From positions 1 to 64,000 of the forward strand of contig CALQFM020000009.1 in the NCBI GenBank assembly GCA_943329845.2: a stretch of DNA of 64,000 bases, read 5' to 3'. The notes below the pieces were generated by a model. That model was not told the DNA's origin. It saw nothing but the letters and a program-made list of their open reading frames with translations, and did no database searches. How positions within the stretch are numbered: the first letter of the stretch is position 1; every line of letters starts with the position of its first letter. Below, in pieces: positions 1 through 64,000 of the stretch. The position numbers and the translations under genes are program-made. The stretch comes from Candidatus Kuenenia stuttgartensis (lineage in GTDB: Bacteria > Pseudomonadota > Alphaproteobacteria > SMXS01).

Positions 1-97
1 AAGCGCCGAACGGCGGCATACACTTCCACAGCAAACATCCCCGGCCAACCCCCAAAAGGATCAACCTAACCACTGGCCTGCTTTTACGCCGCCACGC

Positions 98-235
98 TCA
101 GCACAACGCCGGCGCTCCAGTGGCTGGTTTTGTCACCGCCCTGCACACCAGGTGCAAGAGGACGAGCAGGCATGCCGCCGCCCCCATCAGTCCGATCGCA
201 CCGATGGTATGAAGAAACTTCAGGAAGTGTCGCAC
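98..235 (-). other. possible small membrane ORF or gene remnant (45 codons)
   Basis: A GTG at 235, behind a purine-rich stretch, opens a 45-codon frame. Its first 30 residues form one hydrophobic segment (RHFLKFLHTIGAIGLMG...), which looks like the first membrane span of small predicted integral membrane proteins. The tail after residue 30 does not look membrane-like, and the frame stops far short of a usual length for such a protein. It could be a decayed 5' end or chance. No other gene is supportable between 1 and 507. Confidence 0.25.
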
Positions 236-453
236 CGCGTTCCCCACTCCCCCGGTTGGAATGCCGAAGCCGAAAATCAACCCAAGATATAGACCGGATC
301 AGCCGGTGCGGATCACTGCGGCCTCTGGGACGAGCGAAATATCACTGTGCCGGTTGAGCCGGAATTTTTCCAGTCGGCCTGGAACCAACCCGCCGCGCGC
401 CCGTTGTGAGATTGCGGCACCCGCGATTGCCCTCGTAGGCGCCGTGTGGAACC

Positions 454-485
454 AGCCCCGCCGGAGCCCCCCTCCTGGCGGGGCT
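454..485. terminator. hairpin, possible terminator
   Basis: A perfect 9-bp inverted repeat (AGCCCCGCC at 454-462, GGCGGGGCT at 477-485) is followed on the plus strand by CTCTCTTT. It lies just downstream of the leftward zinc-ribbon gene and could end that transcript, although the pyrimidine tail is on the opposite strand. Confidence 0.4.
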
Positions 486-507
486 CTCTCTTTGACCAGC
501 GCCGCGC

Positions 508-693
508 CTAGCTGCCGCCGCCCGCCTCGTCCAGAAGCGCATCCGCCCGAGACCACTGGTGTTCCCGGCCACATTCTGGGCACGGGAGTGTCTGGGCACC
601 GAACTTGTATGATTCGAAGGTCTCCCAATTGAGGTTGATGCCGGTGTACACCTGCTTCCCCGTATCGGGGCACTCAATCAACACCCTCGGCAT
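508..693 (-). CDS. small zinc-ribbon protein (61 aa)
   Basis: This is a 61-residue soluble protein starting MPRVLIECPDTGKQV. It has one CxxC knuckle (CPECGREH, about residues 37-44) and a cysteine near the N-terminus (C8). This arrangement is typical of small stand-alone zinc ribbons of unknown role in Alphaproteobacteria. The ATG at 693 was chosen over an upstream in-frame ATG because AGGAAAGGA sits at a good distance before it. A hairpin follows the stop codon. The function is not known; nucleic-acid or protein binding is only a guess from the fold. Confidence 0.7.
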   Translation of the reverse strand: MPRVLIECPDTGKQVYTGINLNWETFESYKFGAQTLPCPECGREHQWSRADALLDEAGGGS

Positions 694-863
694 GGTTCGG
701 TCCTTTCCTGCGAACCGCCCCCGCCACGATCCAGCATAGCACATCCAGCCGGTATGGTCGCCGCCACCTCGGGGATGCCGACAATCCTGTAAAACATCGG
801 CACAGCGAGAAACTAATCAGACCACAAGGAGTTATTGAGGAGGGACGAAAGGCTAATAAACCC

Positions 864-1019
864 ATGGAAGACACTATTTCATCAAGAGAAGAGCTGCCGT
901 ACCGGGTCACTCGGAACGACGACGACATGATCCGCAACCTGCATATGCTTTATGATGCCGTCTGTATCGAGCCGGTGCCGGACTACCTGATGGATTTGCT
1001 TAAAAGGCTGCCAGAATAA
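864..1019 (+). CDS. nepR: NepR-family anti-sigma factor (51 aa)
   Basis: This is a 51-codon ORF (ATG 864, TAA 1017-1019). Residues 22-50 read as the NepR core helices: an M-I-R-x-L-x-x-L-Y-D-A-V stretch, then EPVPD, then LMDLLKRL. NepR binds the ECF sigma factor EcfG and holds it inactive until phosphorylated PhyR captures NepR, which turns on the alphaproteobacterial general stress response. No phyR, ecfG or cognate kinase lies in the window and I found no GGAAC-type EcfG promoter upstream, so this looks like an orphan paralogue. The ribosome site is AAAGG or the GAGGAGGGA stretch at about 838-845. The domain call is confident; the partner is unknown. Confidence 0.85.
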   Translation: MEDTISSREELPYRVTRNDDDMIRNLHMLYDAVCIEPVPDYLMDLLKRLPE

Positions 1020-1182
1020 CAGTTCCTCTGCTTTCGTCGAACCTCAAGGCCGTCCCCGCTTCACCGACCCGGGAGGCATCAAGCGCCAGGACGAAACCGA
1101 CGCCCCACGCCGCATTCCGGTTTTCTTCGGCACAGCGCACCCTATAACAAGACTCGGGAAGACTTTCGCGCCGAGGACCATC

Positions 1183-2001
1183 ATGACCATCCGTCGCCTT
1201 CTAATGCCGCTGTTGGCCGCGGCTGTCTTTGCCCTGCCGGGCACCGCTGGCGCCTGGTCGCCGGAAGGACACCAGGTCATCGCCAGGATGGCGTCGCTCT
1301 ATCTTACCAAGAGCGCCAAGGCGCAGGTCGAGGATCTGCTGGACGGTCCCGCCGCCGACGCCATGGCCAAGGCATCGACCTGGGCCGACGAGATCGCCGC
1401 CAAGCGCCCCGAGACGAAGGCGTGGCACTACGTCAACATTCCCATTGCCGAGGGCAAGTACAATGCCGCGCGCGACTGCCCTGATGGCAATTGCGCCGTG
1501 GGCCGCATGGCCGCAGACATGAAGATCCTGGCCGACAAGACCCAGCCGGCCGAGAAGCGCGCCGAGGCCCTGAAGTTCCTCATCAACCTGATGGGCGAGA
1601 TCCACCAGCCGCTGCGCTGCGTGGACGACGGCCAGGATCACGGCCGCAACGTGAAACTGCAGTTCGGCGACAAGCACACCACCCTGTTCGATGTCTGGGA
1701 AAACGATATCGTCCGCAGCATGCAGGGAACGCCCGACCAGCTGGTCAGCCGCCTCAGCACCAAGATCAAGCCCGAGCACCGGAAATTCTGGGCTTCCGGC
1801 AGCCTCGTGACCTGGTGCGAGGAATCCGCCGGCCACGCCAAGGTGAATATCCACGACGACCTGTACGGCGCGGCCAAGCTGTCCAATGGCGAGTTGCTGA
1901 TGAGCGTGGAATATCCCGACGTGAAGCACCGGCTGGCCTCGGAGCTGCTCTCACGGGCGGCCGTGCGTCTGGCGGCGGCGCTGAACCTGTCGCTGAAATA
2001 G
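1183..2001 (+). CDS. secreted S1/P1 nuclease-like protein with substituted metal ligands
   Basis: The 272-aa protein has a signal peptide that would be cut after residue 24, leaving Trp25 as the mature N-terminus, as S1/P1 nucleases require (its amino group binds zinc). Ligands seen at the family spacing are W25, H30, D69 and H82. The rest are replaced: the H-x3-D-x-H-Q-P-L-H motif reads N135...E139...R145, and the NLHxxWD motif reads TLFDVWE (F169, E173). By P1 numbering this changes H116, D120, H126, H149 and D153. The fold is clear (MGEIHQPL, WHYVNIP). The protein may be catalytically altered, non-nucleolytic, or bind fewer metals. It stands alone, and a leftward gene begins its stop 1 bp beyond. 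Confidence 0.85.
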   Translation: MTIRRLLMPLLAAAVFALPGTAGAWSPEGHQVIARMASLYLTKSAKAQVEDLLDGPAADAMAKASTWADEIAAKRPETKAWHYVNIPIAEGKYNAARDCPDGNCAVGRMAADMKILADKTQPAEKRAEALKFLINLMGEIHQPLRCVDDGQDHGRNVKLQFGDKHTTLFDVWENDIVRSMQGTPDQLVSRLSTKIKPEHRKFWASGSLVTWCEESAGHAKVNIHDDLYGAAKLSNGELLMSVEYPDVKHRLASELLSRAAVRLAAALNLSLK

Positions 2002-2002
2002 T

Positions 2003-2449
2003 TCAGCGCGCGGTATCCCGCTCCTCGTCCCAGAAGCGCTGCATCAGGTAGTAAGTGAACGAGGCCGACCAGCCGAGCAGCATCAATCCGTTGATCGGTT
2101 CGACGCTGGCGAGCAGGCGTAATGGGCCTGTCGGATAGATGTCGCCCAGCCCCAGCGTGGTGAACGTCTCGGCCGAGAAATAGAAATAGCTGAGCGGCTC
2201 GAAAATATGGACACCGGCGAAGCCGCCGATGTCGATGGCCCGGTCGGCGAACCAGAATGCCAGCGCGTAGAGGCTGATTTCCAGAAGGTGAATCCAGAAC
2301 ACGATCACCATGGCGGCGAGGATCTTCCGCCGCCCGGTGAGTTTCATGACGCGGACGCGCCCATAGGTCAGCCGCAGTCCTTCGTAGTGCAGCGTCGTGG
2401 TGCCGAGCACCAGCACCAGCGCCGTGACGATCGCATAGAGCAGACCCAT
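2003..2449 (-). CDS. two-TM pore-loop ion channel, potassium-channel family
   Basis: This 148-aa membrane protein has a first hydrophobic segment (1-20), a second (44-68), a pore loop with the filter-like sequence TTLGLGD (about 97-103, compare TVGYGD of potassium channels), and a last span (about 117-135). Such Ion_trans_2 proteins conduct potassium or related cations across the inner membrane. The Tyr-to-Leu change in the filter (GLG for GYG) is common in bacterial homologues and leaves selectivity uncertain. No regulatory RCK or cyclic-nucleotide domain is attached. The ATG at 2449 is the only start that gives the first span. The gene is convergent with the nuclease-like gene. Confidence 0.75.
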   Translation of the reverse strand: MGLLYAIVTALVLVLGTTTLHYEGLRLTYGRVRVMKLTGRRKILAAMVIVFWIHLLEISLYALAFWFADRAIDIGGFAGVHIFEPLSYFYFSAETFTTLGLGDIYPTGPLRLLASVEPINGLMLLGWSASFTYYLMQRFWDEERDTAR

Positions 2450-2520
2450 CGGCCGATCCCCCGTGGCGGCGACCACCGCCGCGAGACAGAAGGTGGGAGG
2501 CCGACGGTCCGACCGCCAGC

Positions 2521-2925
2521 TCAGCCCGGGAAGCGCTCGAACGCCGGGATGCCGTCGGGGATGCTGTGGAACGGCTGCTTGTCGATGGTGAAGATCGCCA
2601 TCTCCGGCCCGCCGAACAGCTTCGGATCGTCGAAGGTGCCCACCTTCAGGATGACGGCGGGGAAGCCCTTGGCGCGAGTCAGGATGTGGGTGCCGCATTC
2701 GGGACAGAACTCGCGCGTCACGGGCCGCTCCAGATCGCTGCGCGTGAACTGCTTCGGCGTGCCCTTGGTATAGGCGAAGCCGTCCAGCGGCATGGCGACG
2801 ATCACATTGGGCGATCCGCCCGAGATGTACTGGCATTCCCGGCAATGGCACTGGGCCTTCATCATGGGATCGCCCTCAGCCACGTAGCGCAGGCCGCCGC
2901 AATAGCATCCACCTTCGATCTTCAT
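2521..2925 (-). CDS. GFA/CENP-V domain protein
   Basis: A 134-aa zinc protein of the GFA family, named after glutathione-dependent formaldehyde-activating enzyme. The zinc-binding cysteines are visible: GGCYCG (residues 5-10), CHCREC (about 26-31) and CPECGTH (about 94-100). A clear Shine-Dalgarno, GGGGAGG, lies 6 bases before the ATG. The family's formaldehyde role is doubtful for many members, so substrate is unknown. It is a close paralogue of the gene at 3304-3711, with an NTF2-like gene between, which suggests one small operon (3711 to 2521) built by duplication. Confidence 0.85.
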   Translation of the reverse strand: MKIEGGCYCGGLRYVAEGDPMMKAQCHCRECQYISGGSPNVIVAMPLDGFAYTKGTPKQFTRSDLERPVTREFCPECGTHILTRAKGFPAVILKVGTFDDPKLFGGPEMAIFTIDKQPFHSIPDGIPAFERFPG

Positions 2926-2953
2926 GGTATCCTCCCCGGTTTTCCGAGCAACT

Positions 2954-3307
2954 CTAGCCCTGCGCGCCGCGGATTTCCATGGACTGGATCAGGCCGTCCA
3001 CGGCGCGGTAAACGTGGATCACGTCGCTGCGCGACAAGACGGCGCCCTCGAGGGCGCGCACGATCTGGTGGACATGCACGGCGGTGCGGCCATCGCTTTC
3101 CAGCGTGTAACCCATGGGCGTGACGGTTGGGTTGATCGCCGCCCATTGCCGCAGCCAGTAGTCTCGCACCGCGTCACGGCCATGGAGCCTGCCGCCCTCC
3201 CACCCGTTCGGCCAACTCACGTCTGGATGGAGGCACGCCAGCACCGCATCAATATCGCGTGCGTTGAAGGCGTCGTAGAGCGCGTTGATATCGATCATGC
3301 CGTTCAT
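2954..3307 (-). CDS. SnoaL/NTF2-like protein
   Basis: A 117-aa protein of the cone-shaped NTF2/SnoaL fold. The N-terminal helix carries the usual YDAFNARDIDAVLACLHPDV pattern, followed by a strand-rich half (DYWLRQW, VHVHQIVRA, VIHVYR). Family members are small isomerases, cyclases, dehydratases or simple ligand binders, so the reaction cannot be told. Its start overlaps the stop of the upstream GFA gene by ATGA, implying translational coupling. A second Met four codons in is possible but lacks the overlap. Confidence 0.75.
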   Translation of the reverse strand: MNGMIDINALYDAFNARDIDAVLACLHPDVSWPNGWEGGRLHGRDAVRDYWLRQWAAINPTVTPMGYTLESDGRTAVHVHQIVRALEGAVLSRSDVIHVYRAVDGLIQSMEIRGAQG

Positions 3308-3711
3308 CCGGGAAACCGCTCGAACGCCCGCACCCCGTCCGGGATCTGGTGGAAGTCCTGCTTGTCCTGGGTCCAGATGGCAAATTCCGGCCCGCCGAAC
3401 AGCGACGGGTCGTCGAACGTGCCGACCTTCAGCACGACGGCGCCGGGCCGGCGCGGCGTGCGGGTGAGGATATGGGTGCCGCACCCGGCGCAGAACTCGC
3501 GGGTGACCGGCGCGTCCAGATCGCTGCGCCTGAACTGCTTCGGTGCGCCGCTGGTATAGGCAAACCCGTCGGCCGGCATCACCATGAACACATTGGGCGA
3601 ACCGCCCGAAATGTACTGGCATTCCCGGCAATGGCACTGACTCCGGGCGATCGGCTCGCCTTCCGACACGTAGCGCAGCGCGCCACAGTAGCATCCACCT
3701 TCAATCCTCAT
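3304..3711 (-). CDS. GFA/CENP-V domain protein (paralogue)
   Basis: A 135-aa protein with the same cysteine pattern as the gene at 2521-2925: GGCYCG, CHCREC and CAGCGTH. The start at 3711 was chosen over an in-frame ATG four codons upstream because it aligns with the paralogue (MRIEGGCYCG against MKIEGGCYCG) and has GGAGG six bases before it. It is the first gene of a three-gene leftward unit, GFA, NTF2-like, GFA. It likely binds zinc and possibly acts on thiol adducts; the substrate is unknown. Confidence 0.85.
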   Translation of the reverse strand: MRIEGGCYCGALRYVSEGEPIARSQCHCRECQYISGGSPNVFMVMPADGFAYTSGAPKQFRRSDLDAPVTREFCAGCGTHILTRTPRRPGAVVLKVGTFDDPSLFGGPEFAIWTQDKQDFHQIPDGVRAFERFPG

Positions 3712-3824
3712 GTCGTCCTCCACTTGGCTGCTCGAGTCTAGCGACCTGGGGCGCAGAAAGCAGCCTTGCTTATTCCGGTCCTGCGCGACAGGCTACGGCT
3801 TCACGAAACTGGGGAGTACGTGGA

Positions 3825-4610
3825 ATGGGACAGCTTGACGGCAAGGTCGCGATCGTTACCGGCGCGGGCCGGGGCATCGGCAAGGCGACGGCGATCGCCT
3901 ATGCGCAGGAGGGCGCCAAGGTCGTCGTCGCGTCGCGGACGCAGGCGACGCTGGACGGCGTTGTGAAGCAGATCACGGAGGCGGGCGGCACCGCCATCGG
4001 CATCGCCTGCGACGTGGGCCACAAGGACCAGATCTTCGCCATGGTCGACAAGGCGGTGAAGGCGTTCGGCCCGATCGACATCCTGGTGAACAACGCGCAG
4101 GGCTTCGGCACCGAGGCCAACCCGCAGAAGTCGACCGTGTTCGTATCCGTGCAGGACACCGACGATGTCGAACTGGAATACACCTTCCGTACCGGTGCGC
4201 TGGCGTCGCTCTGGGCCATGCAGGCGGTGTACCCGTACATGAAGGGCCGCGGCGGCAAGATCATCAACTTCGCCTCGGCCGCCGGCATGACCGGCGATCC
4301 CGGCAATACCTCGTACAATATCGCCAAGGAGGCGATCCGGGTCATCACCCGGACGGCGGCGCGGGAATGGGGACCGGACGGCATCCAGGTGAACACAGTC
4401 AACCCGTTTTTGCGCACCGACGCATGGGAGAACTGGGAGAAGGCCCGGCCCGAGGACGTGAAGAAATACGCGGAATCGGTGCCGCTGAAGCGGCTCGGCG
4501 ATCCCGTGAAGGATGGCGGGCCGCTGATGGTGTTCATCGCCAGCGACGCCAATTCCTACATGACCGGCCACGACTTCAACCTGGACGGCGGCTGGGAGAT
4601 CCACGCGTGA
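3825..4610 (+). CDS. short-chain dehydrogenase/reductase
   Basis: A classical 261-aa SDR. It has the Rossmann motif TGAGRGIG (residues 13-20), DVG near residue 64, NNA (about 90-92), a Ser in FASAAG, and the catalytic pair YNIAK (Tyr and Lys four apart). The end GGWEIHA is short of usual cofactor-tail variants. It should oxidise or reduce an alcohol or ketone with NAD(P). Its stop overlaps the GTG start of the following NTF2-like gene (GTGA), and a third gene overlaps that one, so SDR and both NTF2-like proteins probably act on the same compound. Confidence 0.9.
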   Translation: MGQLDGKVAIVTGAGRGIGKATAIAYAQEGAKVVVASRTQATLDGVVKQITEAGGTAIGIACDVGHKDQIFAMVDKAVKAFGPIDILVNNAQGFGTEANPQKSTVFVSVQDTDDVELEYTFRTGALASLWAMQAVYPYMKGRGGKIINFASAAGMTGDPGNTSYNIAKEAIRVITRTAAREWGPDGIQVNTVNPFLRTDAWENWEKARPEDVKKYAESVPLKRLGDPVKDGGPLMVFIASDANSYMTGHDFNLDGGWEIHA

Positions 4611-5116
4611 GCACCGACAAGATCATCCTGGAACTGGCCGAGAAACAGGCGATCCACGAACTGATGGCGCACTATGCCGACCGCATCGATGCCAACGACC
4701 CGGCGGGCGCCGCGGCCTGTTTCGCCGAGGACGGCCTGGGCGTCTACTGGCAGGACTGTGTCGGCCCCAAGGCCATCGAGGATCGGCTGATCGGCATCCT
4801 CGACCGCTTCCACGCCACGTCCCATCACCTGAGCAACGTCCAGATTCGGCTGAATGGCGACACCGCGACCGCACAGGCCTATGTCTACGCCTTCCACCGG
4901 GTGAAGGCCGACATGGAAAACCCCATGCACTATTGGGGCCGATGGGTGGACGAGCTGGCCAAGGTCGACGGCCAATGGAAGTTCAAGCGCCGCGAGGTGG
5001 TTGGCATTGGCAGCATCAACCGGGGCGCGGACGACCTGGATCACCCGGGCCATCCGGGGCGCCTGTCGCGCGACGGCTCGGCGCCGGCCGATTTCCTGGC
5101 GAAGGCGGATGCCTGA
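4607..5116 (+). CDS. SnoaL-like (NTF2 superfamily) protein, tandem copy 1
   Basis: A 169-aa NTF2-fold protein of the SnoaL_4 type. Its N-terminal helices read AIHELMAHYADRIDANDP, followed by AAACFAEDG, then a conserved HHLSN (His pair near residues 66-67). Proteins of this type often accompany aromatic or steroid catabolic genes as dehydratases, isomerases or ligand carriers. The GTG start at 4607 overlaps the SDR stop. It ends inside the next gene by 8 bp. It differs from copy 2 mainly by a longer C-terminal tail. Confidence 0.8.
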   Translation: MSTDKIILELAEKQAIHELMAHYADRIDANDPAGAAACFAEDGLGVYWQDCVGPKAIEDRLIGILDRFHATSHHLSNVQIRLNGDTATAQAYVYAFHRVKADMENPMHYWGRWVDELAKVDGQWKFKRREVVGIGSINRGADDLDHPGHPGRLSRDGSAPADFLAKADA

Positions 5117-5585
5117 CATCGAGCGGATCGCCCGCGAGCTCGCCGACAAGACGGCCATCCACGCGCTGATGGAGCACTACGCCGACCGGATCGACGCCAA
5201 CGATCCGGCGGGCGCGGCCGCCTGCTTCGCCGAGGACGGCATCGGCGTCTACTGGCAGGACTGCGTCGGACCCAAGGCCATCGCCGAAAGGCTGACTGCC
5301 ATCCTCGCCCACTTCCACGCCACGTCGCACCATCTCAGCAACGTCCTGATCCGGCTGGACGGCGACACGGCGACGGCGCAGTCCTACGTCTACGCCTTTC
5401 ACCGGGTGAAGGCAGCCATGGACAAGCCCATGCATGTCTGGGGTCGCTGGGTCGATCGGCTGAAGAAGGTCGACGGCCAGTGGAAGTTCGCCCACCGGGA
5501 GGTGGTCAGCGTGGGAAGCATCGGCAGTGTCCGAGTGCCCAACGATCTGGACCATCCGGGGCATCCCGGACGGTTGGCGCGTTAG
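5109..5585 (+). CDS. SnoaL-like (NTF2 superfamily) protein, tandem copy 2
   Basis: A 158-aa protein that aligns with copy 1 nearly end to end (shared DRIDANDPAGAAACFAEDG, VYWQDCVGPKAI, FHATSHHLSNV). The two genes are thus a recent-looking tandem duplication. The ATG at 5109 overlaps the upstream stop by 8 bp. The pair may work as a heterodimer, because NTF2-fold proteins usually dimerise, or may have split in substrate use. The catalytic role is unknown. Confidence 0.8.
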   Translation: MPDIERIARELADKTAIHALMEHYADRIDANDPAGAAACFAEDGIGVYWQDCVGPKAIAERLTAILAHFHATSHHLSNVLIRLDGDTATAQSYVYAFHRVKAAMDKPMHVWGRWVDRLKKVDGQWKFAHREVVSVGSIGSVRVPNDLDHPGHPGRLAR

Positions 5586-5748
5586 GCTTTTCCCTTTACC
5601 GTCATGCGAGCGCCCGTAGGGCGCCTGCGATCCGGCGGAATTGACCGCCCTCGCCAAAACCAGCACGCATGACGCTTCCATCCGGCGCCATCCGATGCTT
5701 ACATAGGGCCGCGCAGGGGAGAGCGCGATTCAGCCCGAGGGAGAGACC

Positions 5749-6333
5749 ATGTCCGCGCCGAATGACCACGAAGTCGTTTCCATCTATCCGTACACGCCCG
5801 AACAGCTCGACCGGCTGATGACCGATGCGCGCGAATGCGTGCTGATGTGGGCCACCAAGGACAACTGGCCGGTCGGTGTCTATCACTCGTTCGTGTGGCG
5901 CAACGGCCGCATCTGGATCACCTTCGCCGCCCACCGCCACCGGGCCAACGCCATCAAGCGCAACCCGAAAGTGGCGGTTGCGGTCAGCGGTGTCGCCGGC
6001 GTGGAGCCGGACTGCCCGATGGGCTCGGCCACCGCCAAGGGCATCGGCATCTTCCATGACGACGACGAGACCAAGGCCTGGTTCTACCGGGCTCTGGCCG
6101 ACAAGTCGCACCGCGGCGACAAGGCCAAGGCCGACCGGTTCGTCGAGACCCTGAACTCGCCCATGCGCACCATCCTGGAAGTGATCCCGACCCAGTGGAT
6201 CACCTTCGACAGCGGCAAGTCGGCCCGGCACATGGCCGGCCAGATCAATGACACCGAGCTGGGTCCGCGGCTGACGTCGGACGCCGAGCGCCTCGCGAAG
6301 TTCCGCAGCGAGCGAGGGCTCGGCGAGCGCTGA
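5749..6333 (+). CDS. pyridoxamine 5'-phosphate oxidase-like split-barrel flavoprotein
   Basis: A 194-aa protein with the PNPOx-like split-barrel pattern. An N-terminal helix is followed by CVLMWATKDNWPVGVYHSF, then RIWITFAAHRHRANAIKRNPKVAVAVSG. The run RxxAIxxNPxVAV is typical of FMN- or F420-binding members. It is likely a small oxidoreductase or cofactor-binding protein with unknown substrate. The 163 bp between it and the NTF2 pair suggest its own promoter. The start has GGGAGAGACC just upstream. Confidence 0.7.
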   Translation: MSAPNDHEVVSIYPYTPEQLDRLMTDARECVLMWATKDNWPVGVYHSFVWRNGRIWITFAAHRHRANAIKRNPKVAVAVSGVAGVEPDCPMGSATAKGIGIFHDDDETKAWFYRALADKSHRGDKAKADRFVETLNSPMRTILEVIPTQWITFDSGKSARHMAGQINDTELGPRLTSDAERLAKFRSERGLGER

Positions 6334-6479
6334 CAATGAAGTCGCCGCATGGTTGCGGCTGACTACGCGAAATCTGCACCATGAGGCTGTAACTGGTCCC
6401 CCGCAGCGGCCACCCGGCCGCTACGGGGCCAACGCACGATCAACAGCGCTCGGGCGTTTGAGCCGGCGAGGGCCTCGGT

Positions 6480-7979
6480 CTATTGCAGGCTGGCGGTGGC
6501 GGTGCCGGGGGCGACGATGATGCAGCTCACCTTGCCCCGCTTCAGGACTGTGCAGGCATCCTGCGCCTCGGTGCGGCTGTTGAAGCCAACCAGACGCGAG
6601 CGGTAGAGCGCCTTCTTGCCGCCCGCCGCACTCACGGACGCGGTGACATGATCGAGCGTATCCGACAGCTTGCCGACCACCTTCTGGGCGAATTCGCGCG
6701 CCGCGTCGCGCTTGCTGAACGCGCCAACCTGAACGGCCCAGCCGGACGGCGGTGATGCCGCGTCGGCATCGCTCTCGCCGGTTTCAAGCGCGGCCGAGGC
6801 GATGGTCTTGATCGCGATCTGCTCCCTGACGGGCGCTTCCGCGACCGGCAGCGGCGCGGCCAGCGCCGACGGCATGGAGACCGGGATATCCTGCGCGGCG
6901 ACCTGGCTGTTCAGCGTCGTCATGTGAGCGGGAGCGACGGTCTTCGACCTGGGCGCGTCTTCGGAGAAGCCAGCGACCTTCACCGGCGTTACCGTCGGCA
7001 CCGGCTTGGCGGCGGCGACCGTGGTGACCGGGCCGTCCGGCTCGTCGTCCTTCACATATTCCACGCCGGGCAAATCGTTGCCGCTGGCGCGGGCGAAACC
7101 AGCGTCCATGATCTCGCCCATGTAGCGGTCGCGCGCGCTGGCGGTCGAGCCGCCGAACACCACACCCACGAGCCGGGTGCCGTCGCGCTGGGCGGCCGCC
7201 AGCAGGTTGAAACCCGACAGGCCGATGAAGCCCGTCTTGATGCCATCAGCGCCCCGGTAGTTGAGGGCAAAGCGGTTGTGGCTGGTATGGGTCACCCCGT
7301 TGTAGGTGAAGCTGCGCGTGCCGAAATAGGCGTAATATTTCGGGAAATCCCGGTGGATCGCGATGCCCAGCAGTGCCTGGTCGCGCGGCGTCGACATCTG
7401 CTCCTTGTTGGGCAGGCCCGAGGCGTTGCGGTAGACCGTGTTCCTCATGCCCAATTCGCGGGCCTTGGCTGTCATCAGGTAGCCAAAATCGTCCTCGGTG
7501 CCGCCAATGCCTTCCGCCAGCACTGTCGCGGCATCGTTCGCGGATCGGGTGACGAGACCGAGTACGGCGTCCTCGACGGAGATGGTCGAACCGGCGGTCA
7601 GACCCAGCTTGCTGGGCGCGCGGGTGGCCGCATAGCGGGACACCGGCAGCTTGGTATCGAGGGTCAGCGTGCCGTTGTGCAGCGCCTGGAACGTCAGGTA
7701 CAGCGTCATGACCTTGGTCATGGACGCCGGATAGAGCCTCTTGTCGGGGTTGCGCGCGTAGAGGACTTCGCCGGTCTTCTCGTTGATGATGATCGCGCCG
7801 GTGCCGATCTTGTAGCTGGAGGCCTTACTGGCCTTGGCCTTGATTGACTTGCTCTTGTGGGTACGGGCTTCGGCCGGGGGCGCGGCGGCGATACCGACCG
7901 TCAGCAGAGCGGCCAGCACCAGTACGTTCACCTTGATGAGCTTTTGCGTGAACCGCCGCCCGAATGCCTGAAACAGCAC
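6480..7979 (-). CDS. D-alanyl-D-alanine carboxypeptidase with C-terminal SPOR domain
   Basis: A class C low-mass penicillin-binding protein of about 499 aa. After a signal segment (about residues 14-37) comes the peptidase S11 domain with the serine motifs SMTK, SAN and KTG. A linker of about 120 residues leads to a SPOR-type C-terminus (WAVQVGAFSKRDAAREFA...), which binds denuded septal glycan. It should trim peptidoglycan pentapeptides in the periplasm, probably at division sites. The GTG at 7979 is preferred because GGGAGG lies six bases upstream. An in-frame ATG at 8027 would add 16 residues. Confidence 0.9.
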   Translation of the reverse strand: MLFQAFGRRFTQKLIKVNVLVLAALLTVGIAAAPPAEARTHKSKSIKAKASKASSYKIGTGAIIINEKTGEVLYARNPDKRLYPASMTKVMTLYLTFQALHNGTLTLDTKLPVSRYAATRAPSKLGLTAGSTISVEDAVLGLVTRSANDAATVLAEGIGGTEDDFGYLMTAKARELGMRNTVYRNASGLPNKEQMSTPRDQALLGIAIHRDFPKYYAYFGTRSFTYNGVTHTSHNRFALNYRGADGIKTGFIGLSGFNLLAAAQRDGTRLVGVVFGGSTASARDRYMGEIMDAGFARASGNDLPGVEYVKDDEPDGPVTTVAAAKPVPTVTPVKVAGFSEDAPRSKTVAPAHMTTLNSQVAAQDIPVSMPSALAAPLPVAEAPVREQIAIKTIASAALETGESDADAASPPSGWAVQVGAFSKRDAAREFAQKVVGKLSDTLDHVTASVSAAGGKKALYRSRLVGFNSRTEAQDACTVLKRGKVSCIIVAPGTATASLQ

Positions 7980-8178
7980 CCACAACCTCCCTTGCGTCGC
8001 CCTACTCCACGAGCACATTGATGACAAACAAAAGAGTCTTATTTTTGGCCACGTTGTGCAAGCTAAAGTTAAAGTGAAGACTCAGGAACCGTCACATTCC
8101 TGCCAATTTGTACGGCATGCTACCGCGCTCCAGGTATTCAAGCACCGGAAAGTCGCGCATGGCGCCGTACGGCACGCC

Positions 8179-8625
8179 CTACTCGCGGAACGGATGCACG
8201 TCCCTGCTGGGCCAGAGGAACTGAATCCGGGTGCGGTGAATCAACCACTCGTCGCTCTGCTTCTTGTATTCGTCATCGTAGATGCCAAATAGAATCAATG
8301 GGTTCTCTGTACCGACGGCCGTCCGAAGGTCGAGCAGGTACCAGCGGCCGATTGCCCGGCCGGGTTCCTTCAGGGTAATCCACGGATTGGTCACCGCGTG
8401 CATCACGTTGAATATGCCGCCATACCGCGCGATGAATTTACGGTAGTTCGCGTGGATCGCATCGCGGCCGACCCAGTCGCCGCCATAGTTGGGGCCGAAC
8501 TCGCAGACCGCATCCTCGGTGAACAGGGCGGCCAGCTTGTCGACCTCGCCGCCGTCATAGTAGTGCGAGTAGAGATGGCGCGTCGTCTTGATCTTCTCGA
8601 TATCCAGTAGGTCTTCGATCGTCAT
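8179..8625 (-). CDS. SnoaL-like (NTF2 superfamily) protein
   Basis: A 148-aa NTF2-fold protein. The N-terminal helix is LDIEKIKTTRHLYSHYYDGG, then LAALFTEDAVCEF with a conserved acidic residue, then NVMHAVTNP (His in the pocket). The strands near the C-terminus end in RTRIQFLWP. It is distinct from the pair at 4607-5585. The ATG at 8625 is preceded by GGGGAA, while an alternative ATG at 8646 lacks a ribosome site. Ligand and reaction are unknown. Confidence 0.75.
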   Translation of the reverse strand: MTIEDLLDIEKIKTTRHLYSHYYDGGEVDKLAALFTEDAVCEFGPNYGGDWVGRDAIHANYRKFIARYGGIFNVMHAVTNPWITLKEPGRAIGRWYLLDLRTAVGTENPLILFGIYDDEYKKQSDEWLIHRTRIQFLWPSRDVHPFRE

Positions 8626-8762
8626 CGCATTCCCCGTGAGCGGCATCGCCGCAGATTACCGCAGGGCGCACCCCGCGCCGCAAGCATTTTCGTTCACGCG
8701 TGCTTGTTAATCCTTCCCAAGTGCCCGGGGATTTGGCAGGTTGACGCGCAAAGGAGCCACCG

Positions 8763-9389
8763 ATGCCTTACGACTTCCACGACAGCCTGCGCGGCACCGT
8801 CGCCGCCAACCTGGACAGGTTTCCGCACGAATTCATCGATGGCGAGGGCTTTCGACACGCCGCGGTCGCGCTCACCATCGTGGCGGGCGATACGCCGGAC
8901 CAGGGGGCGTCCATGCTGCTGACAAGGCGCACCTCCAAGCTCAACAAGCACGCCGGCCAATGGGCGCTGCCCGGCGGCCGTGTCGACGAGGGCGAGGATC
9001 CATTGCAGGCGGCGCTGCGGGAGATGCAGGAGGAGGTCAACCTCGTCCTTGACAACACCCACTTCCTCGGGCGGCTGGACGACATCTCTTCACGTTCGGG
9101 CTATGTGATTTCGCCCTTTGTGTTCTGGGCCGAGGACACCTCGTCCATGGAGCCCAATCCGGATGAGGTGGCGTCGATCCACCGCATTCCGCTGCGCCTG
9201 TTCGAAGGTGACAATGCCGTCCAGTTCATCGACGTGGAAGGCCAGACCGAGAAGATGCTGCGCCTGCAGCTCGGCGACAACCGCATCCACTCGCCCACGG
9301 GCGCGTTCCTGCTGCAGCTATGGGAAGTGGGCGTGAACGGGCGCCACACCCGCGTCAAGCAGCACCTGCACCCCGACTGGGCCAAATAG
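8763..9389 (+). CDS. NUDIX hydrolase, CoA pyrophosphatase-like
   Basis: A 208-aa NUDIX protein. The Nudix box reads GGRVDEGEDPLQAALREMQEEV (given here as one pattern GGx5E...REx2EE). It is preceded by LLTRRTSKLNKHAGQWALPGG, which matches the NudL/YeaB group that splits coenzyme A to 4'-phosphopantetheine and 3',5'-ADP. The ATG has AAAGGAG before it. The gene stands alone. Assignment to CoA rather than another nucleotide is by family likeness only. Confidence 0.85.
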   Translation: MPYDFHDSLRGTVAANLDRFPHEFIDGEGFRHAAVALTIVAGDTPDQGASMLLTRRTSKLNKHAGQWALPGGRVDEGEDPLQAALREMQEEVNLVLDNTHFLGRLDDISSRSGYVISPFVFWAEDTSSMEPNPDEVASIHRIPLRLFEGDNAVQFIDVEGQTEKMLRLQLGDNRIHSPTGAFLLQLWEVGVNGRHTRVKQHLHPDWAK

Positions 9390-9462
9390 GCAAGGCGCTT
9401 GCGCGGCTGGCGGTGATCGTAGCCAGCTCCTCGGGCGGTCATTGGGGAGAGCGAGAACAAGC

Positions 9463-10185
9463 TTGGGACACCGCGGCTACCTGAGCATCCTGGGCGTCCT
9501 GTTCGCCATTCTGGCCGTCGCCCTGGCGATCAACCCGGTCGACCGGGCCGATTGGCTCCTGGAGAACGCGCTGGTCGCCGGATTTCTGCTGGTGGCGGTG
9601 CTGACGCACCGGCACTTTTCGTTCTCCAGACTCTCGGCAACGCTGATCTTCCTGTTTCTTTGCCTGCACGAGGTCGGATCCCACTACACCTATTCGCTCG
9701 TCCCCTATGACGCCTGGTTCAAGGCGCTGACGGGCACCACGTTCAACGAACTGGTTGGATGGGAGCGCAACAACTACGACCGCGTCGTGCATTTCAGCTA
9801 CGGCTTGCTACTGGCCTACCCGTTGCGCGAGATATTCCTGCGCGTGGTCAATGTCCGGGGCTTCTGGGGCTATTTCCTGCCGCTCGACGTCATGATGTCC
9901 ACGTCCATGCTCTACGAACTGGTCGAATGGGGGGCGGCCATGGCATTCGGCGGCGAGCTCGGCCTGGCGTACCTGGGCACCCAGGGCGATGTCTGGGACG
10001 CCCACAAGGACATGGCGCTGGCCAGCACCGGCGCGCTGATCGCCATGGCGACTACCGTGGCGATCAACATGGCGCTGCAGCGGGATTTTGCCTCGGAATG
10101 GGCGGACAGCTTCCGCGTCAAGAACAACCGTCCGGTCGGTGAGGCCGCCGTCATCAGCATGTGGCGCCGTCACCGGCCGGACTAA
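9463..10185 (+). CDS. DUF2238 (YjdF-like) integral membrane protein
   Basis: An inner-membrane protein of about 240 aa with six or seven hydrophobic segments. The DUF2238 signature is visible: LHEVGSHYTYSLVPYDAW, then RNNYDRVVHFSYGLLLAYP, then YELVEWGAAM and the polar GTQGDVWDAHKDMALA. The conserved His and Asp residues may bind metal or a polar ligand, but the family has no proven function. No ATG fits. TTG at 9463 was chosen because GGGGAG and GCGAGAA lie upstream of it, while the TTG at 9442 would put GGGGAG inside the gene. The start is uncertain. Confidence 0.75.
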   Translation: MGHRGYLSILGVLFAILAVALAINPVDRADWLLENALVAGFLLVAVLTHRHFSFSRLSATLIFLFLCLHEVGSHYTYSLVPYDAWFKALTGTTFNELVGWERNNYDRVVHFSYGLLLAYPLREIFLRVVNVRGFWGYFLPLDVMMSTSMLYELVEWGAAMAFGGELGLAYLGTQGDVWDAHKDMALASTGALIAMATTVAINMALQRDFASEWADSFRVKNNRPVGEAAVISMWRRHRPD

Positions 10186-10190
10186 AGGTC

Positions 10191-10568
10191 TCAGGCGGCT
10201 TCGGCCCGGCCCAAAACGTCATCCCGCACCGAGTTGGCCAGCGCAGCCACATCCCCGATATCCGCATCGGATACGCCGAGTTCCTTCAGCGTCGCTCCCA
10301 GCAACTCGATCACGGCGTCGACATGGCTGTCGTTCAGGCCACGCGCCACAAGAGCCCGGTGTCCGTCGCGCATGTTCTGTCCGGTATAAGCGTTGGGGCC
10401 GCCCGTCACCATGGTGAGAAAGCCGCGCTGCTTGGTGCGCTGGCGCTCCATATCGACACCGTCGAAGAAATGGCGGATGCGGTCATCGGCCAGCACCTTG
10501 CCGTAGAACACATCGACCGCCGCCTTGATCGCCGGCGCGCCGCCCAGCCGCTTGTACAGAGAGTCCAC
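10191..10568 (-). CDS. group I truncated haemoglobin (2/2 globin)
   Basis: A 125-aa protein with the truncated-globin pattern: LYKRLGGAPAI (GG of the A-B turn), VFYGKVLADDRIRHFF, RGFLTMVTGGPNAYTG, and the proximal His in MRDGH. Group I members bind O2 and NO and often convert NO to nitrate. The GTG start has AAAGGAGG at ideal spacing. The gene is divergent from an NsrR-like regulator, with an NsrR-type operator 16 bp ahead of the start, which makes NO detoxification the likely job. Confidence 0.9.
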   Translation of the reverse strand: MDSLYKRLGGAPAIKAAVDVFYGKVLADDRIRHFFDGVDMERQRTKQRGFLTMVTGGPNAYTGQNMRDGHRALVARGLNDSHVDAVIELLGATLKELGVSDADIGDVAALANSVRDDVLGRAEAA

Positions 10569-10584
10569 CTCGTCCTCCTTTTAT

Positions 10585-10603
10585 GATGTATAATAGATAC
10601 ATC
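10585..10603. promoter_or_regulatory. NsrR-type operator between haemoglobin and nsrR
   Basis: A perfect 7-bp inverted repeat with a 5-bp spacer, GATGTAT-AATAG-ATACATC. It fits the enterobacterial NsrR consensus in half-site sequence (GATGYAT) and in spacing. It contains TATAAT on the plus strand (10589-10594), so repressor binding would cover the -10 of the regulator gene and the promoter of the divergent globin. Both genes are probably repressed until nitric oxide damages the NsrR cluster. Confidence 0.75.
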
Positions 10604-10663
10604 TTTAACAGATGCGGGATCGCGCTTCAAATGCGCATTCCCGTCGACAACGAAGTCCCGGCC

Positions 10664-11119
10664 ATGCGCCTGACGCAACACACCGACTATGCGCTCCGCG
10701 TGCTGATCCATGTGGGATCCAAGGGTGGCGGCGCCTCGACCATCCGCGAGATCGCCGCAAGCTACGGCATCTCGCGCAACCACCTCATGAAGGTCGCCCA
10801 TGAACTCGGCCGGATTGGCCTGCTGGCGCCTCAGCGCGGGCGCGGGGGTGGCCTGACGCTCGCCCGCTCCCCGGCCGAGATCAATGTGGGCGATGTGGTT
10901 CGGCTCATGGAGGAGAGTCTCGCGCTGGTGGAATGCTTCAAGGGTCCGGACAATACCTGCCCCATCGCCGGCCTCTGTCGGCTCGAGGTCGCCCTTGCCC
11001 AGGCGCTCCAGGCGTTCCTCGCTGTCCTGGACGGCCTGACGCTGGCGGACCTGCTGGTAAACCGGGCGGCTCTCGCAGCACGGCTGGGGATTGTTTCCCA
11101 GCCGGTAACATCGTCGTGA
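10664..11119 (+). CDS. nsrR: Rrf2-family regulator, NsrR-like
   Basis: A 151-aa Rrf2 protein. It has an N-terminal winged helix (MRLTQHTDYALRVL, recognition part ISRNHLMKVAHEL, wing RGRGGGLTLA), a dimer helix, and three cysteines C91, C99 and C105 in the NsrR-like order CFKGPDNTCPIAGLC, which should hold an Fe-S cluster. The first spacing (7 residues between cysteines) is longer than in E. coli NsrR. The ATG at 10664 gives the exact family N-terminus; an ATG at 10631 is less likely. The divergent truncated haemoglobin and the intervening operator support NO sensing. Confidence 0.85.
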   Translation: MRLTQHTDYALRVLIHVGSKGGGASTIREIAASYGISRNHLMKVAHELGRIGLLAPQRGRGGGLTLARSPAEINVGDVVRLMEESLALVECFKGPDNTCPIAGLCRLEVALAQALQAFLAVLDGLTLADLLVNRAALAARLGIVSQPVTSS

Positions 11120-11170
11120 ATGTGGTATTTGGTGCTGCAGGGGTGGCCCACCCACGCTAGACTGCGAGTT

Positions 11171-11244
11171 CAGCACCTAAGCCCCCTCAAGCTGATGTGC
11201 TGACGGCCGGACGGGGAGCGACTGCAGCGTAGCCCCGTCCGGCC
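11171..11244. other. two consecutive stem-loops in a 202-bp intergenic gap
   Basis: CAGCAC (11171-11176) pairs with GTGCTG (11197-11202). A perfect 12-bp repeat follows directly: GGCCGGACGGGG at 11205-11216 and CCCCGTCCGGCC at 11233-11244, with a 16-nt loop. No T-run follows. The structure sits between nsrR and the DksA-like gene. It may end the nsrR transcript, act as a leader of the next gene, or be a REP-like element. Confidence 0.5.
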
Positions 11245-11321
11245 ACCTCGTTGCCACAACATGCATGGTACGTCGGGCTGATTTGGTGGCCAAACCGCCT
11301 CAATCGCGGTAGGCTCCGCTC

Positions 11322-11645
11322 ATGAAGGATCATCAGCACATCGCGGACGCCCTGCAGGCGCGCATGGCGCAGTTGTCCGAACGTGTCGAACGGCTTGAGG
11401 AAGATTTGCGCCAGCCGCTTGATCCGGATTTCGCCGAGCAGGCGACCGGCATGGAGGCGAGCGAAGCCAACGAAGCCCTGGAAGGCGCGAGCTGGGCCGA
11501 GATGGCGCAGATCCGCGCAGCGCTCAGCCGTATCGAGGACGGTACCTATGGCATCTGCGTCAGCTGCGGCGACAGCATCGCGCCGGCCCGCCTGGAAGCC
11601 CTGCCCTTCGCCCAGCAATGCATCGACTGCGCTCGGGGCCGTTGA
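11322..11645 (+). CDS. DksA/TraR-family C4 zinc finger protein
   Basis: A 107-aa protein. Its N-terminal half is helical with coiled-coil character (residues 8-30). The C-terminal C4 finger reads YGICVSCGDSIAPARLEALPFAQ, then CIDC (cysteines near 78, 81, 99, 102). The DksA group binds RNA polymerase in its secondary channel and tunes initiation, often with ppGpp. The short length and lack of the DxxDxA tip motif at the coiled-coil turn place it among the short DksA-like proteins of unclear function. Confidence 0.85.
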   Translation: MKDHQHIADALQARMAQLSERVERLEEDLRQPLDPDFAEQATGMEASEANEALEGASWAEMAQIRAALSRIEDGTYGICVSCGDSIAPARLEALPFAQQCIDCARGR

Positions 11646-11758
11646 ATTCACCGGAATCGATGTTTCGGCGCGCCACCGTTTGCGCCGGGGACCGAATGAC
11701 TTAAATCTAATCGACCGTGGGCTGGGGGCGGCACCCGAATACCGAGGAGAAAGTTAAC

Positions 11759-12481
11759 ATGCTGAAATTCACGCGGCGCGGTTTCCAAGTGACGGCGCTT
11801 TCCGTGGCATTGGCCACCGGCGTGGCAACCGCCGCTCTGATCCCGTCGAACGCCGTTCAAGCCGCGTCGGAATCCGACGCCCGGGAACTGGTGATGTCCG
11901 CGCAGTATGCCTTCGACGACCTGACAGACAAGGGCACCAACGCCACGGTCCGTTCGCTGCTCAAGGATGCGCGGGGCGTGATGATCTTTCCGTCTGTGGT
12001 CAAGGGCGCCGTCGGCATCGGCGGCGAAGGCGGCAGCGGCGTGCTGCTGGTGCGCGGAGAAGACGGCGTGTGGAGCTACCCGGCGTTTTACCACATGAGC
12101 TCGATCAGCATCGGCCTGCAGATCGGCGGCCAGGAAACCCGTTTCCTGCTGATCCTGATGACCGACAACGCCGTGCGCAAGGTCATGAGCGGCGACACCC
12201 AGGTGGGCGGCGACCTGAGCGCCGTGGCGGTGGAGAACGGTGTCGACAAGTCGACCGGCACTACCACGGGCAGGCGAGACATCTTCTATCACGCCGAGAC
12301 GCAGGGCGGCCTGTTCGCGGGTGTCAGCCTGGAAGGCACCAACATCAAGGCGCGCAACAAGATGGCCACGAAATATTACGGCCAGGACGTGACCGTCCGC
12401 GACATCCTGATCGAGCGCCGCGCCTCCAATCCGCAGGCAGAAGAGTTGCGGACGACGATCGCCTCACAAACCGGCTACTAA
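11759..12481 (+). CDS. Ysc84 (SYLF-domain) lipid-binding protein, secreted
   Basis: A 240-aa protein with a twin-arginine-like start (TRRGFQVTALSVAL) and a signal region to about residue 36. The Ysc84 domain follows: ARGVMIFPSVVKGAVGIGGEGGSGVLL and a C-terminal block ending in FAGVSLEGTNIKA. The family binds phosphoinositides in eukaryotes; bacterial members are periplasmic or outer-membrane proteins of unknown job. The ATG at 11759 has GAGGAGA upstream. A large hairpin follows the stop. Confidence 0.8.
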   Translation: MLKFTRRGFQVTALSVALATGVATAALIPSNAVQAASESDARELVMSAQYAFDDLTDKGTNATVRSLLKDARGVMIFPSVVKGAVGIGGEGGSGVLLVRGEDGVWSYPAFYHMSSISIGLQIGGQETRFLLILMTDNAVRKVMSGDTQVGGDLSAVAVENGVDKSTGTTTGRRDIFYHAETQGGLFAGVSLEGTNIKARNKMATKYYGQDVTVRDILIERRASNPQAEELRTTIASQTGY

Positions 12482-12495
12482 AGCGTTTCGTCGCG

Positions 12496-12535
12496 GCTTT
12501 CGGACGGCAAGGCGGGTTCCGCCTTGCCTGAAAGC
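12496..12535. terminator. long hairpin between convergent genes
   Basis: An inner 10-bp perfect stem (GGCAAGGCGG at 12506-12515, CCGCCTTGCC at 12519-12528, loop GTT) is extended by GCTTTC (12496-12501) pairing with GAAAGC (12530-12535). It lies between the converging Ysc84 and metY genes, so it can serve both strands. There is no strong T-run. Confidence 0.6.
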
Positions 12536-12537
12536 GC

Positions 12538-13833
12538 TCAGCCGGCCGTCGCCAGGGCCTGGTCCAGATCGGCGATGATGTCGTCGATGTGTTCCAGGCC
12601 GATCGACAGCCGCACATAGCCGGCGGTGACGCCGGTCGCCAGCTGGTCCTCGGCCGACAGCTGGCTGTGGGTGGTGCTGGCGGGGTGGATGGCGAGGCTG
12701 CGCGCATCGCCGATATTGGCCACATGATAGAGCAGCTTGAGGGCGTCGATGAACCGGCGCCCGGCCTCCATGCCGCCCTTCAGCTCGAACCCCACCAGGC
12801 CGCCATAGCCGCCCTTGAGATAGGCGTCGGCGCGCCGGCGCGCCTCACCCGACTGTTGGCCGGGGTAAATCACCGTCGTGACGTTCGGATGCTTCGCCAG
12901 CCAGTCGGCGACCTTCGCAGCATTGGCGCAGTGCCGCTCCATGCGCAGCGGCAGGGTCTCCAGACCCTGGATGATATAGAACGCGTTGGTAGGGCTGAGC
13001 GCCGGCCCAAGATCGCGCAACATCACGGTTCGGGCGCGCAGGATGTAGGCAATGGGGCCAAGCGGCTTGGCCGCCTGCGTCCAGACCGCGCCGTGATAGG
13101 ACGGATCGGGGCTGTTGAGGTTCGGCTGCCGCGCCGGATGGGCCTCCCAGTCGAAGTTGCCGCCGTCGACGATCATGCCGCCGATGGAGGTGCCGTGGCC
13201 GCCGATATATTTGGTCAGCGAATAGACGACGATCGCCGCGCCGTGATCGAACGGCCGGCACAGCAGTGGCGACGCCGTATTGTCCATGACCAGCGGAATG
13301 CCCAACTCTCGGCCGATGGCCGCCGCCTCGGCGATGGGGAACACCTGGAGCTTCGGATTGGGAAGTGTCTCGGCGTAATAGGCGCGCGTGCGGTCGTCGG
13401 TGGCGCGCCGGAAGCTTTCCGGATCGGCCGGGTCGACGAAGCGCACGTCGATTCCCTGCGCGCGCAGGGTATTGTTGAACAAGTTCCAGGTGCCGCCATA
13501 CAGGTCGGTGGAACTGACCACATTGTCGCCGGCAGACGCCAGGTTCTGCAACGCCAGCGCCGACGCCGCCTGTCCCGAGGCAACCGCCAGCGCCGCCGCG
13601 CCGCCCTCGAGCGCGGCGATGCGGCTCTCGAGCACGCCCGTCGTCGGATTCATGATGCGGGTATAGACGTTACCCAGTTCCTCCAGCGCGAACAGCCGCG
13701 AGGCGTGCGCCGTGTCCTGGAACTGATAGGACGTGGTCTGGTAGATCGGCACAGCGACCGCGCCGGTGGCGGAATCGGCGCGGTAGCCGGCGTGCAGGAC
13801 GAGGGTCTCAGGATGCTTGCTGTCGGTACCCAT
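12538..13833 (-). CDS. metY: O-acetylhomoserine aminocarboxypropyltransferase (sulfhydrylase)
   Basis: A 431-aa PLP enzyme of the Cys/Met metabolism family. The N-terminal part has YTRIMNPTTGVLESRIAALEGG. The PLP-lysine motif is YSLTKYIGGHG, with the family-specific insertion after the lysine (GTSIGGMIVDGG) typical of O-acetylhomoserine sulfhydrylases. It makes homocysteine from O-acetylhomoserine and sulfide in the cytosol (direct sulfhydrylation of methionine synthesis). GGGGACCAT precedes the start. I looked for a SAM-II or similar leader in the 89 bp upstream and did not see one. Confidence 0.9.
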   Translation of the reverse strand: MGTDSKHPETLVLHAGYRADSATGAVAVPIYQTTSYQFQDTAHASRLFALEELGNVYTRIMNPTTGVLESRIAALEGGAAALAVASGQAASALALQNLASAGDNVVSSTDLYGGTWNLFNNTLRAQGIDVRFVDPADPESFRRATDDRTRAYYAETLPNPKLQVFPIAEAAAIGRELGIPLVMDNTASPLLCRPFDHGAAIVVYSLTKYIGGHGTSIGGMIVDGGNFDWEAHPARQPNLNSPDPSYHGAVWTQAAKPLGPIAYILRARTVMLRDLGPALSPTNAFYIIQGLETLPLRMERHCANAAKVADWLAKHPNVTTVIYPGQQSGEARRRADAYLKGGYGGLVGFELKGGMEAGRRFIDALKLLYHVANIGDARSLAIHPASTTHSQLSAEDQLATGVTAGYVRLSIGLEHIDDIIADLDQALATAG

Positions 13834-13922
13834 ATGGTCCCCCTCACAAAGCTCTAATTACGGAGCGTGAGCATGCCCCTGGCGCGAGAGCCATGCAACG
13901 CCGTGTTCGCTGCGCGGTCCGG

Positions 13923-14384
13923 TCAGTTGCCGCCGCCGTACTTCTTTTCCATATCCCTGGAAAGCGCTTCCAGCTCGGCGTCGGACATCTTCGACATCTC
14001 TTCCATCGAATAGCCGGTGACCTCCTTGGTCGCCGCGCGGGCTTCAGGGCTATTGGCCTTGCGCATGCCCTCGGCTGCCACCCGATTGGCTTCGGCCGTC
14101 TTGGCGGCGACCTTGGCGTCATATAGGCGATTCACCTCGGCTTCGGACTTTCCCTTGGCCTCGGCGCCAAGGTACTCGCGCTTGCGAGTCATCTCCTGGG
14201 CGTGTGCCTTCGCCGTTGCTTCCTGCATGATACGGTCGGCCTCGGCCTCCCGCGCCGCCCGTTCCCTGGCCGCCGCGTCGCGTTCGCGCTGTTCCTGGGC
14301 TTCCAGTTCGGGATCCCAGTCGGCGTAGGCCTGGCCGGCGGCCAGCAGCGATGCGAGGGTTGCCGCGAGGAGTGTCTTCATCAT
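13923..14384 (-). CDS. secreted coiled-coil protein of unknown function
   Basis: A protein of about 153 aa with a signal peptide ending near AYA (residues 1-20). A long charged region follows, rich in Ala, Glu and Arg (residues 25-110), that should form a helical coiled coil, and the short C-terminus ends in KKYGGGN. I recognise no family. Two adjacent ATGs (14384, 14381) fit CGGAGA. It may be a periplasmic spacer or adaptor, but nothing in the context fixes that. Confidence 0.6.
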   Translation of the reverse strand: MMKTLLAATLASLLAAGQAYADWDPELEAQEQRERDAAARERAAREAEADRIMQEATAKAHAQEMTRKREYLGAEAKGKSEAEVNRLYDAKVAAKTAEANRVAAEGMRKANSPEARAATKEVTGYSMEEMSKMSDAELEALSRDMEKKYGGGN

Positions 14385-14526
14385 GCGTCTCCGATCAGGG
14401 CCATCGATGGCCAACTGCCCCCGAAGGGCATGCTATTACCTGCCTAACCTTCCGGCAATCTCCTCGACCGCTTGGCCGCGACAACCAAAGCGGGTAGTGT
14501 CGCCTGCGAAAACAGGGGAGAAGCTG

Positions 14527-15450
14527 ATGTCGCTGATGGCAGTCATCAAGGGCCGGAAGGGATCCAGCGGATTCGGCTACGCGTCGACGGCCGAGGAAGT
14601 GACGGCCGGGCTCGATCTTACCGGCAAGACGATCCTGATCACCGGCGTCACTTCGGGCCTGGGCCGTGAATCCGCCCGGGTGCTGGCCATGCGCGGCGCC
14701 CATGTGATCGGCACCGGCCGCTCGGCGGATTCCACCAGAGGCGTGCTCGCGCGCTTCGGCGCGAACACGACCGCCGTCGCCTGCGAGCTGTCGGAGCCGG
14801 CTTCCGTGCGCCAGGCCGCCGCCGAGATCGCCGGCATGGGCCGGCCGCTCGACGCGGTGATCTTCAACGCCGGCATCATGGCGCTGCCGAAGCTGCAGCA
14901 GAAATACGGCTATGAGCTGCAGTTCCTCACCAATCACATGGGCCATTTCATGCTGATGCAGGGCCTGATGCCCGCCCTCGCGGCCAGCGCGCGCGTGGTG
15001 GCTGTGTCCAGCACCGCGCACACCGGCGCGCCCAAGGGCGGCATTCAGTTCGACAACCTGTCTGGCGAGCGCGGCTACGGCGCGTGGAGCGCCTACGGGC
15101 AGGCGAAGATTGCCAACCTGCTGTTCGCGAAGGAGCTGGCCCGGCGCTTCGAAGGCACCGGCCGCACCGCGAACTCGCTGCATCCCGGCGTGATCATCAC
15201 CAACCTGGGTCGGCACCTGAACCCGGTGATGAAGTTCGGCTTCGGGGTCGCCAGCGTCTTCATGTGCAAGGACGTCCACCAGGGCGCGGCGACCGAATGC
15301 TACCTAGCGGTCCATCCCGGCGCGGCCGGCATCAACGGCGAGTATTTCGACGACTGCAACATCGCCAGGCCGCGCGCCGACGGCACCGATGCCGAAACCG
15401 CCCGCCGGCTGTGGGACGTCAGCGAGGAGATCGCATCCCGGCTTTCGTGA
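14527..15450 (+). CDS. short-chain dehydrogenase, retinol-dehydrogenase-like
   Basis: A 307-aa SDR. Motifs seen: TGVTSGLGRE (Rossmann, about 42-51), NAG (about 119-121), SS before TAHTG (catalytic Ser region), and YGQAK (Tyr and Lys). The overall layout, with a 35-residue N-terminal extension and a C-terminal part GAATECYLAVHPGAAGINGEYF, is that of the WWOX/retinol dehydrogenase branch. The ATG at 14527 has GGGGAG before it. It is followed by a short gap and a secreted protein, then a desaturase, all in the same direction. Confidence 0.85.
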   Translation: MSLMAVIKGRKGSSGFGYASTAEEVTAGLDLTGKTILITGVTSGLGRESARVLAMRGAHVIGTGRSADSTRGVLARFGANTTAVACELSEPASVRQAAAEIAGMGRPLDAVIFNAGIMALPKLQQKYGYELQFLTNHMGHFMLMQGLMPALAASARVVAVSSTAHTGAPKGGIQFDNLSGERGYGAWSAYGQAKIANLLFAKELARRFEGTGRTANSLHPGVIITNLGRHLNPVMKFGFGVASVFMCKDVHQGAATECYLAVHPGAAGINGEYFDDCNIARPRADGTDAETARRLWDVSEEIASRLS

Positions 15451-15487
15451 GGCCAAACTGCCCCGACCGCCACTCCGGAGAACTCCC

Positions 15488-16204
15488 GTGACAGCGACAC
15501 GTACAAGACGGCATGCCTGCGCCACCGCCGCTCTTTATCTGGTGTTCGTGGCCCATGCCGCGTCGGCGCAGGACTGCCGCGAGGCCCCGGTGCCATCCAA
15601 CGTCCAGGCGTCGCTGTTCAGCTATGTGGCCAAGAACGGCACCAACGAGGACACGTATACAGTCGCCGCCATGGGCAATGAGCAAACGGCGCTCGGCACC
15701 GACCTGAAGCCTATGCCGGTCGAGCAGCTGGCCACGGTGATCAAGGGCGACCCCAAATTCGCCACCGTTGCGCGCGTCAGGCTCGAGTGGCCGTTCTCCG
15801 GCCGGGGTGACGCGCCTTATGCCCGCGAGCTCGAGAAGCTGCTCGGCAAGCCGGTGGATACCTACAAGGGTCCGGTCTGGTGGTACGCGGACGGCACGCT
15901 GATCGCCGCCCGCGGCGACAATGGCAAGGAACGCGGGCCGAATGCCTCCGAGGTCACCGAATGCGCGACGCGCGACGGCGTGCTGCTCGAAGGCGCGGCG
16001 TGCCAGCCGGAGTTCGCGACGCACAAGACGCAGAGCAAGTACTTCGGAAACGCGCCCTACGATCTGTCCTGCGACGAGATCAATCAGCTCGAGATCCTTT
16101 CCGACCAGGGCGACCGGAAGGCGACGCAGCGGCTTTTGCTGTATCATCGGTTCGTCAACAGGGATGACGCTGCCGAGGAAAAGTACTCTTCCCGGCCAAA
16201 CTAG
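15488..16204 (+). CDS. secreted hypothetical protein (238 aa)
   Basis: An unrecognised protein with a signal peptide (AALYLVFVAHAASAQ, cut near residue 28). The mature part has five cysteines, an even spread of charge and no membrane span. Cysteines near DCRE, TECA, GAACQ and LSCDE suggest disulfides in the periplasm. The GTG start has CGGAG eight bases upstream. It lies 9 bp from the desaturase gene downstream, so the two are probably cotranscribed. Confidence 0.65.
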   Translation: MTATRTRRHACATAALYLVFVAHAASAQDCREAPVPSNVQASLFSYVAKNGTNEDTYTVAAMGNEQTALGTDLKPMPVEQLATVIKGDPKFATVARVRLEWPFSGRGDAPYARELEKLLGKPVDTYKGPVWWYADGTLIAARGDNGKERGPNASEVTECATRDGVLLEGAACQPEFATHKTQSKYFGNAPYDLSCDEINQLEILSDQGDRKATQRLLLYHRFVNRDDAAEEKYSSRPN

Positions 16205-16213
16205 GTCCGGATC

Positions 16214-17113
16214 ATGCCGACCGCCGGTTCATATCTCTCGCGCGACGAGTTGCGCCTGCTGCGCAAGCGCTCGGACTGGCGCGGCGCGTGGATGGTGGCG
16301 CACGCCTGGGGTCTGATCTTCGGCGCCATGGCGCTGTTCGCCTGGTGGCCCAATCCCCTCACCTTCCTGCTCGCGGTAACAGTTGTCGGCGCGCGCCAGC
16401 TCGGCCTGGGCATCCTGATGCACGACGCGGCGCACGGCCTGCTGTTCCACGACCGGCGGCTGAACGACTGGGTCGGCAACTGGCTGTGCGCCTATCCCCA
16501 GCTCCTCGACCTCGACATCTACCGGCCGTATCATTTCGAGCACCACCGAAAGACCCAGCAGCCCGATGATCCGGACCTGCCGCTGTCGGCGAAGTTCCCG
16601 GTGAGCCGGGCGAGTTTCCTGCGCAAGAGCCTGCGCGACCTGACCGGCGTCACCTTCTTCAGGCAGTACAGGGCCGCCATGGACAGCCCGACGCGGCCCG
16701 CCGATGGCGGCGCAAAGCGCGGCCTGGCCAAGCCGCTGGTCGCCAACCTGGCGCTGCTGGCGGTGCTGACGGCCGTGGGCAAGCCGCACTACTATCTGAT
16801 GTTCTGGGCGCTGCCGCTGGCCACCTGGCGGATGTGGGTCACGCGGCTGCGCAACATCGCCGAGCATGCCGTGGTGCGCGACAACAACGACCCGCTGCTG
16901 CACGCCCGCACCACCATCGCCAACCCGCTGGAGCGGCTGTTCATCGCGCCCTACTACGTGAACTACCACCTGGAGCACCACCTCTATATGTGGATTCCCT
17001 GCTACAACCTGCCGAAGGCGCACAAGCTGTTCCGGCGCAAGGAACTGGAACCGCGGATGGAAATCCGGCGCGGTTACGGCGCTGTCCTGCGGCTGGCGGT
17101 GAAGCAGGTCTGA
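16214..17113 (+). CDS. membrane fatty-acid desaturase
   Basis: A 299-aa di-iron membrane desaturase. The three histidine boxes are intact: HDAAH (about residue 70), HFEHH (about 113) and HLEHH (about 257). Two long hydrophobic regions (about 33-66 and 175-200) carry the spans. It should introduce a double bond into an acyl chain or act on a related lipid at the inner membrane, taking electrons from a ferredoxin or cytochrome not encoded here. Among family branches it resembles those with a short C-terminus, and the substrate is unknown. Confidence 0.85.
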   Translation: MPTAGSYLSRDELRLLRKRSDWRGAWMVAHAWGLIFGAMALFAWWPNPLTFLLAVTVVGARQLGLGILMHDAAHGLLFHDRRLNDWVGNWLCAYPQLLDLDIYRPYHFEHHRKTQQPDDPDLPLSAKFPVSRASFLRKSLRDLTGVTFFRQYRAAMDSPTRPADGGAKRGLAKPLVANLALLAVLTAVGKPHYYLMFWALPLATWRMWVTRLRNIAEHAVVRDNNDPLLHARTTIANPLERLFIAPYYVNYHLEHHLYMWIPCYNLPKAHKLFRRKELEPRMEIRRGYGAVLRLAVKQV

Positions 17114-17183
17114 GGATTCTCCAAGGCTTTCGCGGGGTGGATGGAGTCAAGCGCATTATCACGATTTTGAGATCATGATCCGC

Positions 17184-17219
17184 TTGACCTGAATCTGTCA
17201 CAGGCACAAGATATTGCGT
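17184..17219 (+). promoter_or_regulatory. candidate nrdAB promoter with NrdR box
   Basis: The gap 17114-17428 (315 bp) holds TTGACC at 17184-17189 as a -35. A 16-bp element at 17204-17219, GCACAAGATATTGCGT, matches the NrdR box consensus at 12 of 16 positions by eye and lies across the expected -10. Only one clear box is seen; NrdR usually binds two. The remaining 200 bp would be a 5' leader, with a GCGAAAAATCC/GCGAAAATCC direct repeat and no riboswitch that I recognise. Confidence 0.5.
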
Positions 17220-17428
17220 CTGAGGTGCCCCCGGCGTTCATATCTGGGGGTCAACAGGTTCACCGGAAGCGCGAAAAATCCGCGAAAATCCGGGGGAATC
17301 GGGCCGGAAAGGCACCCCGGAAAGTGGAAACGTCCCAGGGCAGAGGGGCCTGCGGGGTGCGTGCTGGGCGCTTGCGCCAGCCATGCCCGTTGATTCTTCT
17401 GGAGCCCAAGGAAAAGAAGGAACGGTGC

Positions 17429-19384
17429 ATGTCGACGCTCGCCTATGATTTCGACCGGGAAGGTCATCTGGTGCCGCAGCCGCAACCCGCGCGGCCCCTG
17501 CCGATTCCGCCCTCGCAGCTTCCCCTGCACTTCGCGGCCAGCGAGGCGACGGTCGAGCCCACAAGGCGCGCGCCGCTGCCCATGCCGCTGGCGCCCAAGC
17601 CGACGCCCGCCGATCTGAAACTGGACCGGAGCCGCGACGACCTGCTGACGCCGTTCGGCAAGGCGACGCTTGAAGACCGCTACCTCATGCCGGGCGAATC
17701 CTACCAGGACATGTTCGCCCGGGTCGCTTGCGCCTATGCCGACGACCTGGACCACGCCCAGCGCGTCTACGACGCCGTCTCGCGGCTTTGGTTCATGCCG
17801 GCGACGCCGATCCTGTCGAACGGCGGCACGACGCGAGGCCTGCCGATCTCGTGCTTCCTCAACGCCGTGCCGGATTCGCTCGACGGTATCGTCGATATCT
17901 GGAACGAGAACGTGGCGCTGGCCTCCAACGGCGGCGGCATCGGCACCTACTGGGGCAAGGTCCGCTCCATCGGCGAGCCGGTGAAGGGCTGCGGCGAGAC
18001 CTCGGGCATCGTGCCGTTCATCCATGTCATGGACAGCCTGACCCTGGCGATCAGCCAGGGCTCGCTGCGGCGCGGCTCGGCCGCCGTCTACCTCGACATC
18101 CACCATCCTGAGATCGAGGAGTTCCTCGAAATCCGCAAGCCGTCGGGCGACTTCAACCGCAAGGGCCTGAACCTGCACCACGGCATCAACATCACCGATG
18201 CGTTCATGGAAGCCGTCGCGGCCGGTGACAGCTTCGCGCTGATCAGCCCGAAGACCGGCAACACCATCCGCGAGGTCGACGCCCGCCAGCTCTGGCAGCG
18301 TATCCTGGAGACCCGGTTGCAGACCGGCGAGCCCTACATACTCAACATCGACGCGGTGAACCGGGCATTGCCCAAGCACCAGCGCGACCTTGGCCTGTCG
18401 GTCTCGACCTCCAATCTGTGCAGCGAGATCACGCTGGCGACCGGCACCGACCAGCACGGCGAGGAGCGCACCGCCGTGTGCTGCCTGTCGTCGCTGAACT
18501 TCGAGACCTGGGACGAGTGGAACGACCAGCCGGGCTTTATCGAGGACGTCATGCGCTTCCTCGACAACGTGCTGACGCAGTTCATCGAGGACGCTCCCGA
18601 CAGCATGAAGCACGCACGCTATTCCGCCGGCCGCGAGCGCTCGGTAGGTCTCGGCGTTATGGGCTTCCATTCCTTCCTGCAGGCGCGCGGCATTCCGTTC
18701 GAGAGCGCCATGGCGAAAGCCTGGAATCTGCGCATGTTCCGCAAGATCCGCCGCGAGGCGGACGCCGCGTCGGTCGCGCTGGCGGAAGAACGCGGCCCCT
18801 GCCCCGACGCACTCGAGCGCGGCATGAAGGCCCGGTTCAGCCACAAGCTGGCGATCGCGCCGACGGCCTCGATCAGCATCATCTGCGGCGGCGCCAGCGC
18901 CTGCATCGAGCCGATCCCGGCCAACATCTACACCCACAAGACGCTGTCCGGCGCTTTCGTGGTGCGCAACCCCTATCTGCAGGAAATACTGGCACGCAAG
19001 GGCGCGGATACGCCAGAAACCTGGCAGTCCATCGTCGAGCATGAAGGCTCGGTCCAGCATCTCGACTGCCTCGACGAGGACGAGAAGTCGGTCTACCGCA
19101 CCGCGTTCGAGATCGACCAGCGCTGGGTGATCGACCTGGCCGCCGACCGCACGCCGTTCATCTGCCAGAGCCAGTCGCTGAACCTGTACCTGCCGGCCGA
19201 CATCGACAAGTGGGACCTGCACATGCTGCACTGGAGCGCGTGGGAAAAGGGCATCAAGAGCCTGTATTACTGCCGCTCGAAATCGATCAGCCGCGCCGCG
19301 TTCGCTGGCCAGATGGAAAAGGGCGAGAAGGCCGTCAACTATGGCGGCCGTACGGATTACGAGGAGTGCCTGGCATGCCAATAG
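17429..19384 (+). CDS. nrdA: ribonucleoside-diphosphate reductase, large subunit, lacking an ATP cone
   Basis: A 651-aa class I R1 protein. Seen: the first active-site cysteine in SCFLNAVPDSL, the radical site NLCSEI (Asn, Cys, Glu), the partner cysteine in CCLSSLN, the PTASIS loop, and a C-terminal CLAC pair that takes reductant. The first 60 residues are proline-rich and carry no ATP-cone, so the usual dATP off-switch is missing. AAGGAAC precedes the ATG. nrdB overlaps it by 10 bp. Likely control is by NrdR through the upstream box. Confidence 0.9.
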   Translation: MSTLAYDFDREGHLVPQPQPARPLPIPPSQLPLHFAASEATVEPTRRAPLPMPLAPKPTPADLKLDRSRDDLLTPFGKATLEDRYLMPGESYQDMFARVACAYADDLDHAQRVYDAVSRLWFMPATPILSNGGTTRGLPISCFLNAVPDSLDGIVDIWNENVALASNGGGIGTYWGKVRSIGEPVKGCGETSGIVPFIHVMDSLTLAISQGSLRRGSAAVYLDIHHPEIEEFLEIRKPSGDFNRKGLNLHHGINITDAFMEAVAAGDSFALISPKTGNTIREVDARQLWQRILETRLQTGEPYILNIDAVNRALPKHQRDLGLSVSTSNLCSEITLATGTDQHGEERTAVCCLSSLNFETWDEWNDQPGFIEDVMRFLDNVLTQFIEDAPDSMKHARYSAGRERSVGLGVMGFHSFLQARGIPFESAMAKAWNLRMFRKIRREADAASVALAEERGPCPDALERGMKARFSHKLAIAPTASISIICGGASACIEPIPANIYTHKTLSGAFVVRNPYLQEILARKGADTPETWQSIVEHEGSVQHLDCLDEDEKSVYRTAFEIDQRWVIDLAADRTPFICQSQSLNLYLPADIDKWDLHMLHWSAWEKGIKSLYYCRSKSISRAAFAGQMEKGEKAVNYGGRTDYEECLACQ

Positions 19385-20493
19385 CCGCTGCAAACATGCA
19401 TTTTGGCGACGTCGATCCGCGCAGCCTGATCGGCACCGGCCGGGTCGGCCTGCTTCAGGCGACCGGCACCTATGACGTCGAGCGCTATCCGTGGGCCTAC
19501 GAGTTCTGGAAGCGCCAGCAGCAGACCCACTGGATGGGCGAGGAAGTGCCGCTGGGCGCCGACATCCGCGACTGGACGTCGGACCGGATCACACCGGCCG
19601 AGCGTGCCCTGCTCACCCAGATCTTCCGGTTCTTCACCCAGTCGGACGTGGAAGTGGGCGACAACTACCTGAAGCGCTACATCCCGATCTTCCAGCCGAT
19701 CGAGGTGCAGATGATGATGGCCGCGTTCTCCAACATGGAGACGGTGCACATCGACGCCTATGCGCTGCTGCTGAAAACGCTGGGCATGCCCAAGTCCGAG
19801 TTCGAGGCGTTCCGCGACTACCGCGAGATGCGTGAGAAGGCCGACTACATGCACACCTTCGGCGTCGACACGGTCTCGGACGTGGCGCGTACGCTCGCCA
19901 TGTTCGGCGCGTTCACCGAGGGCATGTCGCTGTTCGCCAGCTTCGCCATGCTGCTGAACTTCCCGCGCCACAACAAGATGAACGGCATGGGCCAGATCGT
20001 CTCGTGGTCGGTGCGCGACGAGAGCCTGCACTGCGAGGGCATCATCCGGCTGTATCACCAGTGGAACCGGGAAACCGGGGCGGTCACCAAGGCGGTGCGC
20101 GACGACATCATCGACGTCGCCAAGACCATGGTGAAGCTGGAGGACCAGTTCGTCGACCTGGCGTTCGGCCTGGGCGGCATCCAGGGCATGACCGCCGAGA
20201 ACATCCACGACTACGTGCATTACGTGGCCGACTGGCGGCTGACCCAGCTGAAGCTGACGCCGGTGTTCGGCTATTTCAGCGAGCACGACAACACCTACAG
20301 CCAGATCAAGGCGCATCCGCTGCCGTGGCTGGTGGAGATTCTCAACGGCGTCGAGCACGCCAACTTCTTCGAGCAGCGCTCTACCGAGTACTCAAAGGGC
20401 GCCACGCGTGGCAGCTGGGACGGCGCCGACGGCGTCTGGGCACTGTTCGACGCCAAGCGCCAGCCGAAGGAAGTGGAAAAGCTGCTGGTCTAG
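19375..20493 (+). CDS. nrdB: ribonucleoside-diphosphate reductase, small subunit
   Basis: A 372-aa ferritin-like R2 protein. The di-iron and radical residues appear as METVHIDAY (Glu, His and the radical Tyr in ExxHxxxY spacing) and RDESLHCEG (Glu and His). It makes the tyrosyl radical that starts the reaction in NrdA. GAGGAG eight bases upstream supports the ATG at 19375. A later ATG at 19396 is possible. No N-terminal ATP-cone is present here either. Confidence 0.9.
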   Translation: MPIAAANMHFGDVDPRSLIGTGRVGLLQATGTYDVERYPWAYEFWKRQQQTHWMGEEVPLGADIRDWTSDRITPAERALLTQIFRFFTQSDVEVGDNYLKRYIPIFQPIEVQMMMAAFSNMETVHIDAYALLLKTLGMPKSEFEAFRDYREMREKADYMHTFGVDTVSDVARTLAMFGAFTEGMSLFASFAMLLNFPRHNKMNGMGQIVSWSVRDESLHCEGIIRLYHQWNRETGAVTKAVRDDIIDVAKTMVKLEDQFVDLAFGLGGIQGMTAENIHDYVHYVADWRLTQLKLTPVFGYFSEHDNTYSQIKAHPLPWLVEILNGVEHANFFEQRSTEYSKGATRGSWDGADGVWALFDAKRQPKEVEKLLV

Positions 20494-20525
20494 CCGAGCA
20501 TTAGCCAAGGGCGGCGGTGAAAGCC

Positions 20526-20879
20526 TCAGAGCTTCCCGTCGATGTCAGAGTTGACGGATTCCACCTCGGGAACCGCGCCGTACTGGTCGACCGCCTTGAC
20601 GATCATCATCACGTAGCTGTAGTCCAGCTGCTCGTACGCCCGGACGACGACGGTCATGTCGGGCTGCGCGGAGACATCCAGCTTCAACTCCCGTTTCAGG
20701 GCTTCGAAATCGGGCATCTGCCGCCCGTTGTACCGGACGACATAGTCTGCCCCGACGGTGATGATGGCATCGTAGTGCGGCTGAGGCGGCAGCGCGCGCG
20801 CCGTTGAGGCGCCGAATGTAAAGCACAGCCCCGCGGTCAGCAGCGTCAGGTAATATAGTATTCTGGGCATGGTGTTCAC
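20526..20879 (-). CDS. secreted protein resembling the periplasmic domain of ExbD/TolR
   Basis: A 117-aa protein with a signal peptide to about residue 29, then an 85-residue domain with the order of the ExbD/TolR periplasmic fold: DAIITVGADYVVRYNGR (strands), a helix MPDFEALKRELKL, MTVVVRAYEQLDYSYVM (strand and helix), and a last strand. It lacks the N-terminal membrane anchor with the conserved Asp that couples ExbD to the motor. A paralogue lies directly upstream in the same direction. The role may be to bind a TonB- or Tol-type partner, but that is inference. Confidence 0.6.
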   Translation of the reverse strand: MNTMPRILYYLTLLTAGLCFTFGASTARALPPQPHYDAIITVGADYVVRYNGRQMPDFEALKRELKLDVSAQPDMTVVVRAYEQLDYSYVMMIVKAVDQYGAVPEVESVNSDIDGKL

Positions 20880-20970
20880 CGCAGGTTACAGGGTGAGTAA
20901 TTGCGCCATCTTAGCCGGGATTTGCTGGTGGGTCTTCAGCGTCTTTCCTGCGAACACTGCATGGGCCACC

Positions 20971-21321
20971 TTACATGTTGTCATCATGCCCGGGCATCGA
21001 TGACACCATCTCGACCGAGCAGTCGACCTCATATTGCCGGACCGCCTCGACAATCTTCGTGACGTATTCCATGGGCACGGTGTCATGGGCGAGCACCTTG
21101 ACCGTCAGCGCCGGGTCGGCCTGGACATCCTCAACCAGAGCTTCCTCCAGCGCGTTGAGCCCGTCGACCGCTTCGCCATTATAGGTCACCGACTGCTCGT
21201 CGACCGCGATGACGACATCATAGCCGGACTCGCTCTCCTGAGCCCTCGCCGGATCGGCACAGGCCAGCAATCCGGCCGTCAGGAGAAGGACCGTCAAGAA
21301 CGGGTGGAGCCTTCCGGCCAT
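20971..21321 (-). CDS. ExbD/TolR periplasmic-domain-like lipoprotein
   Basis: A 116-aa paralogue of the gene at 20526-20879 (VDEQSVTYNGEAVDGLNALEEAL, TVKVLAHDTVPMEYVTKIVEAV). The leader ends in LLAC, a usable lipobox, so it may be lipid-anchored; a simple cleavage after ARA is the alternative. It starts one base after the stop of the thioesterase gene (TGA-C-ATG), so these three genes form one leftward unit. The coupling to a thioesterase is puzzling. Confidence 0.6.
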   Translation of the reverse strand: MAGRLHPFLTVLLLTAGLLACADPARAQESESGYDVVIAVDEQSVTYNGEAVDGLNALEEALVEDVQADPALTVKVLAHDTVPMEYVTKIVEAVRQYEVDCSVEMVSSMPGHDDNM

Positions 21322-21322
21322 G

Positions 21323-22150
21323 TCACGCGCGCGCCTTGGGCGACATGAGCTTCTGGATCTGGCGGGAATCGGCGACCAGCCGGTCCTCGCTGTCCCAGAT
21401 CTCGCCGTCCTCCTCGAAGAAGCCGCGGGTCAGCAGCCTTGTAGTGAAGCGGAAACGAAGCCAGCCCGGCGCGGGCCGGCGGCGAAGATGGGTGGTCAGT
21501 TCGATGGTAGGCACCCAGCCGGTCGCCCCCACGACGTTGAAGATGGCGGGCGGCACGGCGTCGGCGAACATGAGCACCGAATAGAAGTCGGGTGCGGTGC
21601 CGTCGCGGAACCTTATATAGCCGGCCATCTCGCCCACGCCGTGGGGCGTCGCCCGCGCCCATCCCATGTGCGTGGGATGGAAGCGCATGTCGATGTGCTC
21701 CTGGAACGCCGGCGACTTGCCGGGCAGGTAGGGATGCGGCACACAGTCTTCCGGCGACGGCAGGTCGGGCGGCTCCGCATGCACCACCGACTGGCCGGTC
21801 GCGATATCGAAATCGGTGAAGGTGGCGGTGAAGTGAGTGCGTTGCACGCCATCCTGGAGAAGCCGCGCCAGGCCTGTAGAGGTGGTCAGGCTGCGGCCGA
21901 GCAGTTCGGTATCGATCTGCACAGGGCCGGTCGAGGACCGCTTCATGTAATGGCCGGTGACGGTCAGCGGATGCGGGTGCGGCACCGTGCCCGCGATCGC
22001 CCGCGCGGCAATGGCCATCAGGTAGCCGCCGTTCGGCGTGCCGCCGGCGATGCCCCAGGTCTCATGGAAATGGGCATTGAACCGGGTATCGCTCACCTTC
22101 TCCACGGCGGTTTCGGAATCGAAGAACGAGGGTGTGACCGCTGTCGACAT
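21323..22150 (-). CDS. acyl-CoA thioesterase-like, double hotdog
   Basis: A 275-aa protein made of two hotdog halves. The first runs about 20-110, with FHETWGIAGGTPNGGYLMAIAARA forming the long central helix. The second runs about 165-265, with a conserved Phe and Arg rich strand set (WVPTIELTTHLRRRP). This is the TesB-like thioesterase layout, which cleaves acyl-CoA in the cytosol. No specific active-site Asp is obvious to me. It is the first gene of a three-gene leftward group with the two ExbD-like secreted proteins. Confidence 0.8.
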   Translation of the reverse strand: MSTAVTPSFFDSETAVEKVSDTRFNAHFHETWGIAGGTPNGGYLMAIAARAIAGTVPHPHPLTVTGHYMKRSSTGPVQIDTELLGRSLTTSTGLARLLQDGVQRTHFTATFTDFDIATGQSVVHAEPPDLPSPEDCVPHPYLPGKSPAFQEHIDMRFHPTHMGWARATPHGVGEMAGYIRFRDGTAPDFYSVLMFADAVPPAIFNVVGATGWVPTIELTTHLRRRPAPGWLRFRFTTRLLTRGFFEEDGEIWDSEDRLVADSRQIQKLMSPKARA

Positions 22151-22215
22151 GGCGAGGGCTTTCGTTAGGAGACGGCCGACGGATTAGCGAAATTGCCCAT
22201 CGCTGGCAATGGCCG

Positions 22216-25200
22216 TCACTCGCCGGGATGGCGCGGCGCCTCGGGCTCCATGTCGCCTTTCGGGTCCGGCGAGCCGAATGTCAGCCGGCTGCCATGCTTG
22301 CCAAGCCAGGCCTGGATGTCATCGACCACCGTGAAGACGACGGGCACGAAGATCAGGCTGAGCAGGGTCGACGTGATCAGCCCGCCGATCACCGCGACGG
22401 CCATGGGCGCGCGGAACTCGGTGTCTGCGCCGATGCCGACGGCGATGGGCAGCATGCCGGCGCCCATGGCGAGCGTGGTCATGATGATCGGACGGGCGCG
22501 CTTGTGGCAGGCATCGAGCAGCGCCTCGCGCCGCGTGGCGCCGCGCTCGTTGCGCGAGACAATGGCGTACTCAACCAGGAGGATGGAGTTCTTCGCCGCC
22601 ACGCCCATCAGCATCAGGATGCCGATCAACGGCGGGATAGACACCGGGATGTTGAGGATCAGCAGCAGGCCCAGCGCGCCGCCGATTGACAGCGGCAGCG
22701 CGGTCAGGATGGTGACCGGATAGGCGAAGTTCTTGAACAGCAGCGCCAGCACGAAATACATCAGCAGGATGCCGGTCACCACCGCGACGGCGAACCCCAT
22801 GATCATCTCGCCAAAATTCTCGTTATCTCCGGTCGGCACTTCGAAGACGGCCGGCGGCAGGTTCTTCATGGCGGGCAGCGCGTAGACCATCTTCGTGCCA
22901 TCACCCAGCGGGATGCCCGACAGTTCGGCTTCGATCATGGCGCTGCGGCGGCGGTCGAGCCGGTCGATCTGCGACGGGCCGGCGCCGAACGACACATCGG
23001 CCACCGAGGACAGCGGCACCGACCCACCATTCGCGGTGGGCACCCGCAGATTGCGGATCGTCTCGATGTCCTGCCGCGCTCTCTCCACCAGCATCAGCCG
23101 GATGGGGATCTGCCGGTCGGCCAGGTTGTATTTCGGCAGGTTCACGTCCACATCGCCCAGCGTGGCGATGCGGACAGCCTGGCTGATGGTCATGGTCGCC
23201 ACGCCCAGCGACGCCGCCTTGTCCGCCTTCGGGGTGATCAGGATCTCCGGCCGCGCCAGGTTGGCGGTCGCGGCCACGTTGTTCAGGCCCGGCAAATTGC
23301 GCATCTCGCGCTCGAGGTCGCGGGAAGCCTTGGTGAGTGCCGGCCCGTCGTCGCTGACCAGGGTGATCTGCAGCTTCGAGCCGCTCGATCCGTCGGCGCC
23401 GAAGCGCACGCGTACGCCCGGAACGGCCAGCAAAGAGGGGCCGACCTCGGCCTCGATCTCCTGCTGCGTCAGCTTGCGGTCGCCCAGCGGCACCAGGTTC
23501 ACCGTCAGCACGGCGCGGCGCACATCACCCTGGCTGGAGCCGCCGCCGCCGGGGCCGACCATGGTCAGCGAGGTACCAAGCGCCGCGTAGATCGACTTCA
23601 CCTCGGGGCGCTGCTTTAGGATGTCCGACAGCTTGGCGACGGCTGCGTCCGTATCCGCGAGGGTCGCGCCCGGTGGTAACTCGACCGACATGACGGAACG
23701 GCCGGTGTCGCTGGCGGGGACGAAGTCGAACTTCATGAACATGGCCATCGCGCCCGAAACGATGACGATCAGGAATCCGAACACCATGATCTTGATGCGG
23801 TGGTCCAGCGACCACGACACCATCTGCAAGTAGCGTGGCATCCAGAACGGCTCGTCATGCTTCAGGTCGCCGCCCTTCAGCAGATAGGCGCCCAACAGCG
23901 GGGTAATCGTGCGGGCGACGAGCAGCGAGAACAGTACCGACACGCAGGCGCAGATGGCGAACGCGCTGAAAAACTGTCCGGTGACACCCGGCATGAAACC
24001 CACCGGCGCGAACACCGCGACGATGGTCATGGTGGTCGCCACGACCGCCAGGCCGATCTCGTCGGCCGCCTCGATCGCCGCAGGATATGCCTTCTTGCCG
24101 GCCCTCATGTGCCGGACGATGTTCTCGATCTCGACGATGGCGTCGTCGACGAGGATACCCACGGTGATCGCCAGCGCCAGCAGCGTGACGATGTTGAACG
24201 ACTGGTCGAACAGCGCCATCACCGCAAAGGTCGGGATCAGCGACAACGGCATGGCGAGCGCCGAGATCAGGGTCGCGCGGGCATCGCGCAGGAACCACCA
24301 GACCACAACTACGGCAAGGACCGCGCCCAGCAGCAGCGCCTCCAGCGAGGCGAGGAAGCTGATTTGGACGAACTCGTCGGCCGAGGTGACCTCTTCGATG
24401 GCAACGTCATCGCGCGCGGCGTCCAGCCTGGCGACAGCCTCACGCGCCGCCTCGGCCACGTGCACCTCGCTTGCGCCGCGCGTGCGGATGACACCGAAGC
24501 CGACGACCTCCTGACCATTGAAGCGCGCGCGGGTACGCGGCTCGGCCCAGGAATCTTCGACCCTGCCCAGATCGGACAGGCGTACGGTACGGCCATCGGG
24601 AAGATTGATCAGGCTGGACCCGAGACCCTTTATGGAAAGGGCGCTGCCGAGTGTTCGGATTGACTGCTCGGCGGCGCCGATGTCCGACCGGCCACCGGGC
24701 AGATTGGCGTTGATCAGGCGGAGCTGCTGGCTGACTTCGCCAGCGGTAATGCCGAGCGAGGCCATGCGCTCGGGGTCGAGCCGGACGGCGATCTCGCGGG
24801 TTACGCCGCCCTGACGCTGCACTTCCGAGACGCCGCGTACCGCAAGCAACACCTTGGCGACGTCGTTATCGACGAACCAACTCAGCTCCTCGGGCGACAT
24901 GGCGTCGGCGCGAACGACGAAGGTGACGAGCTGGTTGCCCGAGGCGTCGATGCGCTGGACCATCGGTTCCTCGACATCCGCCGGCAGGTCCGGCCGAATG
25001 CTGGTAACCGCGTTGCGGACATCGTTGGTCGCGCGGTCGGTGTCGGTGCCGAGGAAGAATTCGACCGTGGTGACCGAGATGCCGTCATTGATCGTGGAGC
25101 GGATATGCTTCACGCCACCCAGGCCGGCCACCGAATCCTCGACCAGCCGGGTGACCTGGGACTCCATCTCCGACGGCGCGGCGCCGGGCTGGGCGACAGT

Positions 25201-25344
25201 GACGACGATGGCCGGGAAGTCCAGGTCAGGGACGTTGTTGATCCGCAGCGTGGCGTATCCGGCGATGCCGGCCAGGACAAGGGCGATGAACAGAACGACG
25301 GTGGGAACCGGGTTCCGGATGGACCAGGAGGACAGGTTCCTCAT
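22216..25344 (-). CDS. RND efflux transporter, inner-membrane permease
   Basis: A 1042-aa RND protein with 12 predicted spans and two large periplasmic loops. The TM4 motif GILVDDAIVEIENI holds the two proton-relay aspartates. The N-terminus reads MRNLSSWSIRNPVPTVVLFI and the C-half repeats the GVAAKNSILLVEYA pattern. It takes its substrate from the inner membrane or periplasm and, with the adaptor and an outer-membrane channel, expels it. It overlaps the adaptor gene by ATGA. No TolC-like channel or regulator is adjacent. Confidence 0.95.
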   Translation of the reverse strand: MRNLSSWSIRNPVPTVVLFIALVLAGIAGYATLRINNVPDLDFPAIVVTVAQPGAAPSEMESQVTRLVEDSVAGLGGVKHIRSTINDGISVTTVEFFLGTDTDRATNDVRNAVTSIRPDLPADVEEPMVQRIDASGNQLVTFVVRADAMSPEELSWFVDNDVAKVLLAVRGVSEVQRQGGVTREIAVRLDPERMASLGITAGEVSQQLRLINANLPGGRSDIGAAEQSIRTLGSALSIKGLGSSLINLPDGRTVRLSDLGRVEDSWAEPRTRARFNGQEVVGFGVIRTRGASEVHVAEAAREAVARLDAARDDVAIEEVTSADEFVQISFLASLEALLLGAVLAVVVVWWFLRDARATLISALAMPLSLIPTFAVMALFDQSFNIVTLLALAITVGILVDDAIVEIENIVRHMRAGKKAYPAAIEAADEIGLAVVATTMTIVAVFAPVGFMPGVTGQFFSAFAICACVSVLFSLLVARTITPLLGAYLLKGGDLKHDEPFWMPRYLQMVSWSLDHRIKIMVFGFLIVIVSGAMAMFMKFDFVPASDTGRSVMSVELPPGATLADTDAAVAKLSDILKQRPEVKSIYAALGTSLTMVGPGGGGSSQGDVRRAVLTVNLVPLGDRKLTQQEIEAEVGPSLLAVPGVRVRFGADGSSGSKLQITLVSDDGPALTKASRDLEREMRNLPGLNNVAATANLARPEILITPKADKAASLGVATMTISQAVRIATLGDVDVNLPKYNLADRQIPIRLMLVERARQDIETIRNLRVPTANGGSVPLSSVADVSFGAGPSQIDRLDRRRSAMIEAELSGIPLGDGTKMVYALPAMKNLPPAVFEVPTGDNENFGEMIMGFAVAVVTGILLMYFVLALLFKNFAYPVTILTALPLSIGGALGLLLILNIPVSIPPLIGILMLMGVAAKNSILLVEYAIVSRNERGATRREALLDACHKRARPIIMTTLAMGAGMLPIAVGIGADTEFRAPMAVAVIGGLITSTLLSLIFVPVVFTVVDDIQAWLGKHGSRLTFGSPDPKGDMEPEAPRHPGE

Positions 25345-26483
25345 TTGGGCCGCGGTTCGGTCTTGGCGAGCGGCGGCGCGGAGCCTTCGGGGTCGCGCGC
25401 GACGGTCACCGGGTCGCCATCCTCGAGGAAACCGGCGCCCTTGAGCGCAACCTCGTCACCGGCGGCGACGCCGCTGAGCACTTCGACGTAGTCGCCCGAA
25501 CGTTCGCCGGTTTCGACCTTGCGGAAGCGGACAGTGTCGCCCTTGACGGCGACGAACACGCCGCCCGCGCCGTCGCGGTAGACCACGGCTGAACTGGGCA
25601 CCATCAGCGCCGCGCTGTCCTGCAGGGCGATGCTGGCCTGGGCGAACATGCCGGGACGGAAGCCCGCCCTGGGCGGCAAGGCGATATGTGCCAGCCCCAG
25701 CCGTGACTTGACATCGACGCTGGGCGCGAGCGCGCGGATCGTCGCGGCGGCGGGCGCGATGCCTTCGGCCGAGACTTCCACGGTCAGGCCGGGCGCCAGC
25801 ATCGCCAGCGTCGTTTCCGGAATCTCGGCGTCGAGCTCGAGCCGGCTGTCGCGCACCACGCGGAACAACTGGTCGCCCGAACCGACGATCTGGCCGATGA
25901 CGGCGGTACGCGCCGAGATATAGCCATCGTCGGGCGATGTGATGCGGGTCTGCGCCAGCCTTGCGGCGGTCTCGTCACGGGACGCCTGCGCCAGCGTAAG
26001 CTGTGCCTGGGCCGTGCCGGCGGCGGCGCGCCTGGCATCGGCGGTCTGGCCGCTGATATGGCCCTTGGGCAGCAGTTCCTCGGCACGCTTCAGGTTTGCC
26101 AGTGCTTCCGCAAGGGTTGCCTTCGCCGCCGTGATACTGGCCTCCTGCTGGGCGAGTTGGGCGCGCAGCACCGAGTCATTGAGCCGCGCGAGCACCTGGC
26201 CGCGCTTGACCTCGTCGCCCTCGTCGACCAGCACCTCGGCGATCGCCAGGCCGCCGACCTCGGCGCCGACCGGCATTTCTTCCCATGCGACCACCGTACC
26301 CATCACCGTGATCGTGCGCGCCATGGGCTTGGCCTTTACCGCGACGGTGGTGATGGTCATGGCGGACTTGGCCGCATCTTTGCGCGGCGCATCGTCGCCA
26401 CACGCTACGAGCAGCGCGGCTCCCAGCAGCGCAGCCGCCAGCCTGAGCCCAAGAGAATGACGAGGAAGTCGCATGTGACTCAT
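25341..26483 (-). CDS. RND membrane-fusion (adaptor) lipoprotein
   Basis: An adaptor of about 380 aa. It has a lipobox LVAC (about residue 28 from the chosen start), a split lipoyl domain (VGAEVGGLAIAEVLVDEGDEVKRGQVL), and a coiled-coil hairpin of about 60 residues (LRAQLAQQEASITAAKATLAEALANLKRAEEL). Beta-barrel and membrane-proximal parts end in VALKGAGFLEDGDPV. It bridges the permease and an outer-membrane channel. Several ATGs (26483, 26474) are possible and none has a strong ribosome site. Confidence 0.9.
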   Translation of the reverse strand: MSHMRLPRHSLGLRLAAALLGAALLVACGDDAPRKDAAKSAMTITTVAVKAKPMARTITVMGTVVAWEEMPVGAEVGGLAIAEVLVDEGDEVKRGQVLARLNDSVLRAQLAQQEASITAAKATLAEALANLKRAEELLPKGHISGQTADARRAAAGTAQAQLTLAQASRDETAARLAQTRITSPDDGYISARTAVIGQIVGSGDQLFRVVRDSRLELDAEIPETTLAMLAPGLTVEVSAEGIAPAAATIRALAPSVDVKSRLGLAHIALPPRAGFRPGMFAQASIALQDSAALMVPSSAVVYRDGAGGVFVAVKGDTVRFRKVETGERSGDYVEVLSGVAAGDEVALKGAGFLEDGDPVTVARDPEGSAPPLAKTEPRPK

Positions 26484-26783
26484 GGGGGTTATAGGCAGCG
26501 CAATACGCAACATTGGAGGTCCGGGCGGACCGTCAATCGGCATGTGGTGCGAATGTCATGCATAACCCGTCAGCCCCTGCCGGCACGGAGGTAAAATCAA
26601 CCGGCCCGTTCTCGTCGCGAGGTACATATAAGGCGCTACCCGATGACGGCCAAGAACTTATCGCCATTACTTGAATAATAGGTCAGGCATTTTCCGAATA
26701 GCAGCATTTCTGCAACGCAATATCGAACAGGCGGCCTTCGAAAATGCACGGCGCCGATTCAAATCTTCACGAGTGCTTGTTAT
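26484..26783. other. non-coding gap
   Basis: About 300 bp between the adaptor gene start and the stop of the lytic transglycosylase gene. It is more AT-rich than its surroundings and should hold the promoter of the RND operon. I see no clear operator, hairpin with T-run, or small gene in it. Confidence 0.4.
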
Positions 26784-28349
26784 TCAGCGCTGGGTTACAG
26801 CCAGCGGTGCCGGCACAAGGGAGGACGCAGGCGATGTCGGTTGGGCAACCGCGGGGTCGGCGGGCTTTTCGCGCAGCGCCGGGGCGCCGACCGTGATCCG
26901 GTAGGCGGTGTAGTACTTGTAGATGTTCGAGACGTACTCGACCGTCTTGCGGCCCATGGTCTGCGCGGCGGCAAGCTCCACATTCTGGAACCAGACATTG
27001 GGATCGAGCCCGTTCTTCACCGCGGCGTCACGAATGATCTCCAGGTTCTTCGGCCCCACATTGTAGCCGACGAAAGCCATCAGCGTCCGGTTCATCTGGT
27101 TGATGTTGGGATCGTCGAGATAAGAATCTGCTATGTACCTCAAGTATTTGGCCGCCGCCTCGACGTTTCGCGCCGCGTCCTTGTCGATGCCCTTGATGGC
27201 GACCGCCGAGGTGGATGCCGTCGCCGGGCTCATCTGCATCATGCCCACGGGGCCATAGGGATTGCGCGCCTGCTGGTTGAGGCGCGATTCCTGGTAGCCC
27301 AGCGCCATCATCATCAGGTGATCGAAGTCGTAGGCATCGCCGTACTTCTTGAACATGTCGATCGCCTGGTTGAACTTCTCCATCTCGTTTTCAGCCGTCG
27401 CGTTGGTCGGCATCAGGGTTTCGCCCAGATACTTCTTCAGCGACGCGCCGCCAGCAAAGGTCTCGCCGTTACCACGCGCGGTGAAGCCTTCCAGCAGCCG
27501 CTTGAGCTGCGGACTGTCCTTGCGTACCGCCCAGCCAAGAGCCGTGCCGCTCCGGTCGAGCAGGTCGCCGTTCACCACGACGCTGGGGACGATCTTGCTC
27601 CAGAACGCCGCTACATAGCCGTCGATGACGGCGATCGACACCAGGCCGCCGCCGACCATCTGCAGCAGATCCTCGTCCTGCAGATCCTCGGGCGCCGTGA
27701 TCAGCCTGATCGGCCGCTTGCCCTGGGCTTCGAGGCGGACGCTCAGGGCGCGCAGTGGTTCGTAGGAAGCGTTCGATCTGTGAATGACCACCTCGCGACC
27801 GGAGAGGTCGTCCAGCGTGCCGATGGCATCGCCGCGCTTGCGGGTGATGATCACCGCGCCACTGTCGGGCGCCAGCGAGCCACCGAACTCGATCTGCCCC
27901 CTTCCATCGACGCCCACCGACAAACCGCCGGCCGCCATGTCGCCCAATCCCGCCATCAGATCCGGCAGCAGGCGTTCCTCGGGCACCGGCACGAACACCA
28001 CCTTCAGGCCCTTCTTGCCGGACTCGGGCGAGGATTGCTGATTGGCCCACTTCTCCAGCGACACCCCGAGGTCATGGACGACCCCCATCTCCCTGTTCTT
28101 GTCATAAAAGAACAGCGTCTTGCTGTACGGCACCAGGATGCGGATGACCTGCCGGTCCTTCATGCCGTCCAGGTCGCCGGTCCAGGGACTGGGATTGCTG
28201 TCGACGCGCGACGGCTCGGGAGCCGCCGGCTTCAGCTTCGCTTCCTTGACGATCACCCGCTTATGCTTGGGCGACGATGTCTCGGCGCGAGCGGAGAGGC
28301 CGCCTACCGACAGGGCGAGCGCGAGCCCAAGGACCGCCGCCAGTCGCAT
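26784..28349 (-). CDS. MltF-like membrane-bound lytic murein transglycosylase
   Basis: A 521-aa protein in two parts behind a signal peptide (1-22). Residues about 65-310 are a solute-binding-protein-like domain (RQVIRILVPYSKTLFFYDKNREMG, GVSLEKWAN). Residues about 320-500 are an SLT lytic transglycosylase with the catalytic Glu in GYQESRLNQ and the ARNPYGPVGMMQMSPATA and FVGYNVGP motifs. It should cleave peptidoglycan glycan strands in the periplasm, with the first domain tuning activity. ATG 28349 gives the signal peptide directly. An ATG at 28451 would add 34 unlikely residues. Confidence 0.9.
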   Translation of the reverse strand: MRLAAVLGLALALSVGGLSARAETSSPKHKRVIVKEAKLKPAAPEPSRVDSNPSPWTGDLDGMKDRQVIRILVPYSKTLFFYDKNREMGVVHDLGVSLEKWANQQSSPESGKKGLKVVFVPVPEERLLPDLMAGLGDMAAGGLSVGVDGRGQIEFGGSLAPDSGAVIITRKRGDAIGTLDDLSGREVVIHRSNASYEPLRALSVRLEAQGKRPIRLITAPEDLQDEDLLQMVGGGLVSIAVIDGYVAAFWSKIVPSVVVNGDLLDRSGTALGWAVRKDSPQLKRLLEGFTARGNGETFAGGASLKKYLGETLMPTNATAENEMEKFNQAIDMFKKYGDAYDFDHLMMMALGYQESRLNQQARNPYGPVGMMQMSPATASTSAVAIKGIDKDAARNVEAAAKYLRYIADSYLDDPNINQMNRTLMAFVGYNVGPKNLEIIRDAAVKNGLDPNVWFQNVELAAAQTMGRKTVEYVSNIYKYYTAYRITVGAPALREKPADPAVAQPTSPASSLVPAPLAVTQR

Positions 28350-28641
28350 TACCGTGTCACCACGTCGTGGCCGGATTATTTCAGCGGGCTGAACCAATGC
28401 CGCTCCTTTTACCGTCCGGGGGCGACATAAAAGCATGGACACATGCCTCACGCTACCCCGACCAACACGGCGCAGCGGGGTTACAGCCGAACGAGTATGG
28501 CCGCTTCTCCCTCTACGCTAGGCGTCTCGCGGTGTCCCACGGATTCCGCAACGGTCCGTGGGTAAGCAGCAATTGGGGCTTTTTCGTGCCACGCGACACG
28601 ACAGACCGCGCGCACGTGTCCGCCGAAGCGCGCGACTCGCC
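28350..28641. other. non-coding gap with an 8-bp hairpin
   Basis: It lies between the transglycosylase start and the phosphatase stop. CCCACGGA (28536-28543) pairs with TCCGTGGG (28555-28562). It may close the phosphatase transcript, but no T-run follows on that strand. Nothing else is recognised. Confidence 0.35.
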
Positions 28642-29703
28642 CTAACTCGCGGCCTGAAGTTCGGAGAGCCTGATCTCCCGGCTGATCAGCGCGGCGCCAT
28701 CGAGGCCGCGGGACCCGAGGAGGATCCGCGGATCGGAGGGCGTCCAGTCGATCTGGACGACGCCGAAATTGGGCTGCGCGAAGCCCTCGCCGATCCGGTT
28801 CCGGTTTGGCGCGACGTAGGGCCAGGTCTCGGTGAGGCCGCTCGACGTCATGTCGTACAATGGATAAGGCGATTGTCCCTCGAGGCGCGACAACTCGGTG
28901 TAGTGGGTGTCGCCGCTGAGGAACACCACACCGTTGGCCCTGCTGCGGGTGAGCACCGCCAGCATGCGACGGTACTCATAGGGAAACTGCACCCACGCTT
29001 CCCAGCCCGGATTGTCGGCGAGGAACTGGGTGCTGGTGCCGATCAGCCTGACCGCCGCCGGCTGCTTGAGTTCGTGCTCGAACCAGGCCCACTGCGCCTC
29101 GCCCATGAACACCGCCGCCGGATCAGGATTGGGGATGTAGGGACCGCGGTCCTTGGGAAGGACGTTGTATCCGAGCAATGGCGTGCGCCACCAACGCAAG
29201 TCGAACAGGATCACCTGGACGCGCCGGTCGGGCGGACCAAACACGTACGAGGTATAGATGCCCTCGCGCTTGCGCCTCGGGCTGTCGGCGGGCTCGTTCC
29301 AGAAATCGAGGAAGATGCCCTTCGACTCCTGCTTCTTAGGATATTCCGCGCCGCCGTCATTGACCCCGTAATCATGATCGTCCCAGGTGGCGACCACGCG
29401 GCTCGACACCTTCAGCTTCTGGAAGCCGGGCTTGGCGGCGAGTTGGGCGTACTTGTCCCGCATCACCGCCATGTCCTCGGTATCGCCGTAGATGTTGTCG
29501 CCCAGGAAGACGAACAGTTCAGGCGCGTAGGCGTTGACCGCGTCCCAGATCGGCTGGTCCTTGTCCTGCTTCGCGCAGGATCCGAAGGCGATCCTGGTCA
29601 GCGGCGTTTCCGGCTTGGCCTGTCCCGCCAGCGGGGACAGCGCCGCAAGAGAAGCCATCGCCGCACCGCCGGCGAGGATGGCCCGGCGCGACACGCCGTC
29701 CAC
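28642..29703 (-). CDS. PhoD-family phosphatase, Tat-exported
   Basis: A 353-aa protein. A GTG at 29703 is preferred since AAGGAG lies 8 bases upstream, inside the end of the preceding receptor gene, whose stop is 2 bases away. The N-terminus has a twin-arginine motif (SRRAILAGG). The metallophosphatase core shows GDNIYG, TWDDHDYG and a C-terminal GDTHYTE. PhoD enzymes use Ca and Fe to cleave phosphomono- or diesters in the periplasm. Coupled to a TonB receptor, it probably dephosphorylates the ligand that the receptor imports. Confidence 0.85.
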   Translation of the reverse strand: MDGVSRRAILAGGAAMASLAALSPLAGQAKPETPLTRIAFGSCAKQDKDQPIWDAVNAYAPELFVFLGDNIYGDTEDMAVMRDKYAQLAAKPGFQKLKVSSRVVATWDDHDYGVNDGGAEYPKKQESKGIFLDFWNEPADSPRRKREGIYTSYVFGPPDRRVQVILFDLRWWRTPLLGYNVLPKDRGPYIPNPDPAAVFMGEAQWAWFEHELKQPAAVRLIGTSTQFLADNPGWEAWVQFPYEYRRMLAVLTRSRANGVVFLSGDTHYTELSRLEGQSPYPLYDMTSSGLTETWPYVAPNRNRIGEGFAQPNFGVVQIDWTPSDPRILLGSRGLDGAALISREIRLSELQAAS

Positions 29704-29705
29704 GA

Positions 29706-31961
29706 TCAGAACTCCTTGCTGACGGTGACGAAGAACTGACGCGGCGAACCCGCCAGCAAGGTCGCGAACAGGCCCGTCGGATCCGAGTTGACGAAGCCGT
29801 TGGAGCCGATCGTCGAGGCGTATTTCTTGTTCGTCAGGTTGTTGACATTGGCCTGAACCACGAGGCCCTCGATCCACGGATTGCCCGAGAACCGGTAACC
29901 GACGCTGAGTTCGACCAGCGCGCGATCGGGTACACGACCGTCGTTCAGATAGGTGTAGAAGCGCTTGCTCATGTAGGACACGCCGATCTTGGCGAACAGC
30001 GCGTCGTCGTCATAGACCAGTTCGGCCTTGAATAGGTGCTTGGGCGAGTCGACCACGGTCTTTCCCTTGGTCAGGGTGACATTGCCGCCGCCATCGACCA
30101 CGTTGTCGTCATAGCTCGAGTCATTGTAGGCGTAGGATCCGAACAGGGTCACGTCATCGGCGATGGTCAGCGTTCCCGCCGCCTCGAACCCGTACGACGT
30201 CACGTCGCCCACATTCTGCAGCACCGCCGGGTTGCCCTGGATGCCCGAGCCGACGGTGATACCGAGCAGGCGGTCCTGGAAATCCACGTAATAGGCAGCC
30301 AGGACGCCCTGGAAACGGCTGCCCTGGAAGCGGTAGCCAAGTTCGTAGGTGTTGGACGTTTCCGGCTTGAGGTCGCCGGCGATGGCGTTGAAGCCGGCCT
30401 GGGTCGTCGAGAAGGGGCCGGAAGTGACCGATGAGACGAACGCACGCATGTTGCGCGTGAACGAGGCAAAAAGTTCCTGGCCTTCGGCGAACTCGAACAC
30501 GGCGCCGGCCTGCGGCAGGAAGTTCTTCTCGGCCTTGATCTTGCCCGTCGGAAAGCTGGTGTTGATCACGGGCATTGCCTCGTTGCTGACCCGCAGAGAC
30601 TTGAATCCGGCGTTGATGGCAAAGCTGTCCGTAATCTGCCAGGTGTCCTGGAGATGGAACTGCAGGGTCTCGGTGTGGAAATCGAATTCCCACTGGGTGA
30701 AGAAGGCATCGCGCTGGAAGTGGATGCTGCGCGACGCTTCCGGCTGGTCGAAGCCGATGCCGTAGAAGCGGCGGGCCTGATTGAAGTCGTTGGTCTCCCA
30801 CCAGAAGCCGCCATTGATCTCGTGGCCGCCGATCTCCCAATTCACGGCGCCGATGACGCCGCCGCGATCGATGGCATATTCCGTGGTGCGGATGGAGATC
30901 GGACCGCCGCCCGGCGTTGGCACATAGGGCGTGTACCACAGGCCCTGGCCCCGGTTGCGGTGGTAGTAGCCGGTCAGCTTGATGCCGAGACCTTCGGTGA
31001 TGGGCGCCTCGAGCGTCAGGCCGGAGAGCAGATCCTTGCGCAGGCCCGAGGCGTCGTAATAGGCGTCGTCGACAGTGAGGATGGGATTGGGGAAGTTCGA
31101 CCCGCCCGACTGGTAGATCTGCGCCACTTCCACGGCCGTGTCCCAGTCAGGCCGGAAGTTGTCCCACTTGTAGCCAAGCCGGTCGATCATCTCCAGTGAC
31201 AGATCCTGGTAGTCGTTCTCGCGGCGGTCGGAATAGTTGACGAAACCAGTCAATGTGGCATTGCCGATGGGCTGCACGAACTTGAAGTTGATCTGATTCT
31301 GGCGCTGGACGCCTTCGCCCTTCCACTTGTCGGAATCCTGGAAGGTGTAGCTGAGATACATGCGCGTGCCGGTTGGCAACTCGCCGGAGTCGATCCGCGC
31401 GAACGGCCGCAGCGCACCATCGCTGCCGGCGGTCATGGCCACCTTGCCGCCGAACTCGGCCGACGGGTCGCGGGAGTAGAACTGCAGCGTGCCGCCCAGG
31501 TTGCTGCTCGAGGCCGTGCCGAGCGAGCCGGAACCCTGCGAAACCTTGATCAGGCCGATATTTTCCGACGAGATGGCGCGGCTGATGTGCAGGCCATTGT
31601 GATTACCGTAGGACATGTCGCCAAGCGGCACCTCGTCGAGGGTGAAGCCAAGCTGGTTCTGGTTGAAGCCGCGGATCGAGATGCGCGACGACCACTCGTA
31701 GGCGCCGTAGGCGTCTGCCGACTGGAAATTCACGTTCGGCAACTTCTCGATCGCCTTCAGCGGGCTGGTCCCAGGTGTCAGGATCGCAATGTCGGCGGCC
31801 TTGATCTCCTGGATCTGGCGGCTCTCGCCCTGACCGTAGACGATGATCGATTCGACTGACGCGGTACCGGTTACCGGCGCGGTTTCCTGCGCGAACGCTG
31901 GAGAGATCAACGCTGTGGTGGCCAGCAAGCCTCCCAGCAGGCCCTTCGAGTACTTGTCCAT
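29706..31961 (-). CDS. TonB-dependent outer-membrane receptor
   Basis: A 751-aa receptor. It has a signal peptide (cut after AFA, residue 23) and a TonB-box-like stretch (ESIIVYG, about 36-42). The plug reads KLPNVNFQSADAYGAYEWSS, ISIRGFNQN, GSLGTASSSNLGG. A 22-strand barrel ends in the required aromatic residue (FVTVSKEF). GAGGGG precedes the ATG. It is coupled to the PhoD-type phosphatase, pointing to a phosphorylated substrate. A TonB system is at 40.5-44.4 kb. Confidence 0.9.
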   Translation of the reverse strand: MDKYSKGLLGGLLATTALISPAFAQETAPVTGTASVESIIVYGQGESRQIQEIKAADIAILTPGTSPLKAIEKLPNVNFQSADAYGAYEWSSRISIRGFNQNQLGFTLDEVPLGDMSYGNHNGLHISRAISSENIGLIKVSQGSGSLGTASSSNLGGTLQFYSRDPSAEFGGKVAMTAGSDGALRPFARIDSGELPTGTRMYLSYTFQDSDKWKGEGVQRQNQINFKFVQPIGNATLTGFVNYSDRRENDYQDLSLEMIDRLGYKWDNFRPDWDTAVEVAQIYQSGGSNFPNPILTVDDAYYDASGLRKDLLSGLTLEAPITEGLGIKLTGYYHRNRGQGLWYTPYVPTPGGGPISIRTTEYAIDRGGVIGAVNWEIGGHEINGGFWWETNDFNQARRFYGIGFDQPEASRSIHFQRDAFFTQWEFDFHTETLQFHLQDTWQITDSFAINAGFKSLRVSNEAMPVINTSFPTGKIKAEKNFLPQAGAVFEFAEGQELFASFTRNMRAFVSSVTSGPFSTTQAGFNAIAGDLKPETSNTYELGYRFQGSRFQGVLAAYYVDFQDRLLGITVGSGIQGNPAVLQNVGDVTSYGFEAAGTLTIADDVTLFGSYAYNDSSYDDNVVDGGGNVTLTKGKTVVDSPKHLFKAELVYDDDALFAKIGVSYMSKRFYTYLNDGRVPDRALVELSVGYRFSGNPWIEGLVVQANVNNLTNKKYASTIGSNGFVNSDPTGLFATLLAGSPRQFFVTVSKEF

Positions 31962-32142
31962 GAAATCCCCCTCATATCTTGAGTGCGAGATGGCGGGAGG
32001 CCAGCTCGCTCGGGGAGAAATGTGACGCAGGTTTGTGACGGTTGGCCGAAGATCGGATGACGCACGTGTTGCGGTGCACAATACATGCGCATGGCAGCAA
32101 TGACCTCTGCGCGGACTTCGGACCTAAGGGCTCGATCTTGAC

Positions 32143-32667
32143 CTAACGGCGCAGCATCGGGCGGTACAGGGCATGCTCGGGCGAGAGTCCTTCCACCAGT
32201 TCCAGGCCCTTGAGTCCACCGTCGGGACCGCCGGCGCTGGGCATCTGCTGGGCGAATTCCAGTAGCGTCCTGCGCTCGGAAATCTTCCAGACCCCGTCGC
32301 GCTTCTCGAGCCGGTCGAGATAGCGGCTGCCGAAAAAGCTCTGGCTGAAGCCGCCCTTGCCATCCGGCGAACGGCCACCGGCCAGGCTGTTGCTTTCCGC
32401 CTCGGCCTTGTCGCCATTCACTTCGATGAGGATGTTGAAGACATAGTGAAAGCGGTGCAGGCTCTGCGCCTCGATCGGCATCACCATGGTACACCAGTCA
32501 TGGGCATTGCCGACGAAGAAGCCGTAGTCCACATGGGCTTCGGCGTGGAAGCACTCCTTCAGCGCAGCCTCGTCGAGCCAGTCCAGCCCGCGGCCGTACC
32601 GGGCGCCGAGCACCTCGGCGATCTCCTGCTTGTCCCAAAGTTCCTGCAACTGCCGCTCGCTGGGCAT
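32143..32667 (-). CDS. SnoaL-like (NTF2 superfamily) protein
   Basis: A 174-aa NTF2-fold protein. The helix ELWDKQEIAEVLGARYGRGLDWLD and strand ALKECFHAEAHVDYG form the family start. A His in FHYVFNILIE and an RTLLEF strand follow. Relatives are often found near ring-degrading dioxygenase, SDR or P450 genes. It is the fifth NTF2-like gene in the window. It could be cotranscribed with the receptor-phosphatase pair downstream, though 181 bp separate them. The reaction is unknown. Confidence 0.75.
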   Translation of the reverse strand: MPSERQLQELWDKQEIAEVLGARYGRGLDWLDEAALKECFHAEAHVDYGFFVGNAHDWCTMVMPIEAQSLHRFHYVFNILIEVNGDKAEAESNSLAGGRSPDGKGGFSQSFFGSRYLDRLEKRDGVWKISERRTLLEFAQQMPSAGGPDGGLKGLELVEGLSPEHALYRPMLRR

Positions 32668-33067
32668 GGTTCCGATCTCCCGTTTGATGCGTCCAGAGCG
32701 ACAGCCTATGCCCCGAGACAGCGAAAATCTTTCCTGAAAGTTACGTCCGCTTCTTCAGCCTGCGCCCTTGCCTGTAACTGATTTGACACACCTGACATAA
32801 AGTCAGTCATATCCGCAGAAATCACGCTTGAATGTTTGCATACACATATGTTCTGATTTAGGTAACAATGAAAGTTGCACGCCGTCGTGGGGAAGGATCG
32901 GGTGCGCAGTGCCAGAACCGCCGGAGAATACGTCCGCCAGGCGCCCCGAACGAAAGCGGCGCACGGCCGTGGCCGCCTCCGGTAGGCTCCGCCCATCGAA
33001 ATCCGCCAAGCCTAACAACCAGCACTCGGGCGTTTTCCAGGCGCCGACACCAGGGGAGATAGAAAAC
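32668..33067. other. non-coding gap with long receptor leader
   Basis: A 400-bp divergent region. The promoter and dyad at 32783-32812 serve the rightward receptor and leave a leader of about 250 bases, which contains no gene or riboswitch that I recognise. An in-frame ATG at 32828 would extend the receptor by 80 residues of non-signal-like sequence and was rejected as the start. Confidence 0.5.
32783..32812 (+). promoter_or_regulatory. promoter with dyad operator ahead of TonB receptor 2
   Basis: A consensus -35 TTGACA (32783-32788) is followed by a perfect inverted repeat CTGAC-ATAAA-GTCAG (32792-32806) in the spacer and a weak -10 TCATAT (32807-32812). The dyad position between -35 and -10 fits a repressor site. 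Confidence 0.55.
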
Positions 33068-35647
33068 GTGACAAAGCTGAGAGACCATGGAGGCGGCTTC
33101 ACCGGCCGCCTGCTCGCCGGCGTAGCGGGAGCCACGCTGCTGATGACAATGAGCGTGCAAGCGGCCGCCCAGGCGCAGGACAACCCGGCGCCCACGCCTT
33201 CCGCGGACCAGGCAAAGCCAGCTGAGCAAAAAAAGAGCAGCATCGAAGAAATCTTCGTGAGTGCGGCGCGAAAGACCGAAGAGCGCGCCATCGACACACC
33301 GGTCGCCCTTTCGGCCATGGGCGAGGTTCAGATCGCGCGCTACAACACCACCGACCTGATGCAACTCCAGGCCCAATTGCCCGGGGTCAAGATCTACGCG
33401 TCGGGCGGTGGCGGCCAGGGCGGCAACCTGAGCATTCGCGGAGTCGGGCAATTGGCCATCGACTACGGCGCCGAGCAACCCGTGGCGTTCGTGATGGACG
33501 GCTTCTCCTTCACCCGCGGCCACATCGTCGACGTGGGCCTGTTCGACGTGGCAGGCATCGAAGTCCTGAAAGGGCCGCAGACTCAGTATTTCGGCAAGAA
33601 CAGCCCCGCGGGCGTGATCGCGGTCACCAGCAAGAGCCCCGGCGATGAATACGAAGGATTTGCCAAGGTCAGCTACGAATTCCGCAGCAAGGACCCGACG
33701 CTCGAATTCGGCGTATCGCTTCCGGTGAATGACAAGTTCAAAATTAGAATCGCCGGCAAGGGCGAATTCATGCAGGGCGGCTACATCAAGAACATCGGCG
33801 AGCCGGTCATTCCCAATCCGCCGGGACTGGCGTCGCAGGGCGGCCCCTCTCCGGGGAAAGCCTACGACGCCTGGCCGAAGCAGAAGCAGTATATCGGCCG
33901 TATGACCATGGTGTTCACGCCGACGGATAATTTCGACGCCACCCTCAAGATTTTCGGTTCATACACCCACCAGGACGACAACGCGCCGAATACTCTGTAT
34001 ACCTGCGCCGACGGCGTGGGCTCGTTCCCCTACGTGAACACGCTTTTTTCCCTGGTACCGGACACCAACAACCCCTGTACGGGCAAGCGAACGTTCACGG
34101 TTAACATGGTGATGCCGCCCACCGCGGTTCAGATCGCCGACAAGGACTTCAACGGCGGCTCGCCGAAAAGCTACTTCAACCGGAACAGCAATATCCTGAC
34201 CACGCTGCAGATGAACTACAAGATGGGCGACATCACCCTGACCTCGGTCACTGGGTTCTGGGACGCCAAGCAGGAGGAATATACCAACTACGACTACAGC
34301 TCCTACGCCACCGTTCAGTCGCTGCAGGGCGAGAGCAGCAACAGCATCACCCAGGAATTGCGCGCCAAGTCCGACTTCGACTTCCCGGTCAACTTCATGG
34401 TCGGCGGCTTCTACGAAAAAACCAAACGCCACCTGGACGCGCCTGTCGAGATATTCCCCTTGGGTCCAGCCCCGTCAACTGTGCCTGCAACGTCGGTATT
34501 CGGCACGCCGCTGGTCGTCGGCACGACACCCTATCTGGTCCCGATCCCGGCGGCTTATGTCGGCACCTACATGACCTATCACCAGCACTGGGACAACTGG
34601 ATCGAAAGCTGGTCGATCTTCGGAACGATGACCTGGGATATCACGCACAACCTCCAGTTCGAGGGCGCCGTCCGCTATACGGAGGACAAGCGGCATTCCA
34701 CGGGCAACCAGCTCTTTAACCGCATGGACTACGTCTTCGGTCCAGGCGCGGTCTTCGCTCCAACGGGTACCATCGTCCACCCGGACACCAGCTTCCACAA
34801 CACGTCGCCGAGCGTTACCGTGTCGTGGCACCCCGTGGAAGACATGCTGGTCTACGCCGCCTACAAGACCGGATTCCAGTCGGCGGGCGTTTCCAACCCA
34901 GGAACCTTCGGCGCCTTCATCAACAGTGACGCAAGCCAGGCTCTTGTGAACAGCACTCTGACTTTCAAGGGCTCGACAGTGAAGGGCTTCGAAGGCGGCG
35001 TCAAAGGCAACTTCTTTGATATGCTGACGGCTGACGTCTCGATCTTCGACTTCAAGTACTCGAACCTGCAGGTGGTCGCTTATGACGCGGCCACGGTCAG
35101 CTTCATCACCCAGAACGCGGCCGGCGCGACGGCCAAGGGCATCGAGTTCAACGCCACACTGCAGGCCACCGATGCGCTGCAGTTCCGCACCGCGATCGAA
35201 TACAGTCACCTGCAATTCGGTACGTTCAGCACAGCCTCGTGCTACACTGGGCAGACCTTTGATACAGGCTGCATCGGCGGTGTCCAGGATCGTTCGGGGG
35301 CCCGCTATGGTGGTCCGCCATTGACGATCTCCGGCGGATTCACCTATGACACGCCCCTCTCCGACGCTTGGAACATCGGCCTGTCCGGAGACGTTACCTG
35401 GTTCGACAAGGGATTCACCGCTAGCGGTCAGCCGGGCACGGCCGTGCCGTCCTACACGTTGATCAACGTCTCGGCGCGGGTTTATCAGGCGGATGGGCCA
35501 TGGGATTTCTCCATAGTCTGCACCAACTGCGCCAACCAGTTCTATGTCAACACCATCGGTAACAAGAACCTGGCCAAGGTCGGCGACCTCACCGCCCTGG
35601 TGGGCAGGCCGCGCCTCATTACGCTGCAAGCCACCTATCGCTGGTAA
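33068..35647 (+). CDS. TonB-dependent outer-membrane receptor
   Basis: An 859-aa receptor. The GTG at 33068 with GGGGAG upstream gives a signal peptide (cut near AQAQ, residue 38). A TonB box EEIFVSAARK follows (about 60-69). The plug reads LPGVKIYASGGGGQGGNLSIRGVG and GIEVLKGPQTQYFGKNSPAGVI. A barrel of about 680 residues ends in ITLQATYRW, with the terminal aromatic residue. Its type, with long extracellular loops, is common in Sphingomonas-like oligotrophs and takes up organic ligands rather than only iron. It has its own promoter and a strong terminator, so it is monocistronic. Confidence 0.92.
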   Translation: MTKLRDHGGGFTGRLLAGVAGATLLMTMSVQAAAQAQDNPAPTPSADQAKPAEQKKSSIEEIFVSAARKTEERAIDTPVALSAMGEVQIARYNTTDLMQLQAQLPGVKIYASGGGGQGGNLSIRGVGQLAIDYGAEQPVAFVMDGFSFTRGHIVDVGLFDVAGIEVLKGPQTQYFGKNSPAGVIAVTSKSPGDEYEGFAKVSYEFRSKDPTLEFGVSLPVNDKFKIRIAGKGEFMQGGYIKNIGEPVIPNPPGLASQGGPSPGKAYDAWPKQKQYIGRMTMVFTPTDNFDATLKIFGSYTHQDDNAPNTLYTCADGVGSFPYVNTLFSLVPDTNNPCTGKRTFTVNMVMPPTAVQIADKDFNGGSPKSYFNRNSNILTTLQMNYKMGDITLTSVTGFWDAKQEEYTNYDYSSYATVQSLQGESSNSITQELRAKSDFDFPVNFMVGGFYEKTKRHLDAPVEIFPLGPAPSTVPATSVFGTPLVVGTTPYLVPIPAAYVGTYMTYHQHWDNWIESWSIFGTMTWDITHNLQFEGAVRYTEDKRHSTGNQLFNRMDYVFGPGAVFAPTGTIVHPDTSFHNTSPSVTVSWHPVEDMLVYAAYKTGFQSAGVSNPGTFGAFINSDASQALVNSTLTFKGSTVKGFEGGVKGNFFDMLTADVSIFDFKYSNLQVVAYDAATVSFITQNAAGATAKGIEFNATLQATDALQFRTAIEYSHLQFGTFSTASCYTGQTFDTGCIGGVQDRSGARYGGPPLTISGGFTYDTPLSDAWNIGLSGDVTWFDKGFTASGQPGTAVPSYTLINVSARVYQADGPWDFSIVCTNCANQFYVNTIGNKNLAKVGDLTALVGRPRLITLQATYRW

Positions 35648-35673
35648 CCTGACCCCAGCATACATGTCCACCG

Positions 35674-35713
35674 CGGGGTGGATCGGTTCGCCGATCCACC
35701 CCGTTTCTTTTTT
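35674..35713 (+). terminator. intrinsic terminator of TonB receptor 2
   Basis: A perfect 13-bp stem (CGGGGTGGATCGG at 35674-35686, CCGATCCACCCCG at 35691-35703) with a TTCG tetraloop is followed by TTTCTTTTTTG. This is a textbook Rho-independent terminator. Confidence 0.95.
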
Positions 35714-35832
35714 GTGGCGGCAAAAATCGCTGGTTCTTTGACCGGCATTCCGGCACACGTCACCGCAGGCTGGACTGGCCGACCCAACCGCTCCCGCACT
35801 GACCTAATGGTGCTTTTCGCCCCGGACGCCTG

Positions 35833-36672
35833 ATGCTCTCCTACCGACATGGCTTTCACGCCGGAAACCACGCGGACGTGCTCAAGCATGCCATGCTGGT
35901 GTTCGTCACCCGGTACCTGCAGCATAAGGAGTCGCCGCTGCTGTTCCTCGACACCCATGCGGGCGCCGGCCTCTACGACCTGCGCACGCCGGAGGCGGAG
36001 AAGACCTGGGAATATCGCGACGGCATCGCCAGGCTGATGCCCCACGCTGCGACGGCGCCCGCGCTGCTGGCCGACTATCTGGCGCTGGTCAAATCCTTCA
36101 ACAGCGGCGACGGCCTGACCATGTATCCCGGCTCACCGGCGTTGATCACGGCCATGATGCGCGAACAGGACCGGGCGCACTTCATCGAGTTGCACCCCAC
36201 GGACGAGCCCCGGCTTGCCGAGCTGATGCGGCGCAACCGCCGCGTTCGTGTGGAGAAGGCCGACGGCCTGCGCGGCCTGATCGCGGCCGTGCCGCCGCCG
36301 GAAAAGCGCGCCCTTTGCCTGATCGACCCCAGCTACGAGATCAAGACCGACTACGCGCTGGTGATGGCCGCCCTGGCTCGCGCATGGAAAAAATTTCCCG
36401 GCGGGATATATCTGCTGTGGTACCCCGTAATAGACCGGCCGCGCGTGCATGCCATGGAAGTCGCGCTGCGAGCGGCGGGTATCCGCAAGACATACAGAGC
36501 GGAATTATGCATGACGCCGGACACACCGGAACGGGGAATGACGGGCTCAGGCCTGTTCATCGTCAATCCGCCCTTCACGCTGCCGGAGGCGGCGGCGTCC
36601 GGCCTGCCGTGGCTGGCGGAAACATTGGGCGCAAGCGGCCCGGCGACCGCCGATTGGCTGATCCCCGAATAG
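35833..36672 (+). CDS. rlmJ: 23S rRNA (adenine2030-N6)-methyltransferase
   Basis: A 279-aa protein matching RlmJ end to end: MLSYRHGFHAGNHADVLKH at the start, DTHAGAGLYDL as the SAM-binding loop, and the catalytic motif seen as DPSYEIK (DPPYE in most). It methylates A2030 of 23S rRNA using SAM. The second proline of the motif is Ser here, which is seen in family variants. It ends 11 bp before a GNAT remnant. Confidence 0.9.
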   Translation: MLSYRHGFHAGNHADVLKHAMLVFVTRYLQHKESPLLFLDTHAGAGLYDLRTPEAEKTWEYRDGIARLMPHAATAPALLADYLALVKSFNSGDGLTMYPGSPALITAMMREQDRAHFIELHPTDEPRLAELMRRNRRVRVEKADGLRGLIAAVPPPEKRALCLIDPSYEIKTDYALVMAALARAWKKFPGGIYLLWYPVIDRPRVHAMEVALRAAGIRKTYRAELCMTPDTPERGMTGSGLFIVNPPFTLPEAAASGLPWLAETLGASGPATADWLIPE

Positions 36673-36683
36673 ACACCCAGACC

Positions 36684-36852
36684 ATGGTCGTCCAGAGGGA
36701 TGCACGCGCCGACTACGGCGCCATCCGGTCGCTCAACCGGCTGGCATTTGGCGGCGAGTAAGAGGCGAGGCTCATTGACCGGCTACACCGCCGGAACCGG
36801 TTGGATGGCCGCGCGTTCCTGTCGCTCGACGACAATCAGGGCCAGGGAACGC
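36684..36852 (+). pseudogene. GNAT acetyltransferase remnant with in-frame stop
   Basis: ATG 36684 opens VVQRDARADYGAIRSLNRLAFGGE, a typical GNAT N-terminus (ADYxAIRxLNRxAFGG). TAA follows at 36759-36761, and the same frame then continues as EARLIDRLHR and AFLSLDDNQGQ, which is again the GNAT continuation (EARLxDRL). After about 56 codons the family likeness ends at the transglutaminase start. The gene is therefore broken twice, by a nonsense codon and by loss of its 3' two thirds. Confidence 0.7.
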
Positions 36853-38175
36853 ATGAGATTTCTGCTCAGGCATACGGCCACATACAGTTACGCCAATCCC
36901 GTCAGGCTGGGCCGGCACAGGCTCATGTTGCGCCCGCGCGACAGTCACGAGATGAAGCTGCACGAGGCGACGATGTCGATCTCACCGCGCCCCCGCAGCA
37001 TCGTCTGGCAGTACGACGTGTTCGGCAACAGCATCGCCTATGTGGATTTCGACTGCCAGACCACGGAGCTGGTGATCGAGAGCACGCTCGATGTGGAGCG
37101 GTTCGCCTTCACGCAGCCCGAGGCCATGCTGTCGGATCATGCTCGCAACCTGCCGCTCGCCTATTCCGCCGATGAGATCCGCGACCTGGCCGGTTTGCAG
37201 GAGCGCCACGTGCAGGATCCGGAGCACGCGGTCGACCTGTGGGCGAAGGGCTTCCTGGCGCTGCCCGAGGGCACCTCGGGCACGAAGGAAACCTTGCCGC
37301 TGATCCGCGAGATCGCATCGGCGATCAAGAACAACTTCGTCTACATCCCGCGCGACATCTACGGCACCCTGTCGCCGCTGGAGACCCTGCAATCCAGTTC
37401 GGGCACCTGCCGGGATTTCGCATTCTTCATGATGGAGGCCATGCGCAGCCTGGGCCTCGCCGCCCGCTTCGTCAGCGGCTACATCTACGACGCCGCCCAG
37501 GACCCGGGGTCCACGGCCGCCGGGGTGATCGGCGGCGGCGCGACCCATGCCTGGGTGCAGATCTACCTGCTCGGCGCCGGCTGGACCCATGTGGATCCGA
37601 CCAACGCGCTGACCACCGATGATATCGAGCTGATCCCCGTCGCCATCGTCCGTGATCCGCATCAGGCATCGCCGATCTCCGGCACTATCGAGGCCGCGCC
37701 CGGCGATGCGCTCGGCCTGACCGTGAATATCTCGATCACCAATCAGGTGCAGTGCTACGCTTGCCGGACGACAATCGCGTCCGGGGAGATCAGCGATGGA
37801 CCATCCCGAGGATTACAGCCTGCTGGATCCTGCCGTGCAGGAATGCCCTTACGCCGCCTATGCCGCGCTGCGGCGCGAAGCGCCGGTCTACCGGATGCCG
37901 GAAACCGGCTACTATATCATCAGCCGCTATGCCGACATCCGCGAGGCGCTGCGACGCACCGACGTGTTCTCCAACGACTTCGACACCCGCGTGCTCAGCC
38001 CGAAGGGCCAGCCGCCAGAGGTGGCCGAGATCTACCGGAGCGAGGGCTGGGAGCGCAAGCGGGTGCTGCAGACCGATCCGCCCGACCATACCTTATACCG
38101 CAAGCTGGTGGACCAGGCGTTCACCGCCAGCCGGGTGCGCGCCATGGAACCGTATATCGATGCGCTGGTGCATGA
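36853..38175 (+). CDS. transglutaminase-like protein with run-on C-terminus
   Basis: Residues 1-80 are the bacterial transglutaminase N-terminal beta domain (MRFLLRHTATYSYANPVRLGRHRL). Residues about 150-270 are the transglutaminase core, with the triad seen as SSGTCRDF (Cys), THAWVQIY (His) and VDPTN (Asp). The family normally ends near residue 298 (LTVNISITN, about 37744). Here the frame has no stop there and runs on through 37796-38175, out of frame with the P450 gene, adding about 140 Arg- and Pro-rich residues without family likeness. Such proteins act as proteases or amide hydrolases. Confidence 0.7.
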   Translation: MRFLLRHTATYSYANPVRLGRHRLMLRPRDSHEMKLHEATMSISPRPRSIVWQYDVFGNSIAYVDFDCQTTELVIESTLDVERFAFTQPEAMLSDHARNLPLAYSADEIRDLAGLQERHVQDPEHAVDLWAKGFLALPEGTSGTKETLPLIREIASAIKNNFVYIPRDIYGTLSPLETLQSSSGTCRDFAFFMMEAMRSLGLAARFVSGYIYDAAQDPGSTAAGVIGGGATHAWVQIYLLGAGWTHVDPTNALTTDDIELIPVAIVRDPHQASPISGTIEAAPGDALGLTVNISITNQVQCYACRTTIASGEISDGPSRGLQPAGSCRAGMPLRRLCRAAARSAGLPDAGNRLLYHQPLCRHPRGAATHRRVLQRLRHPRAQPEGPAARGGRDLPERGLGAQAGAADRSARPYLIPQAGGPGVHRQPGARHGTVYRCAGA

Positions 38176-39031
38176 ACTGATCGACGGATGGATCGTCGAA
38201 GGCGAGATCGAGTTCGTCAGCCGCTTCGCCAATCCGCTGCCCATGAAAGTGATCGCCGACCGGCTTGGCGTGCCGCGGGAGGACGCGGAGAGGTTCAAGG
38301 TGTGGTCCGACGCCTCGGTCGATTCCATCGCCATCTCGTCGACGCCCGAACGTCAGATCGAATGCGCAAGACAGCTCGTGGAGCTGCAGCATTACTTCGT
38401 GCCCTATTTCGAGGACCGGCGGCGCAGCCCGCGTCAGGACATCCTGAGCGATATCGCCAATGCGCGGCTCGATGACGGACGGATGCTGAGCATTCCGGAA
38501 CTGCTCGATCTGGTCGAGCAGTTGTTGACCGGCGGTAACGAGACCACGACGCATTCGCTGGGGTCCGGCATGCTGCTGCTGCTCCGCCAGCCCGGGCTGA
38601 TCGACGTGATCAGACATGATGCGGAACGGTTGAAGACGTTCGTCGAGGAAGTGCTGCGCCTGGAGTCGCCGACCCAGGGCACCTTCCGGCAGGTGCGCCG
38701 GGACGTGGTGCTGTCGGGTGTGACGATCCCCGCGGGTAGTATGGTTAATCTGCGCTACGGCGCCGCCAACCGGGACGACGACGTTTTCCCCGACGCGGCG
38801 GTGTTGGACGTCAATCGGACCAACGCCGGCGCGCACCTGGCGTTCATCAGCGGCATACACCACTGCCTCGGCGCGCCGCTCGCCCGGCAGGAGATGATCT
38901 GCGCTTTCCGGGGCCTCCTGAGCCGGCTGGAGGAAATCAGCCTGCTGCCGCGCAACTCTTTCGCGCACATGCCCAATTTCATGATGCGTGGTCTCCGCGA
39001 ACTGCACATCGGGTTCCGCGCCGCGCGGTAG
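37796..39031 (+). CDS. cytochrome P450
   Basis: A 411-aa soluble bacterial P450 with all signatures: HxxxR of the C helix (H98, R102), the I-helix oxygen-binding GGNETTT (246-252), ExxR in FVEEVLRL, and the haem loop FISGIHHCLG with the ligand C357. It needs a ferredoxin and reductase that are not next to it. GGGGAG lies upstream. The 5' end overlaps the run-on frame of the transglutaminase. Downstream lies only a PRC-barrel stub. The substrate is unknown. Confidence 0.92.
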   Translation: MDHPEDYSLLDPAVQECPYAAYAALRREAPVYRMPETGYYIISRYADIREALRRTDVFSNDFDTRVLSPKGQPPEVAEIYRSEGWERKRVLQTDPPDHTLYRKLVDQAFTASRVRAMEPYIDALVHELIDGWIVEGEIEFVSRFANPLPMKVIADRLGVPREDAERFKVWSDASVDSIAISSTPERQIECARQLVELQHYFVPYFEDRRRSPRQDILSDIANARLDDGRMLSIPELLDLVEQLLTGGNETTTHSLGSGMLLLLRQPGLIDVIRHDAERLKTFVEEVLRLESPTQGTFRQVRRDVVLSGVTIPAGSMVNLRYGAANRDDDVFPDAAVLDVNRTNAGAHLAFISGIHHCLGAPLARQEMICAFRGLLSRLEEISLLPRNSFAHMPNFMMRGLRELHIGFRAAR

Positions 39032-39043
39032 TCCGGTAGGCAG

Positions 39044-39232
39044 GTGCCCGGCATTCCGGAATGGAGCGTGCTGAAATACAGCACCGATATGGACGGCTAC
39101 GTCGTCAATATCGACAAGGAGACGCTGAAGAAGGCGCCGACATTCGCCGCCAGCGAGAACCCCCAATGGGAAGACGAAGGCTGGGGCAAGCTGGTCCACA
39201 GCTATTACAACGCCACGCCTTACTGGATGTAG
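39044..39232 (+). pseudogene. C-terminal fragment of a PRC-barrel protein
   Basis: A 62-codon frame (GTG 39044) matches the end of PRC-barrel proteins: WSVLKYSTDMDGYVVNIDKE, then LKKAPTF and a tail ending HSYYNATPYWM. The N-terminal half that would complete the barrel is missing, and the P450 stop is 13 bp upstream. It may be untranslated debris or a short surviving protein. Confidence 0.6.
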
Positions 39233-39242
39233 AGATGCGACC

Positions 39243-39268
39243 GGGCCATGGCCGTTTCGCCATGGCCC
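39243..39268. terminator. hairpin between convergent genes
   Basis: GGGCCATGGC (39243-39252) pairs with GCCATGGCCC (39259-39268) across a 6-nt loop. It lies between the PRC stub and the leftward permease gene. There is no T-run. Confidence 0.5.
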
Positions 39269-39274
39269 CCACCG

Positions 39275-40354
39275 CTAAACGGGCGGTGGCAGGTTGTTGC
39301 CGTTGTAGAGTTGGCTTGCAAGGTACTGCTGGAGCGCGTACCGCGTCAGCACGCCGATCACAGCCGCCATCGGCACTGCCAGCAGCAAGCCGACAAAGCC
39401 AAACAGCGCGCCACCAGCGAGCAGCGCGAAGATCACGGCAACCGGATGCAGTTCCACCTTGTTGCCCACCAGCATCGGCGTAAGCCAGTTGCCCTCGGCC
39501 GCCTGCCCCACCAGGAAGACGACGGCGACAGCGGCGACCCGCCACGGATTGTCGAACTCGATGGCGGCCATTCCCACGGCCAGGATCAGCCCGCCGACGG
39601 CGCCGACAAACGGCACGAAGGACAGGAAGCCTGCGAAGATGCCAATGAACAGGCCAACCTTCAGCCCGATGAGGCTGAGCGTCACGGCATAGAACGTGGC
39701 GAGCAGCACGCAGACAAGCGCGACGCCGCGAACCCATGCGGCAAGAATGTCATTCATCTGCCGCGCCAGGTCGCGCACCACGTCAACCTGATTGCGCGGA
39801 ATCCAGGAATCGATCCGGGCGATAAAGCCGTCCCAGTCCCGCAGCATGAAGAAGGCCACGACCGGCGTCAGGAAGATCAGCGACAGGATGTTGAGCAGCG
39901 CGAGGCCGCTCGATAGCAGGCCGCTCAGCACGCCACCGATCCAGGCGCCAAACCCGCCGAACGAGCTGGTCAGGCCGTCGCGGATCTGGTCGGCGGTATT
40001 CGGGTCAACCACCTGGTTGAACCGGTCGAGCAGCACGCGAACTTTTTCCCTGGCGGCCTCGAGCAGCGTCGGGGCGCTGTCGACCAGATCGCCGAGCTGG
40101 TGGATCGCGAGCGGCAACAGCAGGGCGAAGGCCGCGACCACCAGGACTGCAAAGCCGACGGTCAGCAACGACGTGGCCCACACACGGGACATGCCCCAGC
40201 GCTGCATCCGGTCGCAGATCGGGTCGAGGAAATAGGCCACGGCGAGGCCGGCGAGGAACGGCAGCAGGATGGACCGGAGCAGCCAGACGACGCCGAGAAA
40301 GCCGATGAAACCGATCAGCCAGAAAGCCAGGCTGCGCCGCTGCGATGCCGTCAC
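39275..40354 (-). CDS. AI-2E family transporter (PerM-like permease)
   Basis: A 359-aa inner-membrane protein with about eight spans and the family order: an N-terminal pair of spans (LLPFLAGLAVAYFLDPICDRMQRWGM), a periplasmic helical part (about 85-150), then GFLSFVPFVGAVGGLI and the C-terminal FVGLLLAVPMAA. The family includes the AI-2 exporter TqsA but most members have unknown substrates. GGGAG seven bases before GTG 40354 sets the start. It is convergent with the P450 region and downstream of the TPR gene terminator. Confidence 0.85.
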   Translation of the reverse strand: MTASQRRSLAFWLIGFIGFLGVVWLLRSILLPFLAGLAVAYFLDPICDRMQRWGMSRVWATSLLTVGFAVLVVAAFALLLPLAIHQLGDLVDSAPTLLEAAREKVRVLLDRFNQVVDPNTADQIRDGLTSSFGGFGAWIGGVLSGLLSSGLALLNILSLIFLTPVVAFFMLRDWDGFIARIDSWIPRNQVDVVRDLARQMNDILAAWVRGVALVCVLLATFYAVTLSLIGLKVGLFIGIFAGFLSFVPFVGAVGGLILAVGMAAIEFDNPWRVAAVAVVFLVGQAAEGNWLTPMLVGNKVELHPVAVIFALLAGGALFGFVGLLLAVPMAAVIGVLTRYALQQYLASQLYNGNNLPPPV

Positions 40355-40449
40355 GTCCGTTCTCCCTTTGGCCCTGCGGCCAACTGCGCGAAGGGTACCG
40401 AAGTGCGTTGACAGCGGCCACGCAAAACCAACCCTTCTTCCAACGCCCG

Positions 40450-40489
40450 CACACAAAGAAAATCCCCCTCGCCGCGAAGCGAGGGGGAT
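40450..40489 (-). terminator. intrinsic terminator of the tonB-exb-TPR operon
   Basis: A 10-bp perfect stem (ATCCCCCTCG and CGAGGGGGAT, 40462-40489) is followed on the minus strand by TTTTCTTTG. It lies 44 bp past the TPR gene. Confidence 0.92.
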
Positions 40490-40533
40490 CTGGTAGTCGG
40501 TATGGCAGGCCGCTGAGGCGGCCAGCCAAGTAC

Positions 40534-41772
40534 CTACGAAGCGATCATCCAGTAGGTGGCAAGCTTCTCATAGGCTGCGTCACCCTTGACGGCCTTGAAG
40601 GCCGCGTCCGCCTCGGCCTTCTTGCCGGCGGCAAGCAGGGTCTGGGCAAGGTGAAGCTGGGCGGCTGGCGCGTTCTTCAACCCGCCCTTCTTGATACCGG
40701 CCTGATACGATGCAATCGACTTGTCGTACTGGCCATAGCTGGCATAGGACTCGGCAACCGCGATGTCCTTCTCGCCGGTCGTCGCGGCGGCGGCTTCCTT
40801 CTCCAGGCCAGCGGTCTCGGTCTTGTCGGCTTTTACGGCGTCATCGACCGTCTTCTTCAGACGTTCGTGACGGCTCGCTTCGCCACCCTGACCAAGGACC
40901 TTCTTTTCGTAGCCCTCACCAATGATCTTCTGGGCTTCGCCGGGAACGCCCAGGAGCACGGCGACCTGAGCCATCTCCATGTAGTCGTCGGCGGAGCTCA
41001 GCGTGCCAACCTGGTCCATGAGCCGGAAGCTCTCCAGGTTGAACGCGTCCGAACGGTTAGTGTCGCGGAACGCGTTGATCAGGTCACGCCAGTAGTCCTT
41101 GTTGCTCGGCGCGACACGGACGAGCTGCTCCAGCGCATCGCGCATGGAATTCTTGTCCTGGGCCTTGTGAGCGCAGCTCAGCTGGATCTGGAGCCATTCC
41201 TCCTTCACCGGCTTGCCTGCCGACCGGGCGCTCTCCACCAGCTTCTTCACCGTGGAGCCGGCTTCGCCGCACTTGCCCTGCAGGTACTGGCTCTGGGCCA
41301 CAAGAACCTGCATGTCCGTGTCACCCGGGTTCTGGGCGAGGTACTGCTGGGCGGCCTGCACGGCAGCGTTGTAGTTCTTCAGACTGTAGTAGATCTGGAT
41401 CAGGTTCTTGCGCAGGGGCGTGACCTCTTCCGGGGCCGCGATGCCGCTGTCGATCGTCGCCTGGATCGCCCTGGCAGCCTTGTCGTACTGCTTCAGGCCA
41501 ACATAGGCGTTGGTCTCGAACTGGCTGATCACATAGTTCTCATAGGGCGTGCGCTTTTCGACGGCCTTCGCCTCGTCAAGCTTCGCGATCGCCTTGTTGT
41601 AATCCTTCGCCTGGAGCGCCGCCTGGGCTTCCTGGAGAGGCTTGCCGACCTTCTCGCTGACCTTCTGCTGCTTGGGAGCCGCAAGGGCCGCACCCGTGTC
41701 GACGACGGCGGTTGCCAGGACCGGACCGGCCAGGGCGACCATCACGAGGGCGACGAGTTGTTTCCCGTTCAT
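40534..41772 (-). CDS. periplasmic TPR protein of the TonB operon
   Basis: A 412-aa protein with a signal peptide (cut near ALAAP, about residue 32) and repeated TPR-like helix pairs (LQEAQAALQAKDYNKAIAKLDEA, NLIQIYYSLKNYNAAVQAAQQYL, LAQTLLAAGKKAEADAAFKAV). It sits last in a leftward operon with tonB, exbB and two exbD genes and ends at a strong terminator. It probably serves as a periplasmic scaffold for TonB-linked uptake, which is inferred from context only. GGAAGA supports the ATG at 41772. Confidence 0.8.
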   Translation of the reverse strand: MNGKQLVALVMVALAGPVLATAVVDTGAALAAPKQQKVSEKVGKPLQEAQAALQAKDYNKAIAKLDEAKAVEKRTPYENYVISQFETNAYVGLKQYDKAARAIQATIDSGIAAPEEVTPLRKNLIQIYYSLKNYNAAVQAAQQYLAQNPGDTDMQVLVAQSQYLQGKCGEAGSTVKKLVESARSAGKPVKEEWLQIQLSCAHKAQDKNSMRDALEQLVRVAPSNKDYWRDLINAFRDTNRSDAFNLESFRLMDQVGTLSSADDYMEMAQVAVLLGVPGEAQKIIGEGYEKKVLGQGGEASRHERLKKTVDDAVKADKTETAGLEKEAAAATTGEKDIAVAESYASYGQYDKSIASYQAGIKKGGLKNAPAAQLHLAQTLLAAGKKAEADAAFKAVKGDAAYEKLATYWMIAS

Positions 41773-41858
41773 GTGTGTCTTCCATTTTCTCAAAGTTCTA
41801 CGCGTCAACCGCGCATGACAAATCCTAGGTTCGCGACGTTGAACCCGGAATGAATGCG

Positions 41859-42284
41859 TCAGCTGGCGATAGAACTATCGTTGATCAGACCCATCTTCTT
41901 GAGGCCGAGGCGCTGGACGGCCGCCATCACCTTCGCCACGTACTCGTACTTCACGAGCTTGTGGGGACGGATGTGGATTTCCGGCTGCTTCGGCTGCGCG
42001 GCCACAGTGTTCAGGTAGCCGTTCAGCTGTCCCATGTTGGAGACAACGTTCCCGTTCCAGAGCACCGTGCCGTCGAAGTCGACCTGCAGTTCCACCACTT
42101 CAGGCGGCTCGGGCGGCGTCGACGGCTTGTTCACCGGCATGTCGAGCTTCACGGCGTGCGTCTGGATCGGGATCGTGACGATCAGCATGACCAGCAGCAC
42201 GAGCATGACATCGATCAGCGGCGTGGTGTTCATTTCCACCATGACGCCCGATTCGTCGCCCGAGTTACCTACACTCATAGCCAT
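41859..42284 (-). CDS. exbD: ExbD/TolR-family biopolymer transport protein 1
   Basis: A 141-aa protein. One membrane span (NTTPLIDVMLVLLVMLIVTIP, about 18-38) has the essential Asp in LIDVML, followed by a periplasmic domain (LQVDFDGTVLWNG...IRPHKLVKYEYVAKVMAAVQR). With ExbB it forms the proton channel that energises TonB. It is the second of two similar exbD genes 27 bp apart, so the motor may hold a heterodimer of ExbD proteins. Confidence 0.92.
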   Translation of the reverse strand: MAMSVGNSGDESGVMVEMNTTPLIDVMLVLLVMLIVTIPIQTHAVKLDMPVNKPSTPPEPPEVVELQVDFDGTVLWNGNVVSNMGQLNGYLNTVAAQPKQPEIHIRPHKLVKYEYVAKVMAAVQRLGLKKMGLINDSSIAS

Positions 42285-42311
42285 TGGCTAAACTCCTTAT
42301 GAACTGACGGT

Positions 42312-42737
<426 letters not shown>

Positions 42738-42738
42738 G

Positions 42739-43650
42739 TTAGTGGCTCCGGGCAGTCGCGGCGCGGCTCTGCACCAGGTACGAACCGTAATCGATCACGA
42801 AGTTGCGAACGATTTCGGTGGCGGCCTTGTTGCGGCGAACCAGCCAGTTGTAACCCAGCACCGCCGGCACGGCGACGGCCAGACCGATGGCGGTCATGAT
42901 GAGCGCTTCACCAACGGGACCCGCGACCTTGTCGATCGAGGCCTGGCCGGCGACGCCGATGGCGATCAGAGCGTGATAGATGCCCCACACCGTACCGAAA
43001 AGGCCGACGAACGGAGCGGTCGAACCCACGGTGGCGAGGAAGGCCAGGCCACCCTGCAGGCGCATCTGGATATTCTCGGATTCGCGCTGCAGGTTGTTCG
43101 CGATCCACTCGGAACCGTCGATCTGATCGGTCAGACGGCCCTCGTGATGCTGGGCTGCGCCCAGGCCCTTTTCGATCAGGCTGCGGAACTGGTTGCCGCG
43201 GTCAAGCTTGTCGAGGCCTTCCTGCAGGCTCGGGGCCTTCCAGAAATCGTGGTCGACGGCCTTCGCCTGGCGGAACAGCTTCGCCTGGTCCCAGACCTTG
43301 GTGAACATGATGTACCAAGTGCCCATCGACATGATCGCGAGGATGATCAGCGTGCCCTTGGAGATGAAGTCGCCCTGCTCCCACAGCGCCTTGAGGCCGT
43401 AGGGATTCTCGACTTCGGCCATCGCGGTGTCTTCGATCGGCGCGGCTTCGGCCGGAGCGGCGGCATCGGCGGGCGGCGCGGCCGGATCGGTCATGACGGG
43501 GGCGTCTGCGGCAGGAGCTTCGGCGGCGGGAGCCGCGGCATCCTGGGCCATCGCGACGCCAGCGGCGACGGGAGCGACGGTCAGGGCCAAGGCAAGAGCG
43601 ACCGGTGCAATCGCGCGGGCGCCCCAGTTACGGGTGGACAAGCGGTTCAT
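42739..43650 (-). CDS. exbB: ExbB/TolQ-family proton channel with N-terminal extension
   Basis: A 303-aa protein. It has a signal-like segment (to about 35) and a low-complexity Ala/Pro/Glu region (36-75), as in the long ExbB type. The MotA/TolQ/ExbB domain follows, with three spans: TLIILAIMSMGTWYIMF, FLATVGSTAPFVGLFGTVWGIYHAL and VGEALIMTAIGLAVAVPAVLGYN. The ATG at 43650 has GGAGA. It is cotranscribed with tonB and two exbD genes. Confidence 0.92.
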   Translation of the reverse strand: MNRLSTRNWGARAIAPVALALALTVAPVAAGVAMAQDAAAPAAEAPAADAPVMTDPAAPPADAAAPAEAAPIEDTAMAEVENPYGLKALWEQGDFISKGTLIILAIMSMGTWYIMFTKVWDQAKLFRQAKAVDHDFWKAPSLQEGLDKLDRGNQFRSLIEKGLGAAQHHEGRLTDQIDGSEWIANNLQRESENIQMRLQGGLAFLATVGSTAPFVGLFGTVWGIYHALIAIGVAGQASIDKVAGPVGEALIMTAIGLAVAVPAVLGYNWLVRRNKAATEIVRNFVIDYGSYLVQSRAATARSH

Positions 43651-43736
43651 GGTGTTATCTCCGTTTTGAATTCTTGACGTGAAGGCCGGGTGCACCGGCG
43701 CAGGTTGATTACAAGGCTTGGAAAGGCACGCCGCGG

Positions 43737-44372
43737 TTAGCCGCGCGCCTTCTTCAGCTCGAAAACGACACGGAACTGATGCCATACAGCAACAGGCTTG
43801 CCGTCCTTCGTTCCAGGGATGAACTTCCAGGCCTTGCGCGCTTCGGCGATCGCGGCCTTGTCGAGACGTTCGGACCCGCTGCTCTCGACGACAGAGATGG
43901 TCTCGCCGTCGACGCGGCCGTTGGGCATCACCATGAACTTCAGGATGACGGCCCCTTCTTCGCCCAGACGGACGGACGTAGCCGGATACTCGGGCTGCGT
44001 GATCGGCCGGCGGGGATCCTGGCGCGGCTCGGTCGGCGCAGCGGTCGGCGGCGGCGGTGGCGGCGGCGCAGCTTTCTTCACCTCGTTGGTGACATTCTGG
44101 ATGGCCGACGTGGAGGGCGCGCTGTCGAAGCTCACCATCGGCATGTCGACGAACGCCGGTGGCGGCGGCTTGAAATCCGGCGGCGGCGGCGGCGGCGGTG
44201 CATCGTCCTTGATCTTTTCGTCGATGATCTCGGTCTCGAGCGGCCCCTTCAGCAGCTCAACCATCGTGTTGCTGAGACCTGACATGAGCGCCCAGCCGAG
44301 GCCGACATGGACCAGAATGACGAAGATGAACCCCAGCGCACGGCCGGAAATCACGGATTGGTTATTGTTCAT
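43737..44372 (-). CDS. tonB: TonB
   Basis: A 211-aa protein: one N-terminal span (ALGFIFVILVHVGLGWALM, about 12-30), a proline-rich periplasmic spacer (two PPPPPPP runs about 58-110), and the C-terminal TonB domain (YPATSVRLGEEGAVILKFMV, then KAWKFIPG). It reaches the TonB boxes of outer-membrane receptors such as the two in this window. GAGGAACC sets the start. It heads the tonB-exbB-exbD-exbD-TPR operon. Confidence 0.93.
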   Translation of the reverse strand: MNNNQSVISGRALGFIFVILVHVGLGWALMSGLSNTMVELLKGPLETEIIDEKIKDDAPPPPPPPDFKPPPPAFVDMPMVSFDSAPSTSAIQNVTNEVKKAAPPPPPPPTAAPTEPRQDPRRPITQPEYPATSVRLGEEGAVILKFMVMPNGRVDGETISVVESSGSERLDKAAIAEARKAWKFIPGTKDGKPVAVWHQFRVVFELKKARG

Positions 44373-44535
44373 GGTTCCTCGACGCTGTGTACTTTGATCT
44401 TCCCCGAAGCGCCTTTCGGTTCGGCGCCGACCGCCCTCCCCGGGCGGCGGGACCCCCGGCAATCTCGGCGGGGGCCTTGTCCTATCAATACGGCCATGGG
44501 CATGAACTGACAATGGCCCAAAGATTAACTTTTTT

Positions 44536-45948
44536 TCATCTTTCGACAGTGCGCTTGAACAGGAAGCTCAGCGGCGGCTTCCGGCGCGGCTTCGAGACAA
44601 ACTGGATCACGGCTGTCAGCCCGGGCAGGTTGTCGTGCAATTTCAGGAAGGCGCCGTGCAATTTGGCAACCGCTGCCACCAGGCTGAGTCCGAGTCCGGA
44701 ACCCGGGCTTTTCCGCGCCGCGTCCAGCCGGACGAAACGGTGGATCACCCGCTCCCGCGCCTCGGCGGGAATGCCGGGTCCACGGTCGCTGACCTCGATC
44801 AGCGGCCCGAGCGGCCCCAGCGACGCCCGCAATTCTATGGCGCTCCCGCGGGGTGAATACTTGATGGCGTTGTCGATGAGGTTGGCGATGGCCTGGGCCA
44901 GCAACTCGGGATGGGCGCTCACCTGGATGGGTTCGGCGGCGTGGACATTGAGGCGCAGCCCGCTTTCCTCGGCCACCGGCACGTAGAGGTCGCCGACGTC
45001 CGAGATCAGGGTGGCGAGATCCATGTCGACCATCTGGTCGCCGCTGACTCCGGCTTCGGCGCGGGCGATCTCGAGCAGCGAGTTGAGGATATGCAGCATG
45101 GAGTCCACTTCGCTGGCGGCGTCGCGCATGGCGGTGCGCAACTCCTGCTCGCCGCCCTTGCCACCCGACGCCATCTCCAGGCGCGCGCCCAGCCGGGTCA
45201 GTGAGCTGCGGAAGTCGTGCGCGATGCTGTCGGTGACCGCGCGCATGGTCGTCATGCTGTCCTCGATGCGCGACAGCATGGCGTTGAGCGAGGCCGACAC
45301 CACGCTGAATTCCACCGGCAGGTAGCTCACCTTGACGCGGCGGGACATGTCGCCTCCAAGGATGTCCTCGGCGGTTTCAACGATGCTGCCCATATGCCGC
45401 CGCAGGAAATGGGACACCCTGAATCCGGCGACGACCGTGAGCGCGAGAGCGATGACGAACGCCAGGATCGCACCCTTGACAACCGTTGCCGTGGGCACGC
45501 CCCATTGCTCGCGCGGCACCGCCACCAGCAGGCGGTAGCGCCCGGGCAGCTCGGTCGCGGAGGCGCCCATGATTTCGGGCTCGGCGAAGGTGGACCGGCT
45601 GAGCGGCACCACCTCCCACGCGAAACCGGAGGCGGACTTGGCCGGCCACGTCGTCAGGTTTCCGGCGACCCGATAACGATAACCGTCCTCGAACAGATAG
45701 AGCATGCGGCCGCTCGGCGAGCTGCTCAGGCGGTCGCGGATCATTTCCTCGACGGCGGCCGGTCCCTGGTTCTCGTAAACCGATTTCAGCGTCGACAGTT
45801 CGTCGCCCACCTCGTGGGACACGTCACGCTCATGGAGCTTCGACAGGTCGAAGTACAGCACACCGAACGGGACCAGCGTGGCGATGAGCGACAGCGGAAT
45901 CAGGGCCTGCGCGATCTGGAGGGTGGCGCTCTGGGGGCGCGTCGCCAA
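44536..45948 (-). CDS. two-component sensor histidine kinase
   Basis: A 470-aa kinase. TM1 is about 14-32, a periplasmic sensor of about 120 residues follows, TM2 is about 158-176, HAMP about 177-230, and HisKA has the phospho-acceptor H244 in SIAHDFRSSL. The HATPase shows NLIDNAIKYSP (N box), DRGPGIP (G1) and GSGLGLSL (G2). The start is TTG 45948, with GGAGGG upstream and four bases after the response regulator stop. It should phosphorylate that regulator. The signal is unknown. Confidence 0.92.
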   Translation of the reverse strand: MATRPQSATLQIAQALIPLSLIATLVPFGVLYFDLSKLHERDVSHEVGDELSTLKSVYENQGPAAVEEMIRDRLSSSPSGRMLYLFEDGYRYRVAGNLTTWPAKSASGFAWEVVPLSRSTFAEPEIMGASATELPGRYRLLVAVPREQWGVPTATVVKGAILAFVIALALTVVAGFRVSHFLRRHMGSIVETAEDILGGDMSRRVKVSYLPVEFSVVSASLNAMLSRIEDSMTTMRAVTDSIAHDFRSSLTRLGARLEMASGGKGGEQELRTAMRDAASEVDSMLHILNSLLEIARAEAGVSGDQMVDMDLATLISDVGDLYVPVAEESGLRLNVHAAEPIQVSAHPELLAQAIANLIDNAIKYSPRGSAIELRASLGPLGPLIEVSDRGPGIPAEARERVIHRFVRLDAARKSPGSGLGLSLVAAVAKLHGAFLKLHDNLPGLTAVIQFVSKPRRKPPLSFLFKRTVER

Positions 45949-45951
45949 ACG

Positions 45952-46638
45952 TCAGCCCTCCGCCGCGAGCCGGTATCCGGCACCCCGGATGGTGTGGATC
46001 AGCGATTGCTGGAATCCCTTGTCGACGCGCTGCCGCAACCGGCTGATGTGGACGTCGATGACGTTGGTCTGGGGATCGAAATGGTAGTCCCACACGGCCT
46101 CCAGCAGCATGGTGCGGGTCACCAGCTGGCCCTGGTGGCGCATGAGATATTCGAGCAGGGCGAATTCGCGGGGCTGCAGGTCGACGGCCTTGCCCGCCCG
46201 CGACACCTTGCGGGCGATCAGGTCCATCTCGAGGTCGCCGCAGCGCAGCTTGGTCTCGGCATCCGGGCCGGCGCTGCGCCGGCGCAGCAACACCTCGATG
46301 CGTGCGAGCAGTTCGGAGACGGCGAACGGCTTGACCATGTAGTCATCGCCGCCTGCCTTCAGGCCCTTGACCCGTTCGTCGAGGGTGCTGAGCGCCGACA
46401 GCAACAGCACGGGGGTTTCGATTCGCGCGGCCCGCAAGGCTTTCAGCACCGACAGGCCATCCAGCCCGGGCAGCATCCGGTCCAGCACGACAAGGTCATA
46501 GGCGCCGTCGCTGGCCAGGTAGAGCGCTTCCCGGCCATCCTCGGCGATATCGACGGTGTAGCCCTGCTCCCGGAGGCTCTGCACCAGGTAGCTGGACGTA
46601 ATGGTGTCATCCTCGACGACAAGCAGCTTGCGGCTCAC
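45952..46638 (-). CDS. OmpR/PhoB-family response regulator
   Basis: A 228-aa regulator: a receiver domain with acidic pocket (VVEDD), phospho-Asp in VVLDRMLPG, switch Ser in LLLSALS and Lys in VKPF, then a winged-helix domain (about 130-225; LEYLMRHQGQLVTRTMLLEAVW, VIDVHISRLRQRVD). GTG 46638 behind GGGGGAG is the start. It is paired with the kinase directly downstream. Targets are unknown; the TonB operon begins 164 bp past the kinase. Confidence 0.93.
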   Translation of the reverse strand: MSRKLLVVEDDTITSSYLVQSLREQGYTVDIAEDGREALYLASDGAYDLVVLDRMLPGLDGLSVLKALRAARIETPVLLLSALSTLDERVKGLKAGGDDYMVKPFAVSELLARIEVLLRRRSAGPDAETKLRCGDLEMDLIARKVSRAGKAVDLQPREFALLEYLMRHQGQLVTRTMLLEAVWDYHFDPQTNVIDVHISRLRQRVDKGFQQSLIHTIRGAGYRLAAEG

Positions 46639-46802
46639 CCGATCTCCCCCGAACAACCGGCGTCAGCCGGGATGTTACAATGGCGCGACGCCGCGCGCGA
46701 GGACATGCCTTGCGGTCGGCGGCACCTGGCTCTATGTGTGGGCGCGGCCAGCAACAAGCCAAGCGGAATATCCGCTGGCCGCCAGGTTCTGGGAGTCGCG
46801 CC

Positions 46803-47228
46803 GTGAACAAGGCCCAAGGCACGGGCAGCATCTGGACAGGTTTCGTCGGCCGGCACGGCGGCCGGGCGAAGGCCCTGCTCGTGGCGCTGCCACTGCTCGT
46901 GCTGTCGGTACTGGTGGATCACGGCCTCGCCGATGCTGCCGTGCAGCGGCCTGAAAACCGGGTCGACAGCCATGCATCCGATATCGCGGGTACCGAGGGC
47001 AAGGCCCAGCTCCCAGGCCGCGGCACACTCGCCATGGTCGATCCGCTGCGCGTGACGCCCAAGCTTTCCGGGGACGGAACGATCGGCCCCCACGGCCTCG
47101 CGCCGTCTTCCGGCCTGCATCAGCCGGCGCATGTCTCGCACGCCGAACATTTCCGCGCGCAACACGCGGCGCCCGTGCAGTGGCGAGCCGCCGCCCGTCC
47201 CAGGGCGCCGCCGGCCCAGGCCGCCTAG
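46803..47228 (+). CDS. hypothetical small membrane-anchored protein
   Basis: A possible 141-aa protein from GTG 46803 with GGGAG seven bases upstream. A single hydrophobic segment (ALLVALPLLVLSVLVDHGLA, about 23-42) precedes a low-complexity His- and Ala-rich tail. I recognise no family. A hairpin follows directly. The divergent response regulator gene starts 165 bp away. It could also be an unannotated leader region. Confidence 0.4.
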   Translation: MNKAQGTGSIWTGFVGRHGGRAKALLVALPLLVLSVLVDHGLADAAVQRPENRVDSHASDIAGTEGKAQLPGRGTLAMVDPLRVTPKLSGDGTIGPHGLAPSSGLHQPAHVSHAEHFRAQHAAPVQWRAAARPRAPPAQAA

Positions 47229-47233
47229 GACGT

Positions 47234-47258
47234 CCGCGCCGGTCGGCGCGGCCTTTGC
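47234..47258 (+). terminator. hairpin with short T-run
   Basis: CCGCGCC (47234-47240), loop GGTC, GGCGCGG (47245-47251), then CCTTTGCG. It lies six bases after the small membrane ORF, whose reality it modestly supports. Confidence 0.45.
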
Positions 47259-47332
47259 GTATCCATAGAATTCGATGACGGAGCCCGCCCGCGCGGCGAC
47301 GGCTCCCCTTCCAGCCCAAAAGGCGGCACTTC

Positions 47333-49894
47333 ATGCAGACCCCCAAGTGGCAGATCTACCTGTACAGCTTCATCATCCTGTTCGGGGTGGTGCTGGCGAT
47401 CCCCAACGTGTTCACCCGCGCACAGCTCGACAGCATGCCGGACTGGCTGCCGAAGAAGCAGGTCACGCTGGGCCTCGACCTCCGCGGCGGCTCGCACCTA
47501 GTGCTTGAGGTGGATTCCAAGGCGCTGATGAAGGAGCGCCTGCAATCGATGGCCGACGACATCGCCGCCAAGGTGCGCCAGGAAAAGATTTCCAGCGTTC
47601 GCGCCGCACCGGTGGGCGATTCGGTCATGGTGACGTTCCGCGATCCCAGCCGCGTCGAGAAGCTGCGCGAGATCATCCGCGACGTCACCCAGGCGCCAGT
47701 CAGCGCCATGGGCCCGACCCAGCCCGACGTCACCATCGAGAGCGGCGGCGCCACGCAGCTTCGGGTCAAGTTCACCGAGGCCGGCGCGACGCGTCGCATC
47801 GCCGCCGCCGTGGACCAGAGCCTCGAAGTCGTCCGCAAGCGTATCGACGGCGCCGGCGTTGCCGAGCCGACCATCCAGCGCATCGGCGGCGACCGCATCC
47901 TGGTCCAGCTTCCCGGCGTGCAGGATCCGGGGCGCATCACCAAGCTGCTGGGCGGCACCGCCAAGATGACCTTCCACCTGGTCACGACGCCGGTGGCCCC
48001 GGGGGCCGTACCGCCGCACGGAGTCTTCGTGCTGCCGGACGCCGACTCCGGCGAGCAGCTGGCGCTTTTCGAACGTCCGATCGTCACCGGCGACCACCTG
48101 GAAAATTCCGACGTGAGTTTCTCCCAGTACACCAGCGAGCCGCAGGTGGGCTTCAAGTTCGACAGCACCGGCGCGCAGCAGTTCGGCCGCGCGACGCGCG
48201 AGCATGCCGGCGAGCGGATGGCCATCGTGCTCGACGGCAAGGTGCTGAGCGCGCCGCGGATCAACGAGCCCATCCTGGGCGGATCGGGCGTCATCACCGG
48301 CCGTTTCACGACCTCCGAAGCCAAGGACCTGTCGACCATGCTCAAGGCCGGCGCCCTGCCCGCGCCGCTCACCGTGATCGAAGAGCGGACGGTCGGCGCC
48401 GACGTGGGCGGCGACGCCATCAGGATGGGCGCCATCTCGGGCCTCATCGGCTTCGGCCTGGTGTTCCTGTTCATCCTGCTGCTGTATGGCTGGTGGGGCA
48501 TGATCGCCAGCTTCGCGCTGCTGATCCATACGGTCCTGACAATCTCGGCGCTCAGCATCATCGGCGCCACCCTCACCCTGCCCGGCATCGCCGGCATCGT
48601 GCTGGGCATCGGCATCGCGGTCGACGCCAACGTGCTGATCAACGAGCGCATCCGCGAGGAGACACGGCGCGGGCTCGGCGTCTATGCCGCGCTCGATGCG
48701 GGCTTCCGCAAGGCGTTCGCCACCATCATCGACTCCAACATGACGACTCTGTTCGCGGTGATCCTGCTGTTCGCCATGGGCTCGGGCCCGGTGCGCGGCT
48801 TTGCCATCACCATGGGCCTGGGCATCCTGATCTCGCTGTTCACCGCGGTCACGGTGGTGCGGATCATGATGATCGCCATGATCAAATGGCGGAACCTCAA
48901 GGTCATCAACATGGAGCCGCCGTTCCACATCATCCCGATGGACACCAAGATCAAGTTCATGCGCGCCCGCTATCTGGGCATCGCCGGCTCGGTCGTCCTG
49001 TCCACGGCGTCGGTCATCCTGTTCTTCCACCCTGGGCTGAACTACGGCATCGACTTCAAGGGCGGCATCCAGATGGAGGTCGAGCCGCCCGCCGGCACGG
49101 CCGACCTGGGGAAACTGCGCGAGAAGCTGGATACGCTGGGCTTGGGCGACGTGTCGCTCCAGGGCGCCGACAACAACACCAAGGTGCTGATCCGCATCGA
49201 GATCCAGCCCGGCGGCGACATCGCCCAGCGGGTCGCCGTCGACAAGGCGAGGACCGCCATCGTCGAGGTGGCGCCCGGCACCAAGATCCAGCGGACCGAG
49301 GTGGTCGGCCCCAAGATCAGCGGCGAGCTGGCCACCAGCGGTCTCTACGCCGTGGCGGGCGCCAGCATGATCATGCTGATCTACATCTGGTTCCGCTTTG
49401 AATGGTATTTCGCCATCGGCGCCATCGCGACCATGATCCTCGACGTGACCAAGACGGTCGGCTTCTTCGCCATCACCCAGCTCGATTTCAACCTGACGGC
49501 CGTGGCGGCGCTGCTCACCCTCGTCGGCTATACGGTCAACGACAAGGTCGTGGTCTATGACCGAATGCGGGAGAACATGCGGCTGTTCAAGAAGCTGAGC
49601 CTGCAGGAGATCATCGACCGAAGCATCAACGAGACCCTGACCCGAAGCATCTACGTGTCGGCGACCGCCTTCCTCGCCATGCTGCCCATGGCCGTGATCG
49701 GCGGATCGGCGGTGAAGAGCTTCGCCCAGCCCATGCTGTTCGGCATCTTCATCGCTACCACATCGTCGATCTTCATCGCGGCGCCGATCCTGTTGTTCCT
49801 CGGCGACTGGCGCGACAAGCGCCAGGCCAGGGAAACGGCGGAAAATGACGCGGCCGCCGCCGCGGCCGCCATCGATCCGGCGCCGATGCCCTGA
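47333..49894 (+). CDS. secDF: SecD-SecF fusion, protein translocase subunit
   Basis: An 853-aa fused SecDF. The SecD half has [15 protein letters not shown] near residue 48, a large periplasmic P1 domain, and five spans after about 360. The SecF half begins near 535, with [13 protein letters not shown] and the last spans around 660-830 ([18 protein letters not shown]). It uses the proton gradient to pull secreted proteins out of SecYEG on the periplasmic side. The fusion is usual in some lineages, while others keep two genes. uppP overlaps its stop (TGATG). Confidence 0.95.
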
Positions 49895-50721
49895 TGAGCC
49901 TGATGCTGCTGGCGGCCGACGGCCGCACCTATCTCGAGGCCATCGTTCTGGGCCTCATCGAGGGTCTGACCGAATATCTGCCCGTGTCGTCGACCGGCCA
50001 CATCCTGCTGGCCGGCCGCTTCATGGGGTTCGACTCCACGGGCAAGACTTTCGAGGTGGTGATCCAGCTGGGGGCGATCCTTGCCCTGCTGCTGGTTTAC
50101 ACCCAGCGCTTGCTGGGCGTGGCCGCTGCGGCACCGCGCGATCCGAAGGCGCGGCGCTTCATCGCCAGCATCCTGATCGCGTTTCTCCCGGCCGCCGTGA
50201 TCGGCGCGCTGGCGCACGACTACATCAAGGAGGTCCTGTTCGAGAGCCCCGGCCTGATCTGCGCCACCCTGATCGGCGGCGGCCTGATCCTGCTGGTGGT
50301 CGACAGGGTGAGGCTGCCGGTGCGCTATGCCGACGCCATGGCCTATCCGCTGCCGATGGCGTTCAGCATCGGCCTTTGCCAGTGCCTCGCCATGGTGCCC
50401 GGCGTATCCCGCTCGGGCGCAACCATCGTCGGCGCGCTGCTGATGGGCGCGGACAAGCGCTCGGCTGCCGAGTTCTCGTTCTTTCTCGCCATGCCGACCA
50501 TGGTGGGCGCGGTGGTCTACGATCTCTACAAGAGCCGGCACATCCTGGACTTCAGCGATACGGCGCTGATCGCCGTGGGCTTCGTCACGGCGTTCGTCAC
50601 GGCGCTGCTGGTGGTGCGAGCACTGCTGGAGTTCGTCAGCCGGCGGGGCTTTTCCGTGTTCGGCTGGTGGCGGATCGCCGTCGGCCTGGCCGGTCTCGCC
50701 GGCCTGTACCTGGTCGGCTGA
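49894..50721 (+). CDS. uppP: undecaprenyl-diphosphate phosphatase
   Basis: A 275-aa polytopic protein of the BacA/UppP family with the two signature motifs [16 protein letters not shown] (about 21-36, includes the catalytic Glu pair) and PGVSRSGAT (about 169-177). It recycles the C55 lipid carrier for peptidoglycan by removing one phosphate. It overlaps the secDF stop by one base, so the two genes are coexpressed. Confidence 0.95.
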
Positions 50722-50741
50722 GCCCGAAGGCTTGGCTGAGG

Positions 50742-50963
50742 TCAGGCGTTTTCCTTGCGGACCGGATCGGCCGCCACCGGCGACTGCTGGGGCGCCTCGA
50801 GCGCCGGGGCCGGCTTCAAGCTGACCGGCTCGTGATCTTCTTCAGCCATCCCCTGGCGGAAACTCTTGATGCCCTTGGCCAGGTCACCCATCAGGTCAGA
50901 GAACTTGCCCTTGCCGAATACGACCAGCACGAGCGCCACAAGGATCAGGATCTTGATCGCCAT
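50742..50963 (-). CDS. tatA: Sec-independent (Tat) translocase protein TatA
   Basis: A 73-aa protein: one short span ([19 protein letters not shown], about 3-21), the conserved FGKGK hinge, an amphipathic helix ([16 protein letters not shown]), and an acidic, proline-rich tail. TatA forms the pore for folded twin-arginine substrates such as the PhoD-type phosphatase in this window. tatB and tatC are not here. GGAGG six bases before the ATG sets the start. It is divergent from the VanX-type gene. Confidence 0.9.
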
Positions 50964-51075
50964 CGAAACCTCCGAATGATCCGCGAGCGCGCGGAACGGC
51001 CCTCTCATAAACCTTCCGCGCCATCCCGGCAAGGAGACGCCACACGGGTTCACGCCGGGCTCCGTTGCCGGTAGC

Positions 51076-51777
51076 ATGGACCGCATGCATGCCCTTCCCG
51101 CCCTGATCGGACTCCTGCTGATGCTCTCGACGGTTCCTGCCCTTGCCGCGGACGATCCGCTCCCCAAGGGGTTCGCCCACGCGGACGAGATGGTGCCCGG
51201 GCTGCTGCTCGACCTGCGCTACGCGGGCGCGGAGAATTTCGTCGGCCAGCGGGTCGATGGCTACGAGGCGGCGCGCGTGGTGCTGACGGCGCAGGCGGCG
51301 GAAGCGCTCAGGCAGGTGCAGGCCGACCTGAAGCCTTTCGGCCTGGGCCTGAAGATCTTCGATGCCTACCGGCCGACCCGGGCCGTCGCGCATTTCGTGC
51401 GCTGGTCGTCCATGCCCGACGATCCGCACGCGAAACACGTCTACTACCCGGACATCGACAAGCGGAAGCTGTTCGAGGAAGGCTATGTGGCGACACGCTC
51501 CAGCCACAGCCGCGGCAGTACCGTCGACCTGACGCTGGTGGCCATCGGCAAGGACGGCGCGCGCGCCGAGCTGGACATGGGCACGGCGTTCGATTTCTTC
51601 GGCCCGGAATCCTGGCCCGACTACACGGACCTAACCGGCGAGCAACGCTCCAACCGGCTGCTGCTGAAGCTGGTGATGGAGCGGCACGGCTTCAAACCCT
51701 TCGACAAGGAATGGTGGCACTTCACCCTGCAGGACGAGCCGTTCCCCGATACCTATTTCGACTTCCCGGTACGCTAG
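51076..51777 (+). CDS. D-alanyl-D-alanine dipeptidase (VanX/DdpX family), secreted
   Basis: A 233-aa zinc peptidase with a signal peptide (cut after ALA, about residue 24). The metal and catalytic residues are seen in [13 protein letters not shown] (His and Asp ligands) and EWWHF (catalytic Glu and His ligand), with IFDAYRP (Arg) upstream. It hydrolyses D-Ala-D-Ala. In the periplasm it most likely recycles peptidoglycan dipeptides rather than giving glycopeptide resistance. A second Met at codon 4 is an alternative start. The thiol operon begins 13 bp after its stop. Confidence 0.9.
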
Positions 51778-51790
51778 GCGGACATGGAAC

Positions 51791-52978
51791 ATGACGATCC
51801 CCGCATGTGACGGCTCCATGCGGATCGCCATGGTCTGCCACAGCACCCTGGGCGGCAGCGCGCGCAGCGCGGCACGGCTCGCGGCCGGACTCGCCCATCG
51901 CGGACACGCCGTGCACCTGATCAGCCGGGCCGCGTTGCCGTGGCCGGTGGACGACGCCGTCAGCCATCACCGCCTCGACACCGGCTCCATGGCGCTCGAC
52001 GATCCGTCGAGCACGCGCTGGCCGGACGCGCTGTTCGACCGTTTCGAAGCATTCATGCGACAGATCATCGAGCAGGAAGCCGTCGAGATCATGCATTTTC
52101 ACTACGCCGTGCCGTTCGCGCAGATGGGAGCGCGCCTTGCCGCGTCCGCGATGGGCGACCGGACCTCGGTCGTCGGCACGTTGCATGGCACCGACGTGAC
52201 CAAATCCACAAGCGCCTCCGCGAGGGACCCGCTCCGCGCCGCGCTCAGGCAGGCGGCGGCGCTGACGACGGTCTCGCACGCCCATGCGCGCCACGCACGC
52301 AGCCAGTTCGGCCTGGCTGCCGAACCGCGGGTGATCCACAACTTCGTCGGTGCGGACGAGCATCGGCCCGCAAGTCTGACGCGCGCGCGGCACCGCGACC
52401 GGTTGAGCAGGCCGCGGCTGATCCACGTCTCGAATTTTCGCGCCGTCAAATCGCCGGTGTCGCTCGCCGGCATATTCGCGCGGGTCAGGGAAAGTATGGA
52501 CGCGGAGCTGTGGCTTGTCGGCGACGGGCCTGAGCTGCCACGTGTCCGGGCAGCGCTCGAGCCGTCGGGCGATCATGTCCGGGTCTTCGGCATGCGCCGT
52601 GACGTGACGCCGCTGCTGGCCGAGACGGACCTGATGGTGCTGACCAGCCTGCAGGAGAGCTTTGGACTGGTCGCCCTGGAGGCCATGGCGTGCGGCGTGC
52701 CGGTGCTGGCGCCATGGGTGGGCGGGATTCCGGAGGTGGTCACCGACGGTGTCGCGGGCCTGCTGTTCAGGCCCGGCGACGAAATCGACGGCGCCGCCCG
52801 CGCGCTGGAGCTGCTGTCGGATCCGGAGCGGCACTGGGCCATGCGCGAAGGGGCGCTGGCGCGCGCCCGCGACTTCTCGGAAGCTCGGGTCGTCGCCGAG
52901 TACGAACGACTCTACCGGAGCCTTCCGCCCCGCCGCGGATCGAGTATGCCGCATCCAGACTACGCGGCCACATCATGA
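51791..52978 (+). CDS. bshA: GT4 glycosyltransferase resembling BshA
   Basis: A 395-aa GT-B fold enzyme. It matches BshA (GlcNAc-malate synthase of bacillithiol) at its characteristic stretches: the N-terminal GGSA loop (21-24), HFHYAVP (102-108), TLHGTDVT (130-137), VIHNFV (181-186), LIHVSNFRAVK (210-220), LVGDGPE (242-248) and ESFGLVALEAMACGVP (289-304, donor-binding Glu). It would join GlcNAc from UDP-GlcNAc to malate or a similar acceptor. MshA and generic GT4 enzymes are the alternatives. The next gene overlaps its stop by ATGA and two more follow in the same operon. Confidence 0.8.
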   Translation: MTIPACDGSMRIAMVCHSTLGGSARSAARLAAGLAHRGHAVHLISRAALPWPVDDAVSHHRLDTGSMALDDPSSTRWPDALFDRFEAFMRQIIEQEAVEIMHFHYAVPFAQMGARLAASAMGDRTSVVGTLHGTDVTKSTSASARDPLRAALRQAAALTTVSHAHARHARSQFGLAAEPRVIHNFVGADEHRPASLTRARHRDRLSRPRLIHVSNFRAVKSPVSLAGIFARVRESMDAELWLVGDGPELPRVRAALEPSGDHVRVFGMRRDVTPLLAETDLMVLTSLQESFGLVALEAMACGVPVLAPWVGGIPEVVTDGVAGLLFRPGDEIDGAARALELLSDPERHWAMREGALARARDFSEARVVAEYERLYRSLPPRRGSSMPHPDYAATS

Positions 52979-54165
52979 AGCCGATGAAGGACCTCGACGC
53001 GCTGCTGTCGACGCCGCGGGGCCGGGACTTCCTTCTGTCCAACGGTATCCATGCGGACGCGGCATCATTTCGCGCCGCGCTGTCGCCGCCGGAGGACGAC
53101 CGCCTGGCCCGCACGAGTGGCGCCGGTCACGGGCCTTTCGTTCACATGCATCAGCAGATCTATGTCGACTACCGCCCATCTGTGCTGGCCAAGGTGTTCA
53201 CGCTCGATGCCCTCGCAGAGGCGGGAGTTCATCCGGCATTCCTGTGGATCGACACCGACCGCGCTGCGTCCGACAAGCTGGCCTGCCGCTTCTACTGGCC
53301 GTTCGAGGGGGCCCTGCGCGCCATGAAGATATTGCCGCCCGGGTTGGGCTCTGTCGAAACCCGCTTCGCCCAGGTCGATCCACCGCGCACCTTGGCCGCC
53401 TACCGGCGGATCACCGCCTATATCCGGGGTGACAAACGCCAGCCGGAAGCGGCGGCGCTGGCACGGCTGTCAACGCTGCGGGCACATATGCTCGCCCGCG
53501 AAGCCGTGCCGCTGCGCGACTATGGGCTGGGCATGACCCACGCCCTGTTCACCGCCCATCTGGCGGTCGACCATCCCCATGTCGTGGTGTCCGATCTGCT
53601 TGAAAGGGGCTGGCTGACGCCGGCGATCGAGGATGTGCTCGCGGTGCTGCCTGCCGTGATCGCCGCGTGGAACGCGAGAGTAAGTTCGCTTAATGACGAC
53701 GGCATCGCCACCGCCGTCGGGAAACTGCCGACGGACTACCTGCCGCTGTATGTTTCGGATCCGGAGGACGGCGCAAGGCTGCGCCTGCGTCACGAGATCG
53801 CCGGCGCCGACCACTTCGCCACGGCTCAGGGGAACAGCGGACGCACCCTCCGCTACTTCCTCGGCACCCGCCGGCTGCAGCTCGACGAGCTGACGGAGAC
53901 GGGGCGCTGGAGCCCGGACGTCACCCTGCCCTTGCTGGCGAACGCGCTGTTCAGCGGCTGGGTGGCGGGCAGGAGTTCGGCGCTGTACGCGCTGGTTTTC
54001 AGGACGATCATGACCGACGTGCTCGGCGAACGCCCCATACCGATCCTGGTTCCCTGTCCCGCCGCCGATCCACGTCCGGCTGCAACCAGCCTGCTCCACG
54101 CCTATGTCACCGGCGCGGCGCTTTCCCGTCCGGATGCGCGCGCCGCATCGAGCGTGGCGTCATGA
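52975..54165 (+). CDS. unassigned protein, possible distant BshC
   Basis: A 396-aa soluble protein I cannot place with confidence. Residues 57-101 follow the layout of the BshC core: HQQ (59-61, compare GQQ), a Lys 12 residues on (K73), then PAFLWIDTDRAASDK (87-101, compare PVFWVAGEDHD). Near the C-terminus GWVAGRSSALY and ERPIPILVP recall the BshC GPGEINYW and PPVMPR region. It is about 140 residues shorter than BshC. BshC adds cysteine to GlcN-malate. Start ATG 52975 overlaps the upstream stop, and the next gene overlaps this stop, both by ATGA. The context favours a role in the same pathway. Confidence 0.55.
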   Translation: MKPMKDLDALLSTPRGRDFLLSNGIHADAASFRAALSPPEDDRLARTSGAGHGPFVHMHQQIYVDYRPSVLAKVFTLDALAEAGVHPAFLWIDTDRAASDKLACRFYWPFEGALRAMKILPPGLGSVETRFAQVDPPRTLAAYRRITAYIRGDKRQPEAAALARLSTLRAHMLAREAVPLRDYGLGMTHALFTAHLAVDHPHVVVSDLLERGWLTPAIEDVLAVLPAVIAAWNARVSSLNDDGIATAVGKLPTDYLPLYVSDPEDGARLRLRHEIAGADHFATAQGNSGRTLRYFLGTRRLQLDELTETGRWSPDVTLPLLANALFSGWVAGRSSALYALVFRTIMTDVLGERPIPILVPCPAADPRPAATSLLHAYVTGAALSRPDARAASSVAS

Positions 54166-54902
54166 CCGCCGGCATCGACATCCTGGCGTTCTCGCCACAC
54201 CCGGACGATGCGGAGATCGGCTGCAGCGGCGCGCTGATCCTGGCGGCACGAGCCGGGCAGCGAACCGGCATCGTCGACGTCACCGACGGCGAACGCGCGA
54301 CACGCGGCACGCCGGAGACCCGGAGCCTCGAGCGCGCTGAAGCCTCGCGGCGGCTGGGCCTTGCGACCAGGCTATCGCTCGGGTTGCCGGATACGCTGGT
54401 CGCCGTCGATGAAGACGCCCTTGGCCGCGTGGTTGAGGTGTTGCGGACCCTGCGCCCGCGTCTGGTGCTGCTGCCCTATCCGGAAGATCGCCACCCCGAC
54501 CACGGCGCGACAACCGAGCTGGTGCGGCGCGCGGTGTTTCTGGCCGGCGTGGGCAAGGCGTTCGAGGGAGCGGTTCACCGCGTCGGCGCCCTCGTGCACT
54601 ATATGATCCATGGTCCGTTTACGCCCAGCTTGGTCATCGATGTCAGTTCGGTCTGGGCCGAGCGCTGCCATGTGCTCGATGCCTATGGGAGCCAGTTCTA
54701 CATGCGCCAGGATTCCGGCGACGCAGCCGAGACGGCGCTTTCGCATCCCAGCTTCATGCAGGCGCTTGATGCGCGGGCGATTCATTATGGCGCCATGATC
54801 GGCGTGGTGCGCGGCGAGCCCTACTGGCAACCGGGTCCGGTTCCAGTGCACACCCTCACCGACGTGATCCCCGCCGCCGGCGGCTACCGGATGTTTCCCT
54901 GA
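54162..54902 (+). CDS. bshB1: LmbE/PIG-L zinc deacetylase resembling BshB1
   Basis: A 246-aa PIG-L fold enzyme. Zinc and catalytic motifs: HPDD (13-16) and HPDH (111-114). The run DILAFSPHPDDAEIGCSG, then GIVDVTDGERATRGTPETR and SLGLPDT, is the BshB1 pattern. BshB1 removes the acetyl group from GlcNAc-malate to give GlcN-malate. Alternatives are MshB or a mycothiol-type conjugate amidase. It overlaps the upstream stop by ATGA, and the ATP-grasp gene starts 2 bp after its stop. Confidence 0.85.
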   Translation: MTAGIDILAFSPHPDDAEIGCSGALILAARAGQRTGIVDVTDGERATRGTPETRSLERAEASRRLGLATRLSLGLPDTLVAVDEDALGRVVEVLRTLRPRLVLLPYPEDRHPDHGATTELVRRAVFLAGVGKAFEGAVHRVGALVHYMIHGPFTPSLVIDVSSVWAERCHVLDAYGSQFYMRQDSGDAAETALSHPSFMQALDARAIHYGAMIGVVRGEPYWQPGPVPVHTLTDVIPAAGGYRMFP

Positions 54903-54904
54903 AA

Positions 54905-56029
54905 ATGCCCAAACGCGGCGACACGTTCGGCGCGAGGATGGTGAAAGCGGTCGTCAGGTCGCGGATTATCATTGGCGCGCAGGACGCGGCGCTCAACAGA
55001 CGCTGGCGCAACGGACAACCCGACATCCTTCTGCTGCGCCATCCACAGAAGGGACCGTGGTTCTACCGGCAGTTTCTCGACTGGCTGGGAGCGAATTTCC
55101 CGCAGGTCCGGCAGCGTTTCGAGCTGGCGTTGCTGGGACAAGGCGACGCCATCGACCCATCGCGATACCGGCTGCTGGTTCCCTTGCTGCAGGATCCTGT
55201 CCAGGCCTGGTCGATGAAGGCTTATGCGCAGGCGTGCTCGCTCGCCGCCCGCTTCGAGGCGCAGGCCCTGCCTGTCGTCAACAAGCCGGCCGCCCTTGCC
55301 AATTCGGCCAAGAGCACCATGCTCGACACAACCCGCGCGCTGGGCATCAGGGCGGCGCGAAACATCCCCATCGGGTGTCCCGCCGACCTGCACCGGGCCG
55401 CCGGTGAACTCGGATATCCGTTCATCGTGCGCCCCGACCAGGGTCATGGACTGAAAGGGTTGCGCATCGAGTGTCACGCCGACATAGACAGGATCAGCGA
55501 GCGGGCGCTCCTGGCCATCGGCAAGCCTGTCGCTATCGAGTTCATCGATACGGTCAGCGCGGACGGCCTCTTCCGGAAGTTTCGCTATCTCGTGGCCGGA
55601 GACAATGGCGTGAGTGTTCACCTCATCGCATCGCGCCACTGGGAAGTCCGAGGCGACAGCAAGGTGCTGACCGCGGCGCTTGCCGCCGAGGAGCGGGACT
55701 TCATCAGTCGCCATAATCGCGACGCCCCGACCTTCGACGCGCTGGGACGGGCGCTCGACTTCGATTTCGCGGCTTTCGACTACGCGTATGATCCGGCAGG
55801 AAAGCTCGTCGTCTGGGAAGCCAATCCCTACCCGACCATCGTCTTCGGACGCGAGAGCGAGGCGCTCCGCTTCCGGACGGTCGCCGTCCACCGGTGCTTT
55901 GCCGCCATGGCGGCTCTCTATCTGTCCCGCGCGGGACTCGACGTACCTACGGAGCTGGCCGCTCTCGTCGACGATCCCGGCGGCGCGCCTGCACGCTGCG
56001 AGGTGCTCGCGGGTGCGCCTGCCCGTTAA
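54905..56029 (+). CDS. ATP-grasp ligase of the thiol operon
   Basis: A 374-aa protein with ATP-grasp features: NKPAALANSAKSTML (126-140; loop that often precedes the grasp in RimK/GshB relatives), LGYPFIVRPDQGHGLKGL (169-186; strand with Lys/Arg and glycine-rich flap), and the metal motif FDYAYDPAGKLVVWEANPYP (291-310; E305 and N307 as Mg ligands). Such enzymes join a carboxylate to an amine or thiol with ATP. In this operon it could add cysteine in place of BshC or an extra amino acid to the glucosamine-malate core. It ends 4 bp into the convergent GST gene. Confidence 0.7.
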   Translation: MPKRGDTFGARMVKAVVRSRIIIGAQDAALNRRWRNGQPDILLLRHPQKGPWFYRQFLDWLGANFPQVRQRFELALLGQGDAIDPSRYRLLVPLLQDPVQAWSMKAYAQACSLAARFEAQALPVVNKPAALANSAKSTMLDTTRALGIRAARNIPIGCPADLHRAAGELGYPFIVRPDQGHGLKGLRIECHADIDRISERALLAIGKPVAIEFIDTVSADGLFRKFRYLVAGDNGVSVHLIASRHWEVRGDSKVLTAALAAEERDFISRHNRDAPTFDALGRALDFDFAAFDYAYDPAGKLVVWEANPYPTIVFGRESEALRFRTVAVHRCFAAMAALYLSRAGLDVPTELAALVDDPGGAPARCEVLAGAPAR

Positions 56030-56631
56030 GCCGACGCGCTCGGCCGCCGTGAGAACGCCTGACGCCAGCGGACGATGTTGGGAAACTCCTCGGCGTCCTT
56101 CAGACCCACATAATCGCCGAAGCCGAGCGTCGCATAGAGGGTGCAGTCCGCGACCGACGGGCGGTCGCCCGCGACGAATGGCTTGTCGCCGATCTCCCTG
56201 TCCATGATGCCCAGGTTCTTGCGGTAGCAGTTGACTGCCATCTTCGCGGCATCTGGAGACTGCGGCCCCTTGTCGGCGAAGAACGGCGAGACGTTGTGGA
56301 CATAGTTGGCCAACTCGACCATCAGCCCCAACTCGGCCAGCCTGTCCAACTCGCGGACGCGGGCGCGCTGCAGCGGCGAACGGCCGAGCATAGGCGGCTC
56401 GGGAATGAGTTCCTCGAGATACTCGATGATGACCAGGGATTCGCGGATGACGGTGCCATCGTCGAGTTCGAGGAACGGCACCACGGCGAGCGGGTTCTTC
56501 GCCAGCATCTCAGGCGTGCGCAGGCCATGGTTCATGACGTCAACGTCGACGAGGTCGAGCTCGATGCCCTTCTCGGCGGCGTAGATGCGCACCTTGTGCG
56601 GATTGGGCGCGGCGAAATTGTAGAGCTTCAT
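56026..56631 (-). CDS. glutathione S-transferase
   Basis: A 201-aa GST with a thioredoxin-like N-terminal half (MKLYNFAAPNPHKVRIYAAEK, FLELDDGTVIRESLVIIEYLEE; the cis-Pro and ES contact for glutathione are seen) and an all-helical C-terminal half (RPSVADCTLYATLGF). It conjugates or reduces substrates with glutathione, so this organism probably has glutathione as well as the proposed thiol. It is convergent with the thiol operon, sharing 4 bp. Confidence 0.9.
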   Translation of the reverse strand: MKLYNFAAPNPHKVRIYAAEKGIELDLVDVDVMNHGLRTPEMLAKNPLAVVPFLELDDGTVIRESLVIIEYLEELIPEPPMLGRSPLQRARVRELDRLAELGLMVELANYVHNVSPFFADKGPQSPDAAKMAVNCYRKNLGIMDREIGDKPFVAGDRPSVADCTLYATLGFGDYVGLKDAEEFPNIVRWRQAFSRRPSASA

Positions 56632-56720
56632 GGTGTCTCCCCTTCCCTCTTAACGGCAGGGAAACACGGATCGGCCGCGCGGGGCAATGACCCGCGCGTT
56701 GTCCGTGAGCAATGGCTCGA

Positions 56721-57011
56721 TCAGATGCTGGTGCCGGCGCGCTCGGCGGCCTGGGCGCGTGCTGCTTCCTTGTCCTTGAAGTACAGCGCGTTGATTCCGA
56801 TGAAATCCTTGGCCGCTGGCGGAATTTCGTGATCGGCAAAGATCGCGCCGACGGGACACGCCGAGACGCACACGCCGCAATCGATGCACTGTTCGGGCTC
56901 GATGAACACCATGCGGTCCTCGTCTTCCTGGTAGATGCAGTCCACCGGGCAGACTTCGATGCAGGACATGTCCTTGACGTCGATGCAGGCGTTGCTGATT
57001 ACGTAAGTCAT
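56721..57011 (-). CDS. fdxA: 7Fe ferredoxin
   Basis: A 96-aa ferredoxin, FdxA type. Cysteines: C9, C17, C21, C25 and C42, C45, C48, C52, with CIDCGVCVSACPVGAI as the second cluster motif. The C9-x7-C17-x3-C21 spacing fits a [3Fe-4S]/[4Fe-4S] protein. It is divergent from the P450 cassette, with 291 bp between them, and could be an electron donor to it, but FdxA genes occur widely as housekeeping genes. Confidence 0.9.
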   Translation of the reverse strand: MTYVISNACIDVKDMSCIEVCPVDCIYQEDEDRMVFIEPEQCIDCGVCVSACPVGAIFADHEIPPAAKDFIGINALYFKDKEAARAQAAERAGTSI

Positions 57012-57210
57012 AGCGTTCCCGAGCCTCAAGCTTGCTTGGCCGACCCGGCACGGTCGGCTCGTTTTTCCTCTTTCCGCGCCGTGACTGTACCATCTTGGCG
57101 GCGAAGCCACAGGCCCGAAAATGGCCTGGTGGCGGCCCGCGAAGGTGGTGATTTTCCCCTTACGGCGCGGCGTCATCCCGATGCGCGCATTACGCTCGCG
57201 AGGCCATGTC

Positions 57211-57257
57211 AAGTCAAGCATGACTTTATCGGCCGTTGCTATCGGGTGGGGTAAGAT
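57211..57257 (+). promoter_or_regulatory. Crp/Fnr-type dyad and -10 before P450 cassette 1
   Basis: AAGTCA-AGCA-TGACTT (57211-57226) is a perfect dyad with a 4-bp spacer, the geometry of FNR-type sites. TAAGAT (57252-57257) is a candidate -10 and no good -35 is present, as for an activator-dependent promoter. The dyad centre would be near -45. The same dyad occurs before cassette 2. Confidence 0.6.
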
Positions 57258-57302
57258 GTAACGTGCGTTCGGGGAAAAGTCAGCCTTGAACGGGGATATG
57301 AA

Positions 57303-58754
57303 ATGAATACGGAACCCTTCGCCTCGGTGTTCGCCCGCGCCATTGGCGCCGACGGCGGAGACGCCGTGGAAAAAGTGGCGGACGGCGACTTCCAGGACAT
57401 CTTCCCCCTGATGCCGGTGGGCCAGCGCGTCGACATGGGCACGGCCCCGGACGGCACGCCCCTGATCGACCCGCGCATCTTCTTTTCCGCGGAGTTCCGG
57501 CGCAATCCGTGGCCCTACTACCGGCTGATGCGCGACCACTATCCGGTCTATCACAACCAGCTCAACAACACCTATTACGTCACCCGCTACGACGACATGA
57601 CCGAGTGCTATTTCGACGACATCGGCTTCAACACCATCCCGAAGGGGTCGTCAAACGGCGTGCTGGGCAACGTCACCCACGAACTGAGCGGGGTCGAGCA
57701 CCGGCGCCGGCGAAACCTGTTCGGCCAGCACCTGGTCGGCAAGGCACTGGAAAATCGCGTGCCCGCCATCGAACGGCTGGCGCAGGAAATGATCGACGAC
57801 TGGGCCAATGTGGACGCGCCATGGTGCATCACCAACGGCAACGTCCGCACCATCGAGCTGGGCCAGGCCTTCGCCGACGCCTTCCCTGTCCGCGTGGTCT
57901 GCGACGTGCTGGGCTTTCCCATGGAGGCGCGCGACAACTTCGTCTACTGGTACAATTCGATGATGGGCGGGCTGGGCGCGTCCGAGACCCACAGGCAAGG
58001 GATGGAGGCGCGCCAGCATCTGGAGGACTTCGTCGAATCCATCGTCGAGGACCGCCGCAAGAACCCGACCTTCCTCTACGACAATGACGGCAACAATATC
58101 GGCAAGGACATCATCTCCAAGCTGTGCGAGAGCCAGGTGGATGGCGACTATCTGTCGACCGAGGAGATCACCGCGCTAATCGCGCTGGTGGTTGCGGGCG
58201 GCGGCGAGACGACGCGCGGCACGCTGATGAACATGTGGTACAGCCTGTTGCAGAAGCCCGATCAGGCCGAGGCGGCGCTGGCCGACGAGTCCCTGTGGGA
58301 CGCGGTGTTCCACGAGACGCTGCGCCATTCCAACCCGATCGGCGGCCAGCCACGGCACGCCACCTTCGACGTGCAGATCCACGGCACGACCGTGCCGGCC
58401 GGCTCGCTGATCGAGATGGTCAACTTCTCCGGCAGCCACGACGAGCGCATCTTCCACGACGCCGACAACTTCAACATCTTCCGGCCCGACCTCTACACCG
58501 GCAAGCTGCTGCGCAGCGGCTACCGCAAGGAGGGCAAGTGCAGTCACATGGCGTTTGGCGTCGGACCGCACATGTGCCCCGGGGCCTGGATATCCCACCA
58601 GGAAGCGGTGATCGGCTCGAAGATCCTGTCGCGGACCATGAAGAACCCGCGGATCAACCGCGACCGGATGCCCAAGGACATCGACGGTGTCAGCCTCGCG
58701 CCCATCGGCATCAACAAGACCCGCGAGCTGTGGCTCGATTTCGATCTGGCCTGA
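57303..58754 (+). CDS. cytochrome P450, cassette 1
   Basis: A 483-aa P450, long for a soluble bacterial member. It keeps all catalytic signatures: C-helix H133 with R137, I-helix AGGGETT (298-304), ExxR in HETLRH (338-341), and haem loop FGVGPHMCPG (418-427) with ligand C425. An N-terminal extension of about 50 residues (LMPVGQRVDMGTAPDGTPLIDPRIF) is shared with cassette 2. GGGGA precedes the ATG. The next gene, a P450-like partner without the cysteine, begins 10 bp after its stop. Substrate is unknown. Confidence 0.93.
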   Translation: MNTEPFASVFARAIGADGGDAVEKVADGDFQDIFPLMPVGQRVDMGTAPDGTPLIDPRIFFSAEFRRNPWPYYRLMRDHYPVYHNQLNNTYYVTRYDDMTECYFDDIGFNTIPKGSSNGVLGNVTHELSGVEHRRRRNLFGQHLVGKALENRVPAIERLAQEMIDDWANVDAPWCITNGNVRTIELGQAFADAFPVRVVCDVLGFPMEARDNFVYWYNSMMGGLGASETHRQGMEARQHLEDFVESIVEDRRKNPTFLYDNDGNNIGKDIISKLCESQVDGDYLSTEEITALIALVVAGGGETTRGTLMNMWYSLLQKPDQAEAALADESLWDAVFHETLRHSNPIGGQPRHATFDVQIHGTTVPAGSLIEMVNFSGSHDERIFHDADNFNIFRPDLYTGKLLRSGYRKEGKCSHMAFGVGPHMCPGAWISHQEAVIGSKILSRTMKNPRINRDRMPKDIDGVSLAPIGINKTRELWLDFDLA

Positions 58755-58764
58755 GGCGAGCCAC

Positions 58765-60135
58765 ATGAGCACTGAAGCGAAGCAAGCGGCCAAGCCGCCG
58801 GCCTACGGCGCAGGCGCACCCGACAAGGATGCCTTCACCGGGCGCAACGGCGTGCCGCTGTACACCCGCAACGGCAACCAGAACGACTACCGGACCTACG
58901 AGGTCTACCAGCGCGAGCGGGTCAAGGAAGCCACCGACAAGATCCGCCCGATCCAGCTGATCTCGCCCGAATTCATCAAGGATCCCTACCCGGTACTGGA
59001 AATCCTGCGCGAGAACTATCCGTTCTACCGCGACTGGCTGAGCAATTCGTTCTGGGTGACGCGCTACGACGACGTGACGTCGATCTTCACCGACGACGCC
59101 AATTTCGAGACCCGGCCCAAGCGCTGGTTCTACGGCATCGAGGACCTGGGCCGCGACCTGGGCCAGGAAGTGGCGCTGCTGACGGCGCAGGCCACCCGGA
59201 TCGACGCCAATGTCGAGCGCATCTCCCGCGAGATCGTCGAAGGCTTCAGGGACAGTGGCGGTACCGACCTGGCCATCGAATTCGCTGCGCGCCTTCCGCT
59301 GGAACTGCTCGCCTGCGTCCTCGACCTGCCGAGGGAGGATTTCCCCAAATTCGTCGAGCGGTACTGGCGCATGCAGCGCGGCGCCATGTGGGAGCCGAAG
59401 AGCCGGCAGGCCGGCCTGGGCGCTATCCAGGAGCTTGTCGAATATTTCAGGCCCATACTGGCCGCGCGGCGCGCCAACCCCGGGGACGACCTGGTTTCGG
59501 CGGTAGCGGCGCTCGATCCCGATGGCGGCCCAGCGACCGCCGAGGATCTGGTGGTGACGCTGCTGGAGCAGGACCACGAGACGCTGCATGGGGCGCTCGC
59601 CAACATGTGGTTCCAATTGCTGACGCATCAGGACCAGCTCGACCTGGTAAAGCGCGAGCGGCGCATGGTGAAATTCGCCTGGCTGGAAACGCTGCGGCAT
59701 TCGGCGCCTGTCGTCACCGCCAACCGCTTCGCGCGGCACGAGGTGGAGCGCTTCGGCCGGCTGATCCCGATCGGCGCCCTGCTGCACTGCTCGGCCGCCG
59801 CGGCCAACCGCGATCCGCGCCAATACAAGGACCCGGACAGGTTCATCGTCGGCCGCAAGGATCTGTGCCAGCGCGAGCCGCGCGGCCAGTACCGCGCCGA
59901 TGGTCTGCCGGCCGGCGTGGCGTTCGGTTTGGGCAAGCCGTCGAAGCACCCCGCGGTGCCCGAGGACCGGCCGCGCTCGCTTTACGCGCTCACCCGCGAT
60001 ACGGCGACGACGGCGTCGAACGTGCTGCTGGACATGGTGCCGGATATCAGGCTGAAGCCCGGCGCCACGCCGGAACTGCGCAGCCTGCGGCTGGGCGAGA
60101 TGCACACCTGCTGGAACCTGCCGGTGGTGTTCTGA
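58765..60135 (+). CDS. P450-fold protein lacking the haem cysteine, cassette 1
   Basis: A 456-aa P450 homologue. It keeps the fold and ExxR (ETLR, 308-311), but the haem loop reads FGLGKPSKHP (387-396), where the normal His, Cys and Gly are Pro, Lys and Pro. The I-helix acid-alcohol pair is changed to EQDHETLH (268-275) and the C-helix HxxxR is not seen. It should not bind haem as thiolate, so it cannot be a standard monooxygenase. Actinobacterial parallels (DesVIII, EryCII) are cysteine-less P450s that activate a partner enzyme. It probably forms a complex with the P450 upstream. Confidence 0.9.
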   Translation: MSTEAKQAAKPPAYGAGAPDKDAFTGRNGVPLYTRNGNQNDYRTYEVYQRERVKEATDKIRPIQLISPEFIKDPYPVLEILRENYPFYRDWLSNSFWVTRYDDVTSIFTDDANFETRPKRWFYGIEDLGRDLGQEVALLTAQATRIDANVERISREIVEGFRDSGGTDLAIEFAARLPLELLACVLDLPREDFPKFVERYWRMQRGAMWEPKSRQAGLGAIQELVEYFRPILAARRANPGDDLVSAVAALDPDGGPATAEDLVVTLLEQDHETLHGALANMWFQLLTHQDQLDLVKRERRMVKFAWLETLRHSAPVVTANRFARHEVERFGRLIPIGALLHCSAAAANRDPRQYKDPDRFIVGRKDLCQREPRGQYRADGLPAGVAFGLGKPSKHPAVPEDRPRSLYALTRDTATTASNVLLDMVPDIRLKPGATPELRSLRLGEMHTCWNLPVVF

Positions 60136-60159
60136 ACCGGCGGATTTCCGCCTTTATCC

Positions 60160-60204
60160 AGTCACGTGTGACTTTTGATTCATTGCCAATCCGGCATCCA
60201 GGAT
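60160..60204 (+). promoter_or_regulatory. Crp/Fnr-type dyad before P450 cassette 2
   Basis: CAGTCA-CGTG-TGACTT (60159-60174) has the same AGTCA-N4-TGACT core as the site at 57211. GGATGTA (60201-60207) lies about 35 bp after the dyad centre, within 1 bp of the matching AGATGTA (57254-57260) at cassette 1. The shared spacing supports a common activator. Confidence 0.6.
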
Positions 60205-60250
60205 GTAGGTTGGCACCATCTGGCCCAACCTGAACCGAATGAGGCCCCGA

Positions 60251-61717
60251 ATGGACTCCATCACCGCTTTTCTCAGCAATATCGTCGAGAATACCGACGC
60301 CAGGACGAGCGAGGGCGGCAGCCCTTCGCCAGCGCCCCGCGCACGGTTTGTCGCGGCTCACGACTTTCCGCTGATGCCCGTCGGCCAGGCCTGTGACATG
60401 GGGCATGCCCCCGATGGCACGCCGCTGATCGACCCGCGAATCTTCAATGCGCCGGAGTTCTTCCGCAACCCGTACCCGTACTACAAGATCATGCGGGACC
60501 ACTATCCGGTGTTCTTCGACAAGCTGCACAATTGCTACTACGTCACCCGCTACGACGACATCACCACCTGCTACTTCGATGACGAGGGCTTCAACACCAT
60601 CCCCAAGGGTTCGTCGAGCGGCGTGTTGGGCAACACCCAGCTGGAGCTGAGCGGCGTGGAGCATCGCCGCCGGCGCAACCTCTATGGCCAGCACCTGGTC
60701 GGCAAGTCGCTGGACAACCGCCTGCATGCCATCGAAAGCATCGGCGAGGAGATGATCGCCGACTGGGATAATCTGGACGAGAGCATCGTGCAGGACCGCA
60801 ACGGCGTCCGGAGCGTCGCCATCGGCCGCGCCTTCGCCAACGAGTTTCCGATCCGCGTCGTCTGCGACGTGCTCGGTTTCCCCAAGGAGTCCCGGAAGAA
60901 ATTCTTCTACTGGTACAATTCCATGATGTCCGGACTCGGCGGCTCGGAGACCCATCACCAAGGCCTCGAGGCGCGCCAGGACTTGGAGGATTATGTCGGA
61001 ACGCTGGTTGAGGAGCGCCGCGCGCACCCGACCTATCTCTATGATGCAGCCGGCAACCCCATTGGCAAGGACATCATCTCCAAGCTGTGCGAGACCCAGA
61101 TCGACGGCGACTATCTGTCGACCGAGGAAATCACCTCCAATATCGCGCTGGTTGTCGGCGGCGGCGGCGAGACCACCCGCGGCGCCATCCTGAACATGTG
61201 GTATCTTCTGCTGCAGCACCCGCAGCAGCTCGAAGCGGTGCTGGCCGACCCGGAGACCATGTGGGACGTGGCGTTCCACGAGACGCTGCGCCACTCGACG
61301 CCGATCGGCGGCCAGCCGCGTCACAACTCGTTCGACATCGAACTGCACGGCGTGAAGATCCCGGCCGGCTCGCTGGTCAACATGGTCGACTTCTCGGCCA
61401 ACCACGACGACCGCATCTTCAAGGATCCGGAAGTCTTCAACATATTCCGGCCGGACCTGTACAGCGGCAAGCTGCTGCGCAGCGGCTATCGCAAGGAAGG
61501 CCGCTGCAGCCACATGGCGTTCGGCGTCGGCCCGCATCTGTGCCCCGGGGCGTGGATTTCCCACCAGGAGGCGGTGATCGGTTCGAAGATCCTGCAACGC
61601 CACCTGAAGAATCCCCGCCTGAACGTGGACAAGATGCCGAAGGATTTCGACGGCAGCCTGATGCCGATTGGCCTCATCTCGGCCAAGGAAATCTGGATCG
61701 ACTACGACCTGAACTAG
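60251..61717 (+). CDS. cytochrome P450, cassette 2
   Basis: A 488-aa P450 closely related to the one at 57303 through its whole length (shared LMPVGQ, DGTPLIDPRIF, VEHRRRRNL, KDIISKLCE). Catalytic residues are intact: HRRRR (C-helix His and Arg), GGGGETT (I-helix), HETLRH, and FGVGPHLCPG with the haem Cys near residue 430. ATG 60251 is preferred over an in-frame ATG 12 bp upstream since GAGG lies between them. It is followed 10 bp later by its own cysteine-less partner. Confidence 0.93.
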   Translation: MDSITAFLSNIVENTDARTSEGGSPSPAPRARFVAAHDFPLMPVGQACDMGHAPDGTPLIDPRIFNAPEFFRNPYPYYKIMRDHYPVFFDKLHNCYYVTRYDDITTCYFDDEGFNTIPKGSSSGVLGNTQLELSGVEHRRRRNLYGQHLVGKSLDNRLHAIESIGEEMIADWDNLDESIVQDRNGVRSVAIGRAFANEFPIRVVCDVLGFPKESRKKFFYWYNSMMSGLGGSETHHQGLEARQDLEDYVGTLVEERRAHPTYLYDAAGNPIGKDIISKLCETQIDGDYLSTEEITSNIALVVGGGGETTRGAILNMWYLLLQHPQQLEAVLADPETMWDVAFHETLRHSTPIGGQPRHNSFDIELHGVKIPAGSLVNMVDFSANHDDRIFKDPEVFNIFRPDLYSGKLLRSGYRKEGRCSHMAFGVGPHLCPGAWISHQEAVIGSKILQRHLKNPRLNVDKMPKDFDGSLMPIGLISAKEIWIDYDLN

Positions 61718-61727
61718 GGCAACATCA

Positions 61728-63116
61728 ATGAGCACGACAGAAGCGACCCGGGCCACGCCAGGCGCCGGCAAGGCCCAGACTGAAGCTGCGCCCGAAGCGC
61801 CGAAGATCACCTATGGCCGCAACGGCGTGCCGATCACGCCCGGCGGCGTGACGGGCCACGGTTTCCGCACCTACGAAATCCATCAGCGCGAACGGCTCGG
61901 CCAGTCGACGGCCAAGATCAAGCCGGCGCAGCTTATTTCGCCGGAGTTCATCCGCAACCCCTACCCGATCCTGGACATCCTGCGCGAGAATTATCCCAGC
62001 TACCGCGACTGGCTGGAGAATTCCTACTGGATCACGCGCTATGACGACGTGACGTCGATCTTCACCGATGACGCCAATTTCGAGACCCGTCCGCGCCGCT
62101 GGTTCTACAACATCGCCGATTACGGCCGCGACCTGCGGCTTGAGCTGCCGGTGCTGTTCGCCCAGGCGAACGCTATCGACGGCAACGCCCAGGCGGTCGC
62201 CGAAGAGATCGTCGGCGACATCAGGGCAAAGGGCGGCGCCAATCTCGGCATCGACTTCGCCGCACGTTTCGCGCTGGAGCTGCTGGTCCGCCAGCTCGAC
62301 CTGCCAAAGGAAGACGCGCCGCTGTTCTGCGAACGCTACTGGCGCATGACCCACGGCTTCAACGTCGATCCGGTCGCCGAGCAGGACGGCCTCGCCGCCA
62401 TCCGCGAACTGACCGAGTATTTCCGCCCGCTCCTCGCCAAACGGCGCGCCAACCCGGGCGACGACCTTGTCTCGGCGATCGCGACGCTCGATCCCGCTGG
62501 CGGACCCGCTACGGCCGAGGATCTGGTGGTGACGCTGCTGGAAGGCGACCATGAAACACTGCATGGCGGCCTCGCCAATACCCTGTTCCTGCTGCTGACC
62601 AACGCGGACGAGTTCCAGAAGGTGAAGGAGGAGCGCCGCATGGCCAAGTTCGCCTTCCTCGAGGCGCTGCGCCACTCGGCGCCGGTGCTGTCGGCCCGCC
62701 GCTTCGCCCTGCATGAGGTCGAGCGCTTCGGCAAGCTGATCCCGGAAGGTGGCATGCTGATCTGTTCAGCCGGCGCCGCCAACCGTGACCCGCGCCAGTA
62801 CAAGGAGCCGGAGAAGTTCATCGTCGGCCGCAAGGATCTGTGCCAGCGCGAGCCGCGGGGCCAGTACCGCGCCGACGGCCTGCCCGCCGGCATCGCCTTC
62901 GGCCTCGGCAAGCCGTCGAAGCATCCGGCGGTGCCCGAGGACCGGCCGCGCTCGCTGTACGCCATTACCCGCGACACGGCGACGACCGCGCTCAACGTGC
63001 TGATCGACGGCCTGCCCGGCCTGCGGCTGAAGCCCGGCGCCAAGCCGGAGCTGCGCTCGCTGAAGCTGTGGGACACCCACACCTGCTGGGACCTGTCTGT
63101 GGAATTCGACAACTGA
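61728..63116 (+). CDS. P450-fold protein lacking the haem cysteine, cassette 2
   Basis: A 462-aa paralogue of the gene at 58765 with identical departures: FGLGKPSKHP in place of the haem loop, EGDHETLH in the I-helix, and ExxR kept (EALR). The runs RKDLCQREPRGQYRADGLPAG and KHPAVPEDRPRSLYA are shared almost without change, so this degenerate site is under selection and is not simple decay. The N-terminal 30 residues are low-complexity and differ. It is presumably an obligate partner or chaperone for the P450 before it. A terminator follows. Confidence 0.9.
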   Translation: MSTTEATRATPGAGKAQTEAAPEAPKITYGRNGVPITPGGVTGHGFRTYEIHQRERLGQSTAKIKPAQLISPEFIRNPYPILDILRENYPSYRDWLENSYWITRYDDVTSIFTDDANFETRPRRWFYNIADYGRDLRLELPVLFAQANAIDGNAQAVAEEIVGDIRAKGGANLGIDFAARFALELLVRQLDLPKEDAPLFCERYWRMTHGFNVDPVAEQDGLAAIRELTEYFRPLLAKRRANPGDDLVSAIATLDPAGGPATAEDLVVTLLEGDHETLHGGLANTLFLLLTNADEFQKVKEERRMAKFAFLEALRHSAPVLSARRFALHEVERFGKLIPEGGMLICSAGAANRDPRQYKEPEKFIVGRKDLCQREPRGQYRADGLPAGIAFGLGKPSKHPAVPEDRPRSLYAITRDTATTALNVLIDGLPGLRLKPGAKPELRSLKLWDTHTCWDLSVEFDN

Positions 63117-63140
63117 GTTTTAGCATCAGCCACAACCCGG

Positions 63141-63170
63141 AACGGCCCTCCTCGCGAGGGCCGTTTTCGA
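63141..63170 (+). terminator. intrinsic terminator of the P450 cassettes
   Basis: A 10-bp perfect stem (AACGGCCCTC at 63141-63150, GAGGGCCGTT at 63156-63165) with a 5-nt loop is followed by TTCGATTC. It lies 24 bp after the last gene stop. Confidence 0.85.
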
Positions 63171-63296
63171 TTCAGGCGGTACTGACGGATTGACCTCTCC
63201 TGCCGGTTGATGGCCTGATGCCGCGCGACGACGGCATAGGGGCCAGCGATCCGCCGGGAATGAGGCACGCATGAGTTTGAAGGCGTGCCTATCCGC

Positions 63297-63986
63297 TTAA
63301 GCCAGACACCCACCAGATATAGTGGGGTGGTTCCAGTCGCGGAACCGCTTCAGAACGCGGTTGACGTGGATCGAGGTGAGGCCAAGGGCATCGCCGATCA
63401 GCGTCTGGGTCAAGGGCAGCCTGAAGCCGGTACCGCTGCCTTCGTCGACGATCAGCGCGCGGCGATGCAGCTCCAGCAGGAAATGGGCAATGCGCTCCGC
63501 GGCATTGCGGCGCCCGTTCCGGACGATCTGCTCACGCAGCATGGCCTCTTCCTGCACGGACGCCCACCAGAGCGCCTGGGCCAGCCGGCCTGACAGGTTG
63601 AAGATGTTGAGCAAATCTTCGGCCTTGAAGGTCTTTACCGTCATGTCGGTGATGGCGGTCACGGAATGGTCCGCCTCGGCTGCGATGAACACCTGGAGAT
63701 CGAACATGTCGCCGGGCATCAGCACGTTGAGGACCTGGCGGCGGCCATCCGCGAGCAGCGTGTAGCGGATCGCCCAGCCGGCCTCTACGACGAAGCCTTA
63801 GGTTGGAGCGTCGCCTGCGACGATCAGATCGGTGCCGCGCGGCGCCTCCATGATCCTGCCCGGCATGTCCAGCAGAGGCTTGGCCATGTCGTCATCCAGA
63901 TCGCAGTAATACCGCAGTTTCTTGGGAAACTTCACCGAATGATAACCTTCTACGGGAACGCTGCCGGCATGGTGGCGCCCAGACAC
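63297..63986 (-). pseudogene. Crp/Fnr-family regulator interrupted by an in-frame stop
   Basis: Read leftwards from ATG 63986, about 62 codons give the cyclic-nucleotide-like domain start (MEAPRGTDLIVAGDAPT). TAA follows at 63798-63800. The same frame then continues without a break as GFVVEAGWAIRYTLLADGRRQV, NVLMPGDMFDL, a dimer helix and a C-terminal helix-turn-helix (LTQTLIGDALGLTSIHVNRV) to 63297. Only one codon is wrong, so it is a recent nonsense mutation or a sequencing error. The downstream part from an internal start could give a truncated protein with the DNA-binding domain. Confidence 0.8.
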
Positions 63987-64000
63987 CGTCTTTGAACGCG

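Follow-up and report, generated by a model that had tools for sequence, protein, structure and literature searches.

This analysis revealed that the gene at positions 1183 to 2001 on the forward strand of the window (the whole stretch of DNA analysed, 64,000 nucleotides) encodes a protein of the S1/P1 nuclease family in which the site of the third zinc ion has been replaced by other residues. The replacements are conserved among relatives of the same genus, they recur independently in other lineages, and the predicted fold is that of the S1/P1 nucleases. Our preferred reading, to which we give an even chance, is that of a secreted S1/P1-fold protein with a rebuilt site, where an arginine-acid pair stands in for the third zinc and which most likely serves as a periplasmic binder of phosphate esters or nucleotides without normal three-zinc turnover. 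Given that the change is kept by relatives and is seen in two further lineages, it probably reflects a new job rather than a broken gene.

The frame is uninterrupted and encodes 272 amino acids, and the assignment as an S1/P1 nuclease-like gene rests on the frame, a profile match, a structural model and structure comparison. Residues 25 to 271 match PF02265 (E 9e-44) with 150.7 bits against a curated cut-off of 29.5, and a profile search found this to be the sole match to PF02265 within the source genome. NCBIfam returned no match at E 0.001 for either the 272-residue protein or an intact relative, L120. The relatives of solved structure are SmNuc1, AtBFN2, S1, P1 and tomato nuclease entries. 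In named records, the nearest relatives (81-88% identity) come from three MAGs, two under the label Rhizobium sp. Q54 and one under Sphingomonadales bacterium, and the proteins of those three records are those of the genus genomes G001, G004 and G002. By inspection, positions 1183 to 1254 (+) encode a putative signal peptide ending in AGA directly before W25, so that the mature chain is predicted to begin at Trp25; the Ala-Trp junction recurs in the genus members whose sequence covers the start. In the S1/P1 family it is the main chain of the N-terminal tryptophan that binds metal, and the sequence reads as a leader followed by this tryptophan as first mature residue. From its leader, the protein is predicted to be exported.

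All active-site residues described here lie on the forward strand. Structure and family alignments place W25 (1255-1257) at Trp1 of P1, the N-terminal backbone metal ligand, H30 (1270-1272) at His6 and H82 (1426-1428) at His60. The alignments and the S1 paper place D69 (1387-1389) at P1 Asp45, equivalent to Asp65 of S1, the general base. These four residues are kept. In the family alignment, N135 (1585-1587) takes the place of His116 and E139 (1597-1599) that of Asp120. At the third zinc, R145 (1615-1617) replaces the ligand His126, F169 (1687-1689) replaces the ligand His149, and E173 (1699-1701) stands at the ligand Asp153. The motifs align without gaps, the family LIH..GD....QPLH and LH..WD corresponding to LIN..GE....QPLR and LF..WE in our protein. 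The nine-residue cluster of a functional three-zinc nuclease is therefore incomplete, with H116N, H126R, H149F and Glu for two Asp residues. The preliminary description had listed the same four residues as kept and the same five as substituted, and alignment with solved S1/P1 structures and with other S1/P1 proteins upheld every one of these assignments. The same site holds changes that had not been listed. A72 (1396-1398) occupies the position of the family Lys/Arg (Lys68 in S1, Arg74 in SmNuc1), which is R or K in 117 of the 125 other rows of the family alignment and A, E or V in 7/7 genus members. H153 and R155 (1639-1647) replace the nucleoside-site glycine and asparagine (S1 Gly152 and Asn154) in the family alignment. 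Y83 and N85 (1429-1437), the base-binding residues of the nucleoside site (Tyr89 and Asn91 in the SmNuc1 paper and in the family alignment), are kept.

With regard to the identity of the lost zinc, the account of S1 has the attacking water activated between Zn1 and Zn2, with Asp65 (P1 D45) as base, places His168 on Zn3 and describes Lys68 as not critical for the mechanism (PMC5201275). Counted along the structure alignment, S1 His168 is the equivalent of P1 H149. In the SmNuc1 study, O3' contacts Zn3 (PMC11705217), and according to a review, Zn1 and Zn2 lie 3.2 Å apart and are bridged by a hydroxide (PMC6393734). The AtBFN2 paper has the water at the nucleophile position bridging Zn1 and Zn3, with the 3' end on Zn2; it also describes a cluster of nine residues (one Trp, three Asp and five His) whose strong conservation in the S1/P1 family reaches into the superfamily (PMC4144908). 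Zinc numbering differs between these papers, and both schemes put the lost zinc on the leaving-group side, which rules out the lost site as the holder of the attacking water. The lost site, H126/H149/D153, is that of the zinc on the nucleoside or leaving-group side, which contacts the nucleotide 3' oxygen. Each remaining ligand was presumed to belong to the zinc that it binds in the P1 structure. On this assignment, the protein keeps all of the water-activating pair (W1, H6, D45, H60, H116 and D120) except His116, with Glu swapped for Asp. The losses are non-random: the third zinc has been removed, the nucleoside site has been remodelled, and of the six ligands that hold the other two metals, five are unchanged or exchanged acid for acid. 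Such a pattern fits a rebuilt site better than a site that is simply dead.

The weight of each change can be judged from the invariance of the ligands across the family. S1/P1 proteins pooled from overlapping surveys gave 136 aligned rows, 11 of them variants and 125 outside the variant group. The alphaproteobacterial survey had matches in 21 of 385 genomes, the phylum-wide one in 56 of 398, the gammaproteobacterial one in 38 of 368, and that of the order holding the nearest intact relative in 39 of 96; smaller searches of the source genome's own order and of family f15 were added. Every search included 14 control genomes, of which one, that of Caulobacter vibrioides, matched PF02265, below the cut-off. 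In one alignment, a single copy of each identical core was retained and matches above E 1e-5 were discarded, which leaves the short fragment L036 unrepresented; the weak matches in G1084 and G906 were left out of the gammaproteobacterial survey, where 29 of 30 new loci yielded a row. The 125 other rows contain one gene twice (L080 and L180) and one fragment (L037), and 30 rows from viral contigs are kept apart from them. Wherever scored in these 125 rows, H6, D45, H60, H116, H126 and H149 show no variation. Asp is found at D120 in 123 of 124 rows and at D153 in 121 of 124, with D153E in the otherwise intact L032, L091 and L189, and D120E in the otherwise intact L065. The count of five replaced ligands out of nine in the preliminary description is thus right in that all five changes are real, but it needs to be reweighted: as the Asp-to-Glu exchange is seen in relatives with every histidine, two of the five are mild, and the serious losses are the three histidines. 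The nucleoside-site Gly is present in 117 and the Asn in 115 of the 125 other rows. Among the nearest intact relatives, all 28 newly scored loci are canonical at all nine positions; they come from 48 matches listed for that order, which also include three already scored elsewhere (L015, L016 and L031 of G013) and 17 weaker, unscored ones.

Within the genus, one copy is present in each of the seven genomes, and none in three other genomes of the family. Both third-zinc histidines are missing from all seven copies, with R and F at those positions in six. The five closest copies read N-[E/D]-R-F-E (in the order H116, D120, H126, H149, D153). L010 reads G-D-R-F-D and has His for D45, and L011 reads H-D-N-Y-E, so that its six core ligands are complete and the third site alone is lost. 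In both phylogenetic trees, L011 splits off first and L010 next; by parsimony, the third-zinc histidines would have been lost first, H116 thereafter, and D120 would have changed to Glu last. C146 (1618-1620, +) and C212 (1816-1818, +) occur together in six of the seven genus members and are both absent from the seventh (L008); among 107 rows, the pair is found in none of the 100 others, two of which have C146 alone. This suggests a putative genus-specific disulfide beside R145. As seven genomes carry the change, a sequencing error or a single odd genome is ruled out.

These copies also bear on the possibility of a relaxed or decaying gene without function, which we regard as very improbable. 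The S1/P1-like protein evolves much faster than its neighbours: in five genomes its identity is 84, 81, 74, 47 and 47%, against 98, 98, 97, 85 and 89% for the adjacent SDR protein. This pace, which we also count against our preferred reading, would fit decay, as would the second-family S1/P1 copy L037 of genome G332, which matches only the first 107 model positions. However, dN/dS is 0.05-0.19 in the ten pairs formed by the five close orthologues, indicating purifying selection and making decay unlikely (the values of 0.49-0.73 against L010 and L011 were set aside, as synonymous sites there are near saturation). None of the seven genus copies has an internal stop, the one in G004 beginning at a contig end; the query and L010 share the new residues at 47-48% identity, and the leader and core ligands are kept. 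The earlier suggestions that the reading frame is intact and that the substitutions do not reflect decay are therefore supported, the latter by the seven genus copies, the dN/dS values, the kept N-terminal Trp and core ligands and the recurrence in two other lineages. Of the two alternatives named in the preliminary description, a pseudo-enzyme and a new metal use, the sequence is compatible with both. The same changes do recur in orthologues, as had been proposed for a check: the third-zinc histidines are absent in 7/7, and N, R and F are present in the five closest.

In five genus genomes, those for which the context was read, the S1/P1-like gene is adjoined by GFA-family and SDR genes, which supports orthology. 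In the window, a small Ion_trans_2 ion-channel protein is encoded on the reverse strand at 2003-2527, with a start chosen by us; the gene is convergent and ends one base beyond the S1/P1-like gene, and its frame is matched in two of the five contexts (L151 and L152). Two proteins of the GFA family (glutathione-dependent formaldehyde-activating type) are encoded at 2521-2925 and 3304-3723 (-), with a SnoaL-like gene between them, and two adjacent SnoaL_4 proteins in tandem at 4604-5116 and 5115-5585 (+), beside the SDR gene, look like a local duplication. The neighbours (ion channel, GFA, SDR and SnoaL-like) offer no functional hint.

Comparable changes were found beyond the genus. In a second alphaproteobacterial family, L035 reads N-D-R-F-D, and L027 and L033 read N-D-Y-R-D, with Tyr at H126 and Arg at H149; L018 and L041, other copies in genus g208 of this family, have intact ligands. 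Genome G332 combines two zinc-variant copies with the further copy L037, whose match covers 107 of 258 model positions. In a gammaproteobacterium (G867, the sole genome sampled from its order), L187 reads N-D-R-L-E and lacks H6 and D45 as well. None of the 11 variants has His at H126 or H149, and D or E is present at D153 and at D120 in every case. H6 is kept in 9/10, D45 in 9/11, H60 in 11/11 and the N-terminal Trp in all ten that cover it. Arg occupies one of the two vacated histidine positions in 10 of the 11, L011 being the exception.

A three-zinc site that has been relocated, with H153 or a nearby Asp as new ligands and normal nuclease activity, is an improbable explanation of this pattern. 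H153 is new, lies close in sequence to the lost site and is present in six of the seven genus members and in L035, but it is absent from L011, L027, L033 and L187. Moreover, bulky residues, Arg and Phe, now fill the substituted positions, and the motifs align without gaps.

The number of origins was assessed with two trees, built from 57 of 79 rows with 11 active-site columns masked and from 38 of 138 rows with 13 masked, after divergent, fragmentary and surplus rows had been left out. With the AU test, which assumes that a group is named before the tree is seen, and with a long-branch warning at L187 and L186 in the second tree, forced clades were rejected for the genus with all second-family variants (p-AU 5e-9), the genus with L035 (1e-4), the genus with L187 (1.6e-4) and L187 with the second-family variants (3.6e-4). 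One shared origin of the genus change with the other variants is thereby ruled out (p 5e-9 to 4e-4). A single origin of the three second-family (g208) variants is compatible with the tree (p-AU 0.63), and three origins were therefore counted rather than four. It follows that H116N together with H126R probably arose three times. As N, R, Y and L are each one base from His codons, part of this convergence may reflect mutational ease. With somewhat less than even confidence, we propose that an arginine took the place of the third zinc, together with Asn for His116, independently in three or more lineages, converting a three-zinc nuclease into an arginine-assisted phosphoester-handling protein, with one or two metals or metal-free, and with a new ligand.

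In our preferred reading, the third zinc, which in P1 sits at H126/H149/D153 and contacts the nucleotide 3' oxygen, would be gone, and R145, which probably pairs with E173 and packs against F169, would supply positive charge in its stead. The W25 N-terminus, H30, D69, H82, E139 and the weaker ligand N135 would form a pocket that could still retain one or two metal ions. In the nucleoside pocket, the stacking Tyr is kept and H153 and R155 are gained; together with R145, this pocket would probably bind a phosphate ester or a nucleotide in the periplasm. If the arginine charge, balanced by the acid at 153, replaces the third zinc in this way, normal three-zinc nuclease turnover is probably lost. 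Several observations were counted against this reading, namely Gly at H116 and His at D45 in L010, and the lack of Arg at either vacated position in L011. In L187, where H6 and D45 are lost, N116 and R126 also occur with a core that is probably metal-free, which is likewise counted against it and points, at least for this lineage, to a binder without metal.

The main rival, which we consider possible if doubtful, is that the protein is still an enzyme: a two-metal phosphoesterase acting on a changed substrate, with the arginine taking over from the third zinc in stabilising the leaving group, N135 and E139 as metal ligands and D69 as general base. Asn can serve as a metal ligand in dinuclear phosphoesterases. 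The nucleophile-activating pair and the general base (S1 Asp65, D69 here) are mostly kept, the pair being entire in L011 with its six intact core ligands, and the N-terminal Trp is kept in each of the ten variants covering it. Nevertheless, H116N and D120E weaken the core, the general-base Asp is lost in L010 and L187, and the family Lys/Arg is gone from all seven genus members.

A phage or plasmid source found no support: searches with the protein itself gave no match in phages or in viral contigs, and the 44 plasmid records matched were all below 60% identity. When the query was widened to an alignment, 30 S1/P1 relatives turned up in viral contigs, 29 of them canonical at all nine positions and one a fragment without the last two. 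No report of zinc-variant S1/P1 proteins was found in the open-licence literature among the matches listed; the fold family is known, and the variant without the third-zinc histidines appears to be new. Proteins with most of the water-activating pair and without the third zinc would reveal what the third zinc does, and would also show whether Arg can substitute for a metal and by what route binding proteins might emerge from an enzyme family. They also call for caution in annotation, as the Pfam profile scores this protein far above the nuclease-family cut-off despite its incomplete zinc cluster.

The model of the mature protein reached a pLDDT of 95.8 and a pTM of 0.93, with metals absent from the model. 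Its alignment comprised 25 rows (the query, three genus relatives and 21 rows from viral contigs), so that intact relatives dominate the model input. Compared with S1, it gave a Z of 31.9 and an rmsd of 1.8 over 240 residues, with a Z of 31.2 for P1, such that S1, AtBFN2 and P1 are tied under the rule of the comparison tool; the claim that the fold is well preserved accordingly holds for the predicted structure. The protein thus resembles the S1/P1 nucleases (8QJL, SmNuc1; 5FB9, S1; 1AK0, P1; 3W52, AtBFN2) in its predicted fold over the mature chain, its N-terminal Trp, four kept ligand residues and the base-binding Tyr and Asn. It differs from them in the absence of H116, H126 and H149, in Glu for D120 and D153, in the lack of the Lys/Arg at position 68 and in His and Arg for the nucleoside-site Gly and Asn. 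The zinc-dependent phospholipase C of B. cereus (PC-PLC, 1AH7) has a related fold and Glu as a characteristic residue at the D153 position, but our protein is far closer to S1/P1 (Z 31.9 against 16.5, the latter over 208 residues) and the third-zinc His is absent from it. A parallel from outside the fold is the PHP domain of E. coli Pol III, which is unrelated in fold to S1/P1. That hydrolase domain is reported to have been retained after losing metal-coordinating residues (PMC3666897), whereas the protein described here has lost mainly the ligands of one metal out of three, and an arginine stands in its place.

Follow-up and report, generated by a model that had tools for sequence, protein, structure and literature searches.

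The closest described system to the locus presented here is the bacillithiol pathway (BshA, BshB1 and BshC), whose third enzyme carries a C-terminal coiled-coil dimerisation domain and whose BshC reaction still lacked an in vitro demonstration as of a 2015 review (PMC4360819). N-methyl-bacillithiol is made by the same route with one additional tailoring gene (bshABC plus nmbA), the tailoring enzyme being a SAM methyltransferase, and the surveys of both pathways demanded a canonical BshC homolog (PMC6282198, PMC12719100). Mycothiol biosynthesis (MshA-D) follows the same logic, with a GT4 glycosyltransferase, a PIG-L deacetylase and a ligase of the class I synthetase fold.

In the window (the whole stretch of 64,000 nucleotides that was analysed), four translationally linked open reading frames occupy positions 51791-56029 of the + strand, with the lengths and motifs that had been quoted in the preliminary description:

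51791..52978, + strand: gene 1, predicted BshA-type GT4 glycosyltransferase, 395 aa (TIGR03999, BshA structures).
52975..54165, + strand: gene 2, BshC-fold protein, 396 aa, predicted ligase acylating the glucosamine (GlcN) amine (AlphaFold model).
54162..54902, + strand: gene 3, predicted BshB1-type PIG-L deacetylase, 246 aa (TIGR04001, 2ixd).
54905..56029, + strand: gene 4, ATP-grasp ligase of the RimK/LysX-like type, 374 aa, predicted to attach one more amino acid or acid (model fold).

The start and stop codons of genes 1 and 2, and likewise those of genes 2 and 3, overlap by 4 bases, and genes 3 and 4 lie 2 bases apart, so that co-expression of the four genes is almost certain from this layout. 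With the bacillithiol pathway, the locus has in common the BshA-type and BshB1-type enzymes and a third enzyme of BshC fold; it differs in that this third enzyme, at 396 aa, is without the BshC profile, signature motifs and C-terminal coiled coil, and in having an extra ATP-grasp gene, a glutathione-making host and a compact operon. It resembles the N-methyl-bacillithiol system in its bacillithiol-type route plus one tailoring gene, but here this gene encodes an ATP-grasp ligase instead of a methyltransferase. Since a canonical BshC was demanded in the surveys cited above, these would miss the four-gene set. The bacillithiol and N-methyl-bacillithiol routes are already known, and the combination with an altered ligase and an ATP-grasp enzyme appears new; no report of it was found in the open-licence literature, which is weak evidence of absence.

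The assignment of gene 1 to the BshA type, already proposed from its motifs, was borne out. Its best family is TIGR03999 (BshA) at 270.2 bits (E 2.5e-80), 3.5 bits short of the cut-off of 273.7 and 167 bits ahead of the next NCBIfam family (103 bits), and for each of the six gene-1 orthologs BshA is the family matched at the best E-value. Alignment with the B. anthracis enzyme (3mbo/2jjm; E ~3e-57) spans the whole protein, which is identical to BshA at the Y, S and T of HYAxP, GGS and TLHG, which we take to be the malate contacts of BshA (Parsonage 2010). The UDP-GlcNAc contacts of the B. anthracis enzyme, N206, K211, E282 and E290 (PMC6107550), are also identical in gene 1 when numbering is mapped via the alignment, the N206 position being Ser in the four distant orthologs. 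Gene 3, for its part, proved to be BshB1-like as had been claimed, scoring 236.7 bits against TIGR04001 (cut-off, 182.5), with 6/6 orthologs matching this family, an E-value of 2.7e-43 against B. cereus 2ixd, and the zinc-deacetylase motifs HPDD and RHPDH invariant in the six orthologs. By these family scores the quoted motifs are no accident, and the scores point toward BshA and BshB1. The preliminary description had named a phylogeny that sets the two enzymes apart from the BshA and BshB1 clades as speaking against it; a BshB tree of only 12 rows left 6 of its 9 inner branches open. On this strong homology, genes 1 and 3 are predicted to make GlcN-malate.

The gene-2 product of the window matched no Pfam or NCBIfam family, none of the six family members matched PF10079 (BshC) even at an E-value of 10, no canonical BshC (PF10079) was detected elsewhere in the host genome, and a plasmid search returned no gene-2 homolog. 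The preliminary description had held that gene 2 keeps the layout of BshC and had named an unrelated fold, in advance, as the outcome that would speak against it; the structure comparison sustained the claim. An AlphaFold model built on the alignment of six orthologs (pLDDT 74, pTM 0.75; low-confidence at residues 97-135 and 364-396) has B. subtilis BshC 4wbd as its top solved structure (Foldseek E 1.1e-9), with a Z of 19.7, an rmsd of 3.9 and 326 residues aligned (VIA). Class I LysRS comes next (Z 14.3), and MshC is a lesser match (Z 8.4); as genes 1 and 3 also fall far under the MshA and MshB cut-offs, the locus differs from the mycothiol system.

The same relationship was sought at the profile level, using three real BshC sequences taken from plasmid records via a short probe. 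Alignment of this BshC profile with gene 2 (hhalign) was collinear and paired the following motifs, BshC first: (i) GQQ..K with HQQ..K, (ii) IFWVAGEDHD with FLWIDTDRA, (iii) NLF(Y)..GER with LPLF/LPLY..DG.R, (iv) SNNV..RP with SPDV..LP, and (v) GPGE(IN)Y with GRSS(AL)Y. Its score of 27.0 exceeded 150/150 column shuffles (highest, 26.2) and a reversed control (15.2); the 2.8% probability given by default reporting is informative through the shuffle control only. The BshC signatures GQQ, EDHD and GPGE are absent from gene 2, which has in their place HQQ, TDRA and GRSS-type motifs shared by the six orthologs. The stretches HQQ..D.R.SV..K, IDTDRAAS, GRWSPDV and AGRSSALY-type are invariant and lie at positions equivalent to those of BshC. 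At 396 aa versus ~540 for BshC, the protein is also shorter, and its model is without a long helix beyond residue 349, in the low-confidence tail. Altogether, gene 2 is very probably a remote BshC homolog, with a BshC-like fold and motif order, and is not a BshC by sequence-family test. Because the BshC signature residues are missing, its amino-acid substrate is not readable from the sequence.

The ATP-grasp nature of gene 4, also claimed beforehand, was upheld by its model fold (pLDDT 82, pTM 0.84), which matched RimK 5zct with a Z of 18.2, followed by LysX (17.3), PsnB (17.1), ArgX (16.4) and E. coli glutathione synthetase (15.0); like those of gene 2, these fold matches rest on six-sequence alignments. 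D292, E305 and N307 are invariant in the six orthologs, and, judged by the spacing of this D..E.N triad, they are presumably the usual ATP-grasp metal ligands. Gene 4 thus has in common with RimK, LysX, ArgX and glutathione synthetase a fold and a metal-binding triad, but it lies far under the cut-off of the RimK family TIGR00768 (16.4 versus 143.4 bits) and its partner genes are bacillithiol-type. Model and conserved residues together predict an active-looking carboxylate-amine ligase. Distant relatives (70-95 bits) occur in other Alphaproteobacteria (L059 6285-7313, L060 and L062), in unrelated gene contexts that gave no hint of substrate; in L059, the gene preceding the relative resembles, by eye, a phytanoyl-CoA-dioxygenase-type protein.

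The preliminary description had suggested a search for this gene order in other alphaproteobacteria and had counted a lack of conserved co-occurrence against its claim; co-occurrence was found to be conserved, with six genomes, from two orders of Alphaproteobacteria, each carrying the complete set at one locus. A congener of the window genome (G002; JALHLV010000001.1, Sphingomonadales bacterium), by which the host is alphaproteobacterial, has the same A-C-B-ATP-grasp order, with 58-72% protein identity across the four genes, and the values for this pair (dN/dS of ~0.17-0.31 for all four genes, from NG86 values) indicate purifying selection. The cluster occurs in 2/7 congeners and is absent from the five others. 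In another order, four of the four genomes examined in one genus (G189, G390, G391 and G392) carry A-C-B followed by the ATP-grasp gene on the opposite strand, with cluster proteins at 40-53% identity. As the ATP-grasp gene is inverted in this genus, the link within the cluster is independent of a single operon. In one of these loci (L020 1051-7317, G392), the ATP-grasp gene begins within the last bases of the reading frame upstream of it, itself preceded by apparent oligopeptide ABC transporter genes; this was not noticed next to the ATP-grasp gene in the other carriers.

Wider draws gave the same picture. In an even draw of 385 genomes of the class, leaving out two borderline hits of 16-17 bits to gene-2 fragments, the gene-2 family and an over-cut-off BshB1 occurred only in the same two carrier genomes, and in a draw of 289 class genomes, full-length gene-4 orthologs occurred only in those two carriers (~600 bits; next, 95). 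A wide draw of 398 genomes of the phylum yielded no further carrier, and a scan of genome contigs with two narrow patterns returned the congener only. Contamination or misassembly was ruled out, the set being present also in the single-contig genomes G189, G390 and G392, and chance co-localisation was ruled out by the co-occurrence in the class draws and the repeated linkage across genomes. From this linkage, the co-occurrence in carriers only and the dN/dS values, the four-gene set is a real functional unit, one that has probably spread horizontally.

A VanX-like D-Ala-D-Ala dipeptidase gene (51076-51777, + strand; 228 bits, cut-off 320) stops 13 bases upstream of gene 1, and a glutathione-S-transferase-like gene (56026-56631, - strand) lies tail-to-tail with the ATP-grasp gene, with a 4-base overlap. 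Both were considered as pathway members and rejected, homologs being absent from the two carrier loci searched (L003 and L011), and four window neighbours (VanX, GST, UppP and SecDF) are all missing from the G002 locus. Further downstream, positions 57303-63116 (+ strand) hold four P450 genes arranged as two tandem pairs. In both pairs the leading member keeps the heme-cysteine motif FGVGPHxCPG; the partners (58768-60132 and 61728-63113) read FGLGKPSKHPA, the heme cysteine missing in both copies. Their best NCBIfam family is TIGR04538 (cyclodipeptide-synthase-associated P450), and the second for the partners is TIGR04515 (P450-derived glycosyltransferase activator), all far under the cut-offs.

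We propose a pathway in which gene 1 would join UDP-GlcNAc and L-malate into GlcNAc-malate, gene 3 would deacetylate it to GlcN-malate, and gene 2, judging by fold and gene order, would acylate the amine of the glucosamine, the amino acid used being possibly cysteine. Ligases such as RimK, LysX/ArgX and glutathione synthetase activate a carboxylate and couple an amino acid to it, each on its own substrates. Gene 4 would form a second amide in this manner, most likely by activating a malate carboxylate, to which an amino acid would be coupled; this is the simplest site, since the amine would then be left to gene 2. On this scheme the cells would make, alongside glutathione, either a bacillithiol extended by an aminoacyl group or a closely similar GlcN-malate conjugate. 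We hold the four enzyme classes with high confidence. The whole scheme, i.e., a horizontally scattered operon that takes the first two bacillithiol steps and then diverges, we regard as somewhat better than an even bet. Slightly less firmly, though still on the favourable side of even, we would see in it a new class of bacillithiol-derived metabolite, in which GlcN-malate is doubly acylated, first by a minimal BshC-fold ligase without the coiled coil and then by an ATP-grasp enzyme resembling RimK, in glutathione-containing Alphaproteobacteria, with gene 2 as a new BshC-fold family of changed substrate.

The thiol physiology of the hosts bears on the nature of this product. Firmicutes with a bacillithiol redox system are not known to synthesise glutathione. 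Here, a gshB-type gene is present in all carriers and a gshA-type gene in every one except G391, a fragmented genome; YpdA, the bacillithiol disulfide reductase, was over cut-off in 0/10 genomes, with 3/14 controls passing. As the carriers encode glutathione synthesis and are without an over-cut-off YpdA, the cluster is not a simple bacillithiol replacement, the reading as a bacillithiol-like redox buffer is weakened, and the product would add to glutathione without replacing it. The same observations lend some weight to another explanation, which we consider possible and clearly less probable than our scheme, namely that the product is not a thiol, genes 2 and 4 attaching other amino acids, or other acids, in place of cysteine to give a GlcN-malate specialised metabolite such as a signal, a metal chelator or an antimicrobial. 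The replacement of the BshC signature residues throughout gene 2 and the patchy spread among the congeners, typical of accessory metabolism, point the same way; however, the BshC fold is still the best match of gene 2, and the loci compared share no export or regulatory gene next to the cluster.

A further reading reverses the roles of the two ligases: the ATP-grasp enzyme would ligate cysteine (or another amino acid) to the glucosamine amine, and the BshC-fold protein would be otherwise employed, in editing, as a carrier or in a second ligation. It would account for an invariant metal triad in gene 4 where the active-site signatures of gene 2 are remodelled, and BshC activity itself was unshown in vitro according to PMC4360819; we nevertheless judge it unlikely, since purifying selection on gene 2 and its invariant motifs at equivalent positions suggest an active enzyme. 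Plain bacillithiol made via a divergent BshC, with the ATP-grasp gene as a passenger, is very improbable despite the parallel of genes 1-3 with bshA, bshC and bshB, as the ATP-grasp gene accompanies 6/6 clusters in two orders and both orientations, has no full-length ortholog elsewhere in the 289-genome class draw and is under purifying selection.

Our preferred reading remains the doubly acylated GlcN-malate, and the cluster product is probably a related small molecule so far undescribed. To our knowledge, the catalytic mechanism of BshC is a long-standing gap, and a small BshC-fold homolog without the dimerisation coil, clustered with the enzymes that likely make its substrate, offers a practical handle on it. 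Moreover, as this BshC-fold family escapes profile searches, surveys of bacillithiol-type pathways that demand a canonical BshC (PMC6282198, PMC12719100) may undercount them. Should the product be a thiol, the carriers would make two of them, glutathione and this one.

Follow-up and report, generated by a model that had tools for sequence, protein, structure and literature searches.

A conserved pairing of a cytochrome P450 with a predicted haem-free P450-fold partner, beside a divergent ferredoxin gene, in Alphaproteobacteria

Two tandem P450 cassettes and a divergent ferredoxin gene

Reading of the open reading frames in the 64,000-nucleotide stretch of DNA analysed here (the window) revealed two tandem cassettes made up of four uninterrupted genes, all on the forward strand, each with a cytochrome P450 (A) followed by a P450-fold partner that lacks the haem-ligand cysteine (B). 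The first cassette consists of A1 (57303-58754) and B1 (58765-60135, 456 amino acids), and the second of A2 (60239-61717) and B2 (61728-63116, 462 amino acids). These genes lie where an original prediction, made from the sequence alone, had placed them (57303-63116), and the gap between A and B is indeed 10 bp in both cassettes. Going by orthologues, A2 probably starts at 60251 rather than at 60239. In colinear stretches of 300 bases, cassettes 1 and 2 are 75-81% identical at the DNA level, while protein identity amounts to 71% for A1/A2, 68% for B1/B2, and 29% for A2/B2; the whole A-B pair was duplicated as one unit, long ago.

A1 and A2 carry the full set of P450 signatures, i.e. an intact haem loop (FGVGPHMCPG in A1, FGVGPHLCPG in A2), ETLR, and the I-helix motif GGGET (GGGETT in A1), and both score above the cut-off of PF00067 (96.7 and 89.6 bits, respectively). 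Their closest solved structures by sequence are CYP134A1 (CypX) and related haem P450s. A and B are probably co-transcribed as one operon.

The original prediction had overlooked a third gene, which lies 291 bp from A1 on the reverse strand (56721-57011) and is divergent from cassette 1. According to Fer4 Pfam matches and orthologues, it encodes an FdxA-like two-cluster ferredoxin of 96 amino acids with a net charge of -10, which remains under the cut-off of both FdxA_Actino (103 bits, cut-off 125) and FdxA_Protbact (89 bits, cut-off 135). The locus has a ferredoxin gene near the P450, as class I systems do, and this ferredoxin is probably the electron donor to A. No ferredoxin reductase was recognised among the annotated genes of 49.9-63.1 kb or the conserved neighbours. 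A consensus scan of the 291 bp that separate the ferredoxin gene from cassette 1 (57012-57302) found no sigma-70-like promoter above chance, and nothing exceeded chance in a promoter and terminator scan.

Two further gene groups were observed in the surroundings. Upstream, at 51791-56029, lies a bacillithiol-like cluster with a BshA-like glycosyltransferase (270 bits, cut-off 273.7), a BshB1 deacetylase (237 bits, cut-off 182.5) and, at the expected place of BshC, two proteins without any Pfam or NCBIfam match (52978-54165 and 54905-56029); this cluster may possibly represent a novel low-molecular-weight thiol pathway. Past the window end, 2 kb downstream of the cassettes and on the opposite strand, an ordinary P450 of the same clade (FGMGQHFCMG; L009:10063-11382, corresponding to C9:65062-66381) adjoins a short-chain dehydrogenase gene, an arrangement that is kept in genome G002.

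Distribution and origin of the pair

Whole-genome searches of species representatives, several of them MAGs, identified 18 copies of B in 11 genomes belonging to three alphaproteobacterial families. The window's order accounts for 15 of these, spread over eight of its ten species; the remaining three are single copies in G099, G131 and G234, from two other families. All 18 have a cysteine-containing A gene directly upstream, at a distance of 3-26 bp, and no homologue of B with an intact cysteine was found among them. The fixed pairing with a true P450 that the original prediction had proposed, and had suggested looking for in other genomes, is therefore unbroken. No additional B was found in a 398-genome sample of the phylum, and a plasmid search returned ordinary P450s only (26-29% identity). 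Within the window genome, B1 and B2 are the only ones among 34 extracted P450-like ORFs that lack the haem cysteine. Moreover, distances among A and among B proteins co-vary (r = 0.68, 0/5000 permutations), part of which reflects shared species history, and exchanging the partners of cassettes I and II within genomes gave an equal or better fit in just 3 of 127 cases. As for P450 content, G000 has about 40 P450 genes in a genome of 3.68 Mb, and G099 and G131, other P450-rich members, likewise carry the A-B pair.

The ferredoxin follows the pair. All 11 genomes with the pair have an orthologue next to a cassette and divergent from it. In contrast, G001 (98% complete) and G004 (78%), two genomes of the same genus that have no pair, contain no more than ferredoxin paralogues with 46-49% identity, indicating that the conserved unit combines a ferredoxin and a P450 with its haem-free counterpart. 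Of the two cassettes of G007 and of G008, one (I) is located on another contig with no ferredoxin orthologue in the flanks examined, which for G008 extend over only 0.9 kb upstream. The ferredoxin is the sole universal neighbour of the pair. Genes for SDR, SnoaL-like, Rieske oxygenase, thiolase, enoyl-CoA hydratase and other P450 proteins are found near some cassettes; they fit a breakdown of lipids, terpenoids or steroids, and the substrate of A may be lipid-like. In three relatives a Rieske ring-hydroxylating oxygenase directly follows cassette II (L027:14425-15618, L034:15303-16496 and L029:14320-15534); the gene is absent from that place in the window genome.

A solo paralogue of A, 64-67% identical to it, occurs in G000, G001 and G004 (G000:C13:60626-61990, L035:2555-3997; L060:5979-7772; L061:2075-3523), with the loop FGVGPHFCPG, with EGLRCA after the K-helix where A has ETLRHS, and with neither partner nor ferredoxin alongside. 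Since it has no adjacent B in three genomes, P450s of the A type are not dependent on B by nature, and partner dependence, if real, would belong to the A lineage and not to the whole subfamily; the solo paralogue offers a natural comparison for such dependence.

In a maximum likelihood tree, B emerged as a single clade (support 100/100), A grouped with the solo paralogue (100/99), and both formed a joint clade with a third, ordinary P450 lineage of the same genomes (100/100), separate from all other P450s in the tree. The branching order of these three lineages received a support of 72/35 only, and AU tests kept the alternatives (p = 0.33-0.43). The dataset comprised no EryCII-type sequence. 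The placement of B as one clade within the local P450 subfamily indicates a single origin, from a member of that subfamily that lost its haem site.

The former haem site of B

The haem-ligand cysteine is missing in 18 of the 18 B copies. Its position is taken by K, R or I and the following one by H, F or Y, giving the loops FGLGKPSKHP, FGLGKPTRHP, FGLGAPTKHP, FGFGPPSKHP, FGLGPPSKFP and FGLGKPSIYP; both B copies of the window have the first of these, and the loops of A and B alike read as originally stated. Because both positions vary, no fixed replacement ligand is possible there, and this candidate was discarded. Two changes on which the original prediction was silent accompany the loss. The C-helix region (W/HxxxR), which contacts the haem propionate, is deleted in B, and the place of the Cys loop is taken by a longer, near-invariant segment, which in B2 corresponds to residues ~362-414 (62811-62969, forward strand; VGRKDLCQREPRGQYRADGLPAGIAFGLGKPSKHPAVPEDRPRSLYAIT) and is among the most conserved segments of B.

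The I-helix is altered as well (EGDHETLHG in B2, residues 272-280, 62541-62567, forward strand). The motif E[Q/G]DHETLHG had been quoted correctly, but its Glu-Thr is that of the canonical A/G-G-x-E-T and is thus retained; the true changes are the substitutions of Gly by Asp274 and of Arg by His279, and the variability of the Ala/Gly position. The position over the iron is occupied by Q, G, M, W, A or D, and the next residue, otherwise the conserved Gly, is an invariant Asp, so that the oxygen-activation motif A/G-G-x-D/E-T reads x-D-H-E-T/S in B, with E-T/S kept. The ExxR motif is preserved (ETLRHS or EALRHS), as had been claimed. Against PF00067, B2 scores 25.5 bits, slightly above the cut-off (22.8), and B1 19.7 bits, below it. 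As B has lost three independent determinants, namely its Cys loop, its C-helix and the small residue of the I-helix, we infer from these sequences that it does not bind haem and is not an ordinary haem enzyme.

B is nevertheless functional, as indicated by dN/dS values of 0.09-0.19, close to those of A (0.06-0.17). The 18 B genes are intact ORFs, with identities down to about 57% and 121 invariant columns. The original prediction had reached the same conclusion from the identity of the degenerate loop in the two copies of the window; that argument is weak on its own, the two being paralogues with 68% identity, and it is purifying selection and the 18-copy survey that carry the conclusion. These data also refute the possibility that B is a copy of A undergoing decay as a pseudogene, which the loss of the catalytic cysteine might have suggested, as does the peak of conservation at the former haem place.

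This peak is apparent from a conservation profile of twelve spread B sequences (mean pair identity 0.61), which rises to 0.85 at the I-helix segment (271-285) and to 0.79-0.85 at the Cys-loop replacement (376-420). In the I-helix, E272, D274, H275, E276, L278, H279 and G280 are invariant in the 18 copies, and residues invariant in B only include W95, W125, W205, E272, D274, H275, H279, F326, R333, C372, Q373, P376, H451 and C453. A further B-specific conserved element is the N-terminal RTYE..QR.R (residues 47-56). The best-conserved segments of B being the walls of the old haem site, this site appears to have been rebuilt and not left to decay. To judge from the sequences, such constraint leaves room for a rebuilt ligand or metal site, or for a surface in contact with A or the ferredoxin.

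Structure prediction was of limited help. AlphaFold models of B alone reached a pLDDT of 63.8 with 11 sequences, corresponding to a P450 fold of moderate quality, and failed with five (40.2). In the moderate model the key loop (373-409) and the C-terminus are below pLDDT 50, too weak to place residues, and Foldseek matched it to CYP134A1 with a probability of 1.00 and a TM(target) of 0.78-0.85. For the N-terminal segment of B, where confidence was low, no helix was predicted.

Possible roles of B and comparison with known systems

The genes of A and B are adjacent, always together, and copied together, and on these grounds we favour a role of B in a ferredoxin-fed complex, as a non-catalytic subunit dedicated to A or an activator of it, to which we assign a probability of roughly 0.57. 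The locus would then encode a three-component, class-I-like P450 system, in which the divergent ferredoxin would pass electrons to the haem P450 A, A would perform the oxidation, and B, a haem-free paralogue from the same P450 subfamily and probably from the same transcript, would bind A or the A-ferredoxin pair and either stabilise or activate A or help to form its substrate pocket. It would thereby act much as EryCII does on EryCIII, or as the degenerate subunit does in heteromeric steroid acyl-CoA dehydrogenases. Physical contact between A and B is presumed here from the pattern of pairing. What speaks against such a subunit is the existence of the solo paralogue of A, and that the segments most conserved among the B sequences are those of the old haem pocket, which a mere scaffold would not seem to need.

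The conservation of these segments is at the heart of a second, less likely explanation, that B works on its own as a ligand carrier or a catalyst other than an oxygenase, whose rebuilt pocket handles the substrate or product of A (by hydration, isomerisation, a lyase reaction, or delivery), the two genes being adjacent because both proteins act on the same molecule. It would account for the concentration of conservation at the I-helix (ExDHETLHG) and the replaced Cys loop, for the B-specific invariants E272, D274, H275, H279, C372, Q373, H451 and C453, and for the SDR, SnoaL-like, Rieske, thiolase and other P450 genes around some cassettes, as in a catabolic pathway. However, we know of no precedent for a haem-free P450 fold acting as a catalyst, and the low-confidence model is too poor to build a pocket. 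The resemblance of H275-E276-x-x-H279 to the HExxH of zincin-type metal sites is invariant, but required only one new residue, H279, since H-E-T is a common signature of the P450 I-helix (e.g. AGHETT of CYP102A1), which makes it a weak lead.

A more specific version is improbable, though worth stating: the haem pocket of B could have become a different conserved site, possibly binding a metal or small ligand, so that A and B would each catalyse one half of the same pathway step, with B as a non-haem enzyme derived from the P450 fold and A as the haem P450 to which it is firmly paired. From their conservation, the candidate residues of such a site may include E272, D274, H275, E276 and H279 of the I-helix, C372 of the new loop, and H451 with C453, which lie in the C-terminal turn that faces the substrate in P450s.

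It is quite unlikely that B is a docking or adaptor subunit that keeps the acidic ferredoxin beside A. The charge of the ferredoxin, the Arg-rich nature of the conserved proximal segment of B (net +2 to +4, as compared to 0 to +2 in A), and the co-occurrence of ferredoxin and pair would agree with this, but ordinary P450s take a ferredoxin without any adaptor, and cassette I of G007 and G008 stands apart from any orthologue of it in the flanks covered. Even less probable is an independent enzyme binding haem through another ligand: B has kept ExxR and the Glu-Thr of the I-helix and offers the invariant C372 and C453 as well as several invariant His, but its loop has no invariant ligand (KHP, RHP, KFP, IYP), the Arg/His of the C-helix is lost, and above the iron there is a residue that varies throughout and is in many cases bulky.

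Finally, we consider it highly improbable, and reject, that B activates a glycosyltransferase in the manner of the EryCII/DesVIII family and lies beside A only incidentally. Proteins of that family show the same loss of the Cys and the C-helix and an N-terminal extension, and B matches their family model, TIGR04515, weakly (78.7 and 79.0 bits). But the cut-off of this model is 343, B reaches a better score with the haem-P450 model TIGR04538 (115-121 bits), and it groups with local haem P450s, in agreement with the distinction drawn in the original prediction. The neighbour of B is a P450 in 18 of 18 cases, and no glycosyltransferase is conserved beside the pair across loci, the BshA-like gene of the window, ~4 kb upstream of A1, included.

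Haem-free P450 homologues acting as glycosyltransferase activators and catalytically dead subunits in other enzyme families are both already known. EryCII has a P450 fold without Cys ligand and C-helix, is the activating partner of EryCIII, and possesses an N-terminal partner-binding helix and a mobile haem region (PMC3391682). B resembles EryCII/DesVIII in lacking the same two elements, in having an extra N-terminal segment, with RTYE..QR.R at the place of the partner-binding helix, and in having a dedicated partner. In contrast, this partner is a P450 with its ferredoxin and not a glycosyltransferase, B belongs to an alphaproteobacterial P450 clade, and the haem-site segments that are mobile in EryCII are the most conserved ones in B. 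CYP134A1 (CypX, TIGR04538), the closest solved structure to B by sequence and, in the moderate model, by fold, is a self-standing haem enzyme, whereas B is 23-24% identical to it and has no haem site.

Outside P450s, the steroid acyl-CoA dehydrogenases ChsE1/2, ChsE4/5, Scd1AB and IpdE1-IpdE2 are formed by homologous subunits from adjacent genes, of which only one has the catalytic residue, and activity requires the heteromer (PMC8399759). Such half-degenerate alpha2beta2 enzymes likewise combine a live and a degenerate homologue in adjacent genes, as A and B do, in an unrelated fold and for dehydrogenation instead of P450 chemistry. A search of the open-access literature for a haem-less partner of a P450 gave the EryCII class only. 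If the subunit role that we favour is correct, B would be, within the searches made, the first case of a P450 homologue without haem that is dedicated to another P450, and the principle of a dead paralogue activating a live one would extend to the P450 superfamily.

Bacterial P450s are usually viewed as single-polypeptide catalysts supplied by redox partners. The locus resembles class I ferredoxin-dependent systems in its P450 with an adjacent FdxA-like ferredoxin, and differs from them by the addition of a third, haem-free P450-fold component. If B does extend the class I scheme by a third component, the failure of some recombinant bacterial P450s could be accounted for by the absence of an unrecognised partner.
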